A DNA stretch of 64,000 bases, taken from assembly GCA_947493165.1 (NCBI GenBank), contig CANLPY010000002.1:372001-436000 (forward strand), given 5' to 3'. Made by a program: the position numbers and the translations under genes. The number at the start of each line of letters is the position of its first letter. Within the stretch, counting starts at the first letter, position 1. The notes beneath the pieces were generated by a model. That model did not search any database. It saw only the letters and a list, made by a program, of their open reading frames with translations, and was not told where the DNA came from. The stretch is from an uncultured Erythrobacter sp. (lineage in GTDB: Bacteria > Pseudomonadota > Alphaproteobacteria > Sphingomonadales > Sphingomonadaceae). Below, one piece after another: positions 1 to 64,000 of the stretch.

Positions 1-799
1 CGCGCGCTGCCGCTTCGATCCCGCGTGCGCCATGCGCGTGCGCTGCCACCTTCAGGCCGAGCGTTTCGGCGGTATCGACAATCGACTTCATTTCTTCAGC
101 GGTAAAATGCGCTTCTAGTCCCCGCCCCTGTTGAGATAGAACGCCGCCAGTTGCGGTAATCTTGATCAGGTCAGCGCCGTATTTTGAAGCGGTGCGCACC
201 CGTTCTGCGCATTGGATCGGGCCTGTGCAGGAAAAGTCGGATGTGAGCGCATCATTCACTTCCTTGCGGAACCCATTGGTGTCGCCGTGACCCCCAACAA
301 TCGCGATTGTGCGGGCAGATGTGACGATGCGCGGGCCAGCGACCACACCCGTTTCAGTGGCCCGGCGCAGGCTTTGTGTGACTTGATCAGTGCGCGAACC
401 AAGATCGCGCACTGTGGTGAAACCAGCAAGCGCGGTCAGCCGGGCGTTCTTTGCCGCGATCAAAGTGTACCATTCAGGCGGGTTGGTTGCTGCGCGCCAG
501 AACTCTCCGCTCGGGTCACCGGAAAGGTGCGTGTGCAGATCAATCATTCCCGGCATGACAGTCTTGTCAGAGAGGTCGATTATCCGATCAGCCTCGATTG
601 GTCCTGGCGGCGCAGGGACCGTATCAACCGCTACTAAACGCCCGTCTTCAATGTAGATGATGGCCGGTCCGGTCGGTTCACTATCCGCATCAGCAATCAC
701 GGATCCGGCGCGGATCACAATTGTTTCTGCAGCGGCAGAACTTGCAAGGACTGCGGCCACTGCCGCCACGGGAACCGTTAGTTTCGACAGGTATTTCAT
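1..799 (-). CDS. Exported metal-dependent amidohydrolase (partial, C-terminus beyond window)
   Basis: The reading frame starts at ATG 799-797 and runs off the left edge, giving about 266 residues of the N-terminal part. It opens with a hydrophobic signal peptide ending in an Ala-rich stretch near residue 24. A small beta-sandwich part follows, then MPGMIDLHTHL, whose two histidines (residues 89 and 91) are the HxH metal ligands of the amidohydrolase superfamily. Further on are VRDLG and KITATGG, typical of imidazolonepropionase-like and Xaa-Pro dipeptidase-type exported amidohydrolases. The likely role is hydrolysis of a cyclic amide or dipeptide in the periplasm; the true substrate is not readable. 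It is divergent from the S9 peptidase at 953, and the 153 bp between them must hold both promoters. Confidence 0.85.
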   Translation of the reverse strand, partial: MKYLSKLTVPVAAVAAVLASSAAAETIVIRAGSVIADADSEPTGPAIIYIEDGRLVAVDTVPAPPGPIEADRIIDLSDKTVMPGMIDLHTHLSGDPSGEFWRAATNPPEWYTLIAAKNARLTALAGFTTVRDLGSRTDQVTQSLRRATETGVVAGPRIVTSARTIAIVGGHGDTNGFRKEVNDALTSDFSCTGPIQCAERVRTASKYGADLIKITATGGVLSQQGRGLEAHFTAEEMKSIVDTAETLGLKVAAHAHGARGIEAAAR

Positions 800-952
800 A
801 ACTGGGCCTCTCTTGGTTTTCTGCTTGATAGACATGCATTTGAGCGCGGCACAACCCTTTGGCCCAATTACGGCGCTTCAAACATATTTGCCATATTGCC
901 CCTGAACGTTATGCAGGGATGTAATATTACACCAAACGGGGACAATATTCTG

Positions 953-3025
953 ATGAACCGGCTAGCCTTTGCATCCGCCACCCTTTTCGCTTCAGTCTCA
1001 CTCGCGGCGACTGCGCAAGCCCGCCCGATGACGCCAGAAGACGTCGCCAAACTGGAAAGCGTCGGCGCGATGGTCGTCTCTCCCGATGGCAGCAAAGTCG
1101 CTTTCACCACCTCAAGCCTGCCAGACGTGACCGAGGGCGAGGATGACGGAACGTTTACTCAGGAATTGAAGGTCGCCGCCGCAGCCGATCAAGCCCGGGC
1201 TTACCTGCCGAATGATGTTTCGCCAGGCGGCATCGCATTCTCTCCTGATGGCGCAATGGTCAGCTTCTTGTGGTCCAAAGAAGACGAAGACCGCGCCGTT
1301 TGGGGTGTGCCGATTGATGGCGGCACGTACAAAAAGCTCGCTGGGATCGAAGACGCAGATGTTCGCAGCTATCGCTGGAGCGATGATGGACGCACGCTTT
1401 ATCTGCTCGCCGATGCGGAAGAAGACAAGCAACGCACCAAGCAAAACAAAGCGGGTTTTAACGCACGCGTCTATGAAGAAGAGTTCAAGGCTGCGCGCCT
1501 GTTTGCCGCAAACGTAAGCGAAGAAATTGATGAAGCCCCGCGTCAGATCAACGTCCCCGGTTTCGTGAGCGCATTTGATATTGCACCGGGCAGCGCGTTC
1601 GGAATTATTGAGACGGCTCCAACACCGTTGGTCGACGACAGTCTTACCAGCAATCGGGTGAACATTATCGACCTTGGCACAGGCAATATCCGCGCCGTGG
1701 TTGAGACACCGGGCAAGATTGACGATGTAGAAATCTCACCCGATGGTCGACAGCTGTCGCTGATCGCAGGCGTGGACGTGAACGATCCGGCTGCGACAAC
1801 CTTGCACCTCGTTGACACAGCCACTGGCAGCTACCGTGCGCTGAACGCTGGCGCAGCTGAAGCCGCAGTTGATGCCGAATGGCTCGCCAATGGCCGGCTC
1901 GCGACAATCATCCACAAGGGCGCGCAAAGCTTGCTGCGCACATACAATGCAGATGGCAGCGTGCGCAGCGAACAATCATCAGGAGTTCTGATCCTGCGCC
2001 GTTTGGATGCATCAGGTGGCACTCTGGCTGTTGCCGCTGACACGCCCAAGCACCCGACTGAATTGTTTGTGCTCAATGGCCGCAATTTCACCCGCTGGAC
2101 CAGCCACAATCCGTGGCTCAGCGAGATCACTTTTGGCGAGCAGCGTACCTACACATACACTGCGCGGGATGGCCAAGAGGTTGAAGGCGTGTTGATTGAA
2201 CCGGTTGGCGGAGCGCCTGCGGGCGGTGCGCCGACGATCATGAATGTTCACGGCGGACCAGAAGCGCACGAAAGCAATGGTTGGCAGACCGCCTATTCCA
2301 AACCGGGTCAGGTTGCCGCCGGACAAGGCTATGCCGTGTTTCTGCCCAATTATCGCGGATCAACCGGATATGGCGTCGATTTTGCTAAGCAGCACCAAGG
2401 CGATTATGCGGGTAAGGAATTCAACGATATTGTTGATGCAAAGCGCGCGCTGGTTGCAGAAGGTATCGCTGATGGCGACCGCACCGGGATCACGGGCGGC
2501 TCCTATGGCGGCTATGCCAGCGCTTGGGGCGCAACCGCGCATTCAAGCGAATATGCCGCCAGCGTGATGTTCGTTGGTATCTCCAACCAGATCAGCAAGT
2601 TTGGCACGGGCGACATCCCGTATGAAATGTACAACGTTCACAGCCTGAAATGGCCGTGGGATGATTGGCAGGCAATGCTGGAGGTTTCACCGATCTTCCA
2701 TGTCGACAAGGCCGAAACGCCGATCTTGATCATGCACGGTGACGCCGACACGCGCGTCGATCCGGGCCAATCGTTTGAGCTTTATCGTTCGCTCAAAATC
2801 CGCAAGCCGAATACGCCGGTCCGCTTTGTCCTTTATCCGGGGGAACCGCATGGCAACCGCCGGGCTGGCAGCCGCTATGATTACAATTTGCGGATGATGG
2901 AATGGTTTGACACCTATCTGAAAACAGGTGATCGCAAGGCCCCGCTGCCCGGTCCTCGACCGACCTTGGCCGAAGCAGCCAAAGGCTCAGACACGGATGA
3001 TCTTGAGGATGAATCTGAGGATTGA
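953..3025 (+). CDS. Secreted S9 family peptidase (prolyl oligopeptidase-like)
   Basis: 690-residue serine peptidase. ATG 953 is chosen over an upstream in-frame ATG at 896 because it begins a clear signal peptide (MNRLAFASATLFASVSLAATAQA) and follows a GGGGA-like ribosome site. An N-terminal beta-propeller region with WD40-like segments (SPDGSKVAFT, SPDGAMVSFL) covers roughly residues 25-410, followed by an alpha/beta hydrolase domain. Ser517 lies in GGSYGGYAS; Asp599 in HGDADTRVD and His633 in EPHGNRR complete the family triad. The C-terminus is strongly acidic. The predicted role is cleavage of peptides in the periplasm or outside the cell. It is divergent from another exported hydrolase at 1-799, which suggests a peptide-utilisation pair, but that link is inference. 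Confidence 0.9.
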   Translation: MNRLAFASATLFASVSLAATAQARPMTPEDVAKLESVGAMVVSPDGSKVAFTTSSLPDVTEGEDDGTFTQELKVAAAADQARAYLPNDVSPGGIAFSPDGAMVSFLWSKEDEDRAVWGVPIDGGTYKKLAGIEDADVRSYRWSDDGRTLYLLADAEEDKQRTKQNKAGFNARVYEEEFKAARLFAANVSEEIDEAPRQINVPGFVSAFDIAPGSAFGIIETAPTPLVDDSLTSNRVNIIDLGTGNIRAVVETPGKIDDVEISPDGRQLSLIAGVDVNDPAATTLHLVDTATGSYRALNAGAAEAAVDAEWLANGRLATIIHKGAQSLLRTYNADGSVRSEQSSGVLILRRLDASGGTLAVAADTPKHPTELFVLNGRNFTRWTSHNPWLSEITFGEQRTYTYTARDGQEVEGVLIEPVGGAPAGGAPTIMNVHGGPEAHESNGWQTAYSKPGQVAAGQGYAVFLPNYRGSTGYGVDFAKQHQGDYAGKEFNDIVDAKRALVAEGIADGDRTGITGGSYGGYASAWGATAHSSEYAASVMFVGISNQISKFGTGDIPYEMYNVHSLKWPWDDWQAMLEVSPIFHVDKAETPILIMHGDADTRVDPGQSFELYRSLKIRKPNTPVRFVLYPGEPHGNRRAGSRYDYNLRMMEWFDTYLKTGDRKAPLPGPRPTLAEAAKGSDTDDLEDESED

Positions 3026-3101
3026 TCGGATTCTTTGATTTTCGCACGCCATCCGGCGTGCGAGCTCCTCGGTTTCTTGTTTTCGCCCTCAAGCGCCGGG
3101 C

Positions 3102-3305
3102 GGCGGACATCCGTCCGCCTTGGCTTTCCTCGCATAAGCTCGGGCGGCCTTGCGAGGCCTGCGGCCTCGAACCATTCTAGGCCGCTCGCTTGGTTGGCGG
3201 AGCTCGGTCGCGCTAGCGACCGCAAGGGCGCCTGCCCGCCCGCAACGATGCGACCGTCAGGTCGCGTGAGCGAGGAAATCGCGAGTGCGGATGCAATTGC
3301 GAAAA
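3102..3305. repeat. Hairpin-rich intergenic repeat, copy A
   Basis: The 281-bp gap between two convergent genes contains four short perfect inverted repeats: 3102-3119 (GGCGGAC/GTCCGCC), 3153-3169 (CGAGGCC/GGCCTCG), 3206-3221 (GGTCGC/GCGACC) and 3250-3265 (GCGACC/GGTCGC). The last two share arm sequences, so alternative pairings are possible. The part at 3206-3305 matches 13164-13266 closely, including the block GCGACCGTCAG-TCGC-TGAGCGAGGAA-TCGC. A 91-codon open frame through this region has no coding character. The stretch may serve as a bidirectional terminator for the S9 peptidase and the OmpV-like gene; that is inferred from its position between convergent genes. Confidence 0.7.
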
Positions 3306-3306
3306 A

Positions 3307-4278
3307 CTAAAAAGTATATCCCACGCCAATCCCGCCGAAGAATTGGTTCGCGCTGCCGCGTACTGACGTAAACGGCGTATCAGCTGCATCGCCGACCAGC
3401 CGGGAATAACCACCTATCCCGTAGACATTCCAGCCGCCATTTGTCAGATTTCCGTCAAGATCTACTGTCCCAATTGCCGTCAGCCCCAGACTGTTTAAAC
3501 CGCCATCAGCCGTAAACTCTGCAAGGCCGCTGGCGACGCTTTGATCTGCGCTGACAGAGTAATAGTAATCCGCAAAACTATCGTCGACGAACTGTGCGCC
3601 AAGTGACAATTGCAGAGCTGATCCGCGACCAACCGGCGTGAAATAGCCGATGCTGGGCTCTACCAACATGCCATCATGCGCGCCCAGAATGTCCCAGCGA
3701 ACCGATGTTGATAGGCTGAGCCGATCAAGTCGGTTCAATACGCTAGGGAAAGTCACTCCGCCATTCACACCAACTTCAAAGGCTGTATCGAGTTCTCCGG
3801 CAGCGAGAACCACCTCATCCTCAATCTGATCGGCGCGATCATTGCGGAACCGGAATGAGGGGCCGAAAGAAAATGACGGTGTATCTGTGTCTGGGCCGGG
3901 CGGGCCATCTGCGGGCGGTTGTGACAACAGATCTAGGTTAAGACCCGGTCCATTGGGGCTGATGCCGACGCCGCCAACGCGCCCAACGATCAGCGGTAAT
4001 GGGAAGACAACATAGTCGTCTGAACCTGAATAGCTCGGCACCAATCCAGCGCCGACACCCAAAGTGATCCACGTATCATCAAACACAATATCGCCAGGGA
4101 TTACGCCGGGAGGAGGGCCGCCGCGCGCATCTGATGGCGGTCCGTCTGGCCCGGCAGTGGCGGGTCCGCGGGTTTGAGTTTGCTCGTCTTCATCTGTTCC
4201 TTGCGCGAATGCAGGCGCGCTGACGAGCGCAGCGCAAAGTGTCGCAGCAAGGCTGCAAGTGATTGTCTTGATTGGCAT
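3307..4278 (-). CDS. MipA/OmpV family outer-membrane protein
   Basis: 323 residues. The start at 4278 is preferred over 4299 because it follows an ACGGAG ribosome site and starts the signal peptide (MPIKTITCSLAATLC...APAFA). A Pro/Gly-rich linker (about residues 30-60) follows, then WITLGVGAGLVPSYSGSDDY, the usual entry into the OmpV/MipA beta-barrel. Alternating amphipathic strands continue to a terminal GVGYTF with C-terminal phenylalanine, the BAM recognition end of outer-membrane barrels. Family members are porin-like or scaffold proteins; MipA in E. coli binds murein enzymes. No operon partner is evident: the next gene upstream on this strand (DUF2585) stops at 4346. Confidence 0.85.
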   Translation of the reverse strand: MPIKTITCSLAATLCAALVSAPAFAQGTDEDEQTQTRGPATAGPDGPPSDARGGPPPGVIPGDIVFDDTWITLGVGAGLVPSYSGSDDYVVFPLPLIVGRVGGVGISPNGPGLNLDLLSQPPADGPPGPDTDTPSFSFGPSFRFRNDRADQIEDEVVLAAGELDTAFEVGVNGGVTFPSVLNRLDRLSLSTSVRWDILGAHDGMLVEPSIGYFTPVGRGSALQLSLGAQFVDDSFADYYYSVSADQSVASGLAEFTADGGLNSLGLTAIGTVDLDGNLTNGGWNVYGIGGYSRLVGDAADTPFTSVRGSANQFFGGIGVGYTF

Positions 4279-4345
4279 GAAATGCTCCGTTCCACTCACT
4301 CAACCCGCAGGCGGTGCGCCGGTTCCCCGCAATCAAGTCGTAGCT

Positions 4346-4936
4346 TTAATGACCCGCCGCCTGCCATTCAGCAATCGCATCAATCGGGAACACCAGCATG
4401 ATAACCGTTAGAGTTAAGCCATCGCGCACCACATATGCAGCAAGTAACTCCATGAAGATAGACAGGATAATCGTCACTTTGATCGGCAACCGCATGGCTA
4501 GATAGAACCCGAATGCCATCCAGCCGATATCTGCGAATGAATTGAGTACGCTATCGCCTGAATAGCCCCAATTGGCGGTAACAGAGCGGAAACGCTCAAT
4601 CACCATCTGGGTGTTCTCAAGCACCTCCCATGCAGCCTCTAAAAACACGGCGAGCGGCAAACCCCAGCGAACAGCGTTTTTTCCGCCAATTTGCCATTTG
4701 GCAAACAACAGCCAGCCAAGCGCGTAAAAGATCGGCCCGTGGATGATGTGACTGGGCGTGTACCAATCGGCGATATGCTGGCTGTTACCCATCGAGTTGA
4801 TGTCGCCATGCCACAGCTTGACGTATCCGCATTCGCAAATCGGCGGTCGGTCCATCGCCAACAGGATCAGCACAGCGGCAATTGTTATGCCGATAGAAAC
4901 AAGGATCGCGGTGCGATTTGGGATCAATTGAGCCAT
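4346..4936 (-). CDS. DUF2585 family membrane protein
   Basis: 196-residue integral membrane protein. The open frame extends further upstream into crtY, but coding character begins at ATG 4936 (MAQLIPNRTAILVSIGITI). A GTG at 4954 is a possible alternative; neither has a strong ribosome site. Roughly five or six hydrophobic segments are visible, with conserved-looking polar loops between them (DWYTPSHIIHG, EAAWEVLENTQMVIERFR, SVLNSFADIGWM). These are diagnostic of the DUF2585/UPF0314 family, whose function is unknown. The gene is divergent from crtY, sharing the 122-bp region 4937-5058 that should hold both promoters. Confidence 0.8.
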   Translation of the reverse strand: MAQLIPNRTAILVSIGITIAAVLILLAMDRPPICECGYVKLWHGDINSMGNSQHIADWYTPSHIIHGPIFYALGWLLFAKWQIGGKNAVRWGLPLAVFLEAAWEVLENTQMVIERFRSVTANWGYSGDSVLNSFADIGWMAFGFYLAMRLPIKVTIILSIFMELLAAYVVRDGLTLTVIMLVFPIDAIAEWQAAGH

Positions 4937-5058
4937 TTGCGAAGTGTGAATCACCGCCTTGCCTGATGCAAGCGATTTGCCCTTTTGCTTCGGGGATAGT
5001 TGAGCGCCCGCATCTGAGGATTGCCGCAGGCGCGCGCTTTCCCTAGGGCGTTGAACCA

Positions 5059-6279
5059 ATGAGCGGAAACAGCATCGATGTGGCCATTGTTGGCGGCGGC
5101 TTAGCAGGCGGCCTGATTGCGCTGGCCCTGTATCGCGAGCGGCCTGAACTGCGCATATCCTTGATCGAAAGCGGCAAAATGATCGGCGGCAATCACCGCT
5201 GGAGCTGGTTTGACAGCGATCTTGATTTGGCGGGCCGCGCGCTGCTCGATACCTTTCGGCAAAACGAATGGAACGAAGGGTATGATGTTGCCTTTCCGAA
5301 ATATCGCCGGACACTGAAAACCGGCTATCGCTCCATGTCGAGCGCCGATTTCCACGAGGGTCTTGCCCGGGTCTTACCAGCAGACATGTTGCGCCTTGGC
5401 TACCGCGCAGATGAGGTGGACGCGCGCGGCGTGACGTTATCCGACGGCGAACGGATCAACGCCCGCACCGTCATCGACTGCCGCAGCTTTACCCCCAGCC
5501 CGCACCTTCGTGGCGGCTGGCAAATCTTCATGGGCCGGCAGGTTCGGCTGGCAGAGCCGCACGGTCTCAGCCGCCCAACCATCATGGACGCCAGCGTCGA
5601 TCAGGTTGCGCCTTTTGGCAATGACGGAGCTTACCGCTTTGTCTATGTCCTGCCCCTGAGCGCGCATGATGTGTTTATCGAAGACACATATTACGCCGAT
5701 GATGCAAAGCTGGATCGCAGCGCCCTGTCAGGCCGAATTGATGGCTATGCCCGCCAGCATGGCTGGAATGATGGCGATATTGTCGGGCATGAACACGGCC
5801 TGCTGCCAGTGCTGACCGGCGGAGACTTTGCCGCCTACCAAAACGACACTCGTATCGAAGGCGTCGCGATTGCCGGCGCGCGCGGCGGATTTGTCCACCC
5901 GCTCACCAGTTACACAATGGTGATCGCGGTTGAAAACGCGCTTGCCATCGCGGCAGAGGCTGACCTAACCGGCCCGCAGCTGGCTGCCCTGTTTGAAACA
6001 CGCGCGCGGCGCCATTGGCAAAGAACTGCCTATTACCGGCTGCTGGCGCGCATGTTGTTTTTTGCGACCAAGCCAGAGCGGCGCGTCGACATATTTCAGC
6101 GGTTTTACACCTTGCACGAAGGGCTGATTGAGCGCTTTTATGCTGCCCGATCAACCGCGCGTGATAAGGTCCGCGTCCTTTGGGGCAAGCCGCCCGTATC
6201 TATACCAAGCGCGATGGCCGCACTGTTCAAACGGGGCGAGCCCCTCAAAACGAATTCCGACACGGAGAACTCCGAATGA
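5059..6279 (+). CDS. crtY: Lycopene beta-cyclase
   Basis: 406-residue FAD-dependent cyclase that turns the ends of lycopene into beta-ionone rings to give beta-carotene. The N-terminal dinucleotide-binding motif VAIVGGGLAGGLIALAL is at residues 8-24, followed by GGNHRWSWFDSD, the CrtY-type conserved block. The C-terminal half has FVHPLTSYTMVIAVENA, typical of bacterial CrtY. It is first in the operon crtY-crtI-LOG-crtB and its stop overlaps the crtI start as ATGA (6276-6279), implying translational coupling. No crtE, crtZ or crtW lies nearby, so GGPP synthase and hydroxylase/ketolase genes must be elsewhere. Confidence 0.93.
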   Translation: MSGNSIDVAIVGGGLAGGLIALALYRERPELRISLIESGKMIGGNHRWSWFDSDLDLAGRALLDTFRQNEWNEGYDVAFPKYRRTLKTGYRSMSSADFHEGLARVLPADMLRLGYRADEVDARGVTLSDGERINARTVIDCRSFTPSPHLRGGWQIFMGRQVRLAEPHGLSRPTIMDASVDQVAPFGNDGAYRFVYVLPLSAHDVFIEDTYYADDAKLDRSALSGRIDGYARQHGWNDGDIVGHEHGLLPVLTGGDFAAYQNDTRIEGVAIAGARGGFVHPLTSYTMVIAVENALAIAAEADLTGPQLAALFETRARRHWQRTAYYRLLARMLFFATKPERRVDIFQRFYTLHEGLIERFYAARSTARDKVRVLWGKPPVSIPSAMAALFKRGEPLKTNSDTENSE

Positions 6280-7865
6280 ACGCCGATGCACCAATAAACG
6301 CTGGGCTGGACCTCACTGCGCCGCCTACCGCTGGAAAAGGCATCAATCCGGCAATCGCTGCAAAATACGAAGGCCGAACCGCTTGTGTCATCGGCGCTGG
6401 TTTTGGCGGCATGGCGCTGGCCATTAGGCTGCAATCAGCTGGCATCAAAACAACCGTTGTCGAAGCGCGCGACAAGCCCGGTGGCCGCGCATATTTCTGG
6501 GAGGAAGAGGGCTTTACATTTGATGCAGGCCCCACCGTCATCACCGATCCGCCATGCCTTAAAGAGCTGTGGGAGCTGACCGGCCACGACATCGCCGAAG
6601 ATGTTGAGCTGATGAAGGTTCACCCATTTTATCGGCTCAATTGGCCTGATGGCACGAACTTTGACTATTCCAACGATGAAGAAGAGCTGGCAGCTGAAAT
6701 TGCCAAGCTGAACCCGGATGACGTGGTCGGCTACCAGCGCTTCCTGGAATATTCCGCAGGCGTCCACGAAGAAGGCTATGTCAAGCTTGGCCACAAGCCA
6801 TTCCTTGATTTCAAATCAATGCTCAAGGCTGCGCCCGCTCTGGTCAAAAAACAGGCATGGCGTAGCGTTTATGACATGGTTTCAAGCTTCATCAAAAGCG
6901 AGAAACTGCGCGAAGCGTTCAGCTTTCACACCCTGCTGGTCGGTGGTAGCCCAATGAAGACCAGTGCGATTTACGCGCTCATTCACAAGCTTGAAAAAGA
7001 CGGCGGCGTCTGGTGGGCCCGCGGCGGAACCAACCGCCTGATCGCAGGGATGACCCGCCATTTCGAACGGCTTGGCGGAACAATGCGCATCGGCGATGGG
7101 GTGACCCAGGTTCACACCCTTGGCAACAAAGCCACCGAGGTAGAGACCAAAAGCGGCTGGAGGGAACGCTTTGATGCAGTCGCCTCTAACGCTGACATCA
7201 TGCATTCCTACAAAGACCTGCTATCCGAAAGCGTGCGCGGCCCAAAATACGCCAAGTCACTCAGCCGCAAGAGCTATTCACCTTCGCTATTCGTTGTCCA
7301 CTTTGGCCTTGAAGGCAATTGGCCGGGCATTCCGCACCACATGATCTTGTTCGGTCCGCGCTATAAGGGGCTGGTTGAAGACATCTACAAACACGGCGTT
7401 CTGCCGCAGGATTTTTCAATCTATCTGCACCACCCAACCGTGACCGATCCCAGCATGGCGCCCAAGGGCAAGAGCACATTTTACGCGCTCGTTCCCGTTG
7501 CGCACCAAGGCAAGATGCCGATTGATTGGGATGTCGAGGGGCCAAAATTGGAAAAGGCGATCCTTGATGAGGTTGGCCGCCGCTTGATCCCCGATATTCA
7601 CGACCGGATCGTGACAAAGTTCCACTATGCGCCGAAAGACTTCAGCCAAGATTTGAACGCGCATTTGGGCAGCGCCTTCAGCCTTGAGCCAGTTCTTTGG
7701 CAGAGCGCTTACTTGCGCGGCCACAACCGCGATGATGTGATCAACAATTTCTACCTTGTCGGCGCAGGCACACATCCGGGCGCAGGCATTCCCGGCGTGG
7801 TCGGCAGTGCAAAGGCGACCGCCGGTCTTGTGCTGGAGGACTTGGCGACTAAGGCGGAGGCATGA
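6276..7865 (+). CDS. crtI: Phytoene desaturase (lycopene-forming type)
   Basis: 529-residue FAD-dependent phytoene desaturase, which introduces double bonds into phytoene on the way to lycopene. ATG 6276 is chosen because it overlaps the crtY stop and follows GGAGA; a longer frame from 6180 only re-reads crtY sequence. The nucleotide-binding motif VIGAGFGGMALAIRL lies near residues 37-51, and GRAYFWEEEGFTFDAGPTVI is the conserved substrate-side block. The C-terminal signature GAGTHPGAGIPGVVGSAK is the carotenoid dehydrogenase motif. An N-terminal extension of about 35 residues precedes the Rossmann fold. The stop overlaps the next gene by ATGA. Confidence 0.95.
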   Translation: MNADAPINAGLDLTAPPTAGKGINPAIAAKYEGRTACVIGAGFGGMALAIRLQSAGIKTTVVEARDKPGGRAYFWEEEGFTFDAGPTVITDPPCLKELWELTGHDIAEDVELMKVHPFYRLNWPDGTNFDYSNDEEELAAEIAKLNPDDVVGYQRFLEYSAGVHEEGYVKLGHKPFLDFKSMLKAAPALVKKQAWRSVYDMVSSFIKSEKLREAFSFHTLLVGGSPMKTSAIYALIHKLEKDGGVWWARGGTNRLIAGMTRHFERLGGTMRIGDGVTQVHTLGNKATEVETKSGWRERFDAVASNADIMHSYKDLLSESVRGPKYAKSLSRKSYSPSLFVVHFGLEGNWPGIPHHMILFGPRYKGLVEDIYKHGVLPQDFSIYLHHPTVTDPSMAPKGKSTFYALVPVAHQGKMPIDWDVEGPKLEKAILDEVGRRLIPDIHDRIVTKFHYAPKDFSQDLNAHLGSAFSLEPVLWQSAYLRGHNRDDVINNFYLVGAGTHPGAGIPGVVGSAKATAGLVLEDLATKAEA

Positions 7866-8443
7866 AACGTCTCGCTGTCTATTGCGGATCGGCCACGCCC
7901 GAAGACCCGCGCTATCTTGAACTTGCGCGCGACGTCGGCGCAGGCCTTGCCACGCGCGGGATAGGCGTCGTTTATGGCGGCGGGCGGCTGGGCCTGATGG
8001 GCGCGGTGGCGAGCGGCGCAAAGGAAGCAGGCGGCGAAGTCATTGGCGTCATTCCCGAAGCACTCGTCAATTCCGAAGTCGCCAATCACAATTGTGACGA
8101 GCTGATTACCGTCAAAGGGATGCATGAGCGCAAGCAGCGCTTCACCGACCTCTCCGACGGTTTCATTTCGCTGCCCGGCGGGGTCGGCACAATGGACGAA
8201 TTGTGGGAAGCGATGAGCTGGGCCCAGCTTGGCTATCACTCCGACCCGGTCGGCCTGCTGAACGCCTTTGGCTTTTACGATGACCTGATCTCCTTCAACG
8301 CAAAGATGGCAGAGGTCGGCTTTGTCCGGCCCGCGCACCAGAACATCCTCATCGCATCGGATACCCTGCCCGATCTGCTGGAGAAGATGGCTGCATACGT
8401 CCCGCACACTCCGATTTTTCGGATGAAGGCTGAGGAATTGTAA
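7862..8443 (+). CDS. LOG/TIGR00730 family Rossmann protein (nucleoside 5'-monophosphate phosphoribohydrolase-like)
   Basis: 193 residues with the two LOG-family signatures: GGGRLGLMGAVA near residue 40 and PGGVGTMDE at 105-113, which binds the ribose-phosphate. Plant LOG enzymes release active cytokinins from their nucleotides, and bacterial members hydrolyse AMP or similar nucleotides. Older annotation calls them lysine decarboxylases, but the sequence carries no PLP-enzyme motif. It is embedded in the carotenoid operon, overlapping crtI by ATGA and followed by a 140-bp gap with a long hairpin before crtB. The position suggests co-expression with carotenoid synthesis; the functional connection is unknown. 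Confidence 0.88.
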   Translation: MKRLAVYCGSATPEDPRYLELARDVGAGLATRGIGVVYGGGRLGLMGAVASGAKEAGGEVIGVIPEALVNSEVANHNCDELITVKGMHERKQRFTDLSDGFISLPGGVGTMDELWEAMSWAQLGYHSDPVGLLNAFGFYDDLISFNAKMAEVGFVRPAHQNILIASDTLPDLLEKMAAYVPHTPIFRMKAEEL

Positions 8444-8490
8444 GAAGCTCTGGTCATGGGAATGTCCGAAATTTTTGTCTGCGTGCCGTT

Positions 8491-8569
8491 GCCACCCGCG
8501 CCCTCCGCCCTTCCACCCGGAGCCTACTGGGATACCATCCGGGTGGAAGGGCGGAGGGCACGGGCTGGC
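8491..8569. repeat. Long near-perfect hairpin between LOG gene and crtB
   Basis: Positions 8500-8521 and 8538-8559 are perfectly complementary over 22 bp around a 16-nt loop. Pairing continues outward to 8491-8498 / 8561-8569 with one mismatch and one bulge, so the stem is close to 30 bp. It sits in the transcribed spacer between the LOG gene stop (8443) and the crtB start (8584), only 14 bp from the crtB start codon and next to its GAGG ribosome site. There is no T-run, so it is not an ordinary intrinsic terminator. It could be a processing or stability element, a palindromic repeat of the genome, or an attenuator of crtB. Confidence 0.8.
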
Positions 8570-8583
8570 GAGGTTCCTGCGAT

Positions 8584-9534
8584 ATGATCGACGAACTCAA
8601 ACGCGCGGTTTTGGTCGAACAGGCCCGGCTTTCCATCAAGCACGGTTCGCAGAGCTTTTCCGCCGCATCCAAGCTGTTTGACGAGGAAACGCGGGAGCGC
8701 GCATGGCTGCTTTATGCTTGGTGTCGCAGGGCAGATGACATTGCCGACAATCAGGATTTGGGCGGCCCTTTAGGCGATCAATCCAGCGCCAAAGAACGCC
8801 TCGACCTCATCCGGCTGCTGACCACCAAAGCTCTTAACGGCGAACCCACTGGTGACCCGGCTTTCGATGCGCTGGGCGTGGTGGCGCAGGAATGCGGCCT
8901 CACCCAGCAAATGGCCGACGATGTGATCGAAGGCTTCGCGCTGGATGCTGCCGATTGGCGGCCGCGCACAGAGGCGGACATGCTGCGCTATTGCTATCAT
9001 GTGGCGGGCGCGGTTGGTGTAATGATGGCCGTGGTCATGGGCGTATCGCCTGATGATCGGGAAACGCTGGACCGCGCGTGTGACCTTGGCCTTGCCTTTC
9101 AACTTTCCAACATCGCCCGCGACATTGTGGAGGATGATGCGGCGGGCCGGTGCTATCTACCTGCAGAATGGCTGGTTGAGGAAGATATTGAGCCCGGCCA
9201 GCATACCAAGCCGCACCACCGGCAGGAGCTTGCCGATATGGCCGCAAAACTGGTGAAGCTGGTTGAAAAGCATGAGGCAGCGGCGCGGGTTGGCGCTGAA
9301 AAGCTGCCCTTCCGCAGCCGCTGGGCCGTGCTGAGCGCTGCGCGCATTTACGGCGCAATCGGGCGCAAGGTGCGCAAGCGCGGGACCGAAGCATGGAATG
9401 AGCGGGTGTACGTGCCGCGCTCTCAAAAGGCGATCTACGGCGCGCGCGCGTTCCTGTCTGCCGCCATCAACCGCGAGAAGCATCCTGATGGGCCGATCAC
9501 TTGGGGCATCAGCGACTTTCGTCCAGACGCTTGA
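8584..9534 (+). CDS. crtB: Phytoene synthase (15-cis-phytoene synthase)
   Basis: 316-residue squalene/phytoene synthase family enzyme that condenses two geranylgeranyl diphosphates to phytoene. The first Asp-rich Mg-diphosphate motif is DDIAD at residues 51-55; the second is RDIVEDDAAGRCYLP at about residue 179. SKLF near residue 29 and YAWCRRADDI are also typical of CrtB. A GAGG ribosome site lies at 8570-8573. It is the last carotenoid gene of this cluster, separated from crtI by the LOG gene and the hairpin at 8491-8569. The length is normal for the family. Confidence 0.94.
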   Translation: MIDELKRAVLVEQARLSIKHGSQSFSAASKLFDEETRERAWLLYAWCRRADDIADNQDLGGPLGDQSSAKERLDLIRLLTTKALNGEPTGDPAFDALGVVAQECGLTQQMADDVIEGFALDAADWRPRTEADMLRYCYHVAGAVGVMMAVVMGVSPDDRETLDRACDLGLAFQLSNIARDIVEDDAAGRCYLPAEWLVEEDIEPGQHTKPHHRQELADMAAKLVKLVEKHEAAARVGAEKLPFRSRWAVLSAARIYGAIGRKVRKRGTEAWNERVYVPRSQKAIYGARAFLSAAINREKHPDGPITWGISDFRPDA

Positions 9535-9566
9535 TGCGGGCGCTGAGCGCGACTAACCCCGCGTGC

Positions 9567-11462
9567 ATGATCAAAAAGCTCCTTATCGCCAATCGCGGCG
9601 AAATTGCCTGCCGTATCATGCGCACCGCGCGCGAAATGGGCGTCGCCACCGTCGCGGTCTATTCCGATGCCGACGCGAAGGCGCTGCATGTGCGCCAAGC
9701 CGACGAGGCGGTTCATATCGGACCCTCACCCGCGGCCGAAAGCTATCTCGTCGGCGAGAAGATCATTGCTGCGGCCAAAGAGACCGGAGCCGAGGCGATC
9801 CATCCCGGCTATGGCTTTCTGTCAGAGAACGCCGACTTTGCGCAAGCCGTGATCGACGCGGGCCTGATCTGGGTTGGCCCAAAGCCGGACAGCATCCGCG
9901 CGATGGGCCTGAAAGATGCGGCCAAGCAGCTGATGATGGATGCGGGCGTGCCCGTCACTCCCGGCTATCTCGGCGAAGATCAATCGGTCGAGCGCCTGTC
10001 CAAAGAGGCCGACGCCATCGGCTATCCCGTGCTGATCAAAGCGGTCGCGGGCGGCGGTGGCAAAGGGATGCGCAAGGTCGATGCCGCTGCCGACTTCGAG
10101 GCCGCGCTCGAAAGCTGCCGGCGCGAGGCCAAGGCCAGCTTCTCCAATGACGAAGTGCTGCTGGAGAAGTGGATCACCTCCCCCCGCCATATCGAAGTGC
10201 AAGTGTTCGGCGATTCACACGGCAATGTGGTGCATCTGTTTGAACGCGATTGTTCGCTGCAACGCCGCCACCAGAAGGTGATCGAGGAAGCCCCCGCCCC
10301 CGGCATGGATGAGGCCACTCGGACACAAATCTGCGCCGCCGCCGTGCGCGCCGCCAAGGCGGTCGATTACGAAGGCGCAGGCACGATCGAGTTCATCGCA
10401 GATGCCTCGGACGGCCTGCGCGCCGACCGCATCTTCTTTATGGAGATGAACACGCGGCTTCAGGTCGAACACCCCGTGACCGAGGAGATCACCGGCGTGG
10501 ACTTGGTCGAATGGCAGCTGCGCGTCGCCAGCGGCGAGCCGATCCCGCTGAAGCAGGACGAGCTGAGCATTGACGGCTGGGCCATAGAAGCGCGGCTCTA
10601 TGCAGAGGATCCGGCTAAAGGGTTTTTGCCGAGTACGGGGCGGTTGGATCATCTCCATCTTGAGGGAGATCGCATCGAAACAGGGGTCGAAGAGCACGAT
10701 GAAATCTCACCCTTTTACGATCCAATGGTCGCTAAATTGGTCAGTTGGGGCGAAGATCGCGAAGAAGCCCTTGATGATCTTTCGGACGCTTGCCTTTCGG
10801 TCGAAGTCGAACCGGTAAGGACGAATGCGTGGTTTCTGGCGCGGCTGTTGGCCGAACCTGACTTTAGAGCAGCAAAGCTGAGCACCGGCTTCATTGGCGA
10901 CAATCAGGACCGTTTGATTGCTCCACCTGAGCCAAGCGTAGACCTTCTCAAATCTGCCGCTGACGATCTTGTTTTAGTCAATGCAAACCCGCTTCTCGAC
11001 GACTTTATGCGTCGCAAACTCTACGGTTTTCGCCTTAACCGCAGTCCGAAAGAAGAAGTGCTACTTAAAGTCGAAGGCGAAGCAAAAGCCGTGCCCCTGA
11101 CCGTTAATGATGCATGGGATATGCAGGTCCAAACAGTCGTGAGTGATGGCGATCAGCGGACTTACTTTGAGAATGGAGCCGCATTCAGCGTCTCTCCGGA
11201 TCGCCATGACGGCACCGGCAACGCCTCCGCCGCCGACGGAGCGATCCTCGCTCCCATGCCGGGCAAGGTTATCGCGGTGGATGTAAGCGAAGGCCAAACA
11301 GTCAAAGCGGGCGACCGCCTGATGGTGCTGGAGGCGATGAAGATGGAGCATGCGCTCACCGCGCCGTTTGAGGGGACCGTCACCGAGCTTTCCGCCAGTA
11401 AGGATGCGCAGGTTCAGGTCGAGGCTGTGCTGTGCGTGGTGGAGCCGGTCGCGGAGGACTGA
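9567..11462 (+). CDS. Acyl-CoA carboxylase, biotin carboxylase/BCCP (alpha) subunit
   Basis: 631 residues. ATG 9567 starts the canonical MIKKLLIANRGEIACRI; a longer frame from 9501 has no coding character. The order is biotin carboxylase N-terminal domain (1-110), ATP-grasp with Gly-rich loop AGGGGKGMRKV near residue 165, MEMNTRLQVEHPVTE near 293, biotin carboxylase C-domain to about 445, a poorly conserved linker, and a C-terminal biotinyl domain with EAMKMEH (Lys592 biotinylated). The enzyme carboxylates biotin for the beta subunit encoded next. Propionyl-, methylcrotonyl- or another acyl-CoA is possible; sequence alone does not settle it. Codon use between about 10600 and 11170 is less GC-rich at third positions than the flanks, which may mark recombination. 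Confidence 0.9.
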   Translation: MIKKLLIANRGEIACRIMRTAREMGVATVAVYSDADAKALHVRQADEAVHIGPSPAAESYLVGEKIIAAAKETGAEAIHPGYGFLSENADFAQAVIDAGLIWVGPKPDSIRAMGLKDAAKQLMMDAGVPVTPGYLGEDQSVERLSKEADAIGYPVLIKAVAGGGGKGMRKVDAAADFEAALESCRREAKASFSNDEVLLEKWITSPRHIEVQVFGDSHGNVVHLFERDCSLQRRHQKVIEEAPAPGMDEATRTQICAAAVRAAKAVDYEGAGTIEFIADASDGLRADRIFFMEMNTRLQVEHPVTEEITGVDLVEWQLRVASGEPIPLKQDELSIDGWAIEARLYAEDPAKGFLPSTGRLDHLHLEGDRIETGVEEHDEISPFYDPMVAKLVSWGEDREEALDDLSDACLSVEVEPVRTNAWFLARLLAEPDFRAAKLSTGFIGDNQDRLIAPPEPSVDLLKSAADDLVLVNANPLLDDFMRRKLYGFRLNRSPKEEVLLKVEGEAKAVPLTVNDAWDMQVQTVVSDGDQRTYFENGAAFSVSPDRHDGTGNASAADGAILAPMPGKVIAVDVSEGQTVKAGDRLMVLEAMKMEHALTAPFEGTVTELSASKDAQVQVEAVLCVVEPVAED

Positions 11463-11475
11463 TCGTGCTTCCAAC

Positions 11476-11599
11476 CTCTCTCCTTTAGGGGAGAGGCAGT
11501 GAGACTTGGCAGCTTGCTGCCTAGTCGCAGCGGAGAGGGGCTTGCAGGAACCATTGCGCACGCTTTCCCCACCCCCTAACCCCCTCCCCTGAAGGGGAG
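11476..11599. repeat. GC-rich palindromic elements between carboxylase subunit genes
   Basis: The 148-bp spacer contains two inverted repeats built on the same theme: CTCTCC/GGAGAG at 11478-11495 and CTCCCC-TGAA-GGGGAG at 11584-11599. Between them are another GGAGAGG at about 11533 and a C-rich run (about 11566-11589). Both hairpins look like parts of a dispersed REP-like element rather than coding sequence. The second hairpin ends immediately before the downstream start, and its GGGGAG could serve as the ribosome site for the beta subunit, so stem formation might limit its translation. No T-run is present, so termination is unlikely. Confidence 0.6.
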
Positions 11600-11610
11600 T
11601 GGGAATCGGG

Positions 11611-13161
11611 ATGAGCTGGGCCAAAGAACTCGAAGAACTGCGCGCACGCGAGGCGATGGCCGAGGAAATGGGCGGGCCGGACAAAGTCGCGCGCCAGCAT
11701 GGCCGGGGCAAGATGGACGCCCGCGCTCGATTGGCTGCGCTGTGCGATCCCGGCTCTTTCCGCGAGATCGGCAAAATCGCCGGCAACGCCCGCTATGACG
11801 AGAACGGCGATCTGGCCGGTGTCACTCCTGCTCCATTCCTGTTCGGCAAAGCGACCGTCAATGGCCGCCCCATCGTCGCGACCGCCGACGATTTCACCAT
11901 TCGCGGCGGCGCGGCGGATGCGGGCATTTCGCGCAAGATGGTGCAGGCGGAAAAGATGGCGCACGAGCTGAAGCTGCCGATCGTCAAGATGATCGACGGC
12001 ACTGGCGGCGGCGGCAGCGTCAAAACGCTGGAGCAAATCGGCGCGACCTATATCCCCGCCGTGCCCGGCTGGGGCGATGTTGTTGAAAACCTCGACACTG
12101 TCCCCGTCGTCGCGCTCGCGCTTGGCCCGACCGCTGGCCTTGGCGCGGCCCGCATTGTCGCGAGCCATTACTCAATTATGGTGCGCGGCCTTTCGCAATT
12201 GTTCGCCGCTGGCCCCGCCGTGGTTGATGGGCTGGGCGAAAGCTACAAGGGCTCTGCTGATCATGTGCAGGCCAAGGAAGAGCTGGGCGGCGTTGATATT
12301 CACACCCGCAACGGCGTGGTTGATGATGAGGTTGCCAGCGAAGCCGAAGCCTTTGCCCGCGCGCGCCATTTCCTAAGCTTTATGCCCGAACATGTCGGCC
12401 AGCACGCCCGCCGCGCGCAGCCGAGCGATCCGGTGGACCGGCGTGAGGAAGCCTTGCTCAGCCTCGTCCCGCGCGATGACAAGCAGGTGTACTCCATGCG
12501 CCGCGCGATGGACCTGATCCTGGATACCGGCACGGTGTTTGAGATTGGCAGGAATTGGGGCCGCGCCGCGATCACCGCGCTTGCCCGGCTGGATGGCTAT
12601 CCGGTCGCAGTTGTGGCGAGCGATCCGAGCTATCTCGGCGGCAGCTGGGAGGCGAAGACGTCTGAAAAGGTCGAGCGCTTCGTCAAACTCGCCGATCAAT
12701 TCCGTCTGCCAATCGTGCACCTCGTCGACAACCCCGGATTTATGATCGGGCGTGAGGCGGAAATGGCGGGTACGATCCGCTACGGCGTGCAAGCGATGAA
12801 CGCGATCTATAAGGCCAGCGTCCCGCTCGCCAGCATTGTGATGCGCCGCGCCTATGGGATCGCGGGCAGCGCGATGAGCAATGCCGACAAATTCCAATAT
12901 CGCTATTGCTGGCCATCGGGCGATTGGGGCAGCCTGCCCATCGCGGGCGGGTTGGAAGTCGCCTACAAGTCCGAGCTGGAGGCGGCAGAGGATCCCGCGG
13001 CCCTGCTTGCCGAAATTCAAGAGCGGCTGAGCAAAGTCACCTCTCCCTTCCGCAGCGCTGAACGATACAATGTCGAGGATATTATCGACCCGCGCGACAC
13101 CCGCCCTTTGCTGTGCGAATTTGCAGAGTTGGCGTGGCGGAAGCTCGAAGCAGAGCAATGA
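11611..13161 (+). CDS. Acyl-CoA carboxylase carboxyltransferase (beta) subunit
   Basis: 516 residues with the two crotonase-fold carboxyltransferase halves. ATG 11611 (MSWAKELEELRAREAMAEEMGG) is chosen; a GTG four codons upstream (11599) is possible. KVARQHGRGKMDARARLAAL is the family N-terminal signature. GTGGGGSVKTL and GPTAGLGAARIV form the first-half acyl-CoA/oxyanion region; NPGFMIGREAE and RRAYGIAGSAM the second. It lacks several blocks expected of textbook PccB or MccB, so the acyl-CoA substrate is left open. It pairs with the alpha subunit upstream. If it takes propionyl-CoA it would receive the product of the valine cluster at 21-28 kb; that is inference. Confidence 0.85.
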   Translation: MSWAKELEELRAREAMAEEMGGPDKVARQHGRGKMDARARLAALCDPGSFREIGKIAGNARYDENGDLAGVTPAPFLFGKATVNGRPIVATADDFTIRGGAADAGISRKMVQAEKMAHELKLPIVKMIDGTGGGGSVKTLEQIGATYIPAVPGWGDVVENLDTVPVVALALGPTAGLGAARIVASHYSIMVRGLSQLFAAGPAVVDGLGESYKGSADHVQAKEELGGVDIHTRNGVVDDEVASEAEAFARARHFLSFMPEHVGQHARRAQPSDPVDRREEALLSLVPRDDKQVYSMRRAMDLILDTGTVFEIGRNWGRAAITALARLDGYPVAVVASDPSYLGGSWEAKTSEKVERFVKLADQFRLPIVHLVDNPGFMIGREAEMAGTIRYGVQAMNAIYKASVPLASIVMRRAYGIAGSAMSNADKFQYRYCWPSGDWGSLPIAGGLEVAYKSELEAAEDPAALLAEIQERLSKVTSPFRSAERYNVEDIIDPRDTRPLLCEFAELAWRKLEAEQ

Positions 13162-13163
13162 AA

Positions 13164-13266
13164 CGGCAGTGAAGCTGCCGCAAGGGTCTCGTGCCCGCCC
13201 GCAGCGACGCGACCGTCAGCTCGCATGAGCGAGGAAGTCGCATGCCCGGATCGGCGTGCGGCAAAA
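13164..13266. repeat. Hairpin-rich intergenic repeat, copy B
   Basis: This gap between the convergent carboxylase beta and MFS genes matches 3206-3305. After an upstream hairpin (CGGCAG...CTGCCG, 13164-13180, whose arm sequence differs from that of copy A) come CAAGGG, GCCCGCCCGCA-CGA-GCGACCGTCAG-TCGC and TGAGCGAGGAA-TCGC, nearly identical in both. The hairpin GCGACCGTCAGCTCGC (13209-13224) has one mismatch in its stem where copy A is perfect. The first stem has changed sequence but kept base pairing, which points to selection on structure. Position between convergent genes fits a bidirectional transcription end or a mobile REP-like unit. Confidence 0.7.
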
Positions 13267-14499
13267 TCAAGAAGGCGCGTTGGGTCGCCGAAACAAGACA
13301 CCGCGCTCGCTGAACAACACAAAGCCAAGACCGATCAATCCGCAGACCAGCATAGCCAGCGCCAGCGGCTGCGCAGTGCCATCATATTGATAGCCAATAA
13401 AGCCGCCCAAAATTGCGCCTGTTCCCATGCGTAACGCGGTGTGCGCGCTGCTCGCTGCCCCTGCGATTTTCGCAAAAGGCTGCATCGCAATCGAAGAGAA
13501 ATTCGATCCGATAAAGCCCAGCATCGCCATGTTGATACTGAGCAAGATCACGAACTCATTCAGGCTTTGCGGCTGATTGCTGGCTGACCACCACAGCACC
13601 GCGCTGTTCACAATGAAGGCCAGCAATGCCGTATGCCCGACCCGGCGCGCGCCAAACCGTTCGACAATGCGCGAATTGGTAAAGTTGGCCGCGACCATCC
13701 CGATCACCGCGCCGCCAAAGATGATCGCGAAATAATTGCCCATGCCAAAGGCCTCGCCGATCAGTTGCTGCGAGGAATTGAGGAAGCCGAACAGGCTGCC
13801 AAACACGAGCGCGCTGCCGATCACATAACCAACAGAACCGCGTACGGTGAGCGCTTGCCCCATGTTGCGCAGGATCGTTGGCGGGTCAATTTCCTGCACG
13901 TTTTCAGCGGCGAGGCTTTCCGGCAGGCGCATCCACACCCACGCGCCGACGATCACGCCCATCAGCGCCATCGCGCCGAAGATCGCTCTCCATCCCGCGA
14001 TGATCATAATCCCCTGGCCAATCGCCGGTGCAACAATTGGCACGAGCAAGAAGATCATCATAATAAGGCTCATCAAGCGGGCCATCCGGTCACCGCCAAC
14101 ATGATCGCGCACAATCGCAGCAGGCACCACAGAAAGGCCCGCGCAGGCGATGCCCTGCACCACGCGCATAACCACCATCACGCCAAAATCGCTAACCAGC
14201 GCACAGCCCAGCGACAGCACGATGTAAGCGATTAGCGCAACGGCGAGCACCGGGCGGCGGCCAAACCTATCTGCAAATGCGCCGGGGAAGAACGCGCCGA
14301 TCCCCGCGCCCAGAAAATATGCGCTGATAACCAGCTGGCGATCATTGCCGCCCGCGCCCATTTCATCCGCCATATCGCCAAGCGCCGGCAACATCGCATC
14401 AATGCCAAAGGCTTGCAGGCTCATCAGCATCGCCATCAGCACGATCATTTCGCGCTCGCCCAGCGGGCGTCTTTCAGAAGTGGCAAGGGTTGCAGACAT
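13267..14499 (-). CDS. MFS drug efflux transporter (Bcr/CflA type)
   Basis: 410-residue inner-membrane transporter with about twelve hydrophobic segments. The start at 14499 (MSATLATSERRPLGEREMI) follows AAGGAG; a longer frame from 14586 lacks a ribosome site. SLQAFGIDAMLPALGDMA in TM1 and GAFADRFGRRPVLA (the MFS motif A between TM2 and TM3) are characteristic of the DHA1 Bcr/CflA group, proton antiporters exporting bicyclomycin, chloramphenicol or similar compounds. The actual substrate is unknown. It stands alone, convergent with the carboxylase and divergent from dinB with a 107-bp gap. Confidence 0.87.
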   Translation of the reverse strand: MSATLATSERRPLGEREMIVLMAMLMSLQAFGIDAMLPALGDMADEMGAGGNDRQLVISAYFLGAGIGAFFPGAFADRFGRRPVLAVALIAYIVLSLGCALVSDFGVMVVMRVVQGIACAGLSVVPAAIVRDHVGGDRMARLMSLIMMIFLLVPIVAPAIGQGIMIIAGWRAIFGAMALMGVIVGAWVWMRLPESLAAENVQEIDPPTILRNMGQALTVRGSVGYVIGSALVFGSLFGFLNSSQQLIGEAFGMGNYFAIIFGGAVIGMVAANFTNSRIVERFGARRVGHTALLAFIVNSAVLWWSASNQPQSLNEFVILLSINMAMLGFIGSNFSSIAMQPFAKIAGAASSAHTALRMGTGAILGGFIGYQYDGTAQPLALAMLVCGLIGLGFVLFSERGVLFRRPNAPS

Positions 14500-14606
14500 C
14501 AGGCGATGCTCCTTGCGCGCTCGACCGGCTAATGGGAAGGGCGAATTGCGCATGATCAGGCCGGGAGAGGTTCCGCATCGCGGCAAAGCGCGGTATTTGC
14601 ATCTAA

Positions 14607-15749
14607 ATGAGCAGCGATGCGGCAGATGAACTTGAAGATGGCGAGGATGCGCCCTCGGCTGGCAATGGCGGTCTGCGCAAGATTATCCATGTCGATATGG
14701 ACGCGTTCTTTGCCAGCGTGGAACAGCGCGACAATCCTGAACTGCAAGGTAAGCCGGTCGCCGTTGGCGGTTCAGGCGGGCGCGGCGTGGTCGCAGCCGC
14801 CAGCTATGAGGCACGAAAGTTTGGCGTAAAAAGCGCGATGCCATCCGTCACCGCCAAGCGGCTGTGTCCTGATCTGATTTTTGTGCGCCACCGCTTTGAC
14901 GCCTATAAAGAGGCGAGCCGCACGATCCGCAAAATCTTTGAACATCACACGCCGCATGTCGAACCACTCAGCCTGGATGAAGCCTATCTTGATGTGACCG
15001 AAGATCGGCTGGGTATCGGCAGCGCCACCCGTATTGCCGAACTGATCCGGCAAGAGATCAAAGCCAAGACGCGGCTAACCGCGAGTGCAGGCATCTCTTA
15101 CAACAAATTCCTCGCCAAGATCGCCAGCGACCAGAACAAGCCCGATGGAATGTGCGTAATTCGTCCGGGGCAAGGCGCGGATTTTGTGGCGACGCTGCCG
15201 ATCCGCCGCTTCCACGGCGTCGGACCAAAGGCCGAGGAGAAAATGAAGCGGCTAGGCATCGCGACCGGCGGGGATTTAGCGGCGCAAGATATCGACTTTC
15301 TACGAGCGAATTTTGGCAGCTCTGCTGACTATCTGTTCCGCGCCGCGCGCGGCATAGACCTGCGCCCGGTCAGCGCGCACCGGGAACGCAAATCTGTGGG
15401 CGGAGAACGGACCTTTAGCGATGACATTTCAAGCGGCGCGGCCCTGCGCGAAACGCTGGAGAACATCATCGACATCGTGTGGGAGCGGATCGAAAACGCC
15501 AAAGCGCGCGGGCGCACGGTAACGCTCAAAATGAAATACACCGATTTTCAATCAATGACGCGGTCCAAATCCGTGCCGCATTGGGTCGCAGATAAGCAGG
15601 AGTTCGCTGCTATCGGGCGGGCATTGCTGGAAGAGGCTCTGCCGCTGCCGCTGCCAATCCGATTGATGGGTCTGACATTGTCGAACCTTGACCGCGGCAA
15701 AGCCAAGGAAGCGCCCAAAAGCGACACTGCCCAGCTTTCCCTGCTTTAG
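14607..15749 (+). CDS. dinB: DNA polymerase IV (Y-family translesion polymerase)
   Basis: 380 residues. IIHVDMDAFFASVEQRDNP (about 26-44) holds the first catalytic carboxylate and the steric-gate region; SLDEAYLDVTE near residue 118 holds the other catalytic acids. FHGVGPKAEEKMKRLGI is the helix-hairpin-helix thumb, and a little-finger domain follows. The C-terminus ends in QLSLL, which resembles the beta-clamp-binding peptide QLxL(F). There is a short acidic N-terminal extension before the palm. It copies past damaged bases with low fidelity. No LexA box was recognised upstream, and no imuA/dnaE2 neighbours are present. Confidence 0.93.
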   Translation: MSSDAADELEDGEDAPSAGNGGLRKIIHVDMDAFFASVEQRDNPELQGKPVAVGGSGGRGVVAAASYEARKFGVKSAMPSVTAKRLCPDLIFVRHRFDAYKEASRTIRKIFEHHTPHVEPLSLDEAYLDVTEDRLGIGSATRIAELIRQEIKAKTRLTASAGISYNKFLAKIASDQNKPDGMCVIRPGQGADFVATLPIRRFHGVGPKAEEKMKRLGIATGGDLAAQDIDFLRANFGSSADYLFRAARGIDLRPVSAHRERKSVGGERTFSDDISSGAALRETLENIIDIVWERIENAKARGRTVTLKMKYTDFQSMTRSKSVPHWVADKQEFAAIGRALLEEALPLPLPIRLMGLTLSNLDRGKAKEAPKSDTAQLSLL

Positions 15750-16247
15750 TTACTGACCCTGAACTTTGCGCCAATGGTCGAGCCGGATACGGGTTGTTCG
15801 GCTCAGAGGTTCAGGAAGGGAATGAGTTGGGAAAAACCGCGCCTCCAATATCTCCCGCGCGTCTGGAACGGGGTGGTCATCGCAAATCGCTGTAAAAAGA
15901 TGCGCGGTGTGCGGTGCGCCTGATATTTCTTCCTCAATCTCACCGATTTTTGTGACGGAGCTTAGCGTCAATCCCACTTCTTCTCGTACTTCGCGCATCG
16001 CAGCCGTGGCCGGATCTTCACCCGGCTTCAATCCCCCGCCCGGCAAAGCCCAGCCTTGCGGGCCATAGCTATGCCGCAAGAGCAGCAGATTGCCACCAAA
16101 GTCAGTGACGATAACAGAGCACCCGGCAAGCGGCGTTCTGCGAAACTTGCGCCAGCGGTGGCGGATTTTGTGCGCCAGCGGGAGCATGGCCCGGTGCAAT
16201 GGGGCGGGAAAGAGGCGTTCGATCAAGCGCTCAATCATGTGAAGCAT
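15750..16247 (-). CDS. Nudix hydrolase
   Basis: 165 residues with a clear Nudix box: GGGLKPGEDPATAAMREVREEVGL, matching Gx5Ex7REUxEExGU, where the Glu residues bind the metal for hydrolysis of a nucleoside diphosphate-X bond. A short amphipathic N-terminal region precedes it. Start options are 16247 or ATG 16238, the latter overlapping the pgl stop as ATGA; both keep the gene translationally coupled to pgl. Substrate is not predictable from this fold; ADP-ribose, NADH and oxidised nucleotides are common in the family. It is convergent with dinB, the two stops adjoining at 15749/15750. Confidence 0.85.
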   Translation of the reverse strand: MLHMIERLIERLFPAPLHRAMLPLAHKIRHRWRKFRRTPLAGCSVIVTDFGGNLLLLRHSYGPQGWALPGGGLKPGEDPATAAMREVREEVGLTLSSVTKIGEIEEEISGAPHTAHLFTAICDDHPVPDAREILEARFFPTHSLPEPLSRTTRIRLDHWRKVQGQ

Positions 16248-16855
16248 GTGACAGGCTGCGTCGCTGCCGCCAAAACGCGCGCGATCGGCAGGTCATGCTC
16301 GCCGGCCATCGCCGCTTCAAACACGGTGCGTTTATCCGCTGATCCCCCAAGCGTGAAGAGCACTTGATCGCTGGCGAGCAGCGCCGGGATCGTCAGGGTA
16401 ATCCGGTCAAATGGCGCCTCTGGCGGCAGCGGATCGGGCGTTAGGCGGCGGATCATTTGCGCGTCATCCACTTGCGGATCAGTGTTGGGAAACAATGAGG
16501 CGATATGGCCATCGCCGCCCATTCCCAGCCATGTCAGGGCAAAATGCGGCGGCGTTTCAGCATCGCCAAGCGCTACAACCTGCGCGCCTGCTGGTTCAAA
16601 AATTGCGCGCAATTTCCCGGTGTTCGAGGCGGCGTGATCTTCTGACACGACGCGGTCATCATTGGGCCAAAAGGCAATGCGCGACCAATCCAGCGGATGC
16701 TTTACCAGCGCTTCAAAGATCGGAAACGGGGTCGATCCGCCCGGTACGGTGATCGCAACTGGATCGCTGGACGCATCAAGCGCGGTTGAAAGCCGCTTTG
16801 CCACCCAATCAGCGATATCCATTTTACTGGCGTCTTCAATCATTTCTATTGTCAT
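16235..16855 (-). CDS. pgl: 6-phosphogluconolactonase
   Basis: 206 residues, slightly shorter than the usual 220-260. ITVPGGSTPFPIFEAL is the sugar-phosphate loop, FWPNDDRVVSEDHAASN is the SDER-like conserved block, and GMGGDGHIASLFP is the diagnostic DevB/NagB-type motif with the catalytic His. It hydrolyses 6-phosphogluconolactone, the second step of the oxidative pentose phosphate and Entner-Doudoroff routes. Neighbouring zwf or edd genes are not in the window. It overlaps the downstream Nudix gene. The terminator of dps at 16870-16903 lies just upstream, so it must have its own promoter in the short space before 16855 or depend on read-through. Confidence 0.88.
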   Translation of the reverse strand: MTIEMIEDASKMDIADWVAKRLSTALDASSDPVAITVPGGSTPFPIFEALVKHPLDWSRIAFWPNDDRVVSEDHAASNTGKLRAIFEPAGAQVVALGDAETPPHFALTWLGMGGDGHIASLFPNTDPQVDDAQMIRRLTPDPLPPEAPFDRITLTIPALLASDQVLFTLGGSADKRTVFEAAMAGEHDLPIARVLAAATQPVTCFT

Positions 16856-16869
16856 CCCGCCCGCATAGC

Positions 16870-16903
16870 AAAAGGGCCGCCCCCGGCTACCCGGAAACGG
16901 CCC
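16870..16903 (-). terminator. Intrinsic terminator downstream of dps
   Basis: On the minus strand the sequence forms GGGCCG...CGGCCC with an inner CCGG/CCGG pairing and is followed by TTTT. It lies 44 bp after the dps stop codon, the expected place for rho-independent termination, and separates dps from pgl. Confidence 0.75.
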
Positions 16904-16946
16904 ATCTGCATATGTATTCGTTGCCAGCCGGTGTGATGGTGCCGGG

Positions 16947-17408
16947 TTATTTCAGCAGCGAATTGAGGAACCACACGCGTTCTTCGGCCATATCGGTCCA
17001 ATCATCGATCAAGCCGTCGGTTGCATTGTCACCTGCTTCGTCAGCGAGTGGCTTCATCGATTTGAGACGCGCAACCAATTTCGTGTTGTCGTCGCGCAAT
17101 TCTGCGATCATATCTTCTGCTGCAAGAGAGGCGTTATCCTGATCCTTGATCTGGGTGTGCTGCACCACTGACCCAATCGAAGTCAGCGTATCGCCGCCCA
17201 TTTTGCGGGCACGCTCACCAATCGCATCAATCTGGCCCTGAATTTCAATCGCCTGCTCATCAAACAACAGGTGCAGATCGCGAAAACGCGGGCCTGTCAC
17301 GTGCCAGTGGAAGTTCTTTGTCTTGATATAGAGAGCGAAATGATCTGCAAGCAATGCATTGATTTCATTAATTATCGCAGTTTTTGAATTGTCTTTTGGA
17401 TCATGCAT
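16947..17408 (-). CDS. dps: Dps family ferritin-like DNA protection protein
   Basis: 153 residues, four-helix-bundle Dps/ferritin-like. KNFHWHVTGPRFRDLHLLFDEQ carries the ferroxidase ligands (His-His, Asp, Glu) that lie at the dimer interface in Dps. The rest of the bundle (IDAIGERARKMGGDTLTS) fits the family, and length is normal. The start at 17408 is preceded by a strong AGGAGG. The protein forms dodecamers that oxidise and store iron using hydrogen peroxide and may bind DNA. A clear intrinsic terminator follows at 16870-16903. Next to it is a GDT1-like membrane protein, a possible metal-handling association. Confidence 0.92.
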   Translation of the reverse strand: MHDPKDNSKTAIINEINALLADHFALYIKTKNFHWHVTGPRFRDLHLLFDEQAIEIQGQIDAIGERARKMGGDTLTSIGSVVQHTQIKDQDNASLAAEDMIAELRDDNTKLVARLKSMKPLADEAGDNATDGLIDDWTDMAEERVWFLNSLLK

Positions 17409-17516
17409 ATATGCCTCCTAAATCCGTTTGGCGCCGTGGCGCGTGTTCATAATTCCAACGGTTGAGGCGCGCTATAGTTTCGCGGAATTCCAAGCCGCAG
17501 TGATCGTATAAAGCGA

Positions 17517-18080
17517 TCAAAAGATCATAAAGCGAGCGTTCAAACCGATCACCAGTGCCGCAATTATCAAACAAACGGCCAAAGCAATCCGCACAGCCCT
17601 AAGCGGGAGTTTGGCTAAACCCACACCGCCGATAGTCCACCCTAACGCTATCGCTGCGCCGCCTCCGATCGCTCCGCCCAGCGCGGCGACCAGCGGATAG
17701 CTTGCCTCTGCCGCCAATGCGAAAACGACAAAGCGCGCCCCATCCCCCAATTGCCGGGCGAGCAGCACGATGCCGATTGCGCCGAGCGAGCGGGTTGGTT
17801 CGGTTATGGGCTTCAGCTTCACCTTCCGCAGCAGTTCTACCGCCGCCGCCGCCAAAGCAAAGGCAACCAACATATCCGCCGCGCGTGGTGGCAGCATGGC
17901 CGCAATGGCCGATCCTGCAAACGCCATCACGCCCGCGCTTATCCCGGCAACCACTAATCCCAGCAGCAACAGAGGCAGCGTGTTTCCCAAGGCATCCGAT
18001 AGCCGCGCAACGACCAATTGATCGCGCCCACCCAGCGCAATCGTGAAGACAAGCAGCATAGCGATCAGAAACGAGTCCAT
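17517..18080 (-). CDS. GDT1/TMEM165 (UPF0016)-like membrane protein with degenerate motifs
   Basis: 187 residues with six hydrophobic segments arranged as two homologous halves, the layout of the GDT1/TMEM165 (MntX/MneA) cation transporters. In typical members each half carries E-x-G-D-(K/R)-(S/T). Here the first is ALGGRDQL (about residues 16-23) and the second is RQLGDGARF, so both acidic motif Glu residues are missing. It may have lost manganese/calcium transport or changed specificity. It lies upstream of dps on the same strand with a gap of 108 bp and is divergent from the dehydrogenase at 18176. Assignment rests on topology and residual motif; moderate certainty. Confidence 0.6.
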   Translation of the reverse strand: MDSFLIAMLLVFTIALGGRDQLVVARLSDALGNTLPLLLLGLVVAGISAGVMAFAGSAIAAMLPPRAADMLVAFALAAAAVELLRKVKLKPITEPTRSLGAIGIVLLARQLGDGARFVVFALAAEASYPLVAALGGAIGGGAAIALGWTIGGVGLAKLPLRAVRIALAVCLIIAALVIGLNARFMIF

Positions 18081-18175
18081 TGCCTGCCCCTAGCTGCGCG
18101 CCTGCCATTTCGCCAGCTTGCGAGTGCGCACATGTGCCTTACAAGGGCTGGGGAAACCAAACATGGGTGAGAGAC

Positions 18176-18970
18176 ATGAAATTATCAGATGGAATGGCGG
18201 CAGTGGTAACAGGCGGTGCCTCTGGCCTTGGTCAGGCAAGCGCAGCCGCACTCGCAGAAAAAGGCCTGAAGGTCGCGATTTTCGACATCAATAATGAAGA
18301 TGGTGAAGCCCACGCAAAGGCGATTGGCGGCACGTTCCACCACGTAAACATCATGGACGAGGATAGCGTCGAAGCGGGCTTTGCCGCCGCGCGCGCCGCC
18401 AATGGTCAAGAACGCGTGACCGTGCATTGCGCGATGGCGAGCAAGCGCGGCAAGACGATCGGGTGGGACAAGGCAAGTGGCGGATACAAGCGTTTGCCAA
18501 CCGAAGACTATGAATTCGGTGCGCAGGGCATTTTGGTCGCCAGCTACCGCGTCGCAAGCATCTCTGCACTCGGCATGGCGAATTCCGATCCGGTCAATGA
18601 TGATGGAGAGCGCGGCTCCATTACCCTAACCGCAAGCGTCGCTGCGCAAGATGGGCAGATCGGACAGACGATTTACGGCAGTTGCAAATCAGGGGTGAAC
18701 GGCATGGTCTTACCCATGGCGCGTGATCTGATGGACCTTGGCATCCGCGTAAACTCAGTCATGCCCGGGATTTTCGCGACGCCGCTGATGCTGGGTATGA
18801 AGGATCGCAATCCGCAAATGTGGGATCAATTGAACGCCAGCGTCCCCTTCCCCAAGCGATTGGGTGAGCCGGAAGAGTTCGCATCGCTAATCGTTGAGAT
18901 CGCGCGCAACACCTATATCAATGGCCACCAATTCCGCTTGGATGGCGCAATCCGTATGCCGCCGAAATAG
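18176..18970 (+). CDS. Short-chain dehydrogenase/reductase (3-hydroxyacyl-CoA dehydrogenase-like)
   Basis: 264 residues. ATG 18176 is chosen because MKLSDGMAAVVTGGASGLG is a canonical SDR N-terminus and GGTGAGAG lies just upstream; an in-frame ATG at 18080 adds a Cys/Pro-rich segment without coding character. TGGASGLG (12-19) binds NAD(P), and Tyr167 and Lys171 in YGSCK form the catalytic YxxxK. FDINNEDGE after beta-2 suggests NAD preference. The overall pattern resembles type II 3-hydroxyacyl-CoA dehydrogenases (HSD17B10 group). It is followed 65 bp later by an enoyl-CoA hydratase, fitting a beta-oxidation pair. Confidence 0.85.
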   Translation: MKLSDGMAAVVTGGASGLGQASAAALAEKGLKVAIFDINNEDGEAHAKAIGGTFHHVNIMDEDSVEAGFAAARAANGQERVTVHCAMASKRGKTIGWDKASGGYKRLPTEDYEFGAQGILVASYRVASISALGMANSDPVNDDGERGSITLTASVAAQDGQIGQTIYGSCKSGVNGMVLPMARDLMDLGIRVNSVMPGIFATPLMLGMKDRNPQMWDQLNASVPFPKRLGEPEEFASLIVEIARNTYINGHQFRLDGAIRMPPK

Positions 18971-19035
18971 GCCGCTTGACGCGCGCCGCTTGCCAAGCGA
19001 ACTAGGCGCTCAAAACCTCAAGGAATTTTCCGCAA

Positions 19036-19794
19036 ATGACCGATCACATACTCGTCGAAACCGCGCACCGGTTGACCACAGTCACTTTCAACCGGCCGGA
19101 AAAGAAAAACGCCATTACGCAAGATATGTATCAAGCAATGGCGGATGCAGTGAATGCCTATGCCGCCGATGATGATGTTCGCGCGCTAATGTTTACCAGC
19201 AATGGCGACTATTTCACCTCAGGCAATGATCTACAGGATTTTGCGACGGGTCCGCGCGGCGATGGCTTACCTCCGGTCGCGCAATTTCTCCACGCGATTA
19301 AGGATTGCCCGAAAGCTTTAATCGCGGCGGTGAACGGGCCAGCCATCGGCATTGGTCTGACGCTGACATTGCATTGCGATCTGGTTTATTCGGCGGCCTC
19401 TGCAACCTTTGCTGCGCCGTTTGTAAAGCTGGGCCTTGTGCCAGAGGCGGCATCTTCCATGCTGCTGCCTGCTATTATCGGCATGGCTGCGGCGAATGAT
19501 GTGTTTATGACGGGGCGCACGCTAACCTCGGAGGAGGCGCTGCGCATGGGGCTGACATCACGGGTGTTTGATGATGGCGATTTTGCGGCTGAGACGCAGG
19601 CGCTGGCAGCGCTGGTTGCTAATGCTGCGCCGAATGCGATGCGCCATGCCAAGGCGCTGGTGCGAAATCAGAATGCGGCGATTACTGAATGCATGAATGC
19701 TGAGAGTGAAATCTTTGCAGCTCAGCTCAAGTCACCCGAATTTGGAGAGAGCGTTGCAGCGCTGATGGCGAAACGGCCAGCGGTCTATCCCTAG
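19036..19794 (+). CDS. Enoyl-CoA hydratase/isomerase family protein
   Basis: 252-residue crotonase-fold protein. FTSGNDLQDF near residue 58 and AAVNGPAIGIGLTLTLHCDLVY (about 97-118) form the CoA-binding and oxyanion-hole regions. FVKLGLVPEAASSMLLP matches the segment that carries the second catalytic acid in hydratases (ELGLxPExxxS). Family members hydrate or isomerise enoyl-CoA; exact substrate is unknown. AAGGAATTTT upstream may be the ribosome site. It follows the short-chain dehydrogenase at 18176 and ends convergently with the two small peptide genes. Confidence 0.87.
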   Translation: MTDHILVETAHRLTTVTFNRPEKKNAITQDMYQAMADAVNAYAADDDVRALMFTSNGDYFTSGNDLQDFATGPRGDGLPPVAQFLHAIKDCPKALIAAVNGPAIGIGLTLTLHCDLVYSAASATFAAPFVKLGLVPEAASSMLLPAIIGMAAANDVFMTGRTLTSEEALRMGLTSRVFDDGDFAAETQALAALVANAAPNAMRHAKALVRNQNAAITECMNAESEIFAAQLKSPEFGESVAALMAKRPAVYP

Positions 19795-19808
19795 TCCCCC
19801 CTGGCCCT

Positions 19809-19833
19809 GCCCGGCATCCAATTGAGACCGGGC
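19809..19833. terminator. Probable bidirectional hairpin between convergent genes
   Basis: GCCCGG (19809-19814) pairs with CCGGGC (19828-19833) across a 13-nt loop. It lies between the enoyl-CoA hydratase stop (19794) and the small-peptide gene stop (19851). No long T-run is seen on either strand, so it is a weak terminator candidate. Confidence 0.4.
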
Positions 19834-19850
19834 GGATAGCGTGTTCTGCG

Positions 19851-19964
19851 TTAGGCGAAAAGGCCTGGGCTTGCAGGAACGATAGCGGTTGCAAACAAAA
19901 CTGCTGACATGCTCAGCGACAGAACAGCTGCGAGGACGGCGGTGCGATTGGCGTTGGCGTACAT
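19851..19964 (-). CDS. 37-residue hydrophobic peptide, copy 1
   Basis: ATG 19964-19962 to TAA 19853-19851 encodes 37 residues: a polar start (MYANANRTAV), a hydrophobic middle and the end SAVLFATAIVPASPGLFA. AAAGGAA lies about 9 nt before the start. It is 24/37 identical, without gaps, to the neighbouring gene at 19995-20108. Across the 13 identical residues AVLFATAIVPASP the two genes differ at many third positions but never in amino acid, which is the pattern of translated, selected sequence. The peptide should insert in or cross the membrane. I do not recognise the family; a small membrane protein or type I toxin-like peptide are possibilities. Confidence 0.75.
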   Translation of the reverse strand: MYANANRTAVLAAVLSLSMSAVLFATAIVPASPGLFA

Positions 19965-19994
19965 GGGGGAATTCCTTTGTGAAGTTGGGCGCTG

Positions 19995-20108
19995 TTAAGC
20001 GAACAGAGCCGGGCTGGCTGGAACGATTGCGGTTGCGAAAAGAACTGCAGAGATAGCCAGTGAGAATACAGCGGCGATTGCAGTGTGAGTGGTTTCAGTA
20101 GCGAACAT
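19995..20108 (-). CDS. 37-residue hydrophobic peptide, copy 2
   Basis: ATG 20108-20106 to TAA 19997-19995 encodes 37 residues: MFATETTHTAIAAV, a hydrophobic span, then SAVLFATAIVPASPALFA. AAGGAG precedes the start by about 7 nt. It is a tandem paralogue of the gene 30 bp downstream. A longer open frame continues upstream past 20108 but lacks coding character and crosses a leader with a hairpin, so the short start is preferred. Likely membrane-inserted; the terminal ASPALFA could resemble a signal peptidase site or be a functional tail. Function unknown. Confidence 0.75.
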   Translation of the reverse strand: MFATETTHTAIAAVFSLAISAVLFATAIVPASPALFA

Positions 20109-20332
20109 TTGAAGTCTCCTTAGTGTTTGTTTTGTATCTGGTGGGACGATCCCACTGGATGAAAACAACATTGCAGGAGCCGTGCCAAACTCGAAAAACG
20201 GCAGAAAACTGCGGTTTTTGCAGATCCACATTAACCCAAGATAAACGCCATTTGCGCATGATTGGGAAATCGCACCAACTGTTAGGATTGGGCTTTCTGA
20301 TAAAGATTGCAGGCTGTGCCGCCCGCGCCCGC
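20109..20332 (-). promoter_or_regulatory. Leader and promoter region of the small-peptide pair
   Basis: This 224-bp gap separates the peptide genes from the membrane-protein stop at 20333. It contains a perfect hairpin GTGGGA-CGA-TCCCAC at 20141-20155, about 33 bp before the copy 2 start codon, and an imperfect GCAG...CTGC repeat near 20200. The hairpin would lie in the 5' leader of the transcript. No convincing -10/-35 pair could be fixed by eye, and no gene is seen. Confidence 0.4.
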
Positions 20333-21040
20333 TCAAGTGGCGGCGCGCATCTTTGGCTTGGTCTGGATCGTGAAGTAGATGATTAGACCAACGCCCACCA
20401 TGCTGGGTCCGGCCCATATCATCGGATTGAACACATGCTCAGGGATCATGCGGATCAGTCCGACCGAAAGAAACGCAGTGTAGGCTGAGATACCCATGCC
20501 GATCAGGGCGCGAAAATGCTCCCCCACATAATCAAGGCGCCCGACCTTTTCGCGCCACACGAACACTTGTTGCAGCGCCATGGCCACTAGGCCGACGATA
20601 GCGACCAGCACCATCAGCGGGTGTCCGACACGCAGGCCGAAATATCCGCACCACAGGCCAGAGGCAACCACCGCCAGCATCACAATCTGATACCGGGGCG
20701 CGCGCAATCGCTCACGCTCGCGCCCATGCTTCACCGTAGCCAGTCCATAATCGGCAAAACCGATCGTCAGAAAACCAAGGTAGAGCATCATCCAGCCGAA
20801 CAATCCGGCGAACAGCTCTCTATCCGTGATCGTCGGGATGCGCTGTTCTGACCCATATAGCGACAGCAGCGCCATCGCGATGGCAAGCGCGCCCGCGACC
20901 ATGAAGCCATAGCAGGCATAACGGCCCCATTTGCGATGGGCTTTGCCGCCTTTGCGCGCAGCAATGGGAACCCAAAAGGCGACCAGACCCAGCGTTCCGG
21001 CTATGACGTGCACCACAACAAAGGCTTCAAACAGATGCAT
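20333..21040 (-). CDS. Integral membrane protein, DUF2306-like
   Basis: 235 residues with about seven hydrophobic segments. The start at 21040 (MHLFEAFVVVHVIAGTLGLV) is chosen; a longer frame from 21142 is Arg/Cys-rich and lacks membrane character. HVIAGTLGLVAFWVPIAARKGGKAHRKWGR, cited here only as the region at residues 11-40, has the His near the membrane and the basic loop seen in DUF2306-type predicted membrane proteins. A second short His-containing region, GEHFRALIGMG, follows. No function is known. It is divergent from mmsA, with the shared 164-bp region 21041-21204. Confidence 0.6.
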   Translation of the reverse strand: MHLFEAFVVVHVIAGTLGLVAFWVPIAARKGGKAHRKWGRYACYGFMVAGALAIAMALLSLYGSEQRIPTITDRELFAGLFGWMMLYLGFLTIGFADYGLATVKHGRERERLRAPRYQIVMLAVVASGLWCGYFGLRVGHPLMVLVAIVGLVAMALQQVFVWREKVGRLDYVGEHFRALIGMGISAYTAFLSVGLIRMIPEHVFNPMIWAGPSMVGVGLIIYFTIQTKPKMRAAT

Positions 21041-21204
21041 TGCGCGGGCATGGGTGCACAAAATTTCTTTGCCGCACAACCGCAAGAAAGATCGTTTCGC
21101 AAATTGAGCGCGTTCGATACCCGCCCTTTCGCGGGGCCTCACAAGGCTTGCACACGCGCGCGCCGACTGCGATTGACCAGCGCAATCAAGGAGAGAACAC
21201 CCCC

Positions 21205-22710
21205 ATGCGTCAGATCGATCATTTTATGGTAGCCGCCAGCCCTGCTGCCACACGCAAGCATCAGGTTTGGAACCCATCAACGGGCGAAATTCAGGCTGAG
21301 GTTGCGCTGGGCGATGCAGCGCTGCTCGACCGCGCTGTTGCGACCGCCAAAGAAGTGCAGCCCGCATGGGCAGCGACCAATCCGCAAAAACGCGCGCGCG
21401 TGATGTTCAAGTTCAAAGAGCTGATCGAAGCCAACATGCAAGAGCTGGCAGAGCTGCTGTCCTCTGAACACGGCAAAGTGATCGACGATGCCAAGGGCGA
21501 TGTTCAGCGCGGCCTTGAAGTGATCGAGTTCGCCTGCGGCATCCCTCAAGTTCTCAAGGGCGAATACACCCAAGGCGCAGGCCCAGGTATTGATGTGTAT
21601 TCCATGCGGCAACCGCTTGGCATTGGCGCAGGGATCACCCCGTTCAATTTCCCTGCGATGATCCCGATGTGGATGTTCGGCATGGCGATCGCAGCGGGCA
21701 ACGCCTTTATCCTGAAACCATCAGAGCGCGATCCATCCGTGCCCGTGCGTCTTGCGGAATTGTTCGTTGAGGCGGGCGCGCCAGAGGGCCTGCTGCAGGT
21801 CGTGCATGGCGACAAGGAAATGGTCGATGCGATCCTAGACCACACAGATATCAGCGCGGTCAGCTTTGTCGGCTCATCCGACATTGCGCATTATGTTTAC
21901 AAGCGCGGTGTCGCCGCGGGTAAGCGCATCCAAGCGATGGGCGGCGCAAAAAACCACGGCATCGTCATGCCGGACGCTGATCTTGACCAAGTGGTGAATG
22001 ATTTGTCCGGCGCAGCATTCGGTTCAGCGGGTGAGCGCTGCATGGCTCTGCCAGTGGTTGTGCCAGTGGGCGAAGACACCGCCGAGCGCCTCAAAGAAAA
22101 GCTGATCCCAGCGATCCATGCGCTCAATATTGGTGTCTCGAATGACCCGGATGCGCATTACGGCCCGGTTGTCACACCTGAGCATAAAGCGCGGGTCGAA
22201 AGCTGGATCGACACGGCGGAGAAGGAAGGCGGCGAGATAGTCGTCGATGGGCGCGGGTTCACTTTGCAAGGCCATGAGAAAGGGTTCTTCATCGGCCCAA
22301 CCTTGATCGATCATGTCACGCCAAAGATGGAAAGCTATCAGGAAGAGATCTTCGGCCCAGTGCTGCAAATTGTGCGGGCCAAGGATTTTGAAGAGGCCGT
22401 GCGCCTGCCGAGCGACCACCAATATGGCAATGGCGTCGCGATCTTCACTCGCAATGGCCACGCCGCGCGTGAGTTCGCATCGCGGGTCAATGTCGGCATG
22501 GTCGGCATCAACGTGCCGATCCCCGTGCCGGTCAGCTATCACAGTTTTGGCGGGTGGAAACGCAGCGGCTTTGGCGACACGGATCAATATGGCATGGAGG
22601 GCCTCAAATTCTGGACAAAGGTCAAGAAAGTCACCCAGCGCTGGCCTGATGGCCCAGGGGATGGGACGCCTGATGGCGGGAACGCTTTTGTCATTCCAAC
22701 CATGGGATAA
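21205..22710 (+). CDS. mmsA: Methylmalonate-semialdehyde dehydrogenase (CoA-acylating)
   Basis: 501 residues of the aldehyde dehydrogenase superfamily. ATG 21205 follows AAGGAGAG; the frame extends to 21040 without coding character. ITPFNFPAMIPMWMFG and FVGSSDIAHYVYKRG form the NAD fold. GSAGERCMAL carries catalytic Cys279. GERCMALP and the N-terminal NPSTGE are typical of MmsA. It converts (S)-methylmalonate semialdehyde with CoA and NAD to propionyl-CoA and CO2, the last step of valine degradation. It opens a collinear run of valine-pathway genes, interrupted by one opposite-strand gene at 23601-24008. Confidence 0.93.
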   Translation: MRQIDHFMVAASPAATRKHQVWNPSTGEIQAEVALGDAALLDRAVATAKEVQPAWAATNPQKRARVMFKFKELIEANMQELAELLSSEHGKVIDDAKGDVQRGLEVIEFACGIPQVLKGEYTQGAGPGIDVYSMRQPLGIGAGITPFNFPAMIPMWMFGMAIAAGNAFILKPSERDPSVPVRLAELFVEAGAPEGLLQVVHGDKEMVDAILDHTDISAVSFVGSSDIAHYVYKRGVAAGKRIQAMGGAKNHGIVMPDADLDQVVNDLSGAAFGSAGERCMALPVVVPVGEDTAERLKEKLIPAIHALNIGVSNDPDAHYGPVVTPEHKARVESWIDTAEKEGGEIVVDGRGFTLQGHEKGFFIGPTLIDHVTPKMESYQEEIFGPVLQIVRAKDFEEAVRLPSDHQYGNGVAIFTRNGHAAREFASRVNVGMVGINVPIPVPVSYHSFGGWKRSGFGDTDQYGMEGLKFWTKVKKVTQRWPDGPGDGTPDGGNAFVIPTMG

Positions 22711-22715
22711 GGCCG

Positions 22716-23186
22716 ATGCGACTTCTGATTGGATCGATTGCTTTTGTTCTGGCGGCCTGTTCGCCGGCGGATCAGGACGCAGAGGAAAGCTTGGCAGTGG
22801 ACGGCGAAACGACCGCTGCGCCAATTGCCGCATCGCCTGATCCAGCATCGTCGCCGGAAGCGATCACGGCTGCAGCTGTCGCCACAATCCCAGAGCAATT
22901 TCGCGGCAAATGGGATTATGTCCAAGGGACCTGCGCACCGGAATCCGACTTGCGGCTCGAAGTCACCGCAAACGATCTGATGTTTTACGAAAGTGTCGGC
23001 GAGGTCGAAAGCGTGAAGGTTGAGAACGACAATCAGGTCGTGGTCGAACTCTCAATGTCGGGCGAAGGGGAGACGTGGACCGAGCGCACCCGTCTGACGC
23101 TTACCAATGGCGGCAATATGCTGACCCCGGTAGATGCCGATGGAGAGCAAGCAGGCACGCCAATGCCAAGGGAACGCTGCGAGTGA
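22716..23186 (+). CDS. Small putative lipoprotein of unknown function
   Basis: 156 residues. MRLLIGSIAFVLAACSPAD shows a lipoprotein signal peptide with lipobox LAAC (Cys15), then an acidic and Ala/Pro-rich linker to about residue 55. The C-terminal domain contains the segment FRGKWDYVQGTCAPESDL, two further cysteine-containing stretches and a final RERCE. It starts 5 bp after mmsA, and its stop overlaps the RidA start (GTGA), so it is expressed with the valine genes. The Asp following Ser-Pro at +3 does not give a clear Lol-avoidance signal. I do not recognise the domain. Confidence 0.75.
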   Translation: MRLLIGSIAFVLAACSPADQDAEESLAVDGETTAAPIAASPDPASSPEAITAAAVATIPEQFRGKWDYVQGTCAPESDLRLEVTANDLMFYESVGEVESVKVENDNQVVVELSMSGEGETWTERTRLTLTNGGNMLTPVDADGEQAGTPMPRERCE

Positions 23187-23569
23187 GCGAACGCCAACGC
23201 ACCACTTCCGGCTCTCCATTCGAGGCGCAATTTGGCTTTTGCCGCGCTGTGCGGGTTGGTGACCGGATTATTGTCGCCGGCACGGGTCCGGTTGAAGATG
23301 ACGGGTCAAGCACTCCGGGGGACGCCGCCGAGCAGGCGACACGCTGCCTGACACTGATCGTCAAAGCGATTGAGGGATTGGGCGGCAGCGCGTCTGACGT
23401 TGTGCGCACGCGAATGTTGCTAACCGATCCGGCTGATCAAACCGCCGTGGGCGATATCCATGCGCGTTTCTTTGGCGAAAATCCGCCAGCGGCAACCATG
23501 GCCGGGGTCGCATGGCTTTGTCGCCCGGAATGGAAGGTCGAGATTGAAGCAGAAGCGATTGTTCAGTGA
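23183..23569 (+). CDS. RidA family protein (YjgF/UK114)
   Basis: 128 residues from GTG 23183, which overlaps the preceding stop as GTGA; an upstream frame to 23075 simply re-reads the lipoprotein gene. AVRVGDRIIVAGTGPVEDDG, AAEQATRCLTLIVKAIEGLGG and the closing VEIEAEAIV match the RidA/UK114 fold. The family deaminates reactive enamine/imine intermediates. The usual catalytic Arg is plausibly the one in VVRTRMLLTD. Its position behind mmsA suggests service to branched-chain amino acid breakdown, where imines form; this is inference. Confidence 0.82.
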   Translation: MSERQRTTSGSPFEAQFGFCRAVRVGDRIIVAGTGPVEDDGSSTPGDAAEQATRCLTLIVKAIEGLGGSASDVVRTRMLLTDPADQTAVGDIHARFFGENPPAATMAGVAWLCRPEWKVEIEAEAIVQ

Positions 23570-23600
23570 TGCGCTGCGTTTTGGACGACAGTTCGGAAGG

Positions 23601-24008
23601 TTAGGCGGCGTCCCTAGATACTCTGTCGAGCGCAAACTCTACGGCCGCCATCAGCTCATTGACGCCAGTCATCGCGTCAAGTTCCTGCGCCGGGATCAAT
23701 ACGTGGGGCTCGCCACCTGTATCTGCATATAGGATCGAAGGCAGCGCCACTTCACGCACGCCTCCTGTGCCAAGCTCTGGGAAATCTTCTGCAAAATCAT
23801 CGCGGTGATAGAACAACACGTCTGCCGCGAGCCCCTGCCAGAACTGTTTCCAATCCCCGCGCATAGAAATCGCGCCATAGGTGAGAGCACACAAAGAGCA
23901 CGGATAGGTCTCTGGCCGCACCTGTTTATGCACCGCGTGCATCAATGCCTGAATCAGGCCCGTGTCAGCATTATAGACCAAGATAAGCTTTGTGTTTTTG
24001 CGCGTCAT
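23601..24008 (-). CDS. Conserved hypothetical protein with CSLC motif
   Basis: 135 residues from ATG 24008 (MTRKNTKLILVYNADTGLI); a longer frame from 24080 is Cys-rich and unlikely. The N-terminus looks like a beta strand, KLILVYNADTG, followed by helix QALMHAVHKQVRP and then YPCSLCALTYG with a CxxC pair, and a region with FPELGTGGVREVALPSILY. Similar proteins occur in many proteobacteria with no assigned function; a redox or metal site at CxxC is possible. It lies on the opposite strand inside the valine cluster, the only gene there that does. No partner is evident. Confidence 0.7.
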   Translation of the reverse strand: MTRKNTKLILVYNADTGLIQALMHAVHKQVRPETYPCSLCALTYGAISMRGDWKQFWQGLAADVLFYHRDDFAEDFPELGTGGVREVALPSILYADTGGEPHVLIPAQELDAMTGVNELMAAVEFALDRVSRDAA

Positions 24009-24121
24009 ATCAATAATTACGCAGCGAACCGCATAAGCGTTACATAAATTGCACACCCCTGCTGAAATTCGCAGTCTCACACGGCTTTTCTCGCGCGGCT
24101 AAGGCGGGTAGAACGTTCGCC

Positions 24122-25267
24122 ATGACAGGACAATTTCAACTGACCGACGATCAGCTCGCCATTCAGGAGATGGCGCAGCGTTTCACCGCCGACAACATCA
24201 CGCCCAACGCTGGCGAATGGGATGAGAAACACATCTTCCCGCGTGATGTGATTAAGCAGACCGCGGAGCTGGGCTTTGGCGCGATTTACGTATCGGAGGA
24301 GAGCGGCGGCATCGGCCTTGGCCGATTGGAAGCGGCGCTGATTATGGAGGCTATGGCCTATGGCTGTCCGACCACATCAGCATTTATCTCCATCCACAAC
24401 ATGGCCGCATGGATGATCGACCAGTTCGGCGGCGCAGAGATTAAGGAGCGATACCTTCCCGATCTCATCTCGATGGACAAAATCGCGAGTTATTGCCTGA
24501 CTGAACCGGGCAGCGGATCGGACGCAGCGGGCCTCAAAGCCAGCGCGGTGCTGGATGGCGACCATTACGTGCTGAACGGCACGAAACAGTTCATTTCCGG
24601 CGGCGGCGTCAATGATGTTTATGTCACCATGGTCCGGACCAGTGATCACAAGACCAAGGGCATTACTTGTCTCGTGATCGACAAAGATACGCCCGGCGTC
24701 AGCTTTGGCGCGCCAGAAAAGAAACTGGGCTGGAACGCCTCACCCACCGCGCAGGTAATCTTCGAAGACGCGCGCATTCCGGCCGCCAACCGCGTGGGCG
24801 ATGAAGGCGAAGGCTTTCGCTTTGCAATGATGGGTCTGGATGGCGGACGCCTTAACATCGGCGCATGTTCGCTCGGCGGGGCGCAAAGATGCCTCGATGA
24901 AGCAGTCGCTTACACCAAGGATCGCAAGCAGTTCGACACGCCAATTGCCGACTTCCAGAACACCCAGTTCATGCTCGCTGACATGGCGACCGATCTGGAG
25001 AGCGCCCGCGCGCTGCTCTATCTCGCCGCCGCCAAAGTCACCGACAACGCGCCCGACAAATCGCGCTTTTCTGCGATGGCAAAGCGGCTTGCGACCGATA
25101 ATGGCAGCAAGGTCGTCAACGATGCGCTGCAATTGTTCGGCGGCTATGGCTATCTGAAAGATTACCCGATTGAGCGGTTCTGGCGCGATTTACGCGTGCA
25201 CTCGATCCTCGAAGGGACCAATCAGGTTATGCGCATGATCGTTGGACGCGACCTGTTACGCCAGTAA
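24122..25267 (+). CDS. Acyl-CoA dehydrogenase (probable isobutyryl-CoA dehydrogenase)
   Basis: 381 residues of the flavin-dependent acyl-CoA dehydrogenase family. CLTEPGSGSDAAGLKASA (about residue 125) is the ACADs signature 1 that contacts FAD. FGGYGYLKDYPIERFWRDLRVHSILEGTNQVMRMIVGRDLL, spanning residues 339-379, contains signature 2 and the C-terminal block. Oxidation of isobutyryl-CoA to methacrylyl-CoA is inferred from the following 3-hydroxyisobutyryl-CoA hydrolase and enoyl-CoA hydratase genes. Electrons would pass to ETF. The start at 24122 has no obvious ribosome site but is the only good ATG. Confidence 0.88.
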   Translation: MTGQFQLTDDQLAIQEMAQRFTADNITPNAGEWDEKHIFPRDVIKQTAELGFGAIYVSEESGGIGLGRLEAALIMEAMAYGCPTTSAFISIHNMAAWMIDQFGGAEIKERYLPDLISMDKIASYCLTEPGSGSDAAGLKASAVLDGDHYVLNGTKQFISGGGVNDVYVTMVRTSDHKTKGITCLVIDKDTPGVSFGAPEKKLGWNASPTAQVIFEDARIPAANRVGDEGEGFRFAMMGLDGGRLNIGACSLGGAQRCLDEAVAYTKDRKQFDTPIADFQNTQFMLADMATDLESARALLYLAAAKVTDNAPDKSRFSAMAKRLATDNGSKVVNDALQLFGGYGYLKDYPIERFWRDLRVHSILEGTNQVMRMIVGRDLLRQ

Positions 25268-25276
25268 AGGCAGATA

Positions 25277-26347
25277 ATGACACAAGACGTAATCATCCGA
25301 AAATCTGGCGCTGTCGGCCATATTTCGCTGAACCGGCCCAAGGCGCTGCATGCGCTCACGCTCGATATGTGCCATGCGATGAGTGTGGCGCTTTCCGAAT
25401 GGGCGAGCGATGATGAAGTGCAGGCCATCATCCTCGACCATGCCGAGGGAACGCGCGGTTTTTGCGCGGGCGGCGACATCGCTATGCTCCGCGACAGTGC
25501 GCTGAACGATGGCGGCGTGTCAGGCCGCAAATTCTTCCACGACGAGTATCAGCTCAATCATCAGATCTTCACCTATGAAAAGCCGATTGTGGCTTTCATG
25601 GATGGCATCACGATGGGCGGCGGGGTCGGCATTTCGCTGCCCGCCAAGTTCCGCGTTGCGACCGAGAACACCCGCTTCGCAATGCCCGAATCCGGCATCG
25701 GCCTGTTCCCCGATGTCGGCGGCGGCTGGTATCTCTCGCGCTTAGGCGGTCGGATTGGTCAGTTTCTCGCCCTCACAGGCGCGCGGCTGGATGGATCAGA
25801 GAGCCTGTGGGCGGGCCTTGCGACGCATTACGTTCCGAGCGAAATGCTCGACGATATCAAGGCACGGATCGCCGAGCGCCCCGGCCGTATCTCCGGCATC
25901 CTGTCCGAACCGGTCGGCACGCCGCCGGAGGCGCGGATCGAGAAGAACGCGCTTAAGATCGCGAAGCACTTTGCCAGCGACAGCTACGAAGACATTCTCG
26001 CCAGCCTCGAGGCAGAAATCGAGAGCAATGAGAATGGCGGCGCGGACTGGGCGCAGAAAGAGCGTGACACGCTCGGCACCAAATCACCGCAGACCTGCAA
26101 GGTTGCGCTGCGCCAGCTTGCGACAAGCACCAAGCTCACCGATTTCGCCGACAATATGCGGATGGAATATCGCATCGGCAGCCGCGTTCTGGTCCGCCCT
26201 GATTTTGCCGAAGGCGTACGCGCCGTCATCACAGATAAAACCCACGATCCCAAATGGAACCCCGCAACGCCGGAAGAGGTGAGCGAAGAGCTGCTCGATG
26301 CGATCTTTGCCCCGCTGCCCGATGATGAGGAATGGAAGCCCCTATGA
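25277..26347 (+). CDS. 3-hydroxyisobutyryl-CoA hydrolase (crotonase family)
   Basis: 356 residues. [15 protein letters not shown] (about residue 61) and [31 protein letters not shown], spanning residues 110-140, match the HIBYL-CoA hydrolase branch of crotonases, which is longer than hydratases. [20 protein letters not shown] is a hallmark of that branch, where the Glu and Asp take part in thioester hydrolysis. The enzyme releases free 3-hydroxyisobutyrate for MmsB, relieving build-up of reactive methacrylyl-CoA. It is 9 bp after the dehydrogenase, and its stop overlaps the next start as ATGA. Confidence 0.9.
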
Positions 26348-27138
26348 GTTACGAAACAATCACCGTTGAACCAGATGCCCAAGGCACAAAGGGCGTCACC
26401 CTCATGACGCTCAACCGGCCCCAGGCTCTGAACGCCCTCAACTCAAAAGTGCTTGAAGAGCTGATTGATGCTTTCGCCGCCTATCAAGCCGATGATAGCC
26501 AGCTTTGCGCAGTGCTGACCGGATCGGGCGAGAAAGCCTTTGCCGCAGGCGCTGACATTAAGGAAATGTCGGACAAGGCGGCAGCTGACTTCTATCTCGA
26601 TGATTTCTTTTCGCCTTGGACATCCGAGATTGTGAAAAAGACCCGCAAGCCGTGGATCGCAGCGGTGAACGGCTTTGCGCTGGGCGGCGGGTGCGAGCTT
26701 GCGATGATGGCCGATTTCATAATTGCGTCGGACAATGCGAAGTTTGGCCAGCCCGAAATCAAGCTGGGCGTGGCCCCCGGAATGGGCGGGTCGCAGCGCC
26801 TCACCCGCGCAATTGGCAAATCGAAGAGCATGGAAATGTGCCTGACGGGCCGGATGATGGGCGCGGAAGAAGCGGAGCGCGCAAACCTGGTGGTGCGGGT
26901 TGTGCCGCAGGCGGACCTGCTGGCCGATGCGCTCAAAACCGCCACGGCCATCGCATCAATGCCGCCAATGGCCGCAATCGCGAACAAGGAAATGGTCAAT
27001 GCGGCGTTTGAAATGACACTGGATCAGGGCCTGATTATGGAGCGCCGCATCTTCCAGATCCTGACCGCAAGCGAGGACAAAGCCGAGGGCATGGCGGCCT
27101 TTATCGAGAAACGTGAGGGTGTGTGGAAGGGGAGATAG
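26344..27138 (+). CDS. Enoyl-CoA hydratase (methacrylyl-CoA step likely)
   Basis: 264-residue crotonase. ATG 26344 overlaps the preceding stop. [13 protein letters not shown] (about 66-78) is the CoA/oxyanion motif; [20 protein letters not shown] and [19 protein letters not shown] carry the two glutamates expected for a true hydratase (in GGGCELA and GQPEI...). Context suggests hydration of methacrylyl-CoA to 3-hydroxyisobutyryl-CoA, but a broad-range EchA is also possible. The next frame (small membrane protein) starts 16 bp inside the 3' end. Confidence 0.9.
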
Positions 27139-27392
27139 CCCTCAAGGGCCTGGGCCTGATATTATTCGGTTTGCTGTTCGTCTGGCTTGGGTTCGACGGA
27201 TGGCGGCATCGTCGCAAAGAGCGAATAAGCTTAATTGAGGCGGCAATTCTAAAGGCGGGAGGCGAAGAAGAGCCATTACCGCTCAACCGTTGGGATCGGG
27301 TGATGGCTTATGTCCAACCGGTCCTAATGCTCATATTTGGACCGCTCATGATCTTAGGCGGATTAGCGGTGCTTTCACTTTTGGGAGAGTGA
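27123..27392 (+). CDS. Small two-helix membrane protein
   Basis: 89 residues with a GTG start at 27123, overlapping the hydratase stop by 16 bp. Two hydrophobic segments, [16 protein letters not shown] (about 9-24) and [21 protein letters not shown] (about 66-86), flank a charged central part with [12 protein letters not shown] and [13 protein letters not shown]. It sits tightly between the hydratase and mmsB (stop at 27392, next ATG 27394), so it is co-transcribed with the valine genes. No domain is recognised; the start codon is uncertain. Confidence 0.65.
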
Positions 27393-27393
27393 C

Positions 27394-28263
27394 ATGAAAA
27401 TAGCCTTTATCGGCCTTGGCAATATGGGCGGCGGAATGGCCGCCAACCTTGTGAAGGCGGGCCATGATGTGCGGGCCTTTGACCTAAGCGAAGCCGCTTT
27501 GGCTGCTGCAAAGGTTGCAGGCTGCGCGACCTTCACCAGTGCATCTGAAGCCTGCGAAGAAGCGGAAGCGGTTGTGTCCATGCTGCCTAACGGCGCGATT
27601 GTGCGCGATGTCTATCGCACCGATATGATCGGCACAGCGCCCGCTGGTGCGGTGCTGCTCGATTGCTCGACCATCGATGTCGCCACCGCCCGTGAAGTCG
27701 CCGAGCACGCGAGCAAGGCCGGATACGACATGGTCGATGCGCCTGTCTCTGGCGGGATTGCGGCGGCGAATGGCGGCACGCTGACGTTTATGGTTGGCGG
27801 CACGAAGGCCGCGTTTGATCGCGCCGAACCGATCCTCTCCGCAATGGGCAAAGCGGTGATCCACGCAGGCGATGCTGGCGCGGGTCAGACGGCCAAGATC
27901 TGCAACAACATGCTGCTCGCCATCACCATGATCGGCACAGCCGAAGCGATGAAAATGGCCGAGAAGCTGGGCCTCGATCCTCAGAAATTCTACGAGATCA
28001 GCTCGCAAAGTTCAGGCTACAATTGGTCATTGAACGCCTACACGCCAATGCCGGGCGTGGGCGCCGATAGCCCTGCAGACAATGATTATGCGGGCGGCTT
28101 TGCCACCCCTTTGATGGTCAAGGATTTGCGCCTCGCGATGGAAGCTGCTGAGACGGCTGATGCAGCGGTGCCGTTGGGCTCGCGCGCGGCGGCGCTCTAT
28201 GAGGACTTTCTTGGCGCAGGAAACGAAGCGTTCGATTTCTCCGCCATCATCACGACCTATTGA
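27394..28263 (+). CDS. mmsB: 3-hydroxyisobutyrate dehydrogenase
   Basis: 289 residues. IAFIGLGNMGGGMAANLVKAGHDV is the NAD-binding Rossmann start of beta-hydroxyacid dehydrogenases; DAPVSGGIAAANGGTLTFMVGG (about 109-130) is the substrate-binding signature. Lys168 in GQTAKICNNM is the catalytic lysine. It oxidises 3-hydroxyisobutyrate to methylmalonate semialdehyde, the substrate of MmsA. The C-terminus overlaps the convergent Nmad3-like gene by 14 bp. With the hydrolase, hydratase, dehydrogenase and mmsA this completes valine degradation from isobutyryl-CoA. Confidence 0.93.
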   Translation: MKIAFIGLGNMGGGMAANLVKAGHDVRAFDLSEAALAAAKVAGCATFTSASEACEEAEAVVSMLPNGAIVRDVYRTDMIGTAPAGAVLLDCSTIDVATAREVAEHASKAGYDMVDAPVSGGIAAANGGTLTFMVGGTKAAFDRAEPILSAMGKAVIHAGDAGAGQTAKICNNMLLAITMIGTAEAMKMAEKLGLDPQKFYEISSQSSGYNWSLNAYTPMPGVGADSPADNDYAGGFATPLMVKDLRLAMEAAETADAAVPLGSRAAALYEDFLGAGNEAFDFSAIITTY

Positions 28264-28972
28264 TCTCAGCAATAACCTGGTCCAGCCACTCGCGCGGCTC
28301 TTTGCGCCTACCAACATCGGCGACAAATTCCTGACCACGCGCGACGCTTTGCAGCTGGCCTCGTTTTGCCCAGCGCGATGGCCGGTCGTGATAGGATAGC
28401 CCGCCGGGTTTAAGCCATTTGGGCCGCCGCCACACAGATGGGTTCGCGCCTGGCAGTGTCAGCCTCAGCGCATCACTTGCATGGCTTGCGGTCCGCCCTT
28501 CCCCGCGCCAGATTACATCGTTTGAACCATGCATCGCGAGCGCATGCGGGTGGCCCGCATCCACGCATTCTTGCGGCGCACCGCCCGCAAGCGATATCAT
28601 CTCTTCGACGCGCAGATAGCCGAAAATACGGTGATGCGGTTGCTCGCCTGCGGCCCGAAACAGGCCGAAGAAAACGAATACATCGCCCCGCTCCGCGCCT
28701 TGCCGCTCCAGATGGGTTTGGGCCGCACCGCATTGGCCAAACCAGCACGTTCCATCATCCCTGAACATGGGATCGTGGTGGCACAAATCATCTGAGCTCA
28801 GCTTTCCTCGGCTCGCCTGCGCGGCCAATTTATCAAGCCCCAAATCGCCGTATGTCGTGGTGCTGGCCGCGCCCGCTGGGATGGGCAGGCTGATCGGTCT
28901 ACCATCCACAATAGGCGACGGTCCGCCGCCCGCCGCGCTGTCAAAACCCTTGCGAGAGAAGATAATCCGCAT
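28250..28972 (-). CDS. Nmad3-like protein (nucleotide modification associated domain 3)
   Basis: 240 residues from ATG 28972, beginning MRIIFSRKGFDSAAGGGPSPI, which I recognise as the opening of the Nmad3 domain. That domain is predicted to act in base hypermodification in phages and has homologues on bacterial chromosomes. LPIPAGAASTTTYGDLGL follows, then a Cys/His/Trp-rich centre (ICHHDPMF-like, FGQCGAAQTHLERQG, GDVFVFFGLFR) and HALAMHGSNDVIW. No methyltransferase, kinase or restriction gene lies nearby, so its role here is open. It overlaps the 3' end of mmsB and is divergent from the nucleotidyltransferase at 29064. Identification is by memory of the family pattern. Confidence 0.7.
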   Translation of the reverse strand: MRIIFSRKGFDSAAGGGPSPIVDGRPISLPIPAGAASTTTYGDLGLDKLAAQASRGKLSSDDLCHHDPMFRDDGTCWFGQCGAAQTHLERQGAERGDVFVFFGLFRAAGEQPHHRIFGYLRVEEMISLAGGAPQECVDAGHPHALAMHGSNDVIWRGEGRTASHASDALRLTLPGANPSVWRRPKWLKPGGLSYHDRPSRWAKRGQLQSVARGQEFVADVGRRKEPREWLDQVIAEINRS

Positions 28973-29063
28973 AGCTAGCCTATTGGCGCGCGAACCGGTG
29001 TTGCACAACACTCATCGCACGCGGCTTTGCGCCGACAACCGATTAACGCTAAAGGTGAGCAAT

Positions 29064-29870
29064 ATGGATGGAAAACAAAGAGTCACAGCCCTCATCATGG
29101 CCGGCAAACGCGCCGGCGTGCTCGATCCGCTGGCGCAGCGCGCAGGCGTGGCGCAAAAATGCGTCGTGCCGGTCAACGGCACACCGATGGTCGCGCGCGT
29201 GGTGGAACAAGTCGCCGCATGTGACCGGGTCGGGCATATCCGCATTGTCGCGCATGAGCCGGATGAAATTGCCGCGCAGCCTGTTGTCGCAAAACTGATC
29301 AAAGACGGCCGGCTCAGCTTCGCAGAAGGCAAGTTCAACATCGTCGACAGCGTCTTTTCCGGTGCTGCGGGCGCCGAGTTCCCGCTGCTGATCACCACGG
29401 CTGACAATTGTCTGGTGACGCCGGAAGGCTACGGCGAATTCATCGAAAAAGCGCTCGCCGAAAAAGCAGGCGCGGCTGCTGGCCTTGCACGCAAGGAAGA
29501 CGTGCAGGCTGCCGATCCCGAGGGACAATCGAAATTTTATCAATTTAGGGATGGCGGCTTTTCAAATTGCAATATGTATTGGATGGGCAGCGCAGAGGCG
29601 CTGAAAGCCGCTGAGATCATGCGCGGAGGTGGGCAGTTCGTGAAATTCCCCGCACGCATTATCAAAGCGTTCGGCCTGATGAACCTGATCCGGTTCCGCA
29701 TGGGCACAGGCTCTAAAGAAAAGTTATTCGCGCAAATATCCAAGCGGTTTGGGATCAAGCTGGTGCCGATTGTGCTGTCGAACGGGCAATATGCCATCGA
29801 CGTTGATAATGAGCGCACCTTTGAAGTGACCGAGCGCATTCTCTCCAAAACGGAGGGGAAGCGCGGCTGA
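29064..29870 (+). CDS. MobA-like nucleotidyltransferase
   Basis: 268 residues. ATG 29064 (MDGKQRVTALIMAGKRAGVLDPLAQRAG) follows GGTGAG; the frame extends upstream without coding character. VTALIMAGKRAGVLDPLA resembles the NTP-binding GxG(x)R loop of NTP_transf_3 proteins; KCVVPVNGTPMVARVVE matches the K...P...G.PM pattern, and LLITTADNCLVTP the metal-binding Asp (TADN). The C-terminal half is unlike MobA and looks like a lipid- or sugar-alcohol-nucleotidyltransferase. It is 21 bp before a flippase gene, suggesting synthesis and export of a glycan or phospho-alcohol polymer; substrate unknown. Confidence 0.75.
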   Translation: MDGKQRVTALIMAGKRAGVLDPLAQRAGVAQKCVVPVNGTPMVARVVEQVAACDRVGHIRIVAHEPDEIAAQPVVAKLIKDGRLSFAEGKFNIVDSVFSGAAGAEFPLLITTADNCLVTPEGYGEFIEKALAEKAGAAAGLARKEDVQAADPEGQSKFYQFRDGGFSNCNMYWMGSAEALKAAEIMRGGGQFVKFPARIIKAFGLMNLIRFRMGTGSKEKLFAQISKRFGIKLVPIVLSNGQYAIDVDNERTFEVTERILSKTEGKRG

Positions 29871-29891
29871 CCGCCGGCTTAAGCCCTGCTG

Positions 29892-31193
29892 ATGAAGCGT
29901 CTTTTCCAGAATATCGGCTGGCTGCTGACAGGGCGCGGTTTCAACGCGGCGATGAGCCTCGTCTATCTTTACCTCGCAACCCACACGCTGGGGATTGAGA
30001 AGTTTGGTCATTTCGCGATTATTGTCGCGCTTGGCCAGACCGTGACGGGCCTTGCAAACTTTCAGACGTGGCAGTTTATCGTGCGCTGGGGCGCGAATGG
30101 AGAAGGTGCAGGCGAGGCAACCGGTTTTGCCATCGCGCTCGACATTCTGTCAGTTCTGATGGGCGCGGTGATCGCCGCTGGCGTGGTGTGGACCGCCCAA
30201 TTGTGGCTACCCTTGCCTGATGAATTGTTGTGGCTGACCTTTGGCTATTGCATTATCTCCCTGCTTTCGATCCGCACGACGCCAACGGGCCTGCTGCGGC
30301 TCAATTTCAAATATGCGACCGCAACCGGGGCAGAAGCCGTGCAGCCCGCGATCCGCGCGGCCGGAGCGATATTGGCAGCATACTTCATGCCCAATGTCGC
30401 AGGCTTCGTGCTTGCGTGGGCGGCGGCAGAGGTTGCCGTTGCGATAACATTGTGGATCGTCGCAACAAGAGGCGCGCCGATTGAATGGGACAAGGTCAGC
30501 CTCACCAAAATCCCGGCGCGGCATACCGATGCATGGCGTTTTGTCTGGTCCACCAACATGTCAGGCAGCCTGACGATTGCAGGCAAGCAGATGATCATCT
30601 TGCTGGTCGGCACATTTGGCGGGGCGGCGCTGGCAGGCGGTTTCAGAGTGGCCGCACAATTGGGTCAAGCGTTGGTGACACTCGCGCAGACCATTTCCAA
30701 AGCGATCCTGCCAGAGCTGGTCCACGATAAGAAAAACGCGGTTGAGATTGCGCGGCGCATGGCCAATATCGCGGTGGTCGCGGGCAGCCTTGCGGTCGGC
30801 ATGGCATTGCTGTTTGGGCGCTGGGGCCTTGAGACCATCGCGGAGGATGATTTCTCTGGTTTCTATTGGGCGATGGTGATCCTATCGATCGCGGGCGCTG
30901 TGGAGTTGGTCGGGGCCAGTCTGGAATCGCTGCTGGTTTCCGCTGGTAAGGCGCACACGGCATTCATCGTGCGCGCAGTGCCAACCGTGCTTGCGCTGCT
31001 CCTGCTCAGCACAGCGATTGCATGGGATGGGGCAAAAGGCGCAGCCTTTGCGATGCTGGGGTCAAGCGCGCTGGCCGTGCTGGGCTTTTTTGTCGCGGTG
31101 CTCAACCTGCAACAGATCAGAATTTCGGTCGAGCCGGGTGCGGCAGGAAAAGCCAAAATCGCTCACAAGCCAGAGCTTGGACCGGACGCTTAA
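29892..31193 (+). CDS. Oligosaccharide flippase / Wzx-like membrane protein
   Basis: 433 residues with about twelve to fourteen hydrophobic segments. MKRLFQNIGWLLTGRGFNAAMSLVYLYLA begins the polysaccharide-biosynthesis (MATE-like) fold, shared by Wzx and related lipid-linked oligosaccharide flippases. EFVIR-type gating residues cannot be assigned by eye. A hydrophilic tail (GKAKIAHKPELGP) ends the protein. The gene follows the nucleotidyltransferase by 21 bp and probably forms a two-gene unit that makes and moves an envelope glycan precursor. It is convergent with gcvPB with a 49-bp gap. Confidence 0.82.
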   Translation: MKRLFQNIGWLLTGRGFNAAMSLVYLYLATHTLGIEKFGHFAIIVALGQTVTGLANFQTWQFIVRWGANGEGAGEATGFAIALDILSVLMGAVIAAGVVWTAQLWLPLPDELLWLTFGYCIISLLSIRTTPTGLLRLNFKYATATGAEAVQPAIRAAGAILAAYFMPNVAGFVLAWAAAEVAVAITLWIVATRGAPIEWDKVSLTKIPARHTDAWRFVWSTNMSGSLTIAGKQMIILLVGTFGGAALAGGFRVAAQLGQALVTLAQTISKAILPELVHDKKNAVEIARRMANIAVVAGSLAVGMALLFGRWGLETIAEDDFSGFYWAMVILSIAGAVELVGASLESLLVSAGKAHTAFIVRAVPTVLALLLLSTAIAWDGAKGAAFAMLGSSALAVLGFFVAVLNLQQIRISVEPGAAGKAKIAHKPELGPDA

Positions 31194-31242
31194 TCCCAGA
31201 CCGGCGACGCCTAGCAACTGATCCTTCGCAGTCAGCGCCGCA

Positions 31243-32811
31243 TCAATCCTCAGGCTCACTCCAAGCAAGCTTTGGCTTCCTTGCAGCCGCCGTTTCATCC
31301 AACCGCCGGCGCGGCGCGTAATATGGCGCTTGCTTCAGCGTCTCATCGCCAGCCAGCGCCCGCTCCGTCACGCTGCGAAACGCGGTGATGAATTGGTCAA
31401 TGCTCGCCTTGCTTTCGGTTTCGGTTGGTTCAACCAACATCGCCCCGTGAACCACCAGCGGGAAATAAACCGTCATCGGGTGATAGCCTTCGTCAATCAG
31501 CCCTTTGGCCAGATCAAGAGTGGAGAGACCCCCGCCGAAATCCTTGTCGCCAAACAAAGCCTCATGCATACACGGGCCAGCGTCGGCGAACGGCGCATGG
31601 AGAATGTCTTCAAGGCTGCGCAGGATGTAATTTGCGTTGAGAACAGCGTCTTCCGCGACCTGTTTCAAACCGTCTGCACCGTGGCTGAGCATGTAAGTGA
31701 GCGCGCGGGTGAACATTCCCATTTGCCCGTGGAATGCCGTCATCCGCCCAAAGCTTTGCCCGCGATGTTTGCGCTGTTCCTCTTCGACCAGCTCATACCC
31801 TTCGTCATCAGGCAATTTGCGCACGATTGGCAGCGGCGCAAAGTCTTTCAGAGCGTCAGAGAATACCACAGGGCCAGAGCCGGGACCGCCGCCGCCATGC
31901 GGGGTGGAGAACGTCTTGTGCAAGTTGATGTGCATCGCATCCACGCCAAGATCGCCCGGACGCACACGGCCAACAATCGCATTGAAGTTCGCGCCGTCGC
32001 AATAGACGTAGGCGCCAACCGCGTGGACCGCATCGGCAATTTCTCGAAAGTCTTTTTCAAACAATCCGCAGGTGTTGGGATTGGTGATCATCACCGCAGC
32101 TACATCAGGCGCTAAGCGGGCTTTGATCGCATCAAGATCAACGCGGCCTTCTGGCGTCGCTGGGATGTCTTCCACCGCGTAGCCAGCAAAGGCCGCCGTG
32201 GCCGGGTTGGTGCCATGCGCGCTTTCCGGCACCAGCACGACTTTGCGTGCATCGCCGCGCGCGGTGTGCGCAGCGCGGATCGCCAGAATACCGCACAATT
32301 CGCCATGTGCACCCGCCTTGGGGCTCATCGCGACGCCGGGCATACCAGTAAGCTTGCACAGCCAATCGCCCAATTCATGGATAACTTGCAGCGCGCCTTG
32401 CACGCTTTGCTGCGGCGCCATCGGATGAATATCCGCAAAACCGGGAAGCCGCGCGACTTTCTCATTAAGGCGCGGATTGTGCTTCATCGTGCAGCTACCG
32501 AGCGGGAAGAAACCAAGGTCGATCCCGTAATTCTGGCGGCTAAGACGGGTGTAATGCCGCACCGTTTCAGGCTCTGTCAGGCCGACAAGCCCGATAGGCT
32601 CTTCGCGCTCAAAACCCGCCAAGCGGTTGGTGTGGGTTTTGTCGATTTCGGGCAGATCAACGCCGGTTGTTTCCGCATGGCCGATTTCAAAGATCAGCGG
32701 CTCTTCCAGCATTAGCGCGCGGTTGCCCGTGGTGGTCGATGGGCCATTGTGCAGGCCATCTTCGCTCACTTGCATTTCAGGCTTCCACCCGGATTTGTTG
32801 GGCGCGTTCAT
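31243..32811 (-). CDS. gcvPB: Glycine dehydrogenase (decarboxylating) subunit 2
   Basis: 522 residues, the C-terminal half of glycine cleavage P-protein as a separate gene. [19 protein letters not shown] contains the PLP-binding lysine (His-Lys-Thr). [20 protein letters not shown] and the [20 protein letters not shown] region fit the family. It forms the catalytic heterotetramer with GcvPA, decarboxylating glycine and loading aminomethyl on GcvH. The start overlaps the gcvPA stop as ATGA. It is the last gene of gcvT-gcvH-gcvPA-gcvPB. The two-subunit P-protein is usual in this group and in many Gram-positives. Confidence 0.94.
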
Positions 32812-34172
32812 GATAGCACCTCCTCAAGGTTGGTGGCCAAGGCCTCTATATCCTCGTCTGTGGTCGTTTCCGTGACCGCGACAAGCAGCGCATCATTCAG
32901 CGCCTCGACGCCCGGATAGAGCCGATCAAGCGAGACGCCGCCGAGCACGCCCTTATCGGCGAGTGCGCGCACAGCTTCGCGCGCCGGCTTACCGCCCAAT
33001 CGCACGGTGAATTCGTTGAAGAACGCGCTGTTGAGCAAGCTAACACCGGGGATTTGTTCCAACCGATCTGCGGTCTTGCAAGCGAGGCGATGATTTTCCG
33101 CCGCCAGTTCGCGCAAGCCCTTCTCACCGAGGAGCGTCATGTGCACACTGAAGGCGAGCGCGCACAGACCGGAATTTGTGCAGATGTTGCTCGTCGCTTT
33201 TTCGCGCCGGATATGCTGTTCACGCGTGGAAAGCGTCAGCACGAAGCCGCGCTTACCTTCCGCATCCGCGGTCTCTCCGCAAAGCCGGCCCGGCATTTGC
33301 CGCACATGCTTGGGATCGCGCACCGCGAACAAGCCGAGATACGGCCCGCCAAATTGCAGGCCAACGCCGATCGACTGGCCTTCGCCCACAACGATATCTG
33401 CGCCCATTTCACCGGGTGATTTGATTGCGCCAAGCGCCACGGGCTCTGTGTTGACGACAACCAGCAAGGCTCCCTTTGCGTGCGCAGCGTCGGCCAGTTC
33501 GGTAAGGTCCGGTATGCGGCCCAAAATGTCAGGATATTGCACCACCACACAGGCAGTGTCGTCATCAATCCGGCTTATCAGGCCAGCATTGTCCGGCTCT
33601 GTCTGGATCGCGGGCATGGCATCGGCAATTGTGTCGCCGGTGAACTGCGCCATCGTCTTGACGACTTCGCTGTAATGCGGGTGCAGCGCGCCAGACAGGA
33701 CGGCGCGGTGCCTTTTTGTGACGCGGCCGGCCATTGCGACCGCTTCCCAGCAAGCGGTTGAGCCATCATAGAGCGAGGCGTTGGCGACTGCGCAGCCATA
33801 GAGGCGCGCAACTTGGCTTTGGAATTCGAACAGCATTTGCAGCGTGCCCTGAGCGATCTCAGGCTGGTACGGGGTGTAAGCGGTCAGGAACTCGCCGCGC
33901 TGGATCACGGTATCAACACTGGCGGGCACATGGTGGCGATAGGCGCCTGCGCCGAGGAAGAACGGAGCATCCCCCGCGGCCAAATTCTTGCCAGCACGCG
34001 ATTTCATATGCCGCTCAACCGCCATCTCGCTGGCGTGCATCGGCAGATCGCGGATTGGACCGTCTAGCTGCGCCACGGCGGGCACATCGACGAATAGGTC
34101 GTCAATCGAATTCGCGCCGATCTTGGCCAGCATATCGCTGCGGTCGGTGTCAGTGAGAGGCAGGTAACGCAT
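32808..34172 (-). CDS. gcvPA: Glycine dehydrogenase (decarboxylating) subunit 1
   Basis: 454 residues, the N-terminal half of the P-protein. [27 protein letters not shown] opens as in Gcv[18 protein letters not shown] and [22 protein letters not shown] are the strongly conserved blocks that contact PLP from the partner subunit. GGA lies before the start. A short hairpin at 34187-34208 lies just upstream in the gcvH-gcvPA spacer. Its stop overlaps gcvPB. Function is described with gcvPB. Confidence 0.94.
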
Positions 34173-34186
34173 TGATTATCTCCAAA

Positions 34187-34208
34187 CCGCTTTATTGCTA
34201 AAAAGCGG
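34187..34208 (-). promoter_or_regulatory. Intercistronic hairpin in the gcv operon
   Basis: On the minus strand CCGCTTT (34208-34202) pairs with AAAGCGG (34193-34187) around an eight-nt loop, followed by TTTGG and then the GGAGA of gcvPA. A 7-bp stem with a short T-run could be a weak terminator or processing site that lowers P-protein expression relative to gcvT and gcvH. Confidence 0.5.
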
Positions 34209-34270
34209 CGTCACGGTGCGCCAACAGATACGGCGAGCCGGGCTTTTCAGATGCCCGTGCAAACGACAAA

Positions 34271-34642
34271 TCACAGATTATCAACAAACGCCTTATACGC
34301 CTTGTCGTCCATCAGGCCTTCCAGCTCGCTCGCGTCGCCGATGGTCATGCGGAAGAACCAGCCTTCCTCTTCAGGCGAGGTGTTGACCAGCGCAGGCTCA
34401 TCTTCCAGCGCACCATTGGTTTCCATCACTTCACCAGTGATCGGGGCATAGACATCGCTTGCCGCCTTCACACTTTCGACCACGGCCGCTTCGCCGCCCT
34501 TCTCGACCTGGCTGCCAGTATCAGGCAGCTCGACAAACACGATGTCGCCCAATTGCTCCTGCGCATAATCCGTAATGCCGACCGTGGCGCTCTCGCCTTC
34601 GACATCAATCCATTCGTGTTCATCGGTAAAATAACGTGGCAT
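34271..34642 (-). CDS. gcvH: Glycine cleavage system H protein
   Basis: 123 residues. [33 protein letters not shown] is the H-protein start (residues 7-39). The lipoyl site is Lys at about residue 62 in [14 protein letters not shown]. It shuttles the aminomethyl group from GcvP to GcvT on a lipoyl arm. The start codon follows gcvT by 5 bp, so translation is coupled. Length matches the family. A 98-bp spacer with a hairpin separates it from gcvPA. Confidence 0.95.
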
Positions 34643-34647
34643 TCGGG

Positions 34648-35790
34648 TCAGCTCCCTCTGAAATAGCGGTGTGGCACAAAAGGCATCGGTGAAACAGTAG
34701 CGGGCAGGCGCTTTGAGCGGACTTCAATCTCCAGCTGAGCGCCATCTGCGGCATGAGCGGGCTGTATATAGCCCATTGCAATCGGGTGACCGAGCGAGGG
34801 GGAAAAGCCTCCGCTCGTTACAATACCAACCTCGGTATCGCCGCTAAAAATCTTTGCGCCCTCGCGCGCGGGCATCCGCCCTTCCAATGCCATTCCGACC
34901 CGCACGGTCGGGCTGCCTTCGGTAAGACGCGTGAGGCAGGCTTGATGCCCCATCCATCCGCCCACATCGCGGCGCTTTTTCGACAGCGCGAAAGTTAGCC
35001 CAGCGCTGACCGGATCGATATCGGTGGTGAGATCATGCCCATAGAGCGGCAAACCCGCCTCCAGCCGCAGCGAATCCCGCGCGCCAAGGCCCGCTGGCCG
35101 CACCCGCTCATCAGCGACCAGAGCCTGCGCCAATTGCTCAACCTTGTCTGCATGAACTGAAATTTCAAAGCCATCCTCGCCGGTATAGCCAGCGCGGCTG
35201 ACCCACAGCGGAATGCCATCCCAATTGAAATAGGCTGCGCGCATAAATGTCAGCTCGCCCGTGCCCGGGATCAAGGCCTCCAGCACCTCGCCCGCCTTTG
35301 GACCTTGCAGCGCGAGCAGCGCCTGATCATCAAAATGGTTGAGCGTAATGGTGTCGGGCAGATGCTCGCGCAGATGGGCGATATCGTCCCACTTGGTCGC
35401 CCCGTTGACCACCAGTGCGATATGCGGCCCGGCATTGGTTATCATCAGGTCATCAATCACCCCGCCCGCTTCGGTCAGCAGCATGGAATACCGCATCCGT
35501 CCCTCTTTCAAAGAGGTGACAGCGCCTGGAACCAGCTTTTCCAGCTCTGCCGCCGCGCCTTCGCCTGAAAGCGCAAGCTGGCCCATGTGCGACACATCGA
35601 ACAGGCTCGCATTGGTGCGCGTCCATTCGTGCTCAGCCACGATGCCGCCATGCTCGCCGGTGTATTGGATCGGCATTTCATAGCCCGCAAACGGGACCAT
35701 GCGCCCGCCGCGTGCCCGGTGCCAGGCATCCAGCGGCAGCTGTGCCAGCGGCATGTCTTCGCCTGTATCGTTTGATGTATCGTCGCTCAA
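34648..35790 (-). CDS. gcvT: Aminomethyltransferase (glycine cleavage T protein)
   Basis: 380 residues. [44 protein letters not shown] and [18 protein letters not shown] carry the folate-binding and catalytic regions (Asp in DVSHMGQ region). It transfers methylene from the H-protein arm to THF, giving 5,10-methylene-THF and ammonia. It is the first gene of the glycine operon and is preceded by a tandem glycine riboswitch at 35835-36052. An N-terminal extension of about 15 acidic residues precedes the conserved core. The product can feed MetF at 41-42 kb. Confidence 0.94.
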
Positions 35791-35834
35791 AATCAGTCCC
35801 CGAACAGGCGTTTAACGCGCCGCAAAGCCGCGTG

Positions 35835-36052
35835 GTTCCTGCCCCCTCTGTCGGGAAACCTGAGAGCTTAGCCAGCCAGCGAATTCGCAAACCAGCCTTC
35901 CCCTTCGGTGGCCATGCGATTGCTCACATTGGCGCTTTCCAGAGTGCCCATTCCAGCGCGGTCCGTTTGCCTGAGAGTTTCCGGGGCGGTTGCTCCTTCG
36001 GCGCCTTGCCCGAATGCCTTGGAGGGCAAGTCGGCCAAATCTCTCCCGCGAA
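35835..36052 (-). promoter_or_regulatory. Tandem glycine riboswitch upstream of gcvT
   Basis: Reading the minus strand from about 36052, the order of conserved elements is GGGAGAGA, GCGCCGAAGGAGCAA, GGAAACTCTCAGGCAAA with GGACCG, then ACTCTGGAAAG; this is the first glycine aptamer. A second follows with CCGAAGGGGAAGG, GCTCTCAGGTTTCCCGACAGAGGGGG, read in pieces to near 35835. These motifs define the glycine riboswitch, normally two aptamers in tandem that turn on gcv genes when glycine is high. It ends about 45 nt before the gcvT start. A 7-bp hairpin, GCCAGAA/TTCTGGC (36057-36074), lies just upstream, and GACGCA/TGCGTC at 36081-36111. The whole gap 35791-36157 otherwise holds no gene. Confidence 0.92.
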
Positions 36053-36157
36053 AGATGCCAGAATCACTTCTGGCGGGCATGACGCATGTTGCGCATACCA
36101 AAATGTGCGTCAATCGCAGCGCCGCATTATCCGGGAAAAAGCGACATATTCTTGCGG

Positions 36158-37390
36158 TTAGTCACTAGATTGCGCGTTATCTTGCTCAGCCAGTAGAGCC
36201 TTCGCCTGAGCCATTAGGGCAATCTCACGCGGGTCAAAGCCGCCCTCATCCTCGGCGCTCTGACGCGGCGGAACCGCAGCCGTAAAATAAGCGATACCGC
36301 GCGCACCATCACCGGAAAACCACAGTCCTGACCGCAGGCCATACGCCTCACCCGCATGTCCGATAAAAGGCACGCCAGCGTTGAACAATTGGTCCGCGCA
36401 GCCCCGCTCGCTCACATCGCCCATTTCAATGATTTGCAAGCCAAAGCCATAGGTGCAGAAAAATTCTTGATCTGGGTTGGTGCCAAGCTGCAGCGAATTG
36501 GCCACTTTTCCAAAAGTTGCAGCGGTGAACAGATCACCATCATTGGCGAGCATCAGCGCCTGACCGATCTTGGCCAGATCCATCATCCCGATCCGCACAC
36601 CGCCTTGCGGACTGAAGACAGACGCATTGGTTCCCGGCACATAGTTTTCTAGGCTGCATTCCGCGCCCTCGGCGACGGGTATCGTGCAGTTTGGCGGCAA
36701 GTCATCGGGATCATCGCGCGCAATCTCACCCGTATCGCGATAGAGCGTGACCGCGCGGGAGGTCATATCTTCATCGCAGCCAATCCAGTTGAGGCACGCT
36801 TTCACACCCAATGGCGCGAATACGGTGCGCTCTACCAAGCGATCAAAACGTTCCCCCGTCGCGGCTTCTAACACGGTGGCGACCACGGGTGATCCGAGAT
36901 TGGCGTATTCAAACGGAGCGTCGCCCGGCGCAGCCTTGGCATACCACGCCTCTGGCTCAGCCAGTTTGGCTTCAAGGCTTTCCCCCAGCGGAATGACATA
37001 GCCAGCCTTGTCGCGCAGGCCAGATCGGTGAGAGAGCAATTGTGCGAGCGTCACCTTGGCATCGGGAAAGTTGGGCGAGCGAACCTCCCAGCCCAAATAG
37101 TCCGACACATCCGCATCCAAATCGACCTTGCCCTCATCAACCAGTTGCAAAGTCGCCAGCGCCATAATCAGCTTTGAAATACTGGCGATGCGCACCGGGT
37201 CATTGGCTTCGACCGCCTCGCCCCGCTCCCGATTGCGCACGCCCTCGACGATCAGCGGTGTGATCGTGTCTCGGTCGAACGCCGCCACCACCGTCGCGGG
37301 CGGCGGACCGGCGTCAATGTCCGGTATGGTCGCGCAGGCCGATGTCATAGGTAGAATAAGGAACAGCGGAGCAAGCGATCGAGCATACAT
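36158..37390 (-). CDS. Serine hydrolase lipoprotein (beta-lactamase/class C-like fold)
   Basis: 410 residues from ATG 37390 (MYARSLAPLFLILPMTSACAT); a longer frame to 37510 is not coding-like. The signal ends in the lipobox TSAC. SISK (Ser70, Lys73) is the SxxK active site of class C beta-lactamases and related penicillin-binding esterases, and YANLGS supplies the YxN motif. The third motif (HxG/KTG) was not fixed; GHAGEAYGLRSG near the C-terminus may correspond. Probable roles are an esterase, D-aminopeptidase or lipid-anchored transpeptidase-like enzyme at the outer membrane or periplasm. Adjacent genes are metH (31 bp before its start) and the gcv riboswitch downstream. Confidence 0.85.
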   Translation of the reverse strand: MYARSLAPLFLILPMTSACATIPDIDAGPPPATVVAAFDRDTITPLIVEGVRNRERGEAVEANDPVRIASISKLIMALATLQLVDEGKVDLDADVSDYLGWEVRSPNFPDAKVTLAQLLSHRSGLRDKAGYVIPLGESLEAKLAEPEAWYAKAAPGDAPFEYANLGSPVVATVLEAATGERFDRLVERTVFAPLGVKACLNWIGCDEDMTSRAVTLYRDTGEIARDDPDDLPPNCTIPVAEGAECSLENYVPGTNASVFSPQGGVRIGMMDLAKIGQALMLANDGDLFTAATFGKVANSLQLGTNPDQEFFCTYGFGLQIIEMGDVSERGCADQLFNAGVPFIGHAGEAYGLRSGLWFSGDGARGIAYFTAAVPPRQSAEDEGGFDPREIALMAQAKALLAEQDNAQSSD

Positions 37391-37421
37391 GGCCCGAGCA
37401 TTGCCGCTAAACCTCGCACAA

Positions 37422-40052
37422 TCAATCCAAATTAGGACGCAGCCAGCGCTCCGCCGTAGCAATATCGACCCCGCGCCGCGCTGCATAATCCTCCAACTGA
37501 TCACGCCCAACCCGCGCCACGCCGAAATATTGCGATTCAGGATGGCCGAAATAAAAGCCAGAGACCGCAGCGGTGGGCCACATCGCGAAATTCTCCGTAA
37601 GCGTCAGGCCGACGTTCTTTTCCGCTTCCAGCAATTCAAACAATATTGGTTTCAGCGAATGGTCAGGGCACGCCGGATAGCCGGGTGCTGGGCGAATGCC
37701 GCGATATTGCTCTTTGATCAGCGCTTCATTGGTGAGCTGTTCACCGGGCGCATAGCCCCACAGATCGGTGCGGGTGTGCAAGTGCAAGCGTTCCGCAAAC
37801 GCCTCAGCAAAGCGGTCTGCCAGAGCCTTTAGCAAGATATCGGAATAATCATCCTTATCGGCTTGGAAACGCGCAATGTGCGGCTCTATCCCGTGAATGC
37901 CGACAGCAAACCCGCCAATCCAATCACCATCTGGATCAATGAAATCGGCAAGACACATATTGGCCCGGTCGCGCGATTTTTTGACTTGTTGGCGCAGGAA
38001 TGGAAGCCGCACGTGTTCTTCGCGCCGCACGCGGTGGATGGTGACATCATCTTCATCACGCGCGCACGGCCAAAAGCCCGCAACGCCGCGCGCTGTCAGC
38101 CATTTTTCCGCAATGATCTGGTCCAGCATCGCATTGGCATCATCGAACAATTGACTGGCGGTTTCGCCGACCACTTCGTCTTTAAGGATCGCCGGATAAT
38201 TTCCGTGCAATTCCCACGCGCGGAAGAACGGCGTCCAGTCGATATATTGTCTAAGATCCGTAAGATCCCAATCGTCAAACACGTGCACACCAGGCTTTAG
38301 CGGCGGGGCGGGTTTATCGCTGAGGTAAGCGTCATAATAATTGGCCCGCGCGTCTTTCAAAGACAGCAGCACGCTGGGCGTTTTGCCAGCGCGTGCATCG
38401 CGAACTTTCACATATTCGCCTGCGGTTTCCTCAACAAATTCATCGCGCTGCGTGTCTGAGAGCAGCTTTGAAGCGACGCCTACTGCTCGGCTCGCATCAA
38501 GCACATGGATCACCGGGCCATTGTAAGCGGGATCGATGCGAAGCGCTGTATGCACCTTGCTGGTGGTGGCGCCTCCGATCAAGAGCGGCATCGTCATCTC
38601 AGCGCGCTGCATTTCTTCGGCCACTGTCACCATCTCATCAAGCGAGGGGGTGATGAGGCCCGACAGGCCGATCATATCGGCCTTATTGTCATTGGCGGAT
38701 TTGAGGATGTCTTGCCAAGGCGCCATGACGCCAAGGTCGATCACGTCATAGCCATTGCATTGCAGCACAACGCCGACGATGTTCTTGCCGATATCATGCA
38801 CGTCGCCTTTGACCGTCGCCATGATGATCTTGCCTTTGGCCTTGCGTTCAGCCTCGGGCAGCAGGTCTTTTTCAGCCTCGATAAACGGAATGAGGTGAGC
38901 GACCGCCTTTTTCATTACGCGGGCGGATTTGACGACTTGCGGCAGGAACATTTTGCCGCTGCCGAACAAGTCTCCGACAACATTCATGCCGTCCATCAGG
39001 GGGCCTTCGATCACTTCGATCGGGCGGCCTCCGGCGTTGGCCGTGGCGCTGCGCATTTCCTCGGTATCGTCGACGATATGCGCGTCTATGCCTTTGACCA
39101 GTGCGTGCTCAAGCCGTTTCTTAACGTCCCAGCCGCGCCATTCGGCGGCCTTCTTTTCGTCTTCTACGGACTTGCCCTTGTAGGATTCGGCAAGCTCGAT
39201 GAGGCGCTCAGTCGCATCTTTCCTACGCATAAGGATAACGTCCTCACACGCCTCTCGTAAGCGCAGCTCTATCTGCTCATAAATGTCGAGTTGTCCAGCG
39301 TTCACAATCGCCATGTCGAGCCCGGCTGGGATCGCGTGATAGAGGAATACAGAGTGCATCGCGCGGCGCACTGTTTCATTTCCGCGAAACGAGAATGAAA
39401 GGTTCGAAAGCCCGCCGCTCGTCTTCGCATAAGGGCACGCAGCCTTTATCTCGCGCACAGCTTCAATGAAGTCGAGGCCATAGCGGTCATGTTCTTCGAT
39501 GCCGGTCGCGACCGCGAAAACGTTGGGATCAAAGATGATATCTTCGGGTGGAAAGCCGATGCCAGTGAGCAGTTCATAAGCGCGGCTGCAGATATCCACC
39601 TTGCGTGTTTTCGTGTCGGCCTGGCCCGTCTCATCAAAGGCCATCACGACCACCGCCGCGCCGTAAGCCATGCACAGCCGCGCTTGTTCAAGGAACGACT
39701 CTTCGCCTTCTTTCATCGAGATTGAGTTCACGATCGGCTTGCCCGATACGCATTTCAAACCGGCCTCGATCACCTCCCATTTGGAGCTGTCGATCATCAC
39801 CGGAACGCGTGCGATATCAGGTTCTGCCGCGATCAGTTTCAGAAATGTCGTCATGGCGTGGACCGCATCGAGCAGCCCTTCGTCCATGTTCACGTCAATC
39901 ACCTGCGCACCATTTTCGACCTGCTGGCGCGCAACCTCGACCGCAGCGGTATAATCATCCGCCATGATAAGTTTCTTGAAGCGGGCGGACCCCGTGACAT
40001 TGGTGCGCTCACCGATGTTGATAAAGAGCGCGCTGCTGGTTTGCTCAGTCAT
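37422..40052 (-). CDS. metH: Methionine synthase, folate/cobalamin/activation part
   Basis: 876 residues lacking the N-terminal homocysteine-binding domain, which is encoded separately just upstream (40056-41114). The N-terminal part ([18 protein letters not shown], about 11-28) is the methyl-THF (pterin) domain. The B12 cap and binding domains follow with [13 protein letters not shown] near residue 416, whose His ligates cobalt. The C-terminal activation domain binds SAM (region near residue 690-860, RAYR-type blocks such as [12 protein letters not shown]). It remethylates homocysteine to methionine using methylcobalamin. The split arrangement is common in some alphaproteobacteria. Three bp separate it from the preceding gene. 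Confidence 0.94.
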
Positions 40053-40055
40053 GGA

Positions 40056-41114
40056 TCAAGCCGCCACAGTAAAGGGTTCAAGGCCCGCAAGCCGCATCAT
40101 CGGAACAGGCGATGGCACGACCCGCGCGGGAAGCCCCTTAACAGCATCAGCGATCGCTCTGATATGTTCAGGCGACGATCCGCAGCAGCCACCCAGAATA
40201 TTTGCCTGTCCGTTCTCAGCCCATTGCTTGACCAGACCAGCCGTGGTTTCCGGCATTTCGTCATATTCACCCAATTCATTGGGGAGGCCAGCATTAGGAT
40301 AAGCCATTAGTAATGTATCGGCGATTCCAGATAGCGATTGAATGTGGGGACGCAATTGATCCGCGCCAAAGCTGCAATTGAGACCGATAGTGATTGGGTT
40401 TGCGTGGCGCACAGCATACCAAAATGCCTCGACAGTATGGCCCGACAGATTGCGGCCTGACAGGTCGGTAAGCGTCATCGAAATCATTACCGGCACTTCG
40501 CGGCCAAGCTCAGCCTCAAGCTGCTTCACCGCCATGATCCCCGCCTTGGCATTGAGGGTATCAAACACCGTTTCGATTAAGATAAAGTCGCAGCCGCCTT
40601 CTACGAGAGCAGCAGCTTGCTCGTTATAGACCGCCGTCAGTCCATCGAAGTCGATCTCGCGAAAGCCGGGATCTTCAACATCGGGGCTCAGCGAAAGCGT
40701 CTTGTTGGTTGGCCCGATTGCGCCGGCTACAAACCTCGGCTTACCGTCCTTCGCCTGGTACTCATCGGCAAGCGCGCGGGCTATCTTGCCCGATTCAATG
40801 TTTATCGCGGCCACCTGATCCTCAGCGCCATAATCCGCTTGGCTGATCCGATTGGCGGAGAACGTATTGGTCGCCACCAAATCTGATCCAGCATCCAAAT
40901 AGGCGCGCGTGATATCCTTGATCACGTCCGGACGGGTCAGCGCCAAAATATCATTGTTACCTTTTTGATCGGCTACCAGATTCAAATCGCCCGCGTAATC
41001 CGCTTCTGACAGTTTGCGCTCTTGGATCTGCGTTCCAAACGCGCCATCAAAGATTAGCACGCGCTCTTCAGCAGCCGATTTAAGCCTCTCGCGCGCGGTG
41101 TTCTGTGCGATCAT
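40056..41114 (-). CDS. Homocysteine S-methyltransferase domain protein (MetH N-terminal half)
   Basis: 352 residues corresponding to the homocysteine-binding barrel of MetH. ILIFDGAFGTQIQERKL opens as in MetH. GLNCSFGADQL (about residue 240) and ILGGCCGSSPEHI (about residue 310) hold the three zinc-binding cysteines. The enzyme presents homocysteine to the cobalamin subunit encoded next, 3 bp away. Its start overlaps the metF stop as ATGA. Alternatively it may act as an independent methyltransferase, but context and sequence favour MetH. Confidence 0.92.
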   Translation of the reverse strand: MIAQNTARERLKSAAEERVLIFDGAFGTQIQERKLSEADYAGDLNLVADQKGNNDILALTRPDVIKDITRAYLDAGSDLVATNTFSANRISQADYGAEDQVAAINIESGKIARALADEYQAKDGKPRFVAGAIGPTNKTLSLSPDVEDPGFREIDFDGLTAVYNEQAAALVEGGCDFILIETVFDTLNAKAGIMAVKQLEAELGREVPVMISMTLTDLSGRNLSGHTVEAFWYAVRHANPITIGLNCSFGADQLRPHIQSLSGIADTLLMAYPNAGLPNELGEYDEMPETTAGLVKQWAENGQANILGGCCGSSPEHIRAIADAVKGLPARVVPSPVPMMRLAGLEPFTVAA

Positions 41115-42040
41115 GCTGCGCTCCCCACTGGTCGTTTGCCGAGCATATGGCAGATCGCATAGGCAAGTTCTGCGCGGTTGAGCGTGTAAAAATGGAACTG
41201 GCGCACGCCGCCTGCATACAGCCTGCGGCAGAGTTCAGCTGCAATGGTCGCGCTCACCAATTGGCGTGCTTCGGGCCGGTCGTCCAAGCCATCAAACAAG
41301 CCCTCCATCCAGACCGGAATATCCGTTCCGCATAACCCGCTCATTCGCTGGACCGCAGCAAAGCTGACCACCGGCATGATGCCCGGCACGATTTCGCCAT
41401 TGATGCCCGCTGCGGCGGCCTTGTCCCTGAATTCAAAAAAACAGCGCGTGTTGAAGAAAAATTGCGTGATCGCGCGGGTCGCACCTGCATCGAACTTGGC
41501 CTTGAGATTGTCGAGATCGCTCTGCGCATCCGGGCTGTCCGGGTGCACCTCTGGGTAAGCGGCAACAGAGATCTCGAAATCAGCCACGTCTTTGAGGCCC
41601 GCGATCAGTTCAACGGCATTCGCATATCCTCCGGGGTGCGGAATATAACGCCCGTTACCTTCTGGAGAATCTCCGCGCAGTGCGACAATGTGCCGAATGC
41701 CGCTTTCCCAGTAATGGCGGGCGACTTCGTTCACCTCATCTTTGGTTGCCGCAACACAGGTGAGGTGCGCAGCAGCAGGAATTCCGGCTTCATTCTGAAT
41801 CCGAACAACCTGCTCATGCGTGCGCTCTCGCGTCGATCCACCTGCGCCGTAAGTCACCGATGCAAAACGAGGATGCAAAGGCTTAAGCGTTTCAAGGCTT
41901 TGCCACAGCTTCTCGCTCATCTTATCCGTTTTAGGCGGGAAAAATTCGAACGAAATGTCAATGTCGCCCGGCAGTCCTTTAAAAAGAGGACTGTCGAGCG
42001 CCGTGCGCGCTTCATGCATTTGATTGAGGGTCGGGCTCAA
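41111..42040 (-). CDS. metF: 5,10-methylenetetrahydrofolate reductase
   Basis: 309 residues. ISFEFFPPKTDKMSEKLW begins the FAD-dependent barrel; FASVTYGAGGSTRERTHE and RHIVALRGDSPEG are the flavin/folate motifs. It reduces methylene-THF to methyl-THF, the methyl donor of MetH. The start overlaps the regulator stop as ATGA, and the end overlaps the MetH N-terminal gene. The operon order is regulator-metF-metH(N)-metH(C). Confidence 0.94.
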   Translation of the reverse strand: MSPTLNQMHEARTALDSPLFKGLPGDIDISFEFFPPKTDKMSEKLWQSLETLKPLHPRFASVTYGAGGSTRERTHEQVVRIQNEAGIPAAAHLTCVAATKDEVNEVARHYWESGIRHIVALRGDSPEGNGRYIPHPGGYANAVELIAGLKDVADFEISVAAYPEVHPDSPDAQSDLDNLKAKFDAGATRAITQFFFNTRCFFEFRDKAAAAGINGEIVPGIMPVVSFAAVQRMSGLCGTDIPVWMEGLFDGLDDRPEARQLVSATIAAELCRRLYAGGVRQFHFYTLNRAELAYAICHMLGKRPVGSAA

Positions 42041-43047
42041 GCGGTTCGTTCCTTGACGGGGGTTGAAAGAGGGATATTGCGGCGCTGGCCAATCCAGATC
42101 TTGACCACCAATTCTTTGCCGTCCAGCGATTGCGGCGCGCGCGCGGTGAAACCTGCGCCGCGCAGCAAATCTTGCAATTGACGGTCTGAGAAGCCGAGCC
42201 GTGCATGGGCGTGCCGCGTGCGAAGTTCTTCATGGTTGTGGGCTGCAAAATCGACAATTGCGATGCGCCCACCAGGCCGAGTGACACGGGCTGCCTCTAC
42301 CAATGCAGTCGCGGGGTCTTGAACGAAGTGGAGCACCTGATGCAGCAGCACCGTGTCAAAACTGGCTGCAGCAAAGGGAAGGTCGCCGAGATCGCCCTGC
42401 ACCAGCTCAATCCGGTCAGCAGGGAAATGTTGAAGCTTGGCGCGGGCAATGCGGAGCATTTCCAAGTTCTTATCGAGCGCCACGATTCGTTCAGCCCGGC
42501 CCGCGAACAGCTCTGCCATGCGCCCAGTGCCCGTGCCGATATCCAGCAATGTGCCAACTGGCTCATCGCCCAATGCCTCGCTCAGTTTTTTCTCAACTAG
42601 GCCATCAGCGCTGTGCAAACGGCGCAATTCGTCCCACTCGCCAGCGTGCCGCTCAAAATAGCCTTCAGCCGTCTGCTCGCGCGCGGTTCGGATGGAGGCG
42701 AGTTTACGCCGATCATCTTCGCAAGCGTAAGCAAAGCCGGGATCTTCGCGCTCAGCGATCACCAGCAAACGGGCAATTGCCTCCACTACTGGAGACGTCG
42801 CATCACCGCTGCTGGCCATTCGCAGGAAAACCCAACTCCCCTCGCGCCTGCGCTCTGCAAGTCCGGCATCGCAAAGAATGCCAACGTGACGCGAAACGCG
42901 CGGCTGACTTTGCCCCAGAACTTGCGCGAGCTCACCCACGGCTAGCTCCATCGCCGCGAGCAGGCGGACAATGCGCAGCCGCGTCGGGTCAGCAAGCGCC
43001 CGAAAAATGGTATCAATGTTCATCGCATCGCTGTTCATCGTCCGCAT
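42037..43047 (-). CDS. ArsR-type regulator fused to SAM-dependent methyltransferase
   Basis: 336 residues if started at 43047; in-frame ATGs at 43038 and 43023 are alternatives. The winged-helix ArsR domain covers about 8-95, with VGELAQVLGQSQPRVSRHVGIL as the recognition helix. A class I methyltransferase domain follows at about 140-310, with LLDIGTGTGRMAELF as motif I and ELVQGDLGDLPF downstream. No metal-binding cysteines like those of metal sensors stand out. Such fusions next to metF/metH are candidates for SAM/SAH-sensing regulators (SahR-like is my inference). A perfect 8-bp inverted repeat just before the start, at 43049-43070, fits autoregulation. ATG 43047 may lie inside the promoter, favouring a later start. 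Confidence 0.9.
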   Translation of the reverse strand: MRTMNSDAMNIDTIFRALADPTRLRIVRLLAAMELAVGELAQVLGQSQPRVSRHVGILCDAGLAERRREGSWVFLRMASSGDATSPVVEAIARLLVIAEREDPGFAYACEDDRRKLASIRTAREQTAEGYFERHAGEWDELRRLHSADGLVEKKLSEALGDEPVGTLLDIGTGTGRMAELFAGRAERIVALDKNLEMLRIARAKLQHFPADRIELVQGDLGDLPFAAASFDTVLLHQVLHFVQDPATALVEAARVTRPGGRIAIVDFAAHNHEELRTRHAHARLGFSDRQLQDLLRGAGFTARAPQSLDGKELVVKIWIGQRRNIPLSTPVKERTA

Positions 43048-43048
43048 G

Positions 43049-43070
43049 GATATAAAGATATTTTTATATC
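43049..43070. promoter_or_regulatory. Palindromic operator of the met operon
   Basis: GATATAAA and TTTATATC are separated by six bases (GATATT), a perfect inverted repeat with an AT-rich core typical of ArsR-family operators. It lies 2 bp before ATG 43047. On the minus strand TTTACA and TATATC about 16 bp apart overlap it, so bound protein would block transcription of the regulator-metF-metH genes. A second shorter repeat, CTGGT-AC-ACCAG, is at 43096-43107, nearer the GH42 gene. Confidence 0.7.
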
Positions 43071-43190
43071 TGTAAATGCACTCTCACTGTGCACTCTGGT
43101 ACACCAGTAAGTGCCCGAGACAGGCGCAAGCTTGCATTCTGGTCCGCCCGGCCCGAAACGGCTTTGATTGGGATCGCATTCGAAAGGCGC

Positions 43191-45101
43191 ATGATGAAGC
43201 TGGGTTGCTGCTATTACCCTGAGCACTGGTCAGAGGAGCAATGGGCTGATGATGCGCGCCGCATGGCCGAAATGGGCTTATCGCTGGTGCGGATCGGAGA
43301 GTTCGCTTGGAGCCGTATTGAGCCGGAAGCCGGACGCTACGAATGGGACTGGCTAGACCAGGCAATTGAGACGCTGAGCGCAGCTGGACTGAAAATCATT
43401 CTTGGCACGCCCACGGCCACTCCGCCAAAATGGTTGGTCGATCAAATGCCAGACATGGTCGCCATTGATGAACACGGTCGCCCTCGCGGGTTTGGCTCGC
43501 GCAGACACTATTGTTTTTCCCACGCTGGCTATCGCGAGGAATGCAAGCGGATCGTTACCGCCATGGCAGAGCGCTATGGTGAGCATCCGGCCCTGACCAC
43601 ATGGCAGACAGACAACGAATATGGCTGCCACGATACCGTCTTGAGTTTCTCAAACAGCGCTGCGGCGGGCTTTCGAAGCTGGCTCGCTCAACGCTATGAC
43701 AATGTTCAGGCGCTGAACAACGCTTGGGGCAATGTCTTTTGGAGTATGGAATATCGGGAATTCAGTGAGATCGACCCGCCCAATCTGACTGTTACCGAGG
43801 CAAACCCCGCGCATTGGCTCGACTATCGCCGGTTCGCCTCGGATCAAGTCGCAAACTTTAACCGTGAACAGGTGGATATCATCCGCGCTTGCTCAACCGG
43901 CTGCGACATCACGCACAATTTCATGGGCTTCTTCACTGAGTTCGATCATTACGACACAGCGCGGGATATAGATATCGCCACATGGGATAGCTACCCGCTC
44001 GGCTTCCTTGAGCAATTTTGGTTCGATGATGCTGATAAGCGCGATTATCTGCGCCAAGGCCATCCTGATATCGCCGCCTTCCACCATGACCTTTATCGCG
44101 GTTGCTCTAATGGCCGCTGGGGCGTGATGGAGCAGCAGCCCGGCCCGGTAAACTGGGCCCGCTACAACCCCTCTCCGCTGCCCGGCATGGTGAAACTGTG
44201 GACGCTGGAGGCGATGGCGCATGGGGCGGAGTTCACCAGCTATTTCCGCTGGCGTCAGGCTCCGTTTGCACAGGAGCAAATGCACGCTGGAATGCTTCGT
44301 CCCGATGGTGTGGATGCGCCCGCTGCGGGTGAAGCGCGCGAGGCCGCAAGAATCATTGAGGAAATCGGCGAGCAGCGTATGGCACAAGCCCCGGTTGCCT
44401 TGGTGTTTTCCTATGAGTCGGCATGGGTCTGCGACATTCAGCCGCAAGGGCAAAGCTTCAAATATCTTGAGTTGGTGTACGAGTGGTATTCGGCGCTGCG
44501 CAAGCTAGGGCTCGACGTCGATATCGTATCAGACAAAGCCGATCTGTCGAACTACAAGATGATAGCGATCCCGACGTTGCCGATTGTTTCCGAAAAACTT
44601 GCCGAGCTGTTGCAATCTCTTACTTGCCCCATCCTGATTGGCCCGCGTTCTGGTAGCAAAACGCGAAGCTTTTGCATCCCAGACCAGCTCGCACCAGGCG
44701 TATTGCAGGATCTGATCCCGCTTAAAGTCACTCGCGTTGAAAGTCTGCGCGATGGTGCAACTGAGCCGGGCGATAACTTTGAAATATCGCGCTGGTTGGA
44801 AGAGATTGAAACCGACCTCGCGCCGGAATTCGCGCTAAAAGACGGTCGCGGGGTAGCGTTCAAGAAGGATCATCTTCGCTATGTCGCCGCTTGGCCAGAT
44901 CGGGCCCTGCTGACGCAGGTGCTCAGCCGCATGGCTGATGAAGCAGATGTTGCAATCGCACCTCTGCCAAAAGGGCTCCGCATCCGCCGCACCGCGACAC
45001 ACATGTTCGCGTTCAATTATTCCGCCCAGCCGATCCATTTCGAACAGACCGGCAAGACGATTGACCCGGCAGGTGTTTCGATTACGGCGCTGGGCGGATG
45101 A
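43191..45101 (+). CDS. Beta-galactosidase, glycoside hydrolase family 42
   Basis: 636 residues. ATG 43191 (MMKLGCCYYPEHW) is chosen over a frame from 43089; GAAAGG lies upstream. GCCYYPEHW, RIGEFAWSRIEPEAG and TDNEYG (acid/base Glu143) are GH42 motifs. VMEQQPGPVNW contains the nucleophile, Glu314. The middle trimerisation domain and a C-terminal beta domain follow. No signal peptide is visible, so it acts in the cytoplasm on small galactosides. It begins a four-gene run with an Idh-like dehydrogenase, an aldo-keto reductase and a dioxygenase, which suggests breakdown of a specific glycoside; the opposing operon carries a sugar-type symporter. Confidence 0.9.
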   Translation: MMKLGCCYYPEHWSEEQWADDARRMAEMGLSLVRIGEFAWSRIEPEAGRYEWDWLDQAIETLSAAGLKIILGTPTATPPKWLVDQMPDMVAIDEHGRPRGFGSRRHYCFSHAGYREECKRIVTAMAERYGEHPALTTWQTDNEYGCHDTVLSFSNSAAAGFRSWLAQRYDNVQALNNAWGNVFWSMEYREFSEIDPPNLTVTEANPAHWLDYRRFASDQVANFNREQVDIIRACSTGCDITHNFMGFFTEFDHYDTARDIDIATWDSYPLGFLEQFWFDDADKRDYLRQGHPDIAAFHHDLYRGCSNGRWGVMEQQPGPVNWARYNPSPLPGMVKLWTLEAMAHGAEFTSYFRWRQAPFAQEQMHAGMLRPDGVDAPAAGEAREAARIIEEIGEQRMAQAPVALVFSYESAWVCDIQPQGQSFKYLELVYEWYSALRKLGLDVDIVSDKADLSNYKMIAIPTLPIVSEKLAELLQSLTCPILIGPRSGSKTRSFCIPDQLAPGVLQDLIPLKVTRVESLRDGATEPGDNFEISRWLEEIETDLAPEFALKDGRGVAFKKDHLRYVAAWPDRALLTQVLSRMADEADVAIAPLPKGLRIRRTATHMFAFNYSAQPIHFEQTGKTIDPAGVSITALGG

Positions 45102-46177
45102 ACAAAACCTGTAAATACGCGATAATCGGCTGCGGCATGATGGGCCGCGAGCACATGCAAAATCTGGCGATTGTGCCAGGGGCTGAGCTGGTCGCCATTG
45201 CTGATCCTGATGAGGGTTCGCGCGAGGCGGCTCTCGCTCTCGCAGGCGAACTCGGCCAGACCATCAATTGCTACGATGATAACGCGGCAATGTTAGCCGA
45301 TGCACAGCCAGATGCGGTCATTATCGCTACACCCAATTTCACGCATTTTGAGGTGGTTAAGCCAGTGATAGACGCCGGGTGCGCGGTGCTTTTGGAAAAG
45401 CCGATGTGCACGCGGATCGAGGATGCCGAAGCGTTGGCCAAGGCCGCGCGCAACTACGAAAGGCTGTTCTGGGTCGGCCTTGAATATCGTTATATGCCGC
45501 CGGTCACGCGCTTTATCGAGCGTGTACATTCCGGCGAAGCGGGCGATCTTAAAATGCTCGCCATTCGCGAACACCGCTTCCCTTTCCTTGAGAAAGTCGG
45601 GGACTGGAACCGCTTTAACGCCAACACTGGCGGCACTCTGGTGGAAAAGTGTTGTCACTTTTTCGACCTTATGCGGCACATTCTGCAAGATGAGCCCGTA
45701 CGCGTTTTCGCCAGCGGCGCGCAGGACGTAAACCACCTAGACGAGACTTATGACGGCAAGACTCCCGACATCATCGACAACGCATTCGTGTTGCTCGATT
45801 TTGCGAACGGCGCACGCGCAACGCTTGACCTGTGCATGTTTGCCGAGGGATCTGAACAACAGGAGGAAATCAGCGCGGTTGGCCCCATCGGCAAGATGGA
45901 AGTAAAGTTGCCGCGAGGCGAGGTGATATGGTCTCCGCGCGACAAAAGCGGACCATTGCGTGAAAGCGTCCCCACACCTGCGGATGCGCTCGCAGCTGGC
46001 GACCACCACGGCGCGACATATTTCCAATTGCGTGATTTTCACGAAGCTTTGGTGAACGGCACGGAGCCGCTAATCACGGCGCGAGACGGATATCGTTCGG
46101 TCGTAATCGGGGCAGCGGCTCAGCAATCGATTGCAACTGGGCATCCGGTCGACCTTAAATTTACAGACGAAAGCTAG
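45098..46177 (+). CDS. Gfo/Idh/MocA family oxidoreductase
   Basis: 359 residues. YAIIGCGMMGREHMQNLA (about 7-24) is the NAD(P)-binding start. EKPMCTRIEDAEAL carries the EKP lysine typical of the family (Lys near residue 99); GLEYRYMPP and NTGGTLVEKCCHFFDLMRH supply the substrate His/Asp region. Such enzymes oxidise sugar or sugar-alcohol hydroxyls. It starts inside the GH42 stop (ATGA), so it is translated with the galactosidase. Substrate specificity cannot be inferred beyond a carbohydrate or inositol-like compound. Confidence 0.88.
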   Translation: MNKTCKYAIIGCGMMGREHMQNLAIVPGAELVAIADPDEGSREAALALAGELGQTINCYDDNAAMLADAQPDAVIIATPNFTHFEVVKPVIDAGCAVLLEKPMCTRIEDAEALAKAARNYERLFWVGLEYRYMPPVTRFIERVHSGEAGDLKMLAIREHRFPFLEKVGDWNRFNANTGGTLVEKCCHFFDLMRHILQDEPVRVFASGAQDVNHLDETYDGKTPDIIDNAFVLLDFANGARATLDLCMFAEGSEQQEEISAVGPIGKMEVKLPRGEVIWSPRDKSGPLRESVPTPADALAAGDHHGATYFQLRDFHEALVNGTEPLITARDGYRSVVIGAAAQQSIATGHPVDLKFTDES

Positions 46178-46180
46178 ACT

Positions 46181-47134
46181 ATGCTCAAAACCATGCCGCC
46201 CGTTGGCTTTGGCCTTTGGAAAATCCCGCGCGAAGATACCGCCGCCACTGTCGTCGAGGCAATCCGCGCTGGCTATCGCCATTTCGATAGCGCAGCGGAT
46301 TACGGCAATGAGATTGAGACGGGTCATGGGATCGCGCAAGCGATCAGCGAAGGTTTGGTGACGCGCGAAGAACTATGGATCACGTCTAAGCTATGGAACA
46401 CGTTCCACGCGCCTGAACATGTCGAGGAGGCCTGCCAAAAGTCGCTCAGCGATCTTGGGCTGGAACAGTTCGATCTGTATCTCATCCATTTCCCGATTGC
46501 GCTGCAATATGTGCCGATTGAAACGCGCTATCCGCCAGAGTGGGTGCATGAACCGGCAAGCAATTCAGGGATGAAGCTGGCCAAGGTTCCGCTCTATAAG
46601 ACTTGGGGTGCAATGGAACAGCTAGTCGAGACCGGCCTCACACGGAAGATCGGCGTCTGCAATTACAACACTGGCCTGATCCATGACCTGATGACTTATG
46701 CGCGCATTCAGCCCGCCATGCTGCAGGTCGAAGCGCATCCGTTCCTGACCCAGGAGAAGTTGATCCGCTGCGCGAATGGCTACGGCATTCCCGTCACCGC
46801 GTTTTCTCCGCTGGCCGCGCAAAGCTATTTCGAGCTGGACATGGCAAAGCGTGATGAGAGCGTGCTTGGTTCTGCCCCTGTCATGGTCGCGGCACAGGCG
46901 CATGGTAAGACAGAGGCGCAAGTGATGCTGCGCTGGGCAGTGCAGCGCGGCACAGCGGTTATCCCAAAGACGACCAAGCCAGAACGGATGAGAGAAAACC
47001 TTGCCATTGATGACTTTGAATTGAGTTTGGCCGAAATGGCCGCGATTTCCTCGCTCAACCAGAACCGCCGCTTCAACGATCCGGGCGATTTTGCAGAAGC
47101 TGCATTTGGCACTTTCCACCCGATTTATGATTGA
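46181..47134 (+). CDS. Aldo/keto reductase (xylose reductase-like)
   Basis: 317 residues of (beta/alpha)8 AKR fold. The active-site tetrad is visible as Asp36, Tyr41, Lys70 and His103 in GYRHFDSAADYG, ITSKLW and YLIHFPI. LIHFPIALQYVP and PKTTKPERMRENL (cofactor phosphate side) resemble yeast and bacterial xylose reductases, suggesting an NADPH-linked aldose reductase. It is 3 bp after the Idh-like gene and 9 bp before the dioxygenase, so it belongs to the same operon. Confidence 0.88.
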   Translation: MLKTMPPVGFGLWKIPREDTAATVVEAIRAGYRHFDSAADYGNEIETGHGIAQAISEGLVTREELWITSKLWNTFHAPEHVEEACQKSLSDLGLEQFDLYLIHFPIALQYVPIETRYPPEWVHEPASNSGMKLAKVPLYKTWGAMEQLVETGLTRKIGVCNYNTGLIHDLMTYARIQPAMLQVEAHPFLTQEKLIRCANGYGIPVTAFSPLAAQSYFELDMAKRDESVLGSAPVMVAAQAHGKTEAQVMLRWAVQRGTAVIPKTTKPERMRENLAIDDFELSLAEMAAISSLNQNRRFNDPGDFAEAAFGTFHPIYD

Positions 47135-47143
47135 GCAGACAAC

Positions 47144-48061
47144 ATGAGTGACCAAAGCGAATTTCCAGCAATCATCGCCGGCGGCGGTGATCTTGCCGCA
47201 TTTTTGAGCGCAAACAAAGCGGCTGTTGATGCGGCTTTGGATCACGCAGGCACCTTGCTGTTTCGTGGATTCGACGTATCCGACCCTCTCGCATTCGACG
47301 CGGCGATTGAAGGTTATGGAGAGCCAGGCTTTACCTACGAGGATTCGCTCTCCAACGCGGTGCGCACCAATGTGACCCCGCGCGTGTTCACAGCCAATGA
47401 AGCTCCGCCTGACACCGAAATATTCTTGCATCACGAGATGGCGCAGACCCCGCTATATCCAGCAAAACTGTTCTTCTATTGTGAGATTGCACCCGGCGAA
47501 GGCGGGGCGACGCCGCTGTGCCGATCGGACTGGGTGCTGGATCAATTGCGCGCTGCCAACCCTGATTTCGTCGCGCGCATCGAAGCGGAGGGCGTGCGTT
47601 ATACAAATGTCATGCCAGCGGGCGATGATGCCGTTTCTGGCCAAGGGCGCAGTTGGCGCAGCACGTTGAGCGTCTCGGACAAAGCCCAAGCGGAAGCGCG
47701 CCTTACTGCGCTGGGTTATTCATGGGAGTGGCTTGAGAACACGAGCCTGCGCGTGACCACTGCTGCCTTGCCGGGCGTTCGCGACTTAGGCGATGGCCGC
47801 AGCAGCTTCTTCAATCAGCTGATCGCAGCATTCCGTGGCTGGGCTGATAGCCGCAACGATCCGAACCGGGCGATCACCTTTGGCAGCGGAGACCCGATCA
47901 CCAGCGAAGATATGGCTGATGCTATCCGTATCGCCGATGAGCTCACCTATAACCTTGCTTGGGATGTCGGCGATGTCGCGCTGCTCGATAATTTCCAAGT
48001 CATGCATGGTCGCCGCCCGTTTAAGGGCAAACGCCGCGTGCTAGCTTCCCTTATCGCTTAG
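47144..48061 (+). CDS. TauD/TfdA-like Fe(II)/2-oxoglutarate oxygenase
   Basis: 305 residues. LLFRGFDVSDPLAFDAAIEGYGE is the N-terminal double-stranded beta-helix start. IFLHHEMAQTPLYP supplies the facial-triad residues as H-x-E (His96/Glu98); NFQVMHGRRPF near the C-terminus supplies the second His, and KRRVLAS the 2-oxoglutarate Arg. A Glu in place of the usual Asp of the triad also occurs in clavaminate synthase-type members. Substrate unknown. It closes the GH42 operon and overlaps the convergent symporter by 4 bp. Confidence 0.85.
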   Translation: MSDQSEFPAIIAGGGDLAAFLSANKAAVDAALDHAGTLLFRGFDVSDPLAFDAAIEGYGEPGFTYEDSLSNAVRTNVTPRVFTANEAPPDTEIFLHHEMAQTPLYPAKLFFYCEIAPGEGGATPLCRSDWVLDQLRAANPDFVARIEAEGVRYTNVMPAGDDAVSGQGRSWRSTLSVSDKAQAEARLTALGYSWEWLENTSLRVTTAALPGVRDLGDGRSSFFNQLIAAFRGWADSRNDPNRAITFGSGDPITSEDMADAIRIADELTYNLAWDVGDVALLDNFQVMHGRRPFKGKRRVLASLIA

Positions 48062-49764
48062 GCCGGCGCAAGACGGCGCGCGGCCAAGGCCCAGATTGCG
48101 GCGTTGGCTATTACCAGTATCCCTATCAACACAGCAAACAGCGCGCCCATCCCACTCGCAGATGCCAAGCCGATTGGTGAAAACAGTAGGTATGTCGCTA
48201 CTACGCAGCTGAACAGCGTCACCGCCAGCGGCTTTGCAAAGCGCCACGGCGTCATGTCGACCTCGGCCTTGGCAGTGAAACTCCATAATTTCTCGCGCGG
48301 AGCCAGCCAACCACACAAGAGCATAATGCCAACCTCAATCCAGAACAGCACCGCATACAAATGAATGAAGTGCAGCGTGATCGAATCGTCAAACACGAAG
48401 CGAATGAGGCCATAGGTGATAACGTGGAAGATGATCACCAGCTTCGCGCCCAGCGCCGGTACGCGCGCCGTGAAGAGGCCGACCAAGACAATCACGATGG
48501 TGGGGATGTTGTAGAAGCCAGTGAAGATGCGGATGATCTGCCACAGCCCCTCTGGCGAGAAGTACAGCAGCGGCGCGACCACGAATGAGAACAGCGCGAT
48601 CACGATGCTAGCGATTTTTGCGACCCTCACTAGCTCGGCGTCAGTGGCCTTGTCGCCGCGCGCTGGCGCATAGACATCCAAACTGAACAATGTCGCCGCC
48701 GAATTCAGCAACGAGTTAAAAGAGCTGAACACCGCGCCCAGCAGCACCGCTAGGAAGAAGCCGGAAAGGTAAACCGGCAGCACATCGCGGATCAGCCTTG
48801 GATATGCCTCATCAATCGTGCCCAGCCCCGGCCCATACATGTGGAACGCGATCACGCCGGGGATCATCATCATAAACGGGACAAGGATTTTGAAGAAGCC
48901 GGAGAACAACACGCCCTTTTGTCCCTCGGCGAGGCTGCGCGCGCCCAGCGTTCGCTGTATCACATATTGGTTGGTGCACCAATAAAACAGGTTGGCGAAG
49001 ATCATGCCGGTGAACAGCGTGCCGAACGGGGTTGGATCAGTTGAGCTACCGATTGCGTTTAATTTCTCCGGGTTCTGGGTCGTGATTTGAGCGAGACCAT
49101 CTCCCATGCTGCCATCACCCAGCGCCATCAAACCAAACACCGGAACGAGCACACCAATGATCAGCAGGCCCACGCCATTCAGTGTATCAGAAATCGCAAC
49201 CGCGCGCAGACCGCCAAAGATCGCATAAACCGCACCTATCACCCCGATGACAATAACCGTTGCAACCAATGCCGGAAAATAGGCAAGACCAGTAAGCGCA
49301 GGGATATCGAACAAGAGCAGCACCGCGACGGAGCCTGAGTAGAGCACGCTAGGGATCGTCACAAAGCCGTAGCCGAGCATAAACAGCACCACCGACATGC
49401 GCCGGACCGTTGGATCGAACCGATCATTCAAGAATTGCGGCAGGGTTGTGAAGGCCCCTGCCAAGTATTTTGGCAGGAAGATCAGCGCCATGGCGATGGT
49501 CGCGACCGCGGCCGTCACCTCCCAACCCATGCTCGACATGTTAAAACCGTATGACGATCCATTCAGTCCGATCAGCTGTTCTGCCGATAGGTTCGTTAGC
49601 AATAACGAGCCTGCAATAAAGGTCGCGCCAAGGCCTCGCCCGGCAAGGAAATAACCGTCTTTGGTGTCCGCAGTCCCGCGTGTTTTCAGCCAGCTGATCC
49701 ATCCAACCAGCGCCATGAAAAAGACGCAGCTAAGAGCCGTGAATACCAAATCGCCGCTGCTCAT
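48058..49764 (-). CDS. SSS-family sodium/solute symporter (SGLT-like)
   Basis: 568 residues with about thirteen to fourteen TM segments. YFLAGRGLGATFIAGSLLLTNLSAEQLIGLNG near residue 40 is the LeuT-fold TM1 with the unwound region. GGLRAVAISDTLNGVGLLI is the SSS signature region. FSSFNSLLNSAATLFSLDVYAP carries Ser/Ser/Thr typical of the second sodium site. The pattern is closest to sugar transporters (SGLT, YidK). It starts inside the stop of the BciA-like gene and ends overlapping the oxygenase stop, convergent with the GH42 operon, which supports a sugar-uptake role. Confidence 0.88.
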   Translation of the reverse strand: MSSGDLVFTALSCVFFMALVGWISWLKTRGTADTKDGYFLAGRGLGATFIAGSLLLTNLSAEQLIGLNGSSYGFNMSSMGWEVTAAVATIAMALIFLPKYLAGAFTTLPQFLNDRFDPTVRRMSVVLFMLGYGFVTIPSVLYSGSVAVLLLFDIPALTGLAYFPALVATVIVIGVIGAVYAIFGGLRAVAISDTLNGVGLLIIGVLVPVFGLMALGDGSMGDGLAQITTQNPEKLNAIGSSTDPTPFGTLFTGMIFANLFYWCTNQYVIQRTLGARSLAEGQKGVLFSGFFKILVPFMMMIPGVIAFHMYGPGLGTIDEAYPRLIRDVLPVYLSGFFLAVLLGAVFSSFNSLLNSAATLFSLDVYAPARGDKATDAELVRVAKIASIVIALFSFVVAPLLYFSPEGLWQIIRIFTGFYNIPTIVIVLVGLFTARVPALGAKLVIIFHVITYGLIRFVFDDSITLHFIHLYAVLFWIEVGIMLLCGWLAPREKLWSFTAKAEVDMTPWRFAKPLAVTLFSCVVATYLLFSPIGLASASGMGALFAVLIGILVIANAAIWALAARRLAPA

Positions 49765-50723
49765 TTCGTAGTGTCCAGCAGGCTGGCATAATGATCGCGC
49801 AAAGTGTCTGCGCCGAATTCCGGTGTTTCGTCGGCATCGTACTGGCTAGTCTCAGGGTCGTGCACTAGCATGCTTTCAGTCGCGTAATATCGCGCGATCC
49901 GCGCGTATTCTGCCTTTTCCGCGCACCAATTTGACCAACGTTCGCCAAACGAAAAAGCCCGCGCAAATGCGCTCATCATTCCAACCGGCACGCGGCGCAG
50001 CTTCACCTCGCGCCCAAGCAAGTCACCAAGCGTTGCGGCCTGATCCAGCGGGCTTATCGCAGAGCCGGGTCCGCCGATTGGCAGGATGCAGTTGTGCCGC
50101 GCAGGGTAAGTGATGCAGCCGGAAATATAACGCGCCAAATCGCGGTCGCTAATCGGCTTGCAGCGGGTCAACTCACCATTGCCGAACACCACAAACGGCT
50201 TGCCCTTCACGACCCGTTCGACTTGCCCGGACAAAGATTTGAAGAAGGCGGTGGGGCGGACAATCGAATAGGTTAGGCCAGATGCGATCAGCTCTGCCTC
50301 AAACGCCAGCTTGGCATGCTGAAACGCCAGCAAAGGCTTTTGCACACAGATCGCTGAGAGCAGGATGAAGTGCTTTGCGCCTGCATTCTTTGCCGCTTCG
50401 AGCACATTGGCGTTGGCCTGATAATCAATCGCCTGCGCGTCCTTTGCCGTCCCACTACGCGAGGCGAGGCAAGAAATCACCACATCAAATTTCGCTCCGG
50501 CGAAGAAATCATCAGTGACGGAAGCCGGTTCGGTCACATCGCCAAACCGGCAGGCTGCACAAGCACTGACAAACACTTCCTCCATCTCTGCGCCTGATGA
50601 TGAGCGCCTAAGGCCCGCGGTGACTCGGTGCCCGTCATCAAGCAAGGCCAGCACCACCGCGCGCCCAATCGTGCCGCTGGCGCCCAGTACCAGCACGCTC
50701 TTGCTTTCAGGTGCCCCGCTCAA
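49761..50723 (-). CDS. BciA-like NAD(P)H reductase (divinyl chlorophyllide 8-vinyl reductase family)
   Basis: 320 residues. VLVLGASGTIGRAVVLALL (about 10-28) is an extended-SDR NAD(P) fold. ISCLASRSGTAKDAQAIDYQ, FILLSAICVQKPLLAFQHAK, and YSIVRPTAFFKSLSGQVERV match the conserved blocks of BciA, which reduces the 8-vinyl group of divinyl (bacterio)chlorophyllide. FGNGELTRCKPISDRDLA and ILPIGGPG also fit. However, no bacteriochlorophyll gene is in the window. The gene is coupled by ATGA overlaps to an upstream TPR-sulfotransferase and a downstream symporter. Either the organism is phototrophic with bciA unlinked, or this is a repurposed homologue; the former is possible in Erythrobacter. Confidence 0.8.
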   Translation of the reverse strand: MSGAPESKSVLVLGASGTIGRAVVLALLDDGHRVTAGLRRSSSGAEMEEVFVSACAACRFGDVTEPASVTDDFFAGAKFDVVISCLASRSGTAKDAQAIDYQANANVLEAAKNAGAKHFILLSAICVQKPLLAFQHAKLAFEAELIASGLTYSIVRPTAFFKSLSGQVERVVKGKPFVVFGNGELTRCKPISDRDLARYISGCITYPARHNCILPIGGPGSAISPLDQAATLGDLLGREVKLRRVPVGMMSAFARAFSFGERWSNWCAEKAEYARIARYYATESMLVHDPETSQYDADETPEFGADTLRDHYASLLDTTK

Positions 50724-52696
50724 GCAGGCAGTCCTAGGGCGGCTTTTAGATCATCAAGATACGGTTCAAACGGCTTCCACGCGCCCTGCCCTTTGCGGTT
50801 GATCGGCTGGCGCACCTGCTCGCTTGATGCGGTGCGAACGGCCCGATCCGTTTTGTGGAATTGTAAGCAGGCCTCTTCAAATGGCAGACCAAGGTAGTCG
50901 AGCATCCGCCGCGTTTGCCCTTCCAGATCGTCGAGCACATCCTCATGGTTTACGCGCAGGACCTTGCCCGGCAGTACGGCATCCCAGTGATCCATCAACT
51001 CCACGTAGTCTGAGTAATATCGCCCGACTTCGGTGAGCCCGTAAGTGAATTCTTGCCCTTCGGCGAACAGCTGCTTGAATCCGGAGAAGCAGCAATCCAT
51101 CGGATCGCGCCGCGCATCGATGATCTTGGCATTGGGTAAGATCAAATGAATGAGGCCAATATGCCGGAAATTGTTTGGCATCTTGTCGATGAAGAATGGC
51201 GCACCAGCCCGGTGAACGCGGGTGTTGGCGATAAATTCCTCTCCAAACTTTGCCAGCTGCTCACCCGGCAGGTCATGCAGCACCGCTGGGTAGAGCGATT
51301 GCCCAGCCTTGCGACCGCGCAGACGGTGAGCGAGCGCAAGAATATCAGGCAGTTCCAGCGTCCCGTCGATCTGACTGTGGCTGGCGAGGATTTGCTCAAG
51401 CAGGGTCGATCCGGCTCGCGGAAGACCAAGAATAAAGATTGGATCGGGGGCATCATGGCCTGCGCCAGCATGTGCGGCGAACAGATCCTTCGTGCAAATC
51501 TCACGCTGCTTGGCCAGTTCTGCCGTCATAGCGTCAGCGCTATAGCGGGTCTGCGCGCGCTTCAGATCATTGCCCGTCTTGTAAGAAACGAACGCGCCCG
51601 CGTGATCGCCGCGGTCTTCCAGCGCTTTGGCAATCGCGAATTGGATATGCACGCGGTCCATAAAGGCCAAGTCCCCGCGCGCGACCTGCGCCTGCATAGC
51701 GGCCAGTTCCTCATCTGAGAACTGATAGGTTTTTAGGTTGGCGAGCGCATAATAAGCATCGCCTTGATCAGGCTTTGCCGCAATCGCTTGGCCGTAACGC
51801 GCGATCGCTTTCTCACTTTGGCCCATGGTCTTTAGGGCATGCCCCATACTGGTGAGCGTAGCCGGATCGTTGGGTAGCTTTTCCAGAACCTGCTCGAACA
51901 GCGCAAACGCTCTGTCGTAATCGCCGGTCTGCATGCTCTCAATGGCGAGGCGCGATTGGAACAGCGGATTGGCAGGGTCGGTTGAATGGAGCGCTTCGGC
52001 CTCTTCATAGGCGCGCTCGAATTTTTGGCGGCGGCGCAGCGCATCGACATAATCAAGCCGAAGCTGAATGTTGTCGGGCTCAAACGCAACCGCGCTTTCC
52101 AGTAGAAACTCTGCATCATCCAGAATGCCAAGTTCCAGCCCGATTTTGCTGAGCAGGCGCATCCCTTCAACATGGCCCGGCGCAGGATGCGGATTGGTGC
52201 GCAGGAAGTGCCGGCAGATTTCTTCTGCGCGCAACAAGCGTCCTTCGGCCAAATGGTTTGTCACCGCCACCAATTCACGTGGAAGCGCGGCCAAACGGTC
52301 AAACTGCGCCTTGGCATTGGCAGCCTCTTGCGGGCGGCCTTGTGCGCTGGCCAGGCTCGCAATTTCACGCCAGCTTGCAGCCAGGGCAGGGTTAAACTTG
52401 GCCGCTCGCTGAAACGCTCCCAGAGCGGCGCGCGCGTCTCCTTTAGCGAGAGCTAGGTGCCCTTCTTCCTGCCACGCGCGGCCATATTCAGGCATGGCGG
52501 AATGCAGCGCACCTAGATGTTCAGCTGCGGCACCGAAACGTTTGAGATAACGGCAAGCGACTGCTGCAATATACAGCGCATCGCCATCACCCGCGTTTTC
52601 GGCGAGCAGCGCCTGTGACAGCGCGAAACCGTCTTCAAAACGGCCTGACGTAAGCGCCTCTTGCGCGGATTTCAGCTGATCTTCCCGTGTCGCCAT
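50720..52696 (-). CDS. TPR-repeat sulfotransferase
   Basis: 658 residues. The N-terminal half (about 1-400) is helical TPRs with repeating A-x-x-x-G-x-x-A type pairs (for example DGDALYIAAVACRYLKRFG, YYALANLKT). The C-terminal half is a sulfotransferase: ILGLPRAGSTLLEQ near residue 424 is the PAPS 5'-phosphosulfate loop and IIDARRDPMDCCFSGF the 3'-phosphate region, as in the Sulfotransfer_3 family. It would sulfate a hydroxyl on a lipid, glycan or protein. Cytoplasmic; no signal peptide. It opens the operon with the BciA-like gene and the symporter (overlap ATGA). Confidence 0.87.
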   Translation of the reverse strand: MATREDQLKSAQEALTSGRFEDGFALSQALLAENAGDGDALYIAAVACRYLKRFGAAAEHLGALHSAMPEYGRAWQEEGHLALAKGDARAALGAFQRAAKFNPALAASWREIASLASAQGRPQEAANAKAQFDRLAALPRELVAVTNHLAEGRLLRAEEICRHFLRTNPHPAPGHVEGMRLLSKIGLELGILDDAEFLLESAVAFEPDNIQLRLDYVDALRRRQKFERAYEEAEALHSTDPANPLFQSRLAIESMQTGDYDRAFALFEQVLEKLPNDPATLTSMGHALKTMGQSEKAIARYGQAIAAKPDQGDAYYALANLKTYQFSDEELAAMQAQVARGDLAFMDRVHIQFAIAKALEDRGDHAGAFVSYKTGNDLKRAQTRYSADAMTAELAKQREICTKDLFAAHAGAGHDAPDPIFILGLPRAGSTLLEQILASHSQIDGTLELPDILALAHRLRGRKAGQSLYPAVLHDLPGEQLAKFGEEFIANTRVHRAGAPFFIDKMPNNFRHIGLIHLILPNAKIIDARRDPMDCCFSGFKQLFAEGQEFTYGLTEVGRYYSDYVELMDHWDAVLPGKVLRVNHEDVLDDLEGQTRRMLDYLGLPFEEACLQFHKTDRAVRTASSEQVRQPINRKGQGAWKPFEPYLDDLKAALGLPA

Positions 52697-52723
52697 TTGC
52701 GTGCCTTACAAGCGTCGGCCTCC

Positions 52724-52775
52724 AACGCAAAGCGGCGGAAGTGGACCATGTTGATCCGCTCCCGCCGCCAGCGTT
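52724..52775 (-). terminator. Hairpin after the TonB receptor gene
   Basis: AACGC and CGGCGG (52724-52738) pair with CCGCCG and GCGTT (52762-52775) to give an interrupted stem in the 94-bp gap between the TonB-receptor stop and the sulfotransferase start. No T-run follows, so it is a candidate transcription end or stabilising element. Confidence 0.45.
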
Positions 52776-52790
52776 AGATTGTATGTGCGA

Positions 52791-55460
52791 TCAGTAATCG
52801 TAGCCGACGCGGATACCCACAGTCAGCGGACGGTTGGTCACGATACGGGCAACATCATTGCCAAAGTTACCTGATACTTGGGCGCGCTCATCACTAAGAT
52901 TTTCACCGAAGAGTTCAAAGCGCCACTGCTCAGCCTTAACACCCACCGACAAATCGAAAGTGGTAAAGCTATCAAGCTCAAGCTTGTTGATCTCAATAAT
53001 GTCAGTGAACTTTGATGCTGAATGCGTCATTTGCGGCTGCACAAAAGCTTCGAGCGTGTCCGACAGATCCCATTCATAACGTACCCGCAGATTGCCCTGG
53101 AAGCCCGGTGCAAAAGCCAGTTCGCCACCTTCGATCACGTCATTCGTTGGTGTCAGAACCTCTGTAATCTCGGTATCGAGCACAGAAAATGCGCCGGAAA
53201 CTGTCAGACCAGGTGTCGCATATGGCGCGACAGTGAAGTCAGCTTCCAAGCCGTAAATCTCAGCATTCGCCGCATTATCCGAGAAGAACAGGTTGGTGAT
53301 GCTTGGATCAAAAATCGTCGTCTGAAGGTTGCTGATGTCGACGTAAAACGCGCTACCGTTCAAACGGAATTGGCCGTCAATCAGATCCATCTTCCAACCA
53401 AATTCGTAGTTTTGAACTTCGTCAGTCTCTAGTTCAAACGGAACGGTAAAGCCGTTGGGCCCTTGCGCACCGCCAGGACGATTGAGCAGACCTGGACGGA
53501 AGCCTTCAGAATAGGTTGCGTAGAACAGCAAATCCTCGGTTGGGGTGAACGTAAGCGTACCCTTCACGATAACACCGCTGGTTTCAGCCACGTCGGGCGC
53601 TTGCAAAGCGTTGAATACCTGCGTTGCTTGAGCGGTGCTGAGACCGGCAGCCTCGATATCAGCAATGCTCTGACCCAGAGTGAACGTCTGACGCAAGGTC
53701 GCGTCACACGAGCCGATGAAGGTAAACTGACCATCGCCATCATACAGATCGTTAATGTTCGTGCCAAACGCGTTGGCATCTTGCGCCGCGCCAGAGTTAC
53801 AGAATGAACCGTTGGCGCTGCCTTCGAAGTCCACCTCGATGTCGTAATAACGCGCCCCGAATGTTGCGGTCAGAACATCTGGCACGATGTCAAAGCTCGC
53901 TTCGCCAAAGATCCCGAATTGCTCATCGGTACGGCGAATGTCGTTGCGGAAGATCGTTTCAGCAGGAAATGGGCCTGGATCGGTTACAAAACCAGCTTGG
54001 GGGAAGTTCGGTGCGAATGCTCCAAACGGTTGAGCCAGAACATTGCCCGGATAGGCAAAATCAACGCGCTCTTTCAACTCAAGGTCAGAATAGAAACCAC
54101 CAGCGGTTACGCGAAAGCGCCAGTCTTCAGGTGTGCTGAAGCGCAGTTCCTGTGTGAAAACTTCAGTTTCACTGACGGAGTTGATGAACAGATTTGGCGC
54201 TTGGCAAGTGCCGCTTGGTCCGCCTGCACCCGGATAAGATACCGACCCGTCACAGATATAATATGGCAGGTATTGGCCGACGAATAGGTAATCAGTGTAG
54301 TCCGCACGCTGGTTCGCCTCACGTTCGGTGTAAGCACCCGTGTAGACCACATCGAGCATCGCAATACGACCTTCGACCGTCCAGCTTGTGTTGGAGAAAT
54401 CGTCTTCCAGACGCTCCTCTTCAAAGCGCTGAATTTCGAGGTCGTCGAGGCCGCCAAGCTCAGGATCCGCGAAAAATACGCCGTCAGATTCGATGCTCTG
54501 ACGCTGGTGCGAAACAGACACGGTCCAATCAGGCGTCACTTCCCACAGACCGCTGACGCGGAAACCGGCATATTGCGTATCGTTGAAATCGTCTTCGATG
54601 ATGCCGGAATTGTCGGCTTCGATAAAAGTCACATTGGCATCAAGCTGTGCCAGCGTTGCCGCGTCTGATTGGAAGCCTCCGCGATTGGCATTAACGGGAA
54701 GTCCGTTTGAACGGACCGTGCCAGAAGGACGGAACCGGCCACTTTCACGGGCCGAACGCGTGCCCGCGACATTATCGATATAACCGCCTTGATCGTCGAG
54801 ATAGACAACACCGCGCAGCGCAAATGTGTCCGCCACAGGGACGTTGACCATCGCCTCAGCTTTGTAGCTCGCCTCGCCGCCCTTGGTAAAGGAGATGCCG
54901 CCAGAAAAGCCAGCGTCGAAACCTGAAAGGCTCGGCTTGTTGGTGATCAGACGAACAACACCGGCTTGCGAGCTCGCGCCGAATAAAGTGCCTTGTGGAC
55001 CAGAGAGAACCTCTATCCGCTCAAGGTCAGCCGCGTACACGTCAAGGTTACGGCCAGGCTGCGAAAGCGGCTGCTCATTCAAATATAGCGCGACGTTTGG
55101 CGCTAGACCGGCAACACCAGCAACCGAAAGGTTTGGCGTCGTCGATGCAAGACCGCGAATATAGATTGTGCTTTGACCCGGGCCACCGCCACCAGCGGTA
55201 ACCGTTGGCAACTGGTCGAGATAGTCATCGAACGTGTCGATATTTAGCTCTTCAAGCTGCTCTGAACCGATCGCAGAAACCGATACCGGAACATCCTGAA
55301 GATCTTCGGAACGCTTTTGCGCTGTAACGACGATGGTTTGCACCCCGCCGCGTTGTTCCGCTTGGTCAGCGGTGTCTGCCGGTGCTTCCTGCGCGAGAGC
55401 AGGCGAAGCGACAGCGATAGCCAGCGCGCTCGCCGAGGCGCTGCTTACAAATCTTACCAT
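52791..55460 (-). CDS. TonB-dependent outer-membrane receptor
   Basis: 889 residues. ATG 55460 follows AGGGGA and opens a signal peptide (MVRFVSSASASALAIAVASPALAQ). QTIVVTAQKRSEDLQDVPVS around residue 45 is the TonB box and start of the plug; YIRGLASTTPNLS and ERIEVLSGPQGTLFGASSQAGVVRLITNKP are the plug motifs. A 22-strand barrel follows, ending VGIRVGYDY with an aromatic C-terminus. It imports a bulky nutrient across the outer membrane with TonB energy. Siderophore, cobalamin or glycan cannot be distinguished. The upstream gap holds a 26-bp near-palindrome (55621-55646), suggesting substrate-responsive control. Confidence 0.92.
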   Translation of the reverse strand: MVRFVSSASASALAIAVASPALAQEAPADTADQAEQRGGVQTIVVTAQKRSEDLQDVPVSVSAIGSEQLEELNIDTFDDYLDQLPTVTAGGGGPGQSTIYIRGLASTTPNLSVAGVAGLAPNVALYLNEQPLSQPGRNLDVYAADLERIEVLSGPQGTLFGASSQAGVVRLITNKPSLSGFDAGFSGGISFTKGGEASYKAEAMVNVPVADTFALRGVVYLDDQGGYIDNVAGTRSARESGRFRPSGTVRSNGLPVNANRGGFQSDAATLAQLDANVTFIEADNSGIIEDDFNDTQYAGFRVSGLWEVTPDWTVSVSHQRQSIESDGVFFADPELGGLDDLEIQRFEEERLEDDFSNTSWTVEGRIAMLDVVYTGAYTEREANQRADYTDYLFVGQYLPYYICDGSVSYPGAGGPSGTCQAPNLFINSVSETEVFTQELRFSTPEDWRFRVTAGGFYSDLELKERVDFAYPGNVLAQPFGAFAPNFPQAGFVTDPGPFPAETIFRNDIRRTDEQFGIFGEASFDIVPDVLTATFGARYYDIEVDFEGSANGSFCNSGAAQDANAFGTNINDLYDGDGQFTFIGSCDATLRQTFTLGQSIADIEAAGLSTAQATQVFNALQAPDVAETSGVIVKGTLTFTPTEDLLFYATYSEGFRPGLLNRPGGAQGPNGFTVPFELETDEVQNYEFGWKMDLIDGQFRLNGSAFYVDISNLQTTIFDPSITNLFFSDNAANAEIYGLEADFTVAPYATPGLTVSGAFSVLDTEITEVLTPTNDVIEGGELAFAPGFQGNLRVRYEWDLSDTLEAFVQPQMTHSASKFTDIIEINKLELDSFTTFDLSVGVKAEQWRFELFGENLSDERAQVSGNFGNDVARIVTNRPLTVGIRVGYDY

Positions 55461-55814
55461 TTTGAGTGTCCCCTGTAGAACATTTGGAGAGCCGGCAGGC
55501 CAAGAATAGGCCGCCATGCAATAATCAGGCGCAGTTCGAAAGACTTCGCCCGCCCGACGCGGCTGTTAACAAGCCCGACGCGCCCCGGCCACAGCTAGCG
55601 CAGCAATTCTCTGGACTAAATGTGGTCATGTTGCAAAATAACCACAAGAGAGTTTATCGATAAATTAAACTGAAATAGCAATCGCATACTTTACGTATTG
55701 CAAGTTTTATTCATAACGTTGTCAATTATACACCAAGTATGAGCAGTGGCAATTCTCAAGTTATGGCAAATGATTGTTTATTTACTCTTACATCGATATC
55801 ACTGCTACTTTAAC
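55461..55814. other. AT-rich intergenic region before the TonB receptor
   Basis: 354 bp between the BCCT stop and the TonB-receptor start. It is markedly AT-rich from about 55620 to 55800, contains the palindrome at 55621-55646, and otherwise shows no open frame or RNA gene I can support. It should hold the receptor promoter and the BCCT transcription end. Confidence 0.6.
55621..55646. promoter_or_regulatory. 26-bp near-perfect palindrome (candidate operator)
   Basis: TGTGGT at 55621-55626 and ACCACA at 55641-55646 frame a centre TTGCAA; 22 of 26 positions obey the symmetry (mismatches at positions 7, 10, 17 and 20). It is about 161 bp before the TonB-receptor start codon on the minus strand. 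Length and symmetry are those of a dimeric regulator site. The regulator is unknown; none is encoded next to it. Confidence 0.65.
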
Positions 55815-57527
55815 TTATTCGTTTGCCAATACTTTCTCATTCCACTCTTCGCACGCTTCTGCAGTAGTGGGCACACCATGGTGCTTGCGCCGGATGTCGA
55901 AAATGATCGCCTTCGCAATAGATAGCACCATCAGCGCGACCACCACGGAAAATGGCAAAGCCCCGATTATCATCGTGATCCGGATCGCATCTATTCCGCC
56001 CAAAATCAGCATGGAGCCGACCACAAATGCCAGTGCCGCGCCCCAGAAGAGGATGTGATAGCGCCGCTGGCCTTCTTCCTCGCCCGCGCCATTGATCGTG
56101 TTGACGATTAGGATCGCGCTATCAACCGATGTCACCAAATAGGTCATCAGGAGAAGCACAACGAGGGAGGAGACGATGAGAGCCATACCCGGACTAAGCA
56201 AAGCATCGAGGGTCGCATAGAGCTGGTCTGAAATACCAGTGTTGACGATCGCGCCGCCCGCTGCGCCAGATAACTCTAGGTCGATCGCAGTCCCGCCCGC
56301 AAGCGCCATCCAGATGAAGCACATCAATGATGGGACGAGAACAACACCAAAGACATATTCTCGGATCGTGCGCCCGCGCGAGATGCGCGCGATAAACATG
56401 CCAACGAAGGGTGCAAAGGCAATCCACCACGCCCAGTAAAACACCGACCAATCAAGCTGCCATTGAACCAAAGCATCGCCAGTTGCGCTGCCATCGCTGG
56501 AGAACAGCGTGAGTGCCATTTGCGGCAAAGTGCGAACGTAATCCCACAGCCCCACGCCCAGCAATCGCAGGCCATATACGCCCGATCCCACTATTGCGAA
56601 AAGCGCTAGCAGGCCGAACGAAAGGCCCATATTCAGATTAGAAAGCCACTTAATTCCGCGCCCAACGCCAGACAGCGCGCTGATGGTTGAGGCACCAACC
56701 AGAATTAACAAAGCTACTACGATTGCGGCCGCGGACGCGGTTAATCCGCTACCGTCCGCCTTGGGTACCATTAGCCAATCACCTAAGCCAACACGGTAGA
56801 GACCAGCGACAAACTGCTCGACGCCCAATCCCATTGTCACCGAAACACCAAGAATTGTGGCCACTACCGCAAAAACATCAACCACATGGCCCGCCGGCCC
56901 AGACATAGCCCGGCCAAAGATGGGCGCGAGCGCAGAGCGAATGGTCAGCGGCAAATTTCGGCGATAGGCGACATATCCAATCGCTAGGCCGACCATGGCG
57001 TACGTGCCCCACGCGGCAAAACCCCAGTGCAGGAAGGTGTAGAGATACGCACTGCGGACGGTCTCTGCGCTGCGCGGTTCGACTATTCCGCGAATTATGT
57101 CAGGATTGTTGCTGAAATGAGAAAGTGGCTCACCAGTTGAATACGTAAGCATTCCGATCCCGATGCCGGCGCCAAACAGCATAGCAAACCATGAAAAGCG
57201 TGAGAACTCAGGCTTTTCGTCAGGCACACCAATCCGCAAAGAACCTGATTGCGGGACGATCGCAACGACAAGGCAAACCAGCATGATAAGCGCCACAAGG
57301 TAGACATACCAACCTGAGAAACTCGCGATGATGGAGGTGTTAGCGGCCGTCAACGTCTCGCTAGCGCTAACGGGAAAGAAAATCGCCCACAATATGATAA
57401 GCGATACGATAATCTTGGAGGGGATCGTAACTGCGCGGCTGAAACCATCGTAAAAACCGCTGTCATGGGTCTCAATTGGAAGATCTATTAGCGGCGGATC
57501 GACGGGCGCGTCATTTGCTGCGCTCAA
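55815..57527 (-). CDS. BCCT family transporter (betaine/carnitine/choline type)
   Basis: 570 residues with twelve TMs. GIGIGMLTYSTGEPLSHFSNNPD (about 117-139), FLHWGFAAWGTYAMVGLAIGY, and FYWAWWIAFAPFVGMFIARISRGRTIREYV are BCCT hallmarks; FYWAWW is the aromatic substrate box. It imports quaternary ammonium solutes with sodium or protons. No ATG, GTG or strong ribosome site begins the frame: TTG at 57527 is the only standard start near the conserved start. The frame stays open upstream to a TAG near 57614, and a GGGGAGG lies at 57557-57563 in front of ATA/ATC codons. The start is thus unresolved. Confidence 0.85.
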   Translation of the reverse strand: MSAANDAPVDPPLIDLPIETHDSGFYDGFSRAVTIPSKIIVSLIILWAIFFPVSASETLTAANTSIIASFSGWYVYLVALIMLVCLVVAIVPQSGSLRIGVPDEKPEFSRFSWFAMLFGAGIGIGMLTYSTGEPLSHFSNNPDIIRGIVEPRSAETVRSAYLYTFLHWGFAAWGTYAMVGLAIGYVAYRRNLPLTIRSALAPIFGRAMSGPAGHVVDVFAVVATILGVSVTMGLGVEQFVAGLYRVGLGDWLMVPKADGSGLTASAAAIVVALLILVGASTISALSGVGRGIKWLSNLNMGLSFGLLALFAIVGSGVYGLRLLGVGLWDYVRTLPQMALTLFSSDGSATGDALVQWQLDWSVFYWAWWIAFAPFVGMFIARISRGRTIREYVFGVVLVPSLMCFIWMALAGGTAIDLELSGAAGGAIVNTGISDQLYATLDALLSPGMALIVSSLVVLLLMTYLVTSVDSAILIVNTINGAGEEEGQRRYHILFWGAALAFVVGSMLILGGIDAIRITMIIGALPFSVVVALMVLSIAKAIIFDIRRKHHGVPTTAEACEEWNEKVLANE

Positions 57528-57693
57528 TCGGCTGGCGGTGTCTTTTTGGATTATTGCCTCCCCATCCGCAGCGCCAGGGTTGGTTTCGTCTAACGGATCG
57601 CTGTGGAAGGCCTAAGCATAGAAGCCGCGCTGAGCTTTGCAAATTGCATCATTTGCATCTGACGGAATTGACGCGTGCCTAGCGACGCTGAAA

Positions 57694-60291
57694 TCAAGCT
57701 ACCTTGCGGTCCGCCTCATCATCTTCACCCAATTCCAAGGTCTTTTCCGCGGGTTCAGGTCGGCCAAAATGGAAGCCCTGGAAGCATGAGCATCCAAGCT
57801 CAAGCATGGCGGTTGCCTGCTCTTCCTGCTCAATACCTTCTGCTGTCACATCAATCTCAAGCGACTTTGCAAGCGAGACAATGGCGGTAACAATGGCCTG
57901 GCTCTTGCGCGAGCCAGCCGCAGCAGCTTGCACAAAATCACGATCAATTTTGATCATCGAGAAGTTCATTTTCTCGATATAATTGAGCGAGGAATAGCCA
58001 CGGCCAAAGTCATCCAGTGCAAACGATACACCGATATCCTTGAGGCTGCGCAGCTGCGACTCCAGCTCCTCATCCATTTCAAGCATCAAGCTCTCGGTTA
58101 GCTCAAGCAGCAAGCGGTTCGGCGTGAGCCCGCTTGATGCAAGTGCTTCCACAACTGTCGCCAAAAATGCCCCAGTTGAAAGCTGTAGAGACGAAACATT
58201 CACTGTCAGTTTGACGTGTTCAGGCCAATTTGTTGCCTCATTACACGCTGAACGCAACATCCACGCGCCCAGTGGCTCAATCAGCATCGCATCTTCAGCA
58301 ACGGGAATGAAGATGCTTGGAGGCACAACACCGCGCTCTGGATGATTCCAACGCATCAACGCTTCGTAACCCATCACTTCACGGTCACAGCCATTGATGA
58401 TAGGCTGGTAGGAAATCGAAAGCTCGCCGTTTTCTAGCGCGAACGACAGATCAGTTTCCAGCTTTGAGCGATCTTCGAGCTTGGCCCGCATCGCTTGTTC
58501 GTACGTAACGAACGTCCCACGACCACGGTGCTTGGCTTCATAAAGCGCAAGATCTGCGTTGGTCATCAGCACACTGTCGGAAACTTCGCCGCAGATAACC
58601 GCGATACCGATCGATGCACCGATCGCAAATTCGAACCCATCCACCGTGCACATTTCGCTGACTTCGCCAATGATCTCCGAAGCGATCTTCGATGCATCAT
58701 CAACCGATGTTGGCGGTGACAAGAACAGACCAAATTCATCGCCGCCAAGGCGGCCAATGACGGCATCTGGCCCAGCAGCTTTACGGAAACGCTCCGCGAC
58801 GATCTGCAAGAGTTTGTCGCCAACCGCGTGGCCATAGAGGTCGTTCACCTGCTTGAAGCGATCCAGGTCGATCAGCATCAGCACGCCTTCATCACCCGTT
58901 TCCGAGCAAACCTTGGCCGTGTCCGTCAGCTGGCGACGAAAGTAATCGCGCGAGAACAGCCCGGTCAGGCCGTCATGCTGCGTAACGTAGGTCAGCTTCT
59001 GGTTGGCGGCGCTGATCGCTGCACGGTTCCGGTTAACTGTGCGCAAGGTCAGCATGGCCGCAACAAAGGCTGCAATGACCAAGGCAATCGCTGCGGTGAG
59101 CAAGATCACTTGGTTTTGCGTGCTAGCCAAACGAACTTCGTTGGCTTCTTTTTCCGCCGACAGCTTTGAGATACGAAGCTCGCGATTTTCAGAATCGAAG
59201 CGCGCCCCTAGCAGAGCGTTGTTGGCCACTGCGGATAGATCGCGCGCCCTACCTTCGATCCGGTGGAAAGCCGCAAGATGGTCTGCGGCCAATTTGTACT
59301 CGCCGCGACCGGAGTAGACTTTGTATGCGGTATCGTGAAAATCACGGAACAACGGCGCGGTTTCGCTTAAATCCTGCCCATCAAAAGTGCGACCTATATA
59401 CCGTTCCGCGCGAACAAAATCGCCGCGCGACAATTCAATCTGCGCCCGGACACCATAAAGGAACGGCAACCATTCGGGTGCTTGATCATAGGCAATGCGC
59501 AGCCCGCGGGCGGCGGTATCTTCAGCTGCTGCGATCTGACCGTTCAGATGCTGGGTGGAGGCAATATTGGTAAGGATACGCGCTTCCAAAAGCGGGCTGG
59601 ACATTTTGCCTGCCGCCGCAAGCGCAAGGCGGAATTCTTCTTCTGCTTCTTCTAACCGCTCAAGCTCTTTAAGCGCGTTACCTTTGTTATTATGGGCCGA
59701 TAGCGACAGGGCATTGTCACCTGGAAACGCTTCATTTGCGTCACGATAATAGCGAAGAACGCGCTCATAATCGCGTGCATCATTGTATAGTGAGCCGATA
59801 TTTTGCAGCACGATTGCGCGGCTGCGCGCCTCGCCCAAGGTATTGTAGCGGTCATGCGCTTCGAGGAAAGAAGACAAAGCTTCGCCGTACTCACCTTGGC
59901 CGGCCATCAGCGATGCTTTAGAGCGCAGTAAATCAGCGTGCAGTTTGTCACCAGGAAGGTTGGCGACGACTTCCTTCAACGCTGCGTCAATAATGGCCTG
60001 CGCCTCGTCAGAGCGGTTGAGGCGCATCAAAGCCTCACCTTCTAACCATTGAGCGGTTAGGCGAGATTTAACTGCCTCATTGCTTTCACCCTGGACCTGC
60101 GATTTGGCCTCGCGAGCGAGTTCTAGTGCAGCCGACGAATCAGCCATCATCTTCGATTTGGCTTCGGCAATCGTAGCCTCGAAGGCTTTATCATCTTCAG
60201 CACTGGCAGATGGGACGAACCCCGGCATAGCAAACGCCAGGAGGGCCGCGCATAAAGCGCTGATTCCTTTCGTAAACTTACCCATCTTCAT
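57694..60291 (-). CDS. TPR-sensor GGDEF-EAL protein (c-di-GMP turnover)
   Basis: 865 residues. A signal peptide (MKMGKFTKGISALCAALLAFAMPGF) is followed by a periplasmic TPR region (about 30-375), a TM segment (VILLTAAIALVIAAFVAAML, about 392-411), then a cytoplasmic GGDEF domain with the motif intact at 516-520. The EAL domain begins with EAL at 643-645; NVSSLQL, ELTES, LDDFGRGYSSL, KIDRDFV, AEGIEQ and CFQGFHFGRP provide the metal-binding and loop 6 residues. Both activities could be present: synthesis of c-di-GMP and hydrolysis to pGpG. It lies 75 bp downstream of the S8 autotransporter on the same strand, so co-expression is possible. Confidence 0.92.
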   Translation of the reverse strand: MKMGKFTKGISALCAALLAFAMPGFVPSASAEDDKAFEATIAEAKSKMMADSSAALELAREAKSQVQGESNEAVKSRLTAQWLEGEALMRLNRSDEAQAIIDAALKEVVANLPGDKLHADLLRSKASLMAGQGEYGEALSSFLEAHDRYNTLGEARSRAIVLQNIGSLYNDARDYERVLRYYRDANEAFPGDNALSLSAHNNKGNALKELERLEEAEEEFRLALAAAGKMSSPLLEARILTNIASTQHLNGQIAAAEDTAARGLRIAYDQAPEWLPFLYGVRAQIELSRGDFVRAERYIGRTFDGQDLSETAPLFRDFHDTAYKVYSGRGEYKLAADHLAAFHRIEGRARDLSAVANNALLGARFDSENRELRISKLSAEKEANEVRLASTQNQVILLTAAIALVIAAFVAAMLTLRTVNRNRAAISAANQKLTYVTQHDGLTGLFSRDYFRRQLTDTAKVCSETGDEGVLMLIDLDRFKQVNDLYGHAVGDKLLQIVAERFRKAAGPDAVIGRLGGDEFGLFLSPPTSVDDASKIASEIIGEVSEMCTVDGFEFAIGASIGIAVICGEVSDSVLMTNADLALYEAKHRGRGTFVTYEQAMRAKLEDRSKLETDLSFALENGELSISYQPIINGCDREVMGYEALMRWNHPERGVVPPSIFIPVAEDAMLIEPLGAWMLRSACNEATNWPEHVKLTVNVSSLQLSTGAFLATVVEALASSGLTPNRLLLELTESLMLEMDEELESQLRSLKDIGVSFALDDFGRGYSSLNYIEKMNFSMIKIDRDFVQAAAAGSRKSQAIVTAIVSLAKSLEIDVTAEGIEQEEQATAMLELGCSCFQGFHFGRPEPAEKTLELGEDDEADRKVA

Positions 60292-60366
60292 CCCCCAAAC
60301 CAGAGCATGTTCTACACTACGATCGTCTCATCGCAGGCTGCCATGCTGGCCTTCATTGAGCTGTGC

Positions 60367-63300
60367 TTAGAAGCGCATTCCAATGTTTGCGCCCACCACA
60401 TAACTCTGTTCGTCTCCGGCATCTCCGGCACTGATGTAGCGACCGAATAAACCGAACTCAGAATTGTTAGTTAGCGGAGAAGCGTAAACAATTTCCCCAG
60501 TCATGCGTCTTTTTGTTTCGATGCCGATAGTCTGGGTGACAATACCCAGTTCGCCGGTCTCGCGGTCAATCACTTGATCTGAGTCGAATTGCAGTTCGCC
60601 AGATTCGACGGTCAGTGGTTGACCGATCGAAACCCGCAGCACGTCGCTATCACCCATCAGACCACGCTTATTCATCGTGATCTGCCCCGCCGTGCTCATC
60701 ACCCGGCCGCTGTTGAACAGCAATTGGCCATCGGCGGTATCAGTGCTGGCCCCTGTCGCCGATAGGTCAAACGATAAGCCTTCGCCCAAATCGAACGTCG
60801 CAGACAAGGTGACCGCTTCGGTCTTTGAACCCTTACCGAGGAATTCCTCAGAAGAAGTTTGCGCACCAAGTAGAGCGTCATCTTCGCGAAGGTTCGTCCA
60901 TTGCATGTTGACCGACACAGCATCGGTAATCTTCTGCTCTACGCCCATGGTGAAAGCAGAAGCATCGCGTGCACCAAGGTTGCGTTGGATTTCGCGTTGC
61001 AGATCGGAAACACCAACCAGATCGCGCCAGTCCTCATGCTCTTCACTGAAGCCCGCCGTGATCGTTGTTGTCGGGGTTGCTTTGTAGCTGGCAGAAGCAA
61101 ATGCCTCACCCGATGCCAATCCAAGCACAGGGTTGACGCCGCCCACATCGGTATCGTGATCACTGATCAAGCCAAAACGCTGACCATTGAGCGAAAGCGC
61201 ACCGTGTCCGTGGCCCAAGGTGAACGAGAACGCTCCGCTTGGATCAATCAGTGTCGCGGCGGTGTGAACCGGCTCAAATGTGCCTGCGTCGGTTAGGCGC
61301 GGCGCAATCATGTCATACTGGAGGCGCCATTCACCGCGTGTCGGAGCAGCCTGCGATGTCAGCTGACTAACACCAACTCTGCCATCACCATCCTTATCAG
61401 CCCCTTTGCTAAGCAGCCAGTTTGAAAAGCGGCTGTTGATGAAGTCTTGGAAACGCTGGTCGCCGTGACCAAGTGCGTTGGTTGTGCTGCCGTAGGTGAA
61501 CGACGAGACTGGGATCGCAAAGTCGCGGAACGTGTCGCCGATCCGCTCAATTGCAGTGATGTAGGCGTTATTGGTTTCCCAAGAAGCTGGGATACCAGCG
61601 CCAAGCAACGACGAGACAGATGAGGTCACAGCGAACTGAACACCGCGGATTTTTTGGTGTGTCCTGTAAGTCAGTGCGCCAAAATCGAGCGGTGATTGCG
61701 AGGCCGCCACATCCAGCAGCCCCCAACCGTAAATCTCATCCGGGCCGGGTGCGCCAAGGTCTTGAGCAGAACGGAAAATGATGTCCGCTGTCTCTTCAGG
61801 ATTACGTGCAAGCCATGTCCAGCGGTCGTGCAGCAGCGCGATCGCGCCCGATACGAGCGGAGCGGCAAATGATGTGCCCGACCGGCGGACCGTGCCGCCT
61901 TGGCCGTCGGAAACAAGGATCAATTCGCCCGGCGCAACCACCGTGCGCCTGAACAACTCGTTGCCAGCGTTACATACGCCCCGGTTCAGCAAGCAGGTGC
62001 TGCCTGGACGGTTAGAGAAGTTCGAAATCTGACCGTTTGGAGCGACCGACCCGACCAGAATGAAGGTCGTGTCGCTGGCGTAGTTCCAATCGATATCAGC
62101 CGTTTGAGTGATCCCGTCATTACCAGCAGCGACAACATACGTTGTCTCGTGGTTCCAGCGTGCGAGGTGCTGGCTGTTAAGCACATCAGCCAGGCCTTGT
62201 GAGACCGCCCAACCGCTTTCGCCGAGCGACAGGTTGATGGCGCTGACATAGCCGGTATCGTTCCCGCCCACGTATCTGTAAAGGATCTGCTCGATGCCGG
62301 ATTGCACATTGTCCCATGTGGCCGTGTTATCGGCATCGAATGGGTTGTAAGTGGCGAGCTTAGCCTTCGGTGCAATACCCATCACGCCTTCGCCGTCGTG
62401 TGCGGCCGCGATTAAGCTAGCAACGCCAGCGCCGTGGCCATTGACGGTTGTCGAACCACCGCCTGACCAAGCGATGTTGTCAGCAAGATCAGCGTCGGCA
62501 CTAAAGCTGCCGTCAATCACGCCGATGATGGCTTGCTTGCCCTCGCCCTGGATCTGAGTGATCGCCGGGGTCCAATTGATCGTGCGCATCCAGTGATCGA
62601 CAGCGTCAATGCCTGAATAGCCTTGCAAAGTGTCGTGCCAATCAAGGAAGAAGGCTGCGCGATCACCGGCAGACTTGCCCGCAAGTGAAACTTTATTATT
62701 GAGCGAGACACCGTGACGAGCAAGAATTTCCGTCACCAGATCGCCGCGGAATGATTTGCCTGTTTCGGCTTCATAAGTAGCGCCGAATTGTGCCTCAGCC
62801 TGACTGATCAGCGTATCAAGTGCTTTCAAGATCCTATCGGGCGTACCATCGTATTCAAGGAAGTATCTTCCGCCATCTCGTTCATATTTAAGTTTACCCC
62901 AAACCTGATCAGTAGCTGCTAATTGCGCGCTGTTTGCTGCCCAGAATTCGCCGAGCAGCTTCAGGTTCGTCGCATCAAATGCGCCGATATCGCCATAAAA
63001 CGCATCAATATCGCCCCAGAATGCGCCGATATCTCCATAGAATGGACTGATATCGCCGTAGAATGGATTGATGTCGCCATAGAACGCGCCGATGTCACCA
63101 TAGAACGGATTGATGTCACCCCAGAACGCATCGATATCGCCATAAAACGCGCCGATATCTCCATAGAAGGCATCAATATCGCCATAATTTGGATCGATTG
63201 AGCGGGCGGTCACCACACCGCTAGAGATCGGCGCGTCAAACTGATTAGGAACACTGATCAATTCAGGTGCAGAGACGTTCACCGTCTCAACACGCACCGC

Positions 63301-63459
63301 CGCAGTCAATGGCGTTGCCACATCATCAAAGGCAAGGTCTATCCCTGGTGCACCGGCAGGCGCGAGCGGCAATTCTCCTTGCTCTTGCGCATGTGCTGCA
63401 CTGGCGAGCGACGATGCGATCGCAATGCTGGCAACTCCAAATGTGAACCTGTTACTCAT
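60367..63459 (-). CDS. S8 subtilisin-type autotransporter protease with GDI heptads
   Basis: 1030 residues from ATG 63459, whose signal peptide ends in AAHAQ. An N-terminal segment with ten heptads of (Y/W)GDI(D/G/N/S)(A/P)F covers residues about 92-161 (see the repeat entry). The subtilisin domain follows: catalytic Asp316 in VIDGSF, His342 in NGHGAGV, Ser530 in GTSFAAP. An EF-hand-like calcium loop DKDGDGRVG is near residue 690. The C-terminal part alternates hydrophobic/polar residues to a final RF, as in an autotransporter barrel. The protein is probably secreted through its own barrel and displays or releases a calcium-stabilised protease. It is followed by the GGDEF-EAL gene. Confidence 0.87.
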   Translation of the reverse strand: MSNRFTFGVASIAIASSLASAAHAQEQGELPLAPAGAPGIDLAFDDVATPLTAAVRVETVNVSAPELISVPNQFDAPISSGVVTARSIDPNYGDIDAFYGDIGAFYGDIDAFWGDINPFYGDIGAFYGDINPFYGDISPFYGDIGAFWGDIDAFYGDIGAFDATNLKLLGEFWAANSAQLAATDQVWGKLKYERDGGRYFLEYDGTPDRILKALDTLISQAEAQFGATYEAETGKSFRGDLVTEILARHGVSLNNKVSLAGKSAGDRAAFFLDWHDTLQGYSGIDAVDHWMRTINWTPAITQIQGEGKQAIIGVIDGSFSADADLADNIAWSGGGSTTVNGHGAGVASLIAAAHDGEGVMGIAPKAKLATYNPFDADNTATWDNVQSGIEQILYRYVGGNDTGYVSAINLSLGESGWAVSQGLADVLNSQHLARWNHETTYVVAAGNDGITQTADIDWNYASDTTFILVGSVAPNGQISNFSNRPGSTCLLNRGVCNAGNELFRRTVVAPGELILVSDGQGGTVRRSGTSFAAPLVSGAIALLHDRWTWLARNPEETADIIFRSAQDLGAPGPDEIYGWGLLDVAASQSPLDFGALTYRTHQKIRGVQFAVTSSVSSLLGAGIPASWETNNAYITAIERIGDTFRDFAIPVSSFTYGSTTNALGHGDQRFQDFINSRFSNWLLSKGADKDGDGRVGVSQLTSQAAPTRGEWRLQYDMIAPRLTDAGTFEPVHTAATLIDPSGAFSFTLGHGHGALSLNGQRFGLISDHDTDVGGVNPVLGLASGEAFASASYKATPTTTITAGFSEEHEDWRDLVGVSDLQREIQRNLGARDASAFTMGVEQKITDAVSVNMQWTNLREDDALLGAQTSSEEFLGKGSKTEAVTLSATFDLGEGLSFDLSATGASTDTADGQLLFNSGRVMSTAGQITMNKRGLMGDSDVLRVSIGQPLTVESGELQFDSDQVIDRETGELGIVTQTIGIETKRRMTGEIVYASPLTNNSEFGLFGRYISAGDAGDEQSYVVGANIGMRF
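62977..63186 (-). repeat. Ten 21-bp repeats encoding (Y/W)GDI heptads
   Basis: Ten tandem heptads in-frame, e.g. YGDIDAF, WGDINPF, YGDISPF. The DNA copies vary in synonymous positions while the Gly-Asp-Ile core is unchanged, so selection rather than recent slippage keeps them. Aromatic and Asp positions are spaced every seven residues, which could build a stacked or calcium-binding spine. Confidence 0.9.
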
Positions 63460-63823
63460 GGTCTCAATCCAATTTCCGTTCGTAAGCGCCACAAAGCGCA
63501 ATTCGATAGGGACGGAATAGCGGAAGAGGTGTTCGACCTAAGTTGACCCCAATGGTTAAAAAATTAGGAATTTTGCACGGTGCCGCAACTGAGCGAAAAC
63601 ACAGGGCTTTCCCTTAACTAACCCGGAATCGCCGTTCATGGGAGTTAACTTGGAGTAAACGCGCAAATCACGGCAGATGCTGAGCGTTTTCGGCGAGCCT
63701 TTCATTAATCTTCTGAGGCGCCCAAAGTCCTTGCCGCGCCTGTGATTCGTTTCCTGGAAATTTGCGAGAATTTCGGCAGAAGTATTCGCGCGGCTTCGCC
63801 GATAGGGGTTCCGCAAAATGCAG
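63460..63823. other. Intergenic region upstream of the S8 autotransporter
   Basis: 364 bp with no supported gene. An 86-codon minus-strand frame (63556-63816) is Arg-rich and does not resemble a protein. TTAACT at 63614-63619 and AGTTAA at 63643-63648 form a loose inverted repeat. The region should contain the autotransporter promoter and the end of the TetR-like gene. Confidence 0.5.
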
Positions 63824-64000
63824 TTACCTCGATAGTTGCGGTATTAGGCTAAGCAGCTGCTCCGCTACTCCCCTGAGCCGATGTGGCGGCGAACCAGACC
63901 GCGCCAAAATTCTAAGGCCAATATAACCTGCCAAAAGCGTGCCGGATAACTCATTCTCTTGCTGCTCTACATCTTGACCAGCGGACAGCGCCTTCTGGAA
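63824..64000 (-). CDS. C-terminal end of a TetR-like regulator (partial)
   Basis: The last 58 codons of a minus-strand gene whose start is beyond the window, ending TAA at 63826-63824. The segment has ENELSGTLLAGYIGLRILARSG and later GVAEQLLSLIP, the pattern common at the C-terminus of TetR/AcrR-type ligand-binding domains (helix 8-9). The DNA-binding domain is not present, so the assignment is tentative. Confidence 0.55.
   Translation of the reverse strand, partial: FQKALSAGQDVEQQENELSGTLLAGYIGLRILARSGSPPHRLRGVAEQLLSLIPQLSR

What the first reader, a model, noticed from the sequence alone, without database searches (positions are those of the whole stretch)
19851..20108. Tandem duplicated 37-residue hydrophobic peptide genes under purifying selection
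Two adjacent minus-strand ORFs of exactly 37 codons, each with its own Shine-Dalgarno, share 24/37 residues without gaps. In the 13 identical residues AVLFATAIVPASP most codons that differ do so only synonymously, so they are translated and conserved. The leader has a perfect hairpin (20141-20155). Such small membrane peptides in tandem recall type I toxin or small membrane-protein families, but I recognise no named family. Too short for common gene callers.
Basis: partly seen in the sequence, partly recalled or inferred. Interest (0 to 1): 0.75.

Follow-up and report, generated by a model that had tools for sequence, protein, structure and literature searches.

The report
Phage-shock tandem membrane micro-proteins
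These two tiny genes are real and belong to an unnamed family of about 40-residue membrane proteins in sphingomonad bacteria that appear to be switched on by the phage-shock (membrane-damage) response, usually beside a short phage-shock protein C gene; I found no description of them.

Summary
In detail: two adjacent 37-codon minus-strand ORFs, 24/37 identical, each with a Shine-Dalgarno; perfect hairpin at 20141-20155; dN 0.26 against dS 2.05. They belong to a family of 35-52 residue, one-helix proteins in tandem arrays of 1-3 in Sphingomonadaceae (40 of 41 genomes of the genus examined). No Pfam or NCBIfam model covers them. The toxin idea is not supported. A sigma-54 promoter precedes the array, with an activator site starting 91 bp upstream of its TGGCAC. 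Two pattern scans of this genome found that arrangement three times: here, at a second array and at the pspF-pspA promoter. Of 91 distinct arrays 85 show it (held-out 42/47; control sites 1/106, that one itself an array), and 74 run directly into a ~70-residue PspC-domain gene, 63 by ATGA overlap. Entering from PspC, 36 of 80 loci show the same operon (24 with promoters not seen before). The window array is a PspC-less satellite; its genome also has an array with PspC. Best explanation: PspF-controlled single-pass membrane proteins acting with a mini-PspC during membrane stress, the satellite adding dose. PspF control is well supported by sequence; the biochemical role is inferred, with no experiment available.

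The parts
19995..20108 (-). Peptide gene 1 of the array (37 aa + stop)
   Evidence: ORF, Shine-Dalgarno, family profile E 4.7e-13; the profile includes this sequence
19851..19964 (-). Peptide gene 2 of the array (37 aa + stop), 30 nt after gene 1
   Evidence: ORF, Shine-Dalgarno, family profile E 4.8e-11; the profile includes this sequence
20172..20188 (-). Sigma-54 (-24/-12) promoter TTGGCACGGCTCCTGCA
   Evidence: Direct reading; same element before 46 of 50 first genes at -68 to -82
20262..20278 (-). Activator (PspF) site TTGGTGCGATTTCCCAA, starting 91 bp upstream of TGGCAC
   Evidence: Same position at the second array and at the pspF-pspA promoter of this genome
20194..20219 (-). Palindromic element AAAAACCGCAGTTTTCTGCCGTTTTT just upstream of -24, binding factor unknown
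   Evidence: Conserved columns over 42 non-redundant array leaders; in this genome with <=2 mismatches only at the two arrays
20141..20155 (-). Hairpin at the 5' end of the predicted transcript (predicted +1 near 20161, inferred from the -12 element)
   Evidence: Perfect stem; compensatory changes across 42 leaders

Best explanation
The two ORFs are a PspC-less satellite copy of a PspF-controlled small-membrane-protein operon of sphingomonads. Mechanism proposed: membrane damage frees the enhancer-binding protein PspF from PspA; PspF binds the site at -91 and activates sigma-54 polymerase at 20172-20188; a short mRNA with a 5'-terminal hairpin is made; each cistron is translated from its own Shine-Dalgarno into a single-pass inner-membrane protein (N-terminus inside). 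In the main operon the last micro-protein is translationally coupled to a ~70-residue PspC-domain protein, so the micro-proteins probably work with that mini-PspC in the membrane to protect or signal during envelope stress; the satellite array adds dose. Shown by sequence: ORFs, selection, promoter, activator site, operon with PspC, satellite status. Inferred: PspF binding and induction, membrane insertion, coupling, partnership with PspC, protective role.
For: Sigma-54 promoter plus activator site at -91 (+-1) in 85 of 91 distinct arrays, held-out 42 of 47, against 1 of 106 control TGGCAY sites in the same loci; that one control site (L201) proved to be the promoter of a diverged array. In this genome, of 11 strict sigma-54-like sites only the two arrays carry the site (scores 22.0 and 23.4; the other nine -15.1 or lower near -91); the pspF-pspA promoter, found through the activator-site scan, carries it at exactly -91 too (score 14.5, p 0.005, the floor of 200 shuffles). 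The divergent gene there is PspF by equivalog model (486 bits, cut-off 443.55), with PspA, PspB and PspC equivalogs; a sigma-54 factor is encoded. 74 of 91 arrays are followed at once by a PspC-domain gene, 63 of 74 by ATGA overlap; Pfam PspC confirmed for three of them (E 3e-17 to 9e-15). Entry from the neighbour: 36 of 80 loci brought in by mini-PspC, including the best 28, have sigma-54 + site + 1-3 micro-proteins upstream; 24 of the 36 promoters are new, 12 identical to loci already held. 10 of 14 genomes with a PspC-less array were seen to hold a PspC+ array as well. AlphaFold2 gives one long helix, residues 2-28, mean pLDDT 80. A basic residue precedes the helix in 133 of 141 peptides of PspC+ arrays.
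Against: No expression, binding or phenotype data. The activator site is less clear at psp promoters than at arrays: of 19 readable psp promoters of the same taxonomic family, 11 score above 5 within one base of -91, 9 of them as best match, and 8 do not; of 24 from other families of the order 18 have their best, often weak, match at -109 to -116. Six arrays of 91 lack a readable or scoring promoter (one of them, L201, has it further upstream). PspA is in 383 of 396 genomes of the order, so co-occurrence says little; one genome with an array (G465) had no PspA hit, and one of the same genus (G424) has PspA but no array. The window array itself has no PspC and its first peptide lacks the basic residue, so it could have drifted in function.
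Confidence: 0.76

Rival explanations
1. Stress-induced membrane-active peptides of toxin or dormancy type (as TisB, recalled, or YohP-like metabolic silencing): PspF turns them on and in quantity they lower the membrane potential rather than protect it.
For: Small, very hydrophobic, stress-type promoter, multi-copy; the 27-aa E. coli protein YohP lowers membrane potential and protects cells (PMC12719787, abstract and section list read).
Against: No antisense promoter or Rfam RNA found; no basic or Trp-rich tail; present in 40 of 41 genomes of the genus examined, unlike patchy type I loci (recalled); usual overlap with a PspC gene.
Confidence: 0.12
2. Leader ORFs: the act of translating the small cistrons sets the level of the downstream PspC by coupling; the peptides themselves do nothing.
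For: 63 of 74 arrays with PspC overlap it by ATGA.
Against: Purifying selection on residues (median dN/dS 0.186 over 130 pairs), arrays of up to three, and PspC-less satellites such as this one with an inherited counterpart in G520.
Confidence: 0.05
3. Secreted peptide precursors: the helix is a signal sequence and the C-terminal residues after AIVPASP are released.
For: Hydrophobic segment with a conserved end AIVPASPxxxA; 138 of 162 peptides end in A; one member of 80 hit the Phr signalling-peptide model weakly (E 0.0054).
Against: Only about ten residues would be released, variable in sequence; sigma-54/Psp control and the PspC overlap do not fit; terminal A in last genes is partly explained by the GC-ATGA overlap. 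Signal-peptide prediction was not run.
Confidence: 0.05

Closest known systems
PspG / PspD (small PspF-controlled proteins of enterobacteria)
   Same: Small proteins under PspF and sigma-54; [quoted passage not shown] coli', PMC9239133, passages read).
   Different: No Pfam match to either; 35-52 aa with one helix, in tandem arrays, usually overlapping a PspC-domain gene; found only in the sphingomonad family in the genomes searched.
PspB (PF06667)
   Same: Small inner-membrane partner of PspC in operon with it (recalled for E. coli).
   Different: No sequence match; this genome has its own PspB in the psp operon.
psp-operon leader ORF of Sphingomonadaceae (e.g. L183, L186; own genome L131:2280-2438)
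   Same: Small one-helix ORF behind the psp sigma-54 promoter; a pairwise profile comparison with ten such ORFs (eleven rows, one entered twice) gives probability 68.5, E 4.6e-5; the array profile hits the one before pspA in G497 at E 0.0048.
   Different: 48-75 aa, followed by pspA, single copy; homology suggestive, not proven; the Erythrobacter-type leader (A4) was not compared.
Type I toxins (TisB/Hok/Ldr kind, recalled)
   Same: Short hydrophobic helix, tandem copies.
   Different: No antisense RNA signal, no toxin-like tail, near-universal in the genus, PspF/PspC linkage.

Membership tests
PspF regulon (phage-shock response) | Sigma-54 -24/-12 promoter | tested here: met
   20172-20188; (consensus recalled)
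PspF regulon (phage-shock response) | Activator site shared with the pspA promoter, at a comparable position | tested here: met
   Starts at -91 at this array, the second array and pspF-pspA; E. coli K-12 pspA has TTAGTGTAATTCGCTAA at -81, about one helical turn nearer (that this is the PspF site is recalled)
PspF regulon (phage-shock response) | Genome encodes PspF and sigma-54 | tested here: met
PspF regulon (phage-shock response) | PspF-dependent induction by membrane stress | not testable with these tools
   needs RNA-seq or reporter in a pspF deletion
PspB / PspD / PspG protein families | Match to the Pfam model | tested here: not met
   80 family members against Pfam at E<=0.01: no Psp model
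PspC operon (micro-protein + mini-PspC) | PspC-domain gene directly downstream | tested here: not met
   Not at the window array; met at the second array of the same genome and at 74 of 91 arrays
Type I toxin-antitoxin | Antisense or cis-acting antitoxin RNA | tested here: inconclusive
   No sigma-70-like promoter on either strand, no Rfam match; RNA not measured
Type I toxin-antitoxin | Toxic on overexpression | not testable with these tools
   experiment needed
Array micro-protein family (this work) | Basic residue before the helix and A[IV][VIAL]P end | tested here: inconclusive
   End present in both window peptides; K/R before the helix present in peptide 2, absent in peptide 1; 11 of 26 peptides of PspC-less arrays have it

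The most novel reading that the evidence does not exclude
A new class of phage-shock effector: PspF-driven tandem arrays of near-identical single-helix micro-proteins that co-assemble with a mini-PspC in the inner membrane, with copy number (1-3 genes per array, satellite arrays elsewhere) tuning dose. This would be a second PspF operon and a further membrane component of the Psp system, fixed in one bacterial family, and would extend the defined PspF regulon beyond the enterobacterial pspA and pspG promoters.
Probability: 0.45. Interest if true: 0.85.

Novelty: new variant of a known kind. Interest (0 to 1): 0.72.

Why it matters
[quoted passage not shown] coli (PMC9239133, passages read). 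Here an operon type present in 40 of 41 examined genomes of one genus is not covered by the family libraries searched, probably because its genes are about 40 codons long. It gives concrete, testable partners for PspC and a natural copy-number series of small membrane proteins under one promoter type.

Tried and rejected
Rejected: type I toxin-antitoxin (no antisense promoter or Rfam hit; see rivals). Rejected: chance ORFs. Rejected as a test: co-occurrence of array and PspA, because PspA is in 383 of 396 genomes. RNAalifold on the MAFFT alignment of 42 leaders predicted no pairs; the hairpin was then tested as a named structure on the same alignment: 71.1% of cells paired, 20 cells with both-side changes against 7.2 in shuffles, 0 of 500 reaching it, slid controls lower; the number of pairs with a both-side change (5) did not stand out (106 of 500 shuffles). 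That structure was named from the window sequence, which favours it, and 42 of the 46 leaders were used (four near-duplicates left out). Class-wide profile search: 11 of 289 genomes hit, 2 of them the same genus, the other 9 weak (3.8e-5 to 0.0099) and inside open frames of 110-553 codons, taken as chance. Solved structures: one hit at E 0.099 inside NADH-quinone oxidoreductase subunit H, taken as chance. A first own-genome DNA pattern for the peptide found nothing. Literature: nothing on these proteins among the titles and abstract starts listed by seven searches (open-access PMC library only; only the top 8-15 of up to 190 papers were listed each time; one search returned none).

Counting notes. 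The 91 arrays come from 129 loci fetched as best matches, so they are not a random sample; identical arrays were removed by their last 80 bases. The PspC profile was built from motif-chosen ORFs of the same loci and Pfam was run on three. One PspC-less array (L028) ends at a contig end with 19 bases left and cannot be judged. In 4 of the 14 genomes with a PspC-less array (G019, G111, G427, G550) no other array was fetched. The 36 of 80 loci are not a wholly independent sample: the PspC queries were themselves taken from arrays, and 12 of the 36 promoters are identical to loci already held. For psp promoters 43 of 51 loci were readable, and at least one (L191) took a site nearer pspA than the one seen. 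The matrix was trained on 42 leaders that include both arrays of this genome. Gene names SDR, ALDH and ECH for the window neighbours are by eye, not searched.

Full report
Observation. The window holds, on the minus strand, two ORFs of 37 codons at 19995-20108 and 19851-19964, 30 nt apart, each with a Shine-Dalgarno. They share 24 of 37 residues. Codon comparison gives 11 identical, 13 synonymous and 13 residue-changing codons, dN 0.257 and dS 2.05. The hairpin at 20141-20155 is exact.

Family. A single-sequence search of 298 genomes of the taxonomic family gave 47 at E<=0.001 (88 at E<=1) and found a second array, of three genes, in the same genome (G000:C1:42402-42822). A profile of 80 members hit 131 of 396 genomes of the order at E<=0.01, including 40 of the 41 genomes of the same genus in the draw; all but one of the 131 lie in the same family, some with weak scores. 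Of 30 genomes looked at again, several weak ones proved to hold diverged arrays behind the same promoter. In the class-wide draw the hits outside the genus were weak and inside longer ORFs. In 91 distinct arrays there are 167 peptides (162 distinct), 35-52 residues, median 39, with intergenic gaps of 23-58 nt, median 38; 157 of 162 carry an A[IV][VIAL]P motif. No member matches NCBIfam or PADLOC, and Pfam gave one weak hit to one of 80. Equal-length peptide pairs (130) have median dN/dS 0.186. AlphaFold2 gives a helix over residues 2-28 with a break at the proline (mean pLDDT 80, lower at the end). Names come: for example the contig of L245 (Altererythrobacter xiamenensis) has the same length as that of G292, a genome of the same genus as the window, so I take the genus to be an Erythrobacter/Altererythrobacter-type one (inference).

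Promoter. Of 50 first genes, 46 have TGGCAY-N6-TGC, the sigma-54 consensus (recalled), at -68 to -82 from the start; two of the other four begin at a contig end. Further up lies TTGGTGAAAATTCCCAA. In 47 distinct leaders its best match starts at exactly -91 relative to TGGCAC in 41 and at -90 or -92 in six. In this genome a scan for that motif also hit between an enhancer-binding-protein gene and a PspA gene. That locus reads pspF | small ORF - pspA - pspB - pspC; all four Psp proteins pass NCBIfam equivalog cut-offs. Its promoter is TTTGGCACGCTGCTTGCT and its copy of the site, ATAGTGAAAATTCCCAA, starts at -91 as well. Of eleven strict sigma-54-like sites in the genome only the two arrays carry the site; of the 15 loci found by the activator-site scan only the two arrays and psp have TGGCAC at the right distance. 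In the wider set 85 of 91 arrays do, 42 of 47 of those not used to build the matrix, against 1 of 106 control sites, and that control site is the promoter of a diverged array, L201. Among 19 psp promoters of the family 11 score above 5 within a base of -91 and 8 do not; in 18 of 24 from other families the best match, often weak, lies at -109 to -116. In E. coli K-12 the matching element TTAGTGTAATTCGCTAA starts at -81. PspF binds upstream sites of E. coli pspA (two) and pspG (one) (PMC3709507, passages read).

Operon. In 74 of 91 distinct arrays the last peptide gene runs into a gene for a ~70-residue protein with a PspC domain, 63 of them with an ATGA overlap; Pfam confirms the three tested. 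The one in this genome matches positions 4-59 of the 121-position PspC equivalog, below its cut-off, so it is a mini-PspC. Entering from ten mini-PspC sequences, 36 of 80 loci from named genomes, including the 28 best, show sigma-54 promoter, site at -91 (+-1) and one to three micro-proteins upstream; 24 of these promoters were not held before. They include Erythrobacter, Altererythrobacter, Qipengyuania, Tsuneonella, Pelagerythrobacter, Novosphingobium, Blastomonas and Sphingomonas ursincola. The other 44 loci are PspC genes without this arrangement.

Where the window array stands. It has no PspC nearby, and no PspC-type motif was found in the whole window, while the second array of the same genome has one. 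Of 14 genomes with a PspC-less array, 10 were seen to have a PspC+ array too; for 4 no other array was fetched. G520 carries a corresponding satellite in the same neighbourhood (two flanking genes 87% identical), so the satellite is old enough to be inherited. Peptides of PspC-less arrays more often lack the basic residue before the helix (11 of 26 have it, against 133 of 141 in PspC+ arrays).

5' hairpin. 42 leaders keep a hairpin just after the predicted start site with changed but matched arms: 20 cells with changes on both sides against 7.2 expected, 0 of 500 shuffles reach it. Mean folding energy of 46 leaders is -12.3 against -7.3 kcal/mol for base-shuffled copies. RNAalifold on its own found no structure. 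Probably an mRNA 5' stabiliser (inference). By eye it is not evident at the own psp promoter.

Mechanism. I infer: membrane stress frees PspF; PspF and sigma-54 transcribe the array; single-pass micro-proteins enter the inner membrane and, in the main operon, are made together with mini-PspC; together they protect or signal at the membrane; the satellite raises the dose. What they do there is not shown. A membrane-potential-lowering role is the main rival (compare YohP, PMC12719787, abstract read).

Novelty. The Psp system is known; this PspF-controlled operon of tandem micro-proteins with mini-PspC I did not find in print (listings; passages of PMC11237479 and PMC9239133). I file it as a new variant of a known kind.

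Noticed in passing
L131:2280-2438 (own genome, before pspA) and L173-L192: A 48-75 aa one-helix ORF sits between the psp sigma-54 promoter and pspA in most of the readable Sphingomonadaceae psp loci; it may be a distant relative of the array peptides.
   Followed up: partly
L146-L171, between sigma-54 promoter and pspA: Several loci of other families of the order have a different small ORF there, often ending in an arginine-rich tail (e.g. L156, L159, L163, L169); unexplained.
   Followed up: no
window 20194-20219: Palindrome AAACSGCAGAATTCTGCCGTTTTT next to -24 in array promoters; in this genome with two or fewer mismatches only at the two arrays. Its binding factor is unknown.
   Followed up: partly
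L028, L032, L033, L039 (G120 contig ends): Both contigs of this genome begin and end inside array copies, so duplicated arrays seem to break the assembly.
   Followed up: no
G465 and G424: G465 has an array with PspC but no PspA hit; G424, of the same genus as the window, has PspA but no array.
   Followed up: no
L131:4462-5514: Three tandem ORFs with a hydrophobic start follow pspC in the own psp locus and share a motif close to ERIVTDRGY; possibly duplicated PspB-like proteins.
   Followed up: no
many of L001-L079, L194-L243, beside the arrays: Many PspC+ arrays have next to them a gene similar (about 25-30% identity) to the dehydrogenase-like gene that lies beyond the window array; not counted.
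   Followed up: no
window 19995-20417 (-): The frame of peptide 1 stays open upstream for 140 codons across the promoter, so gene callers may annotate a false long ORF here.
   Followed up: no
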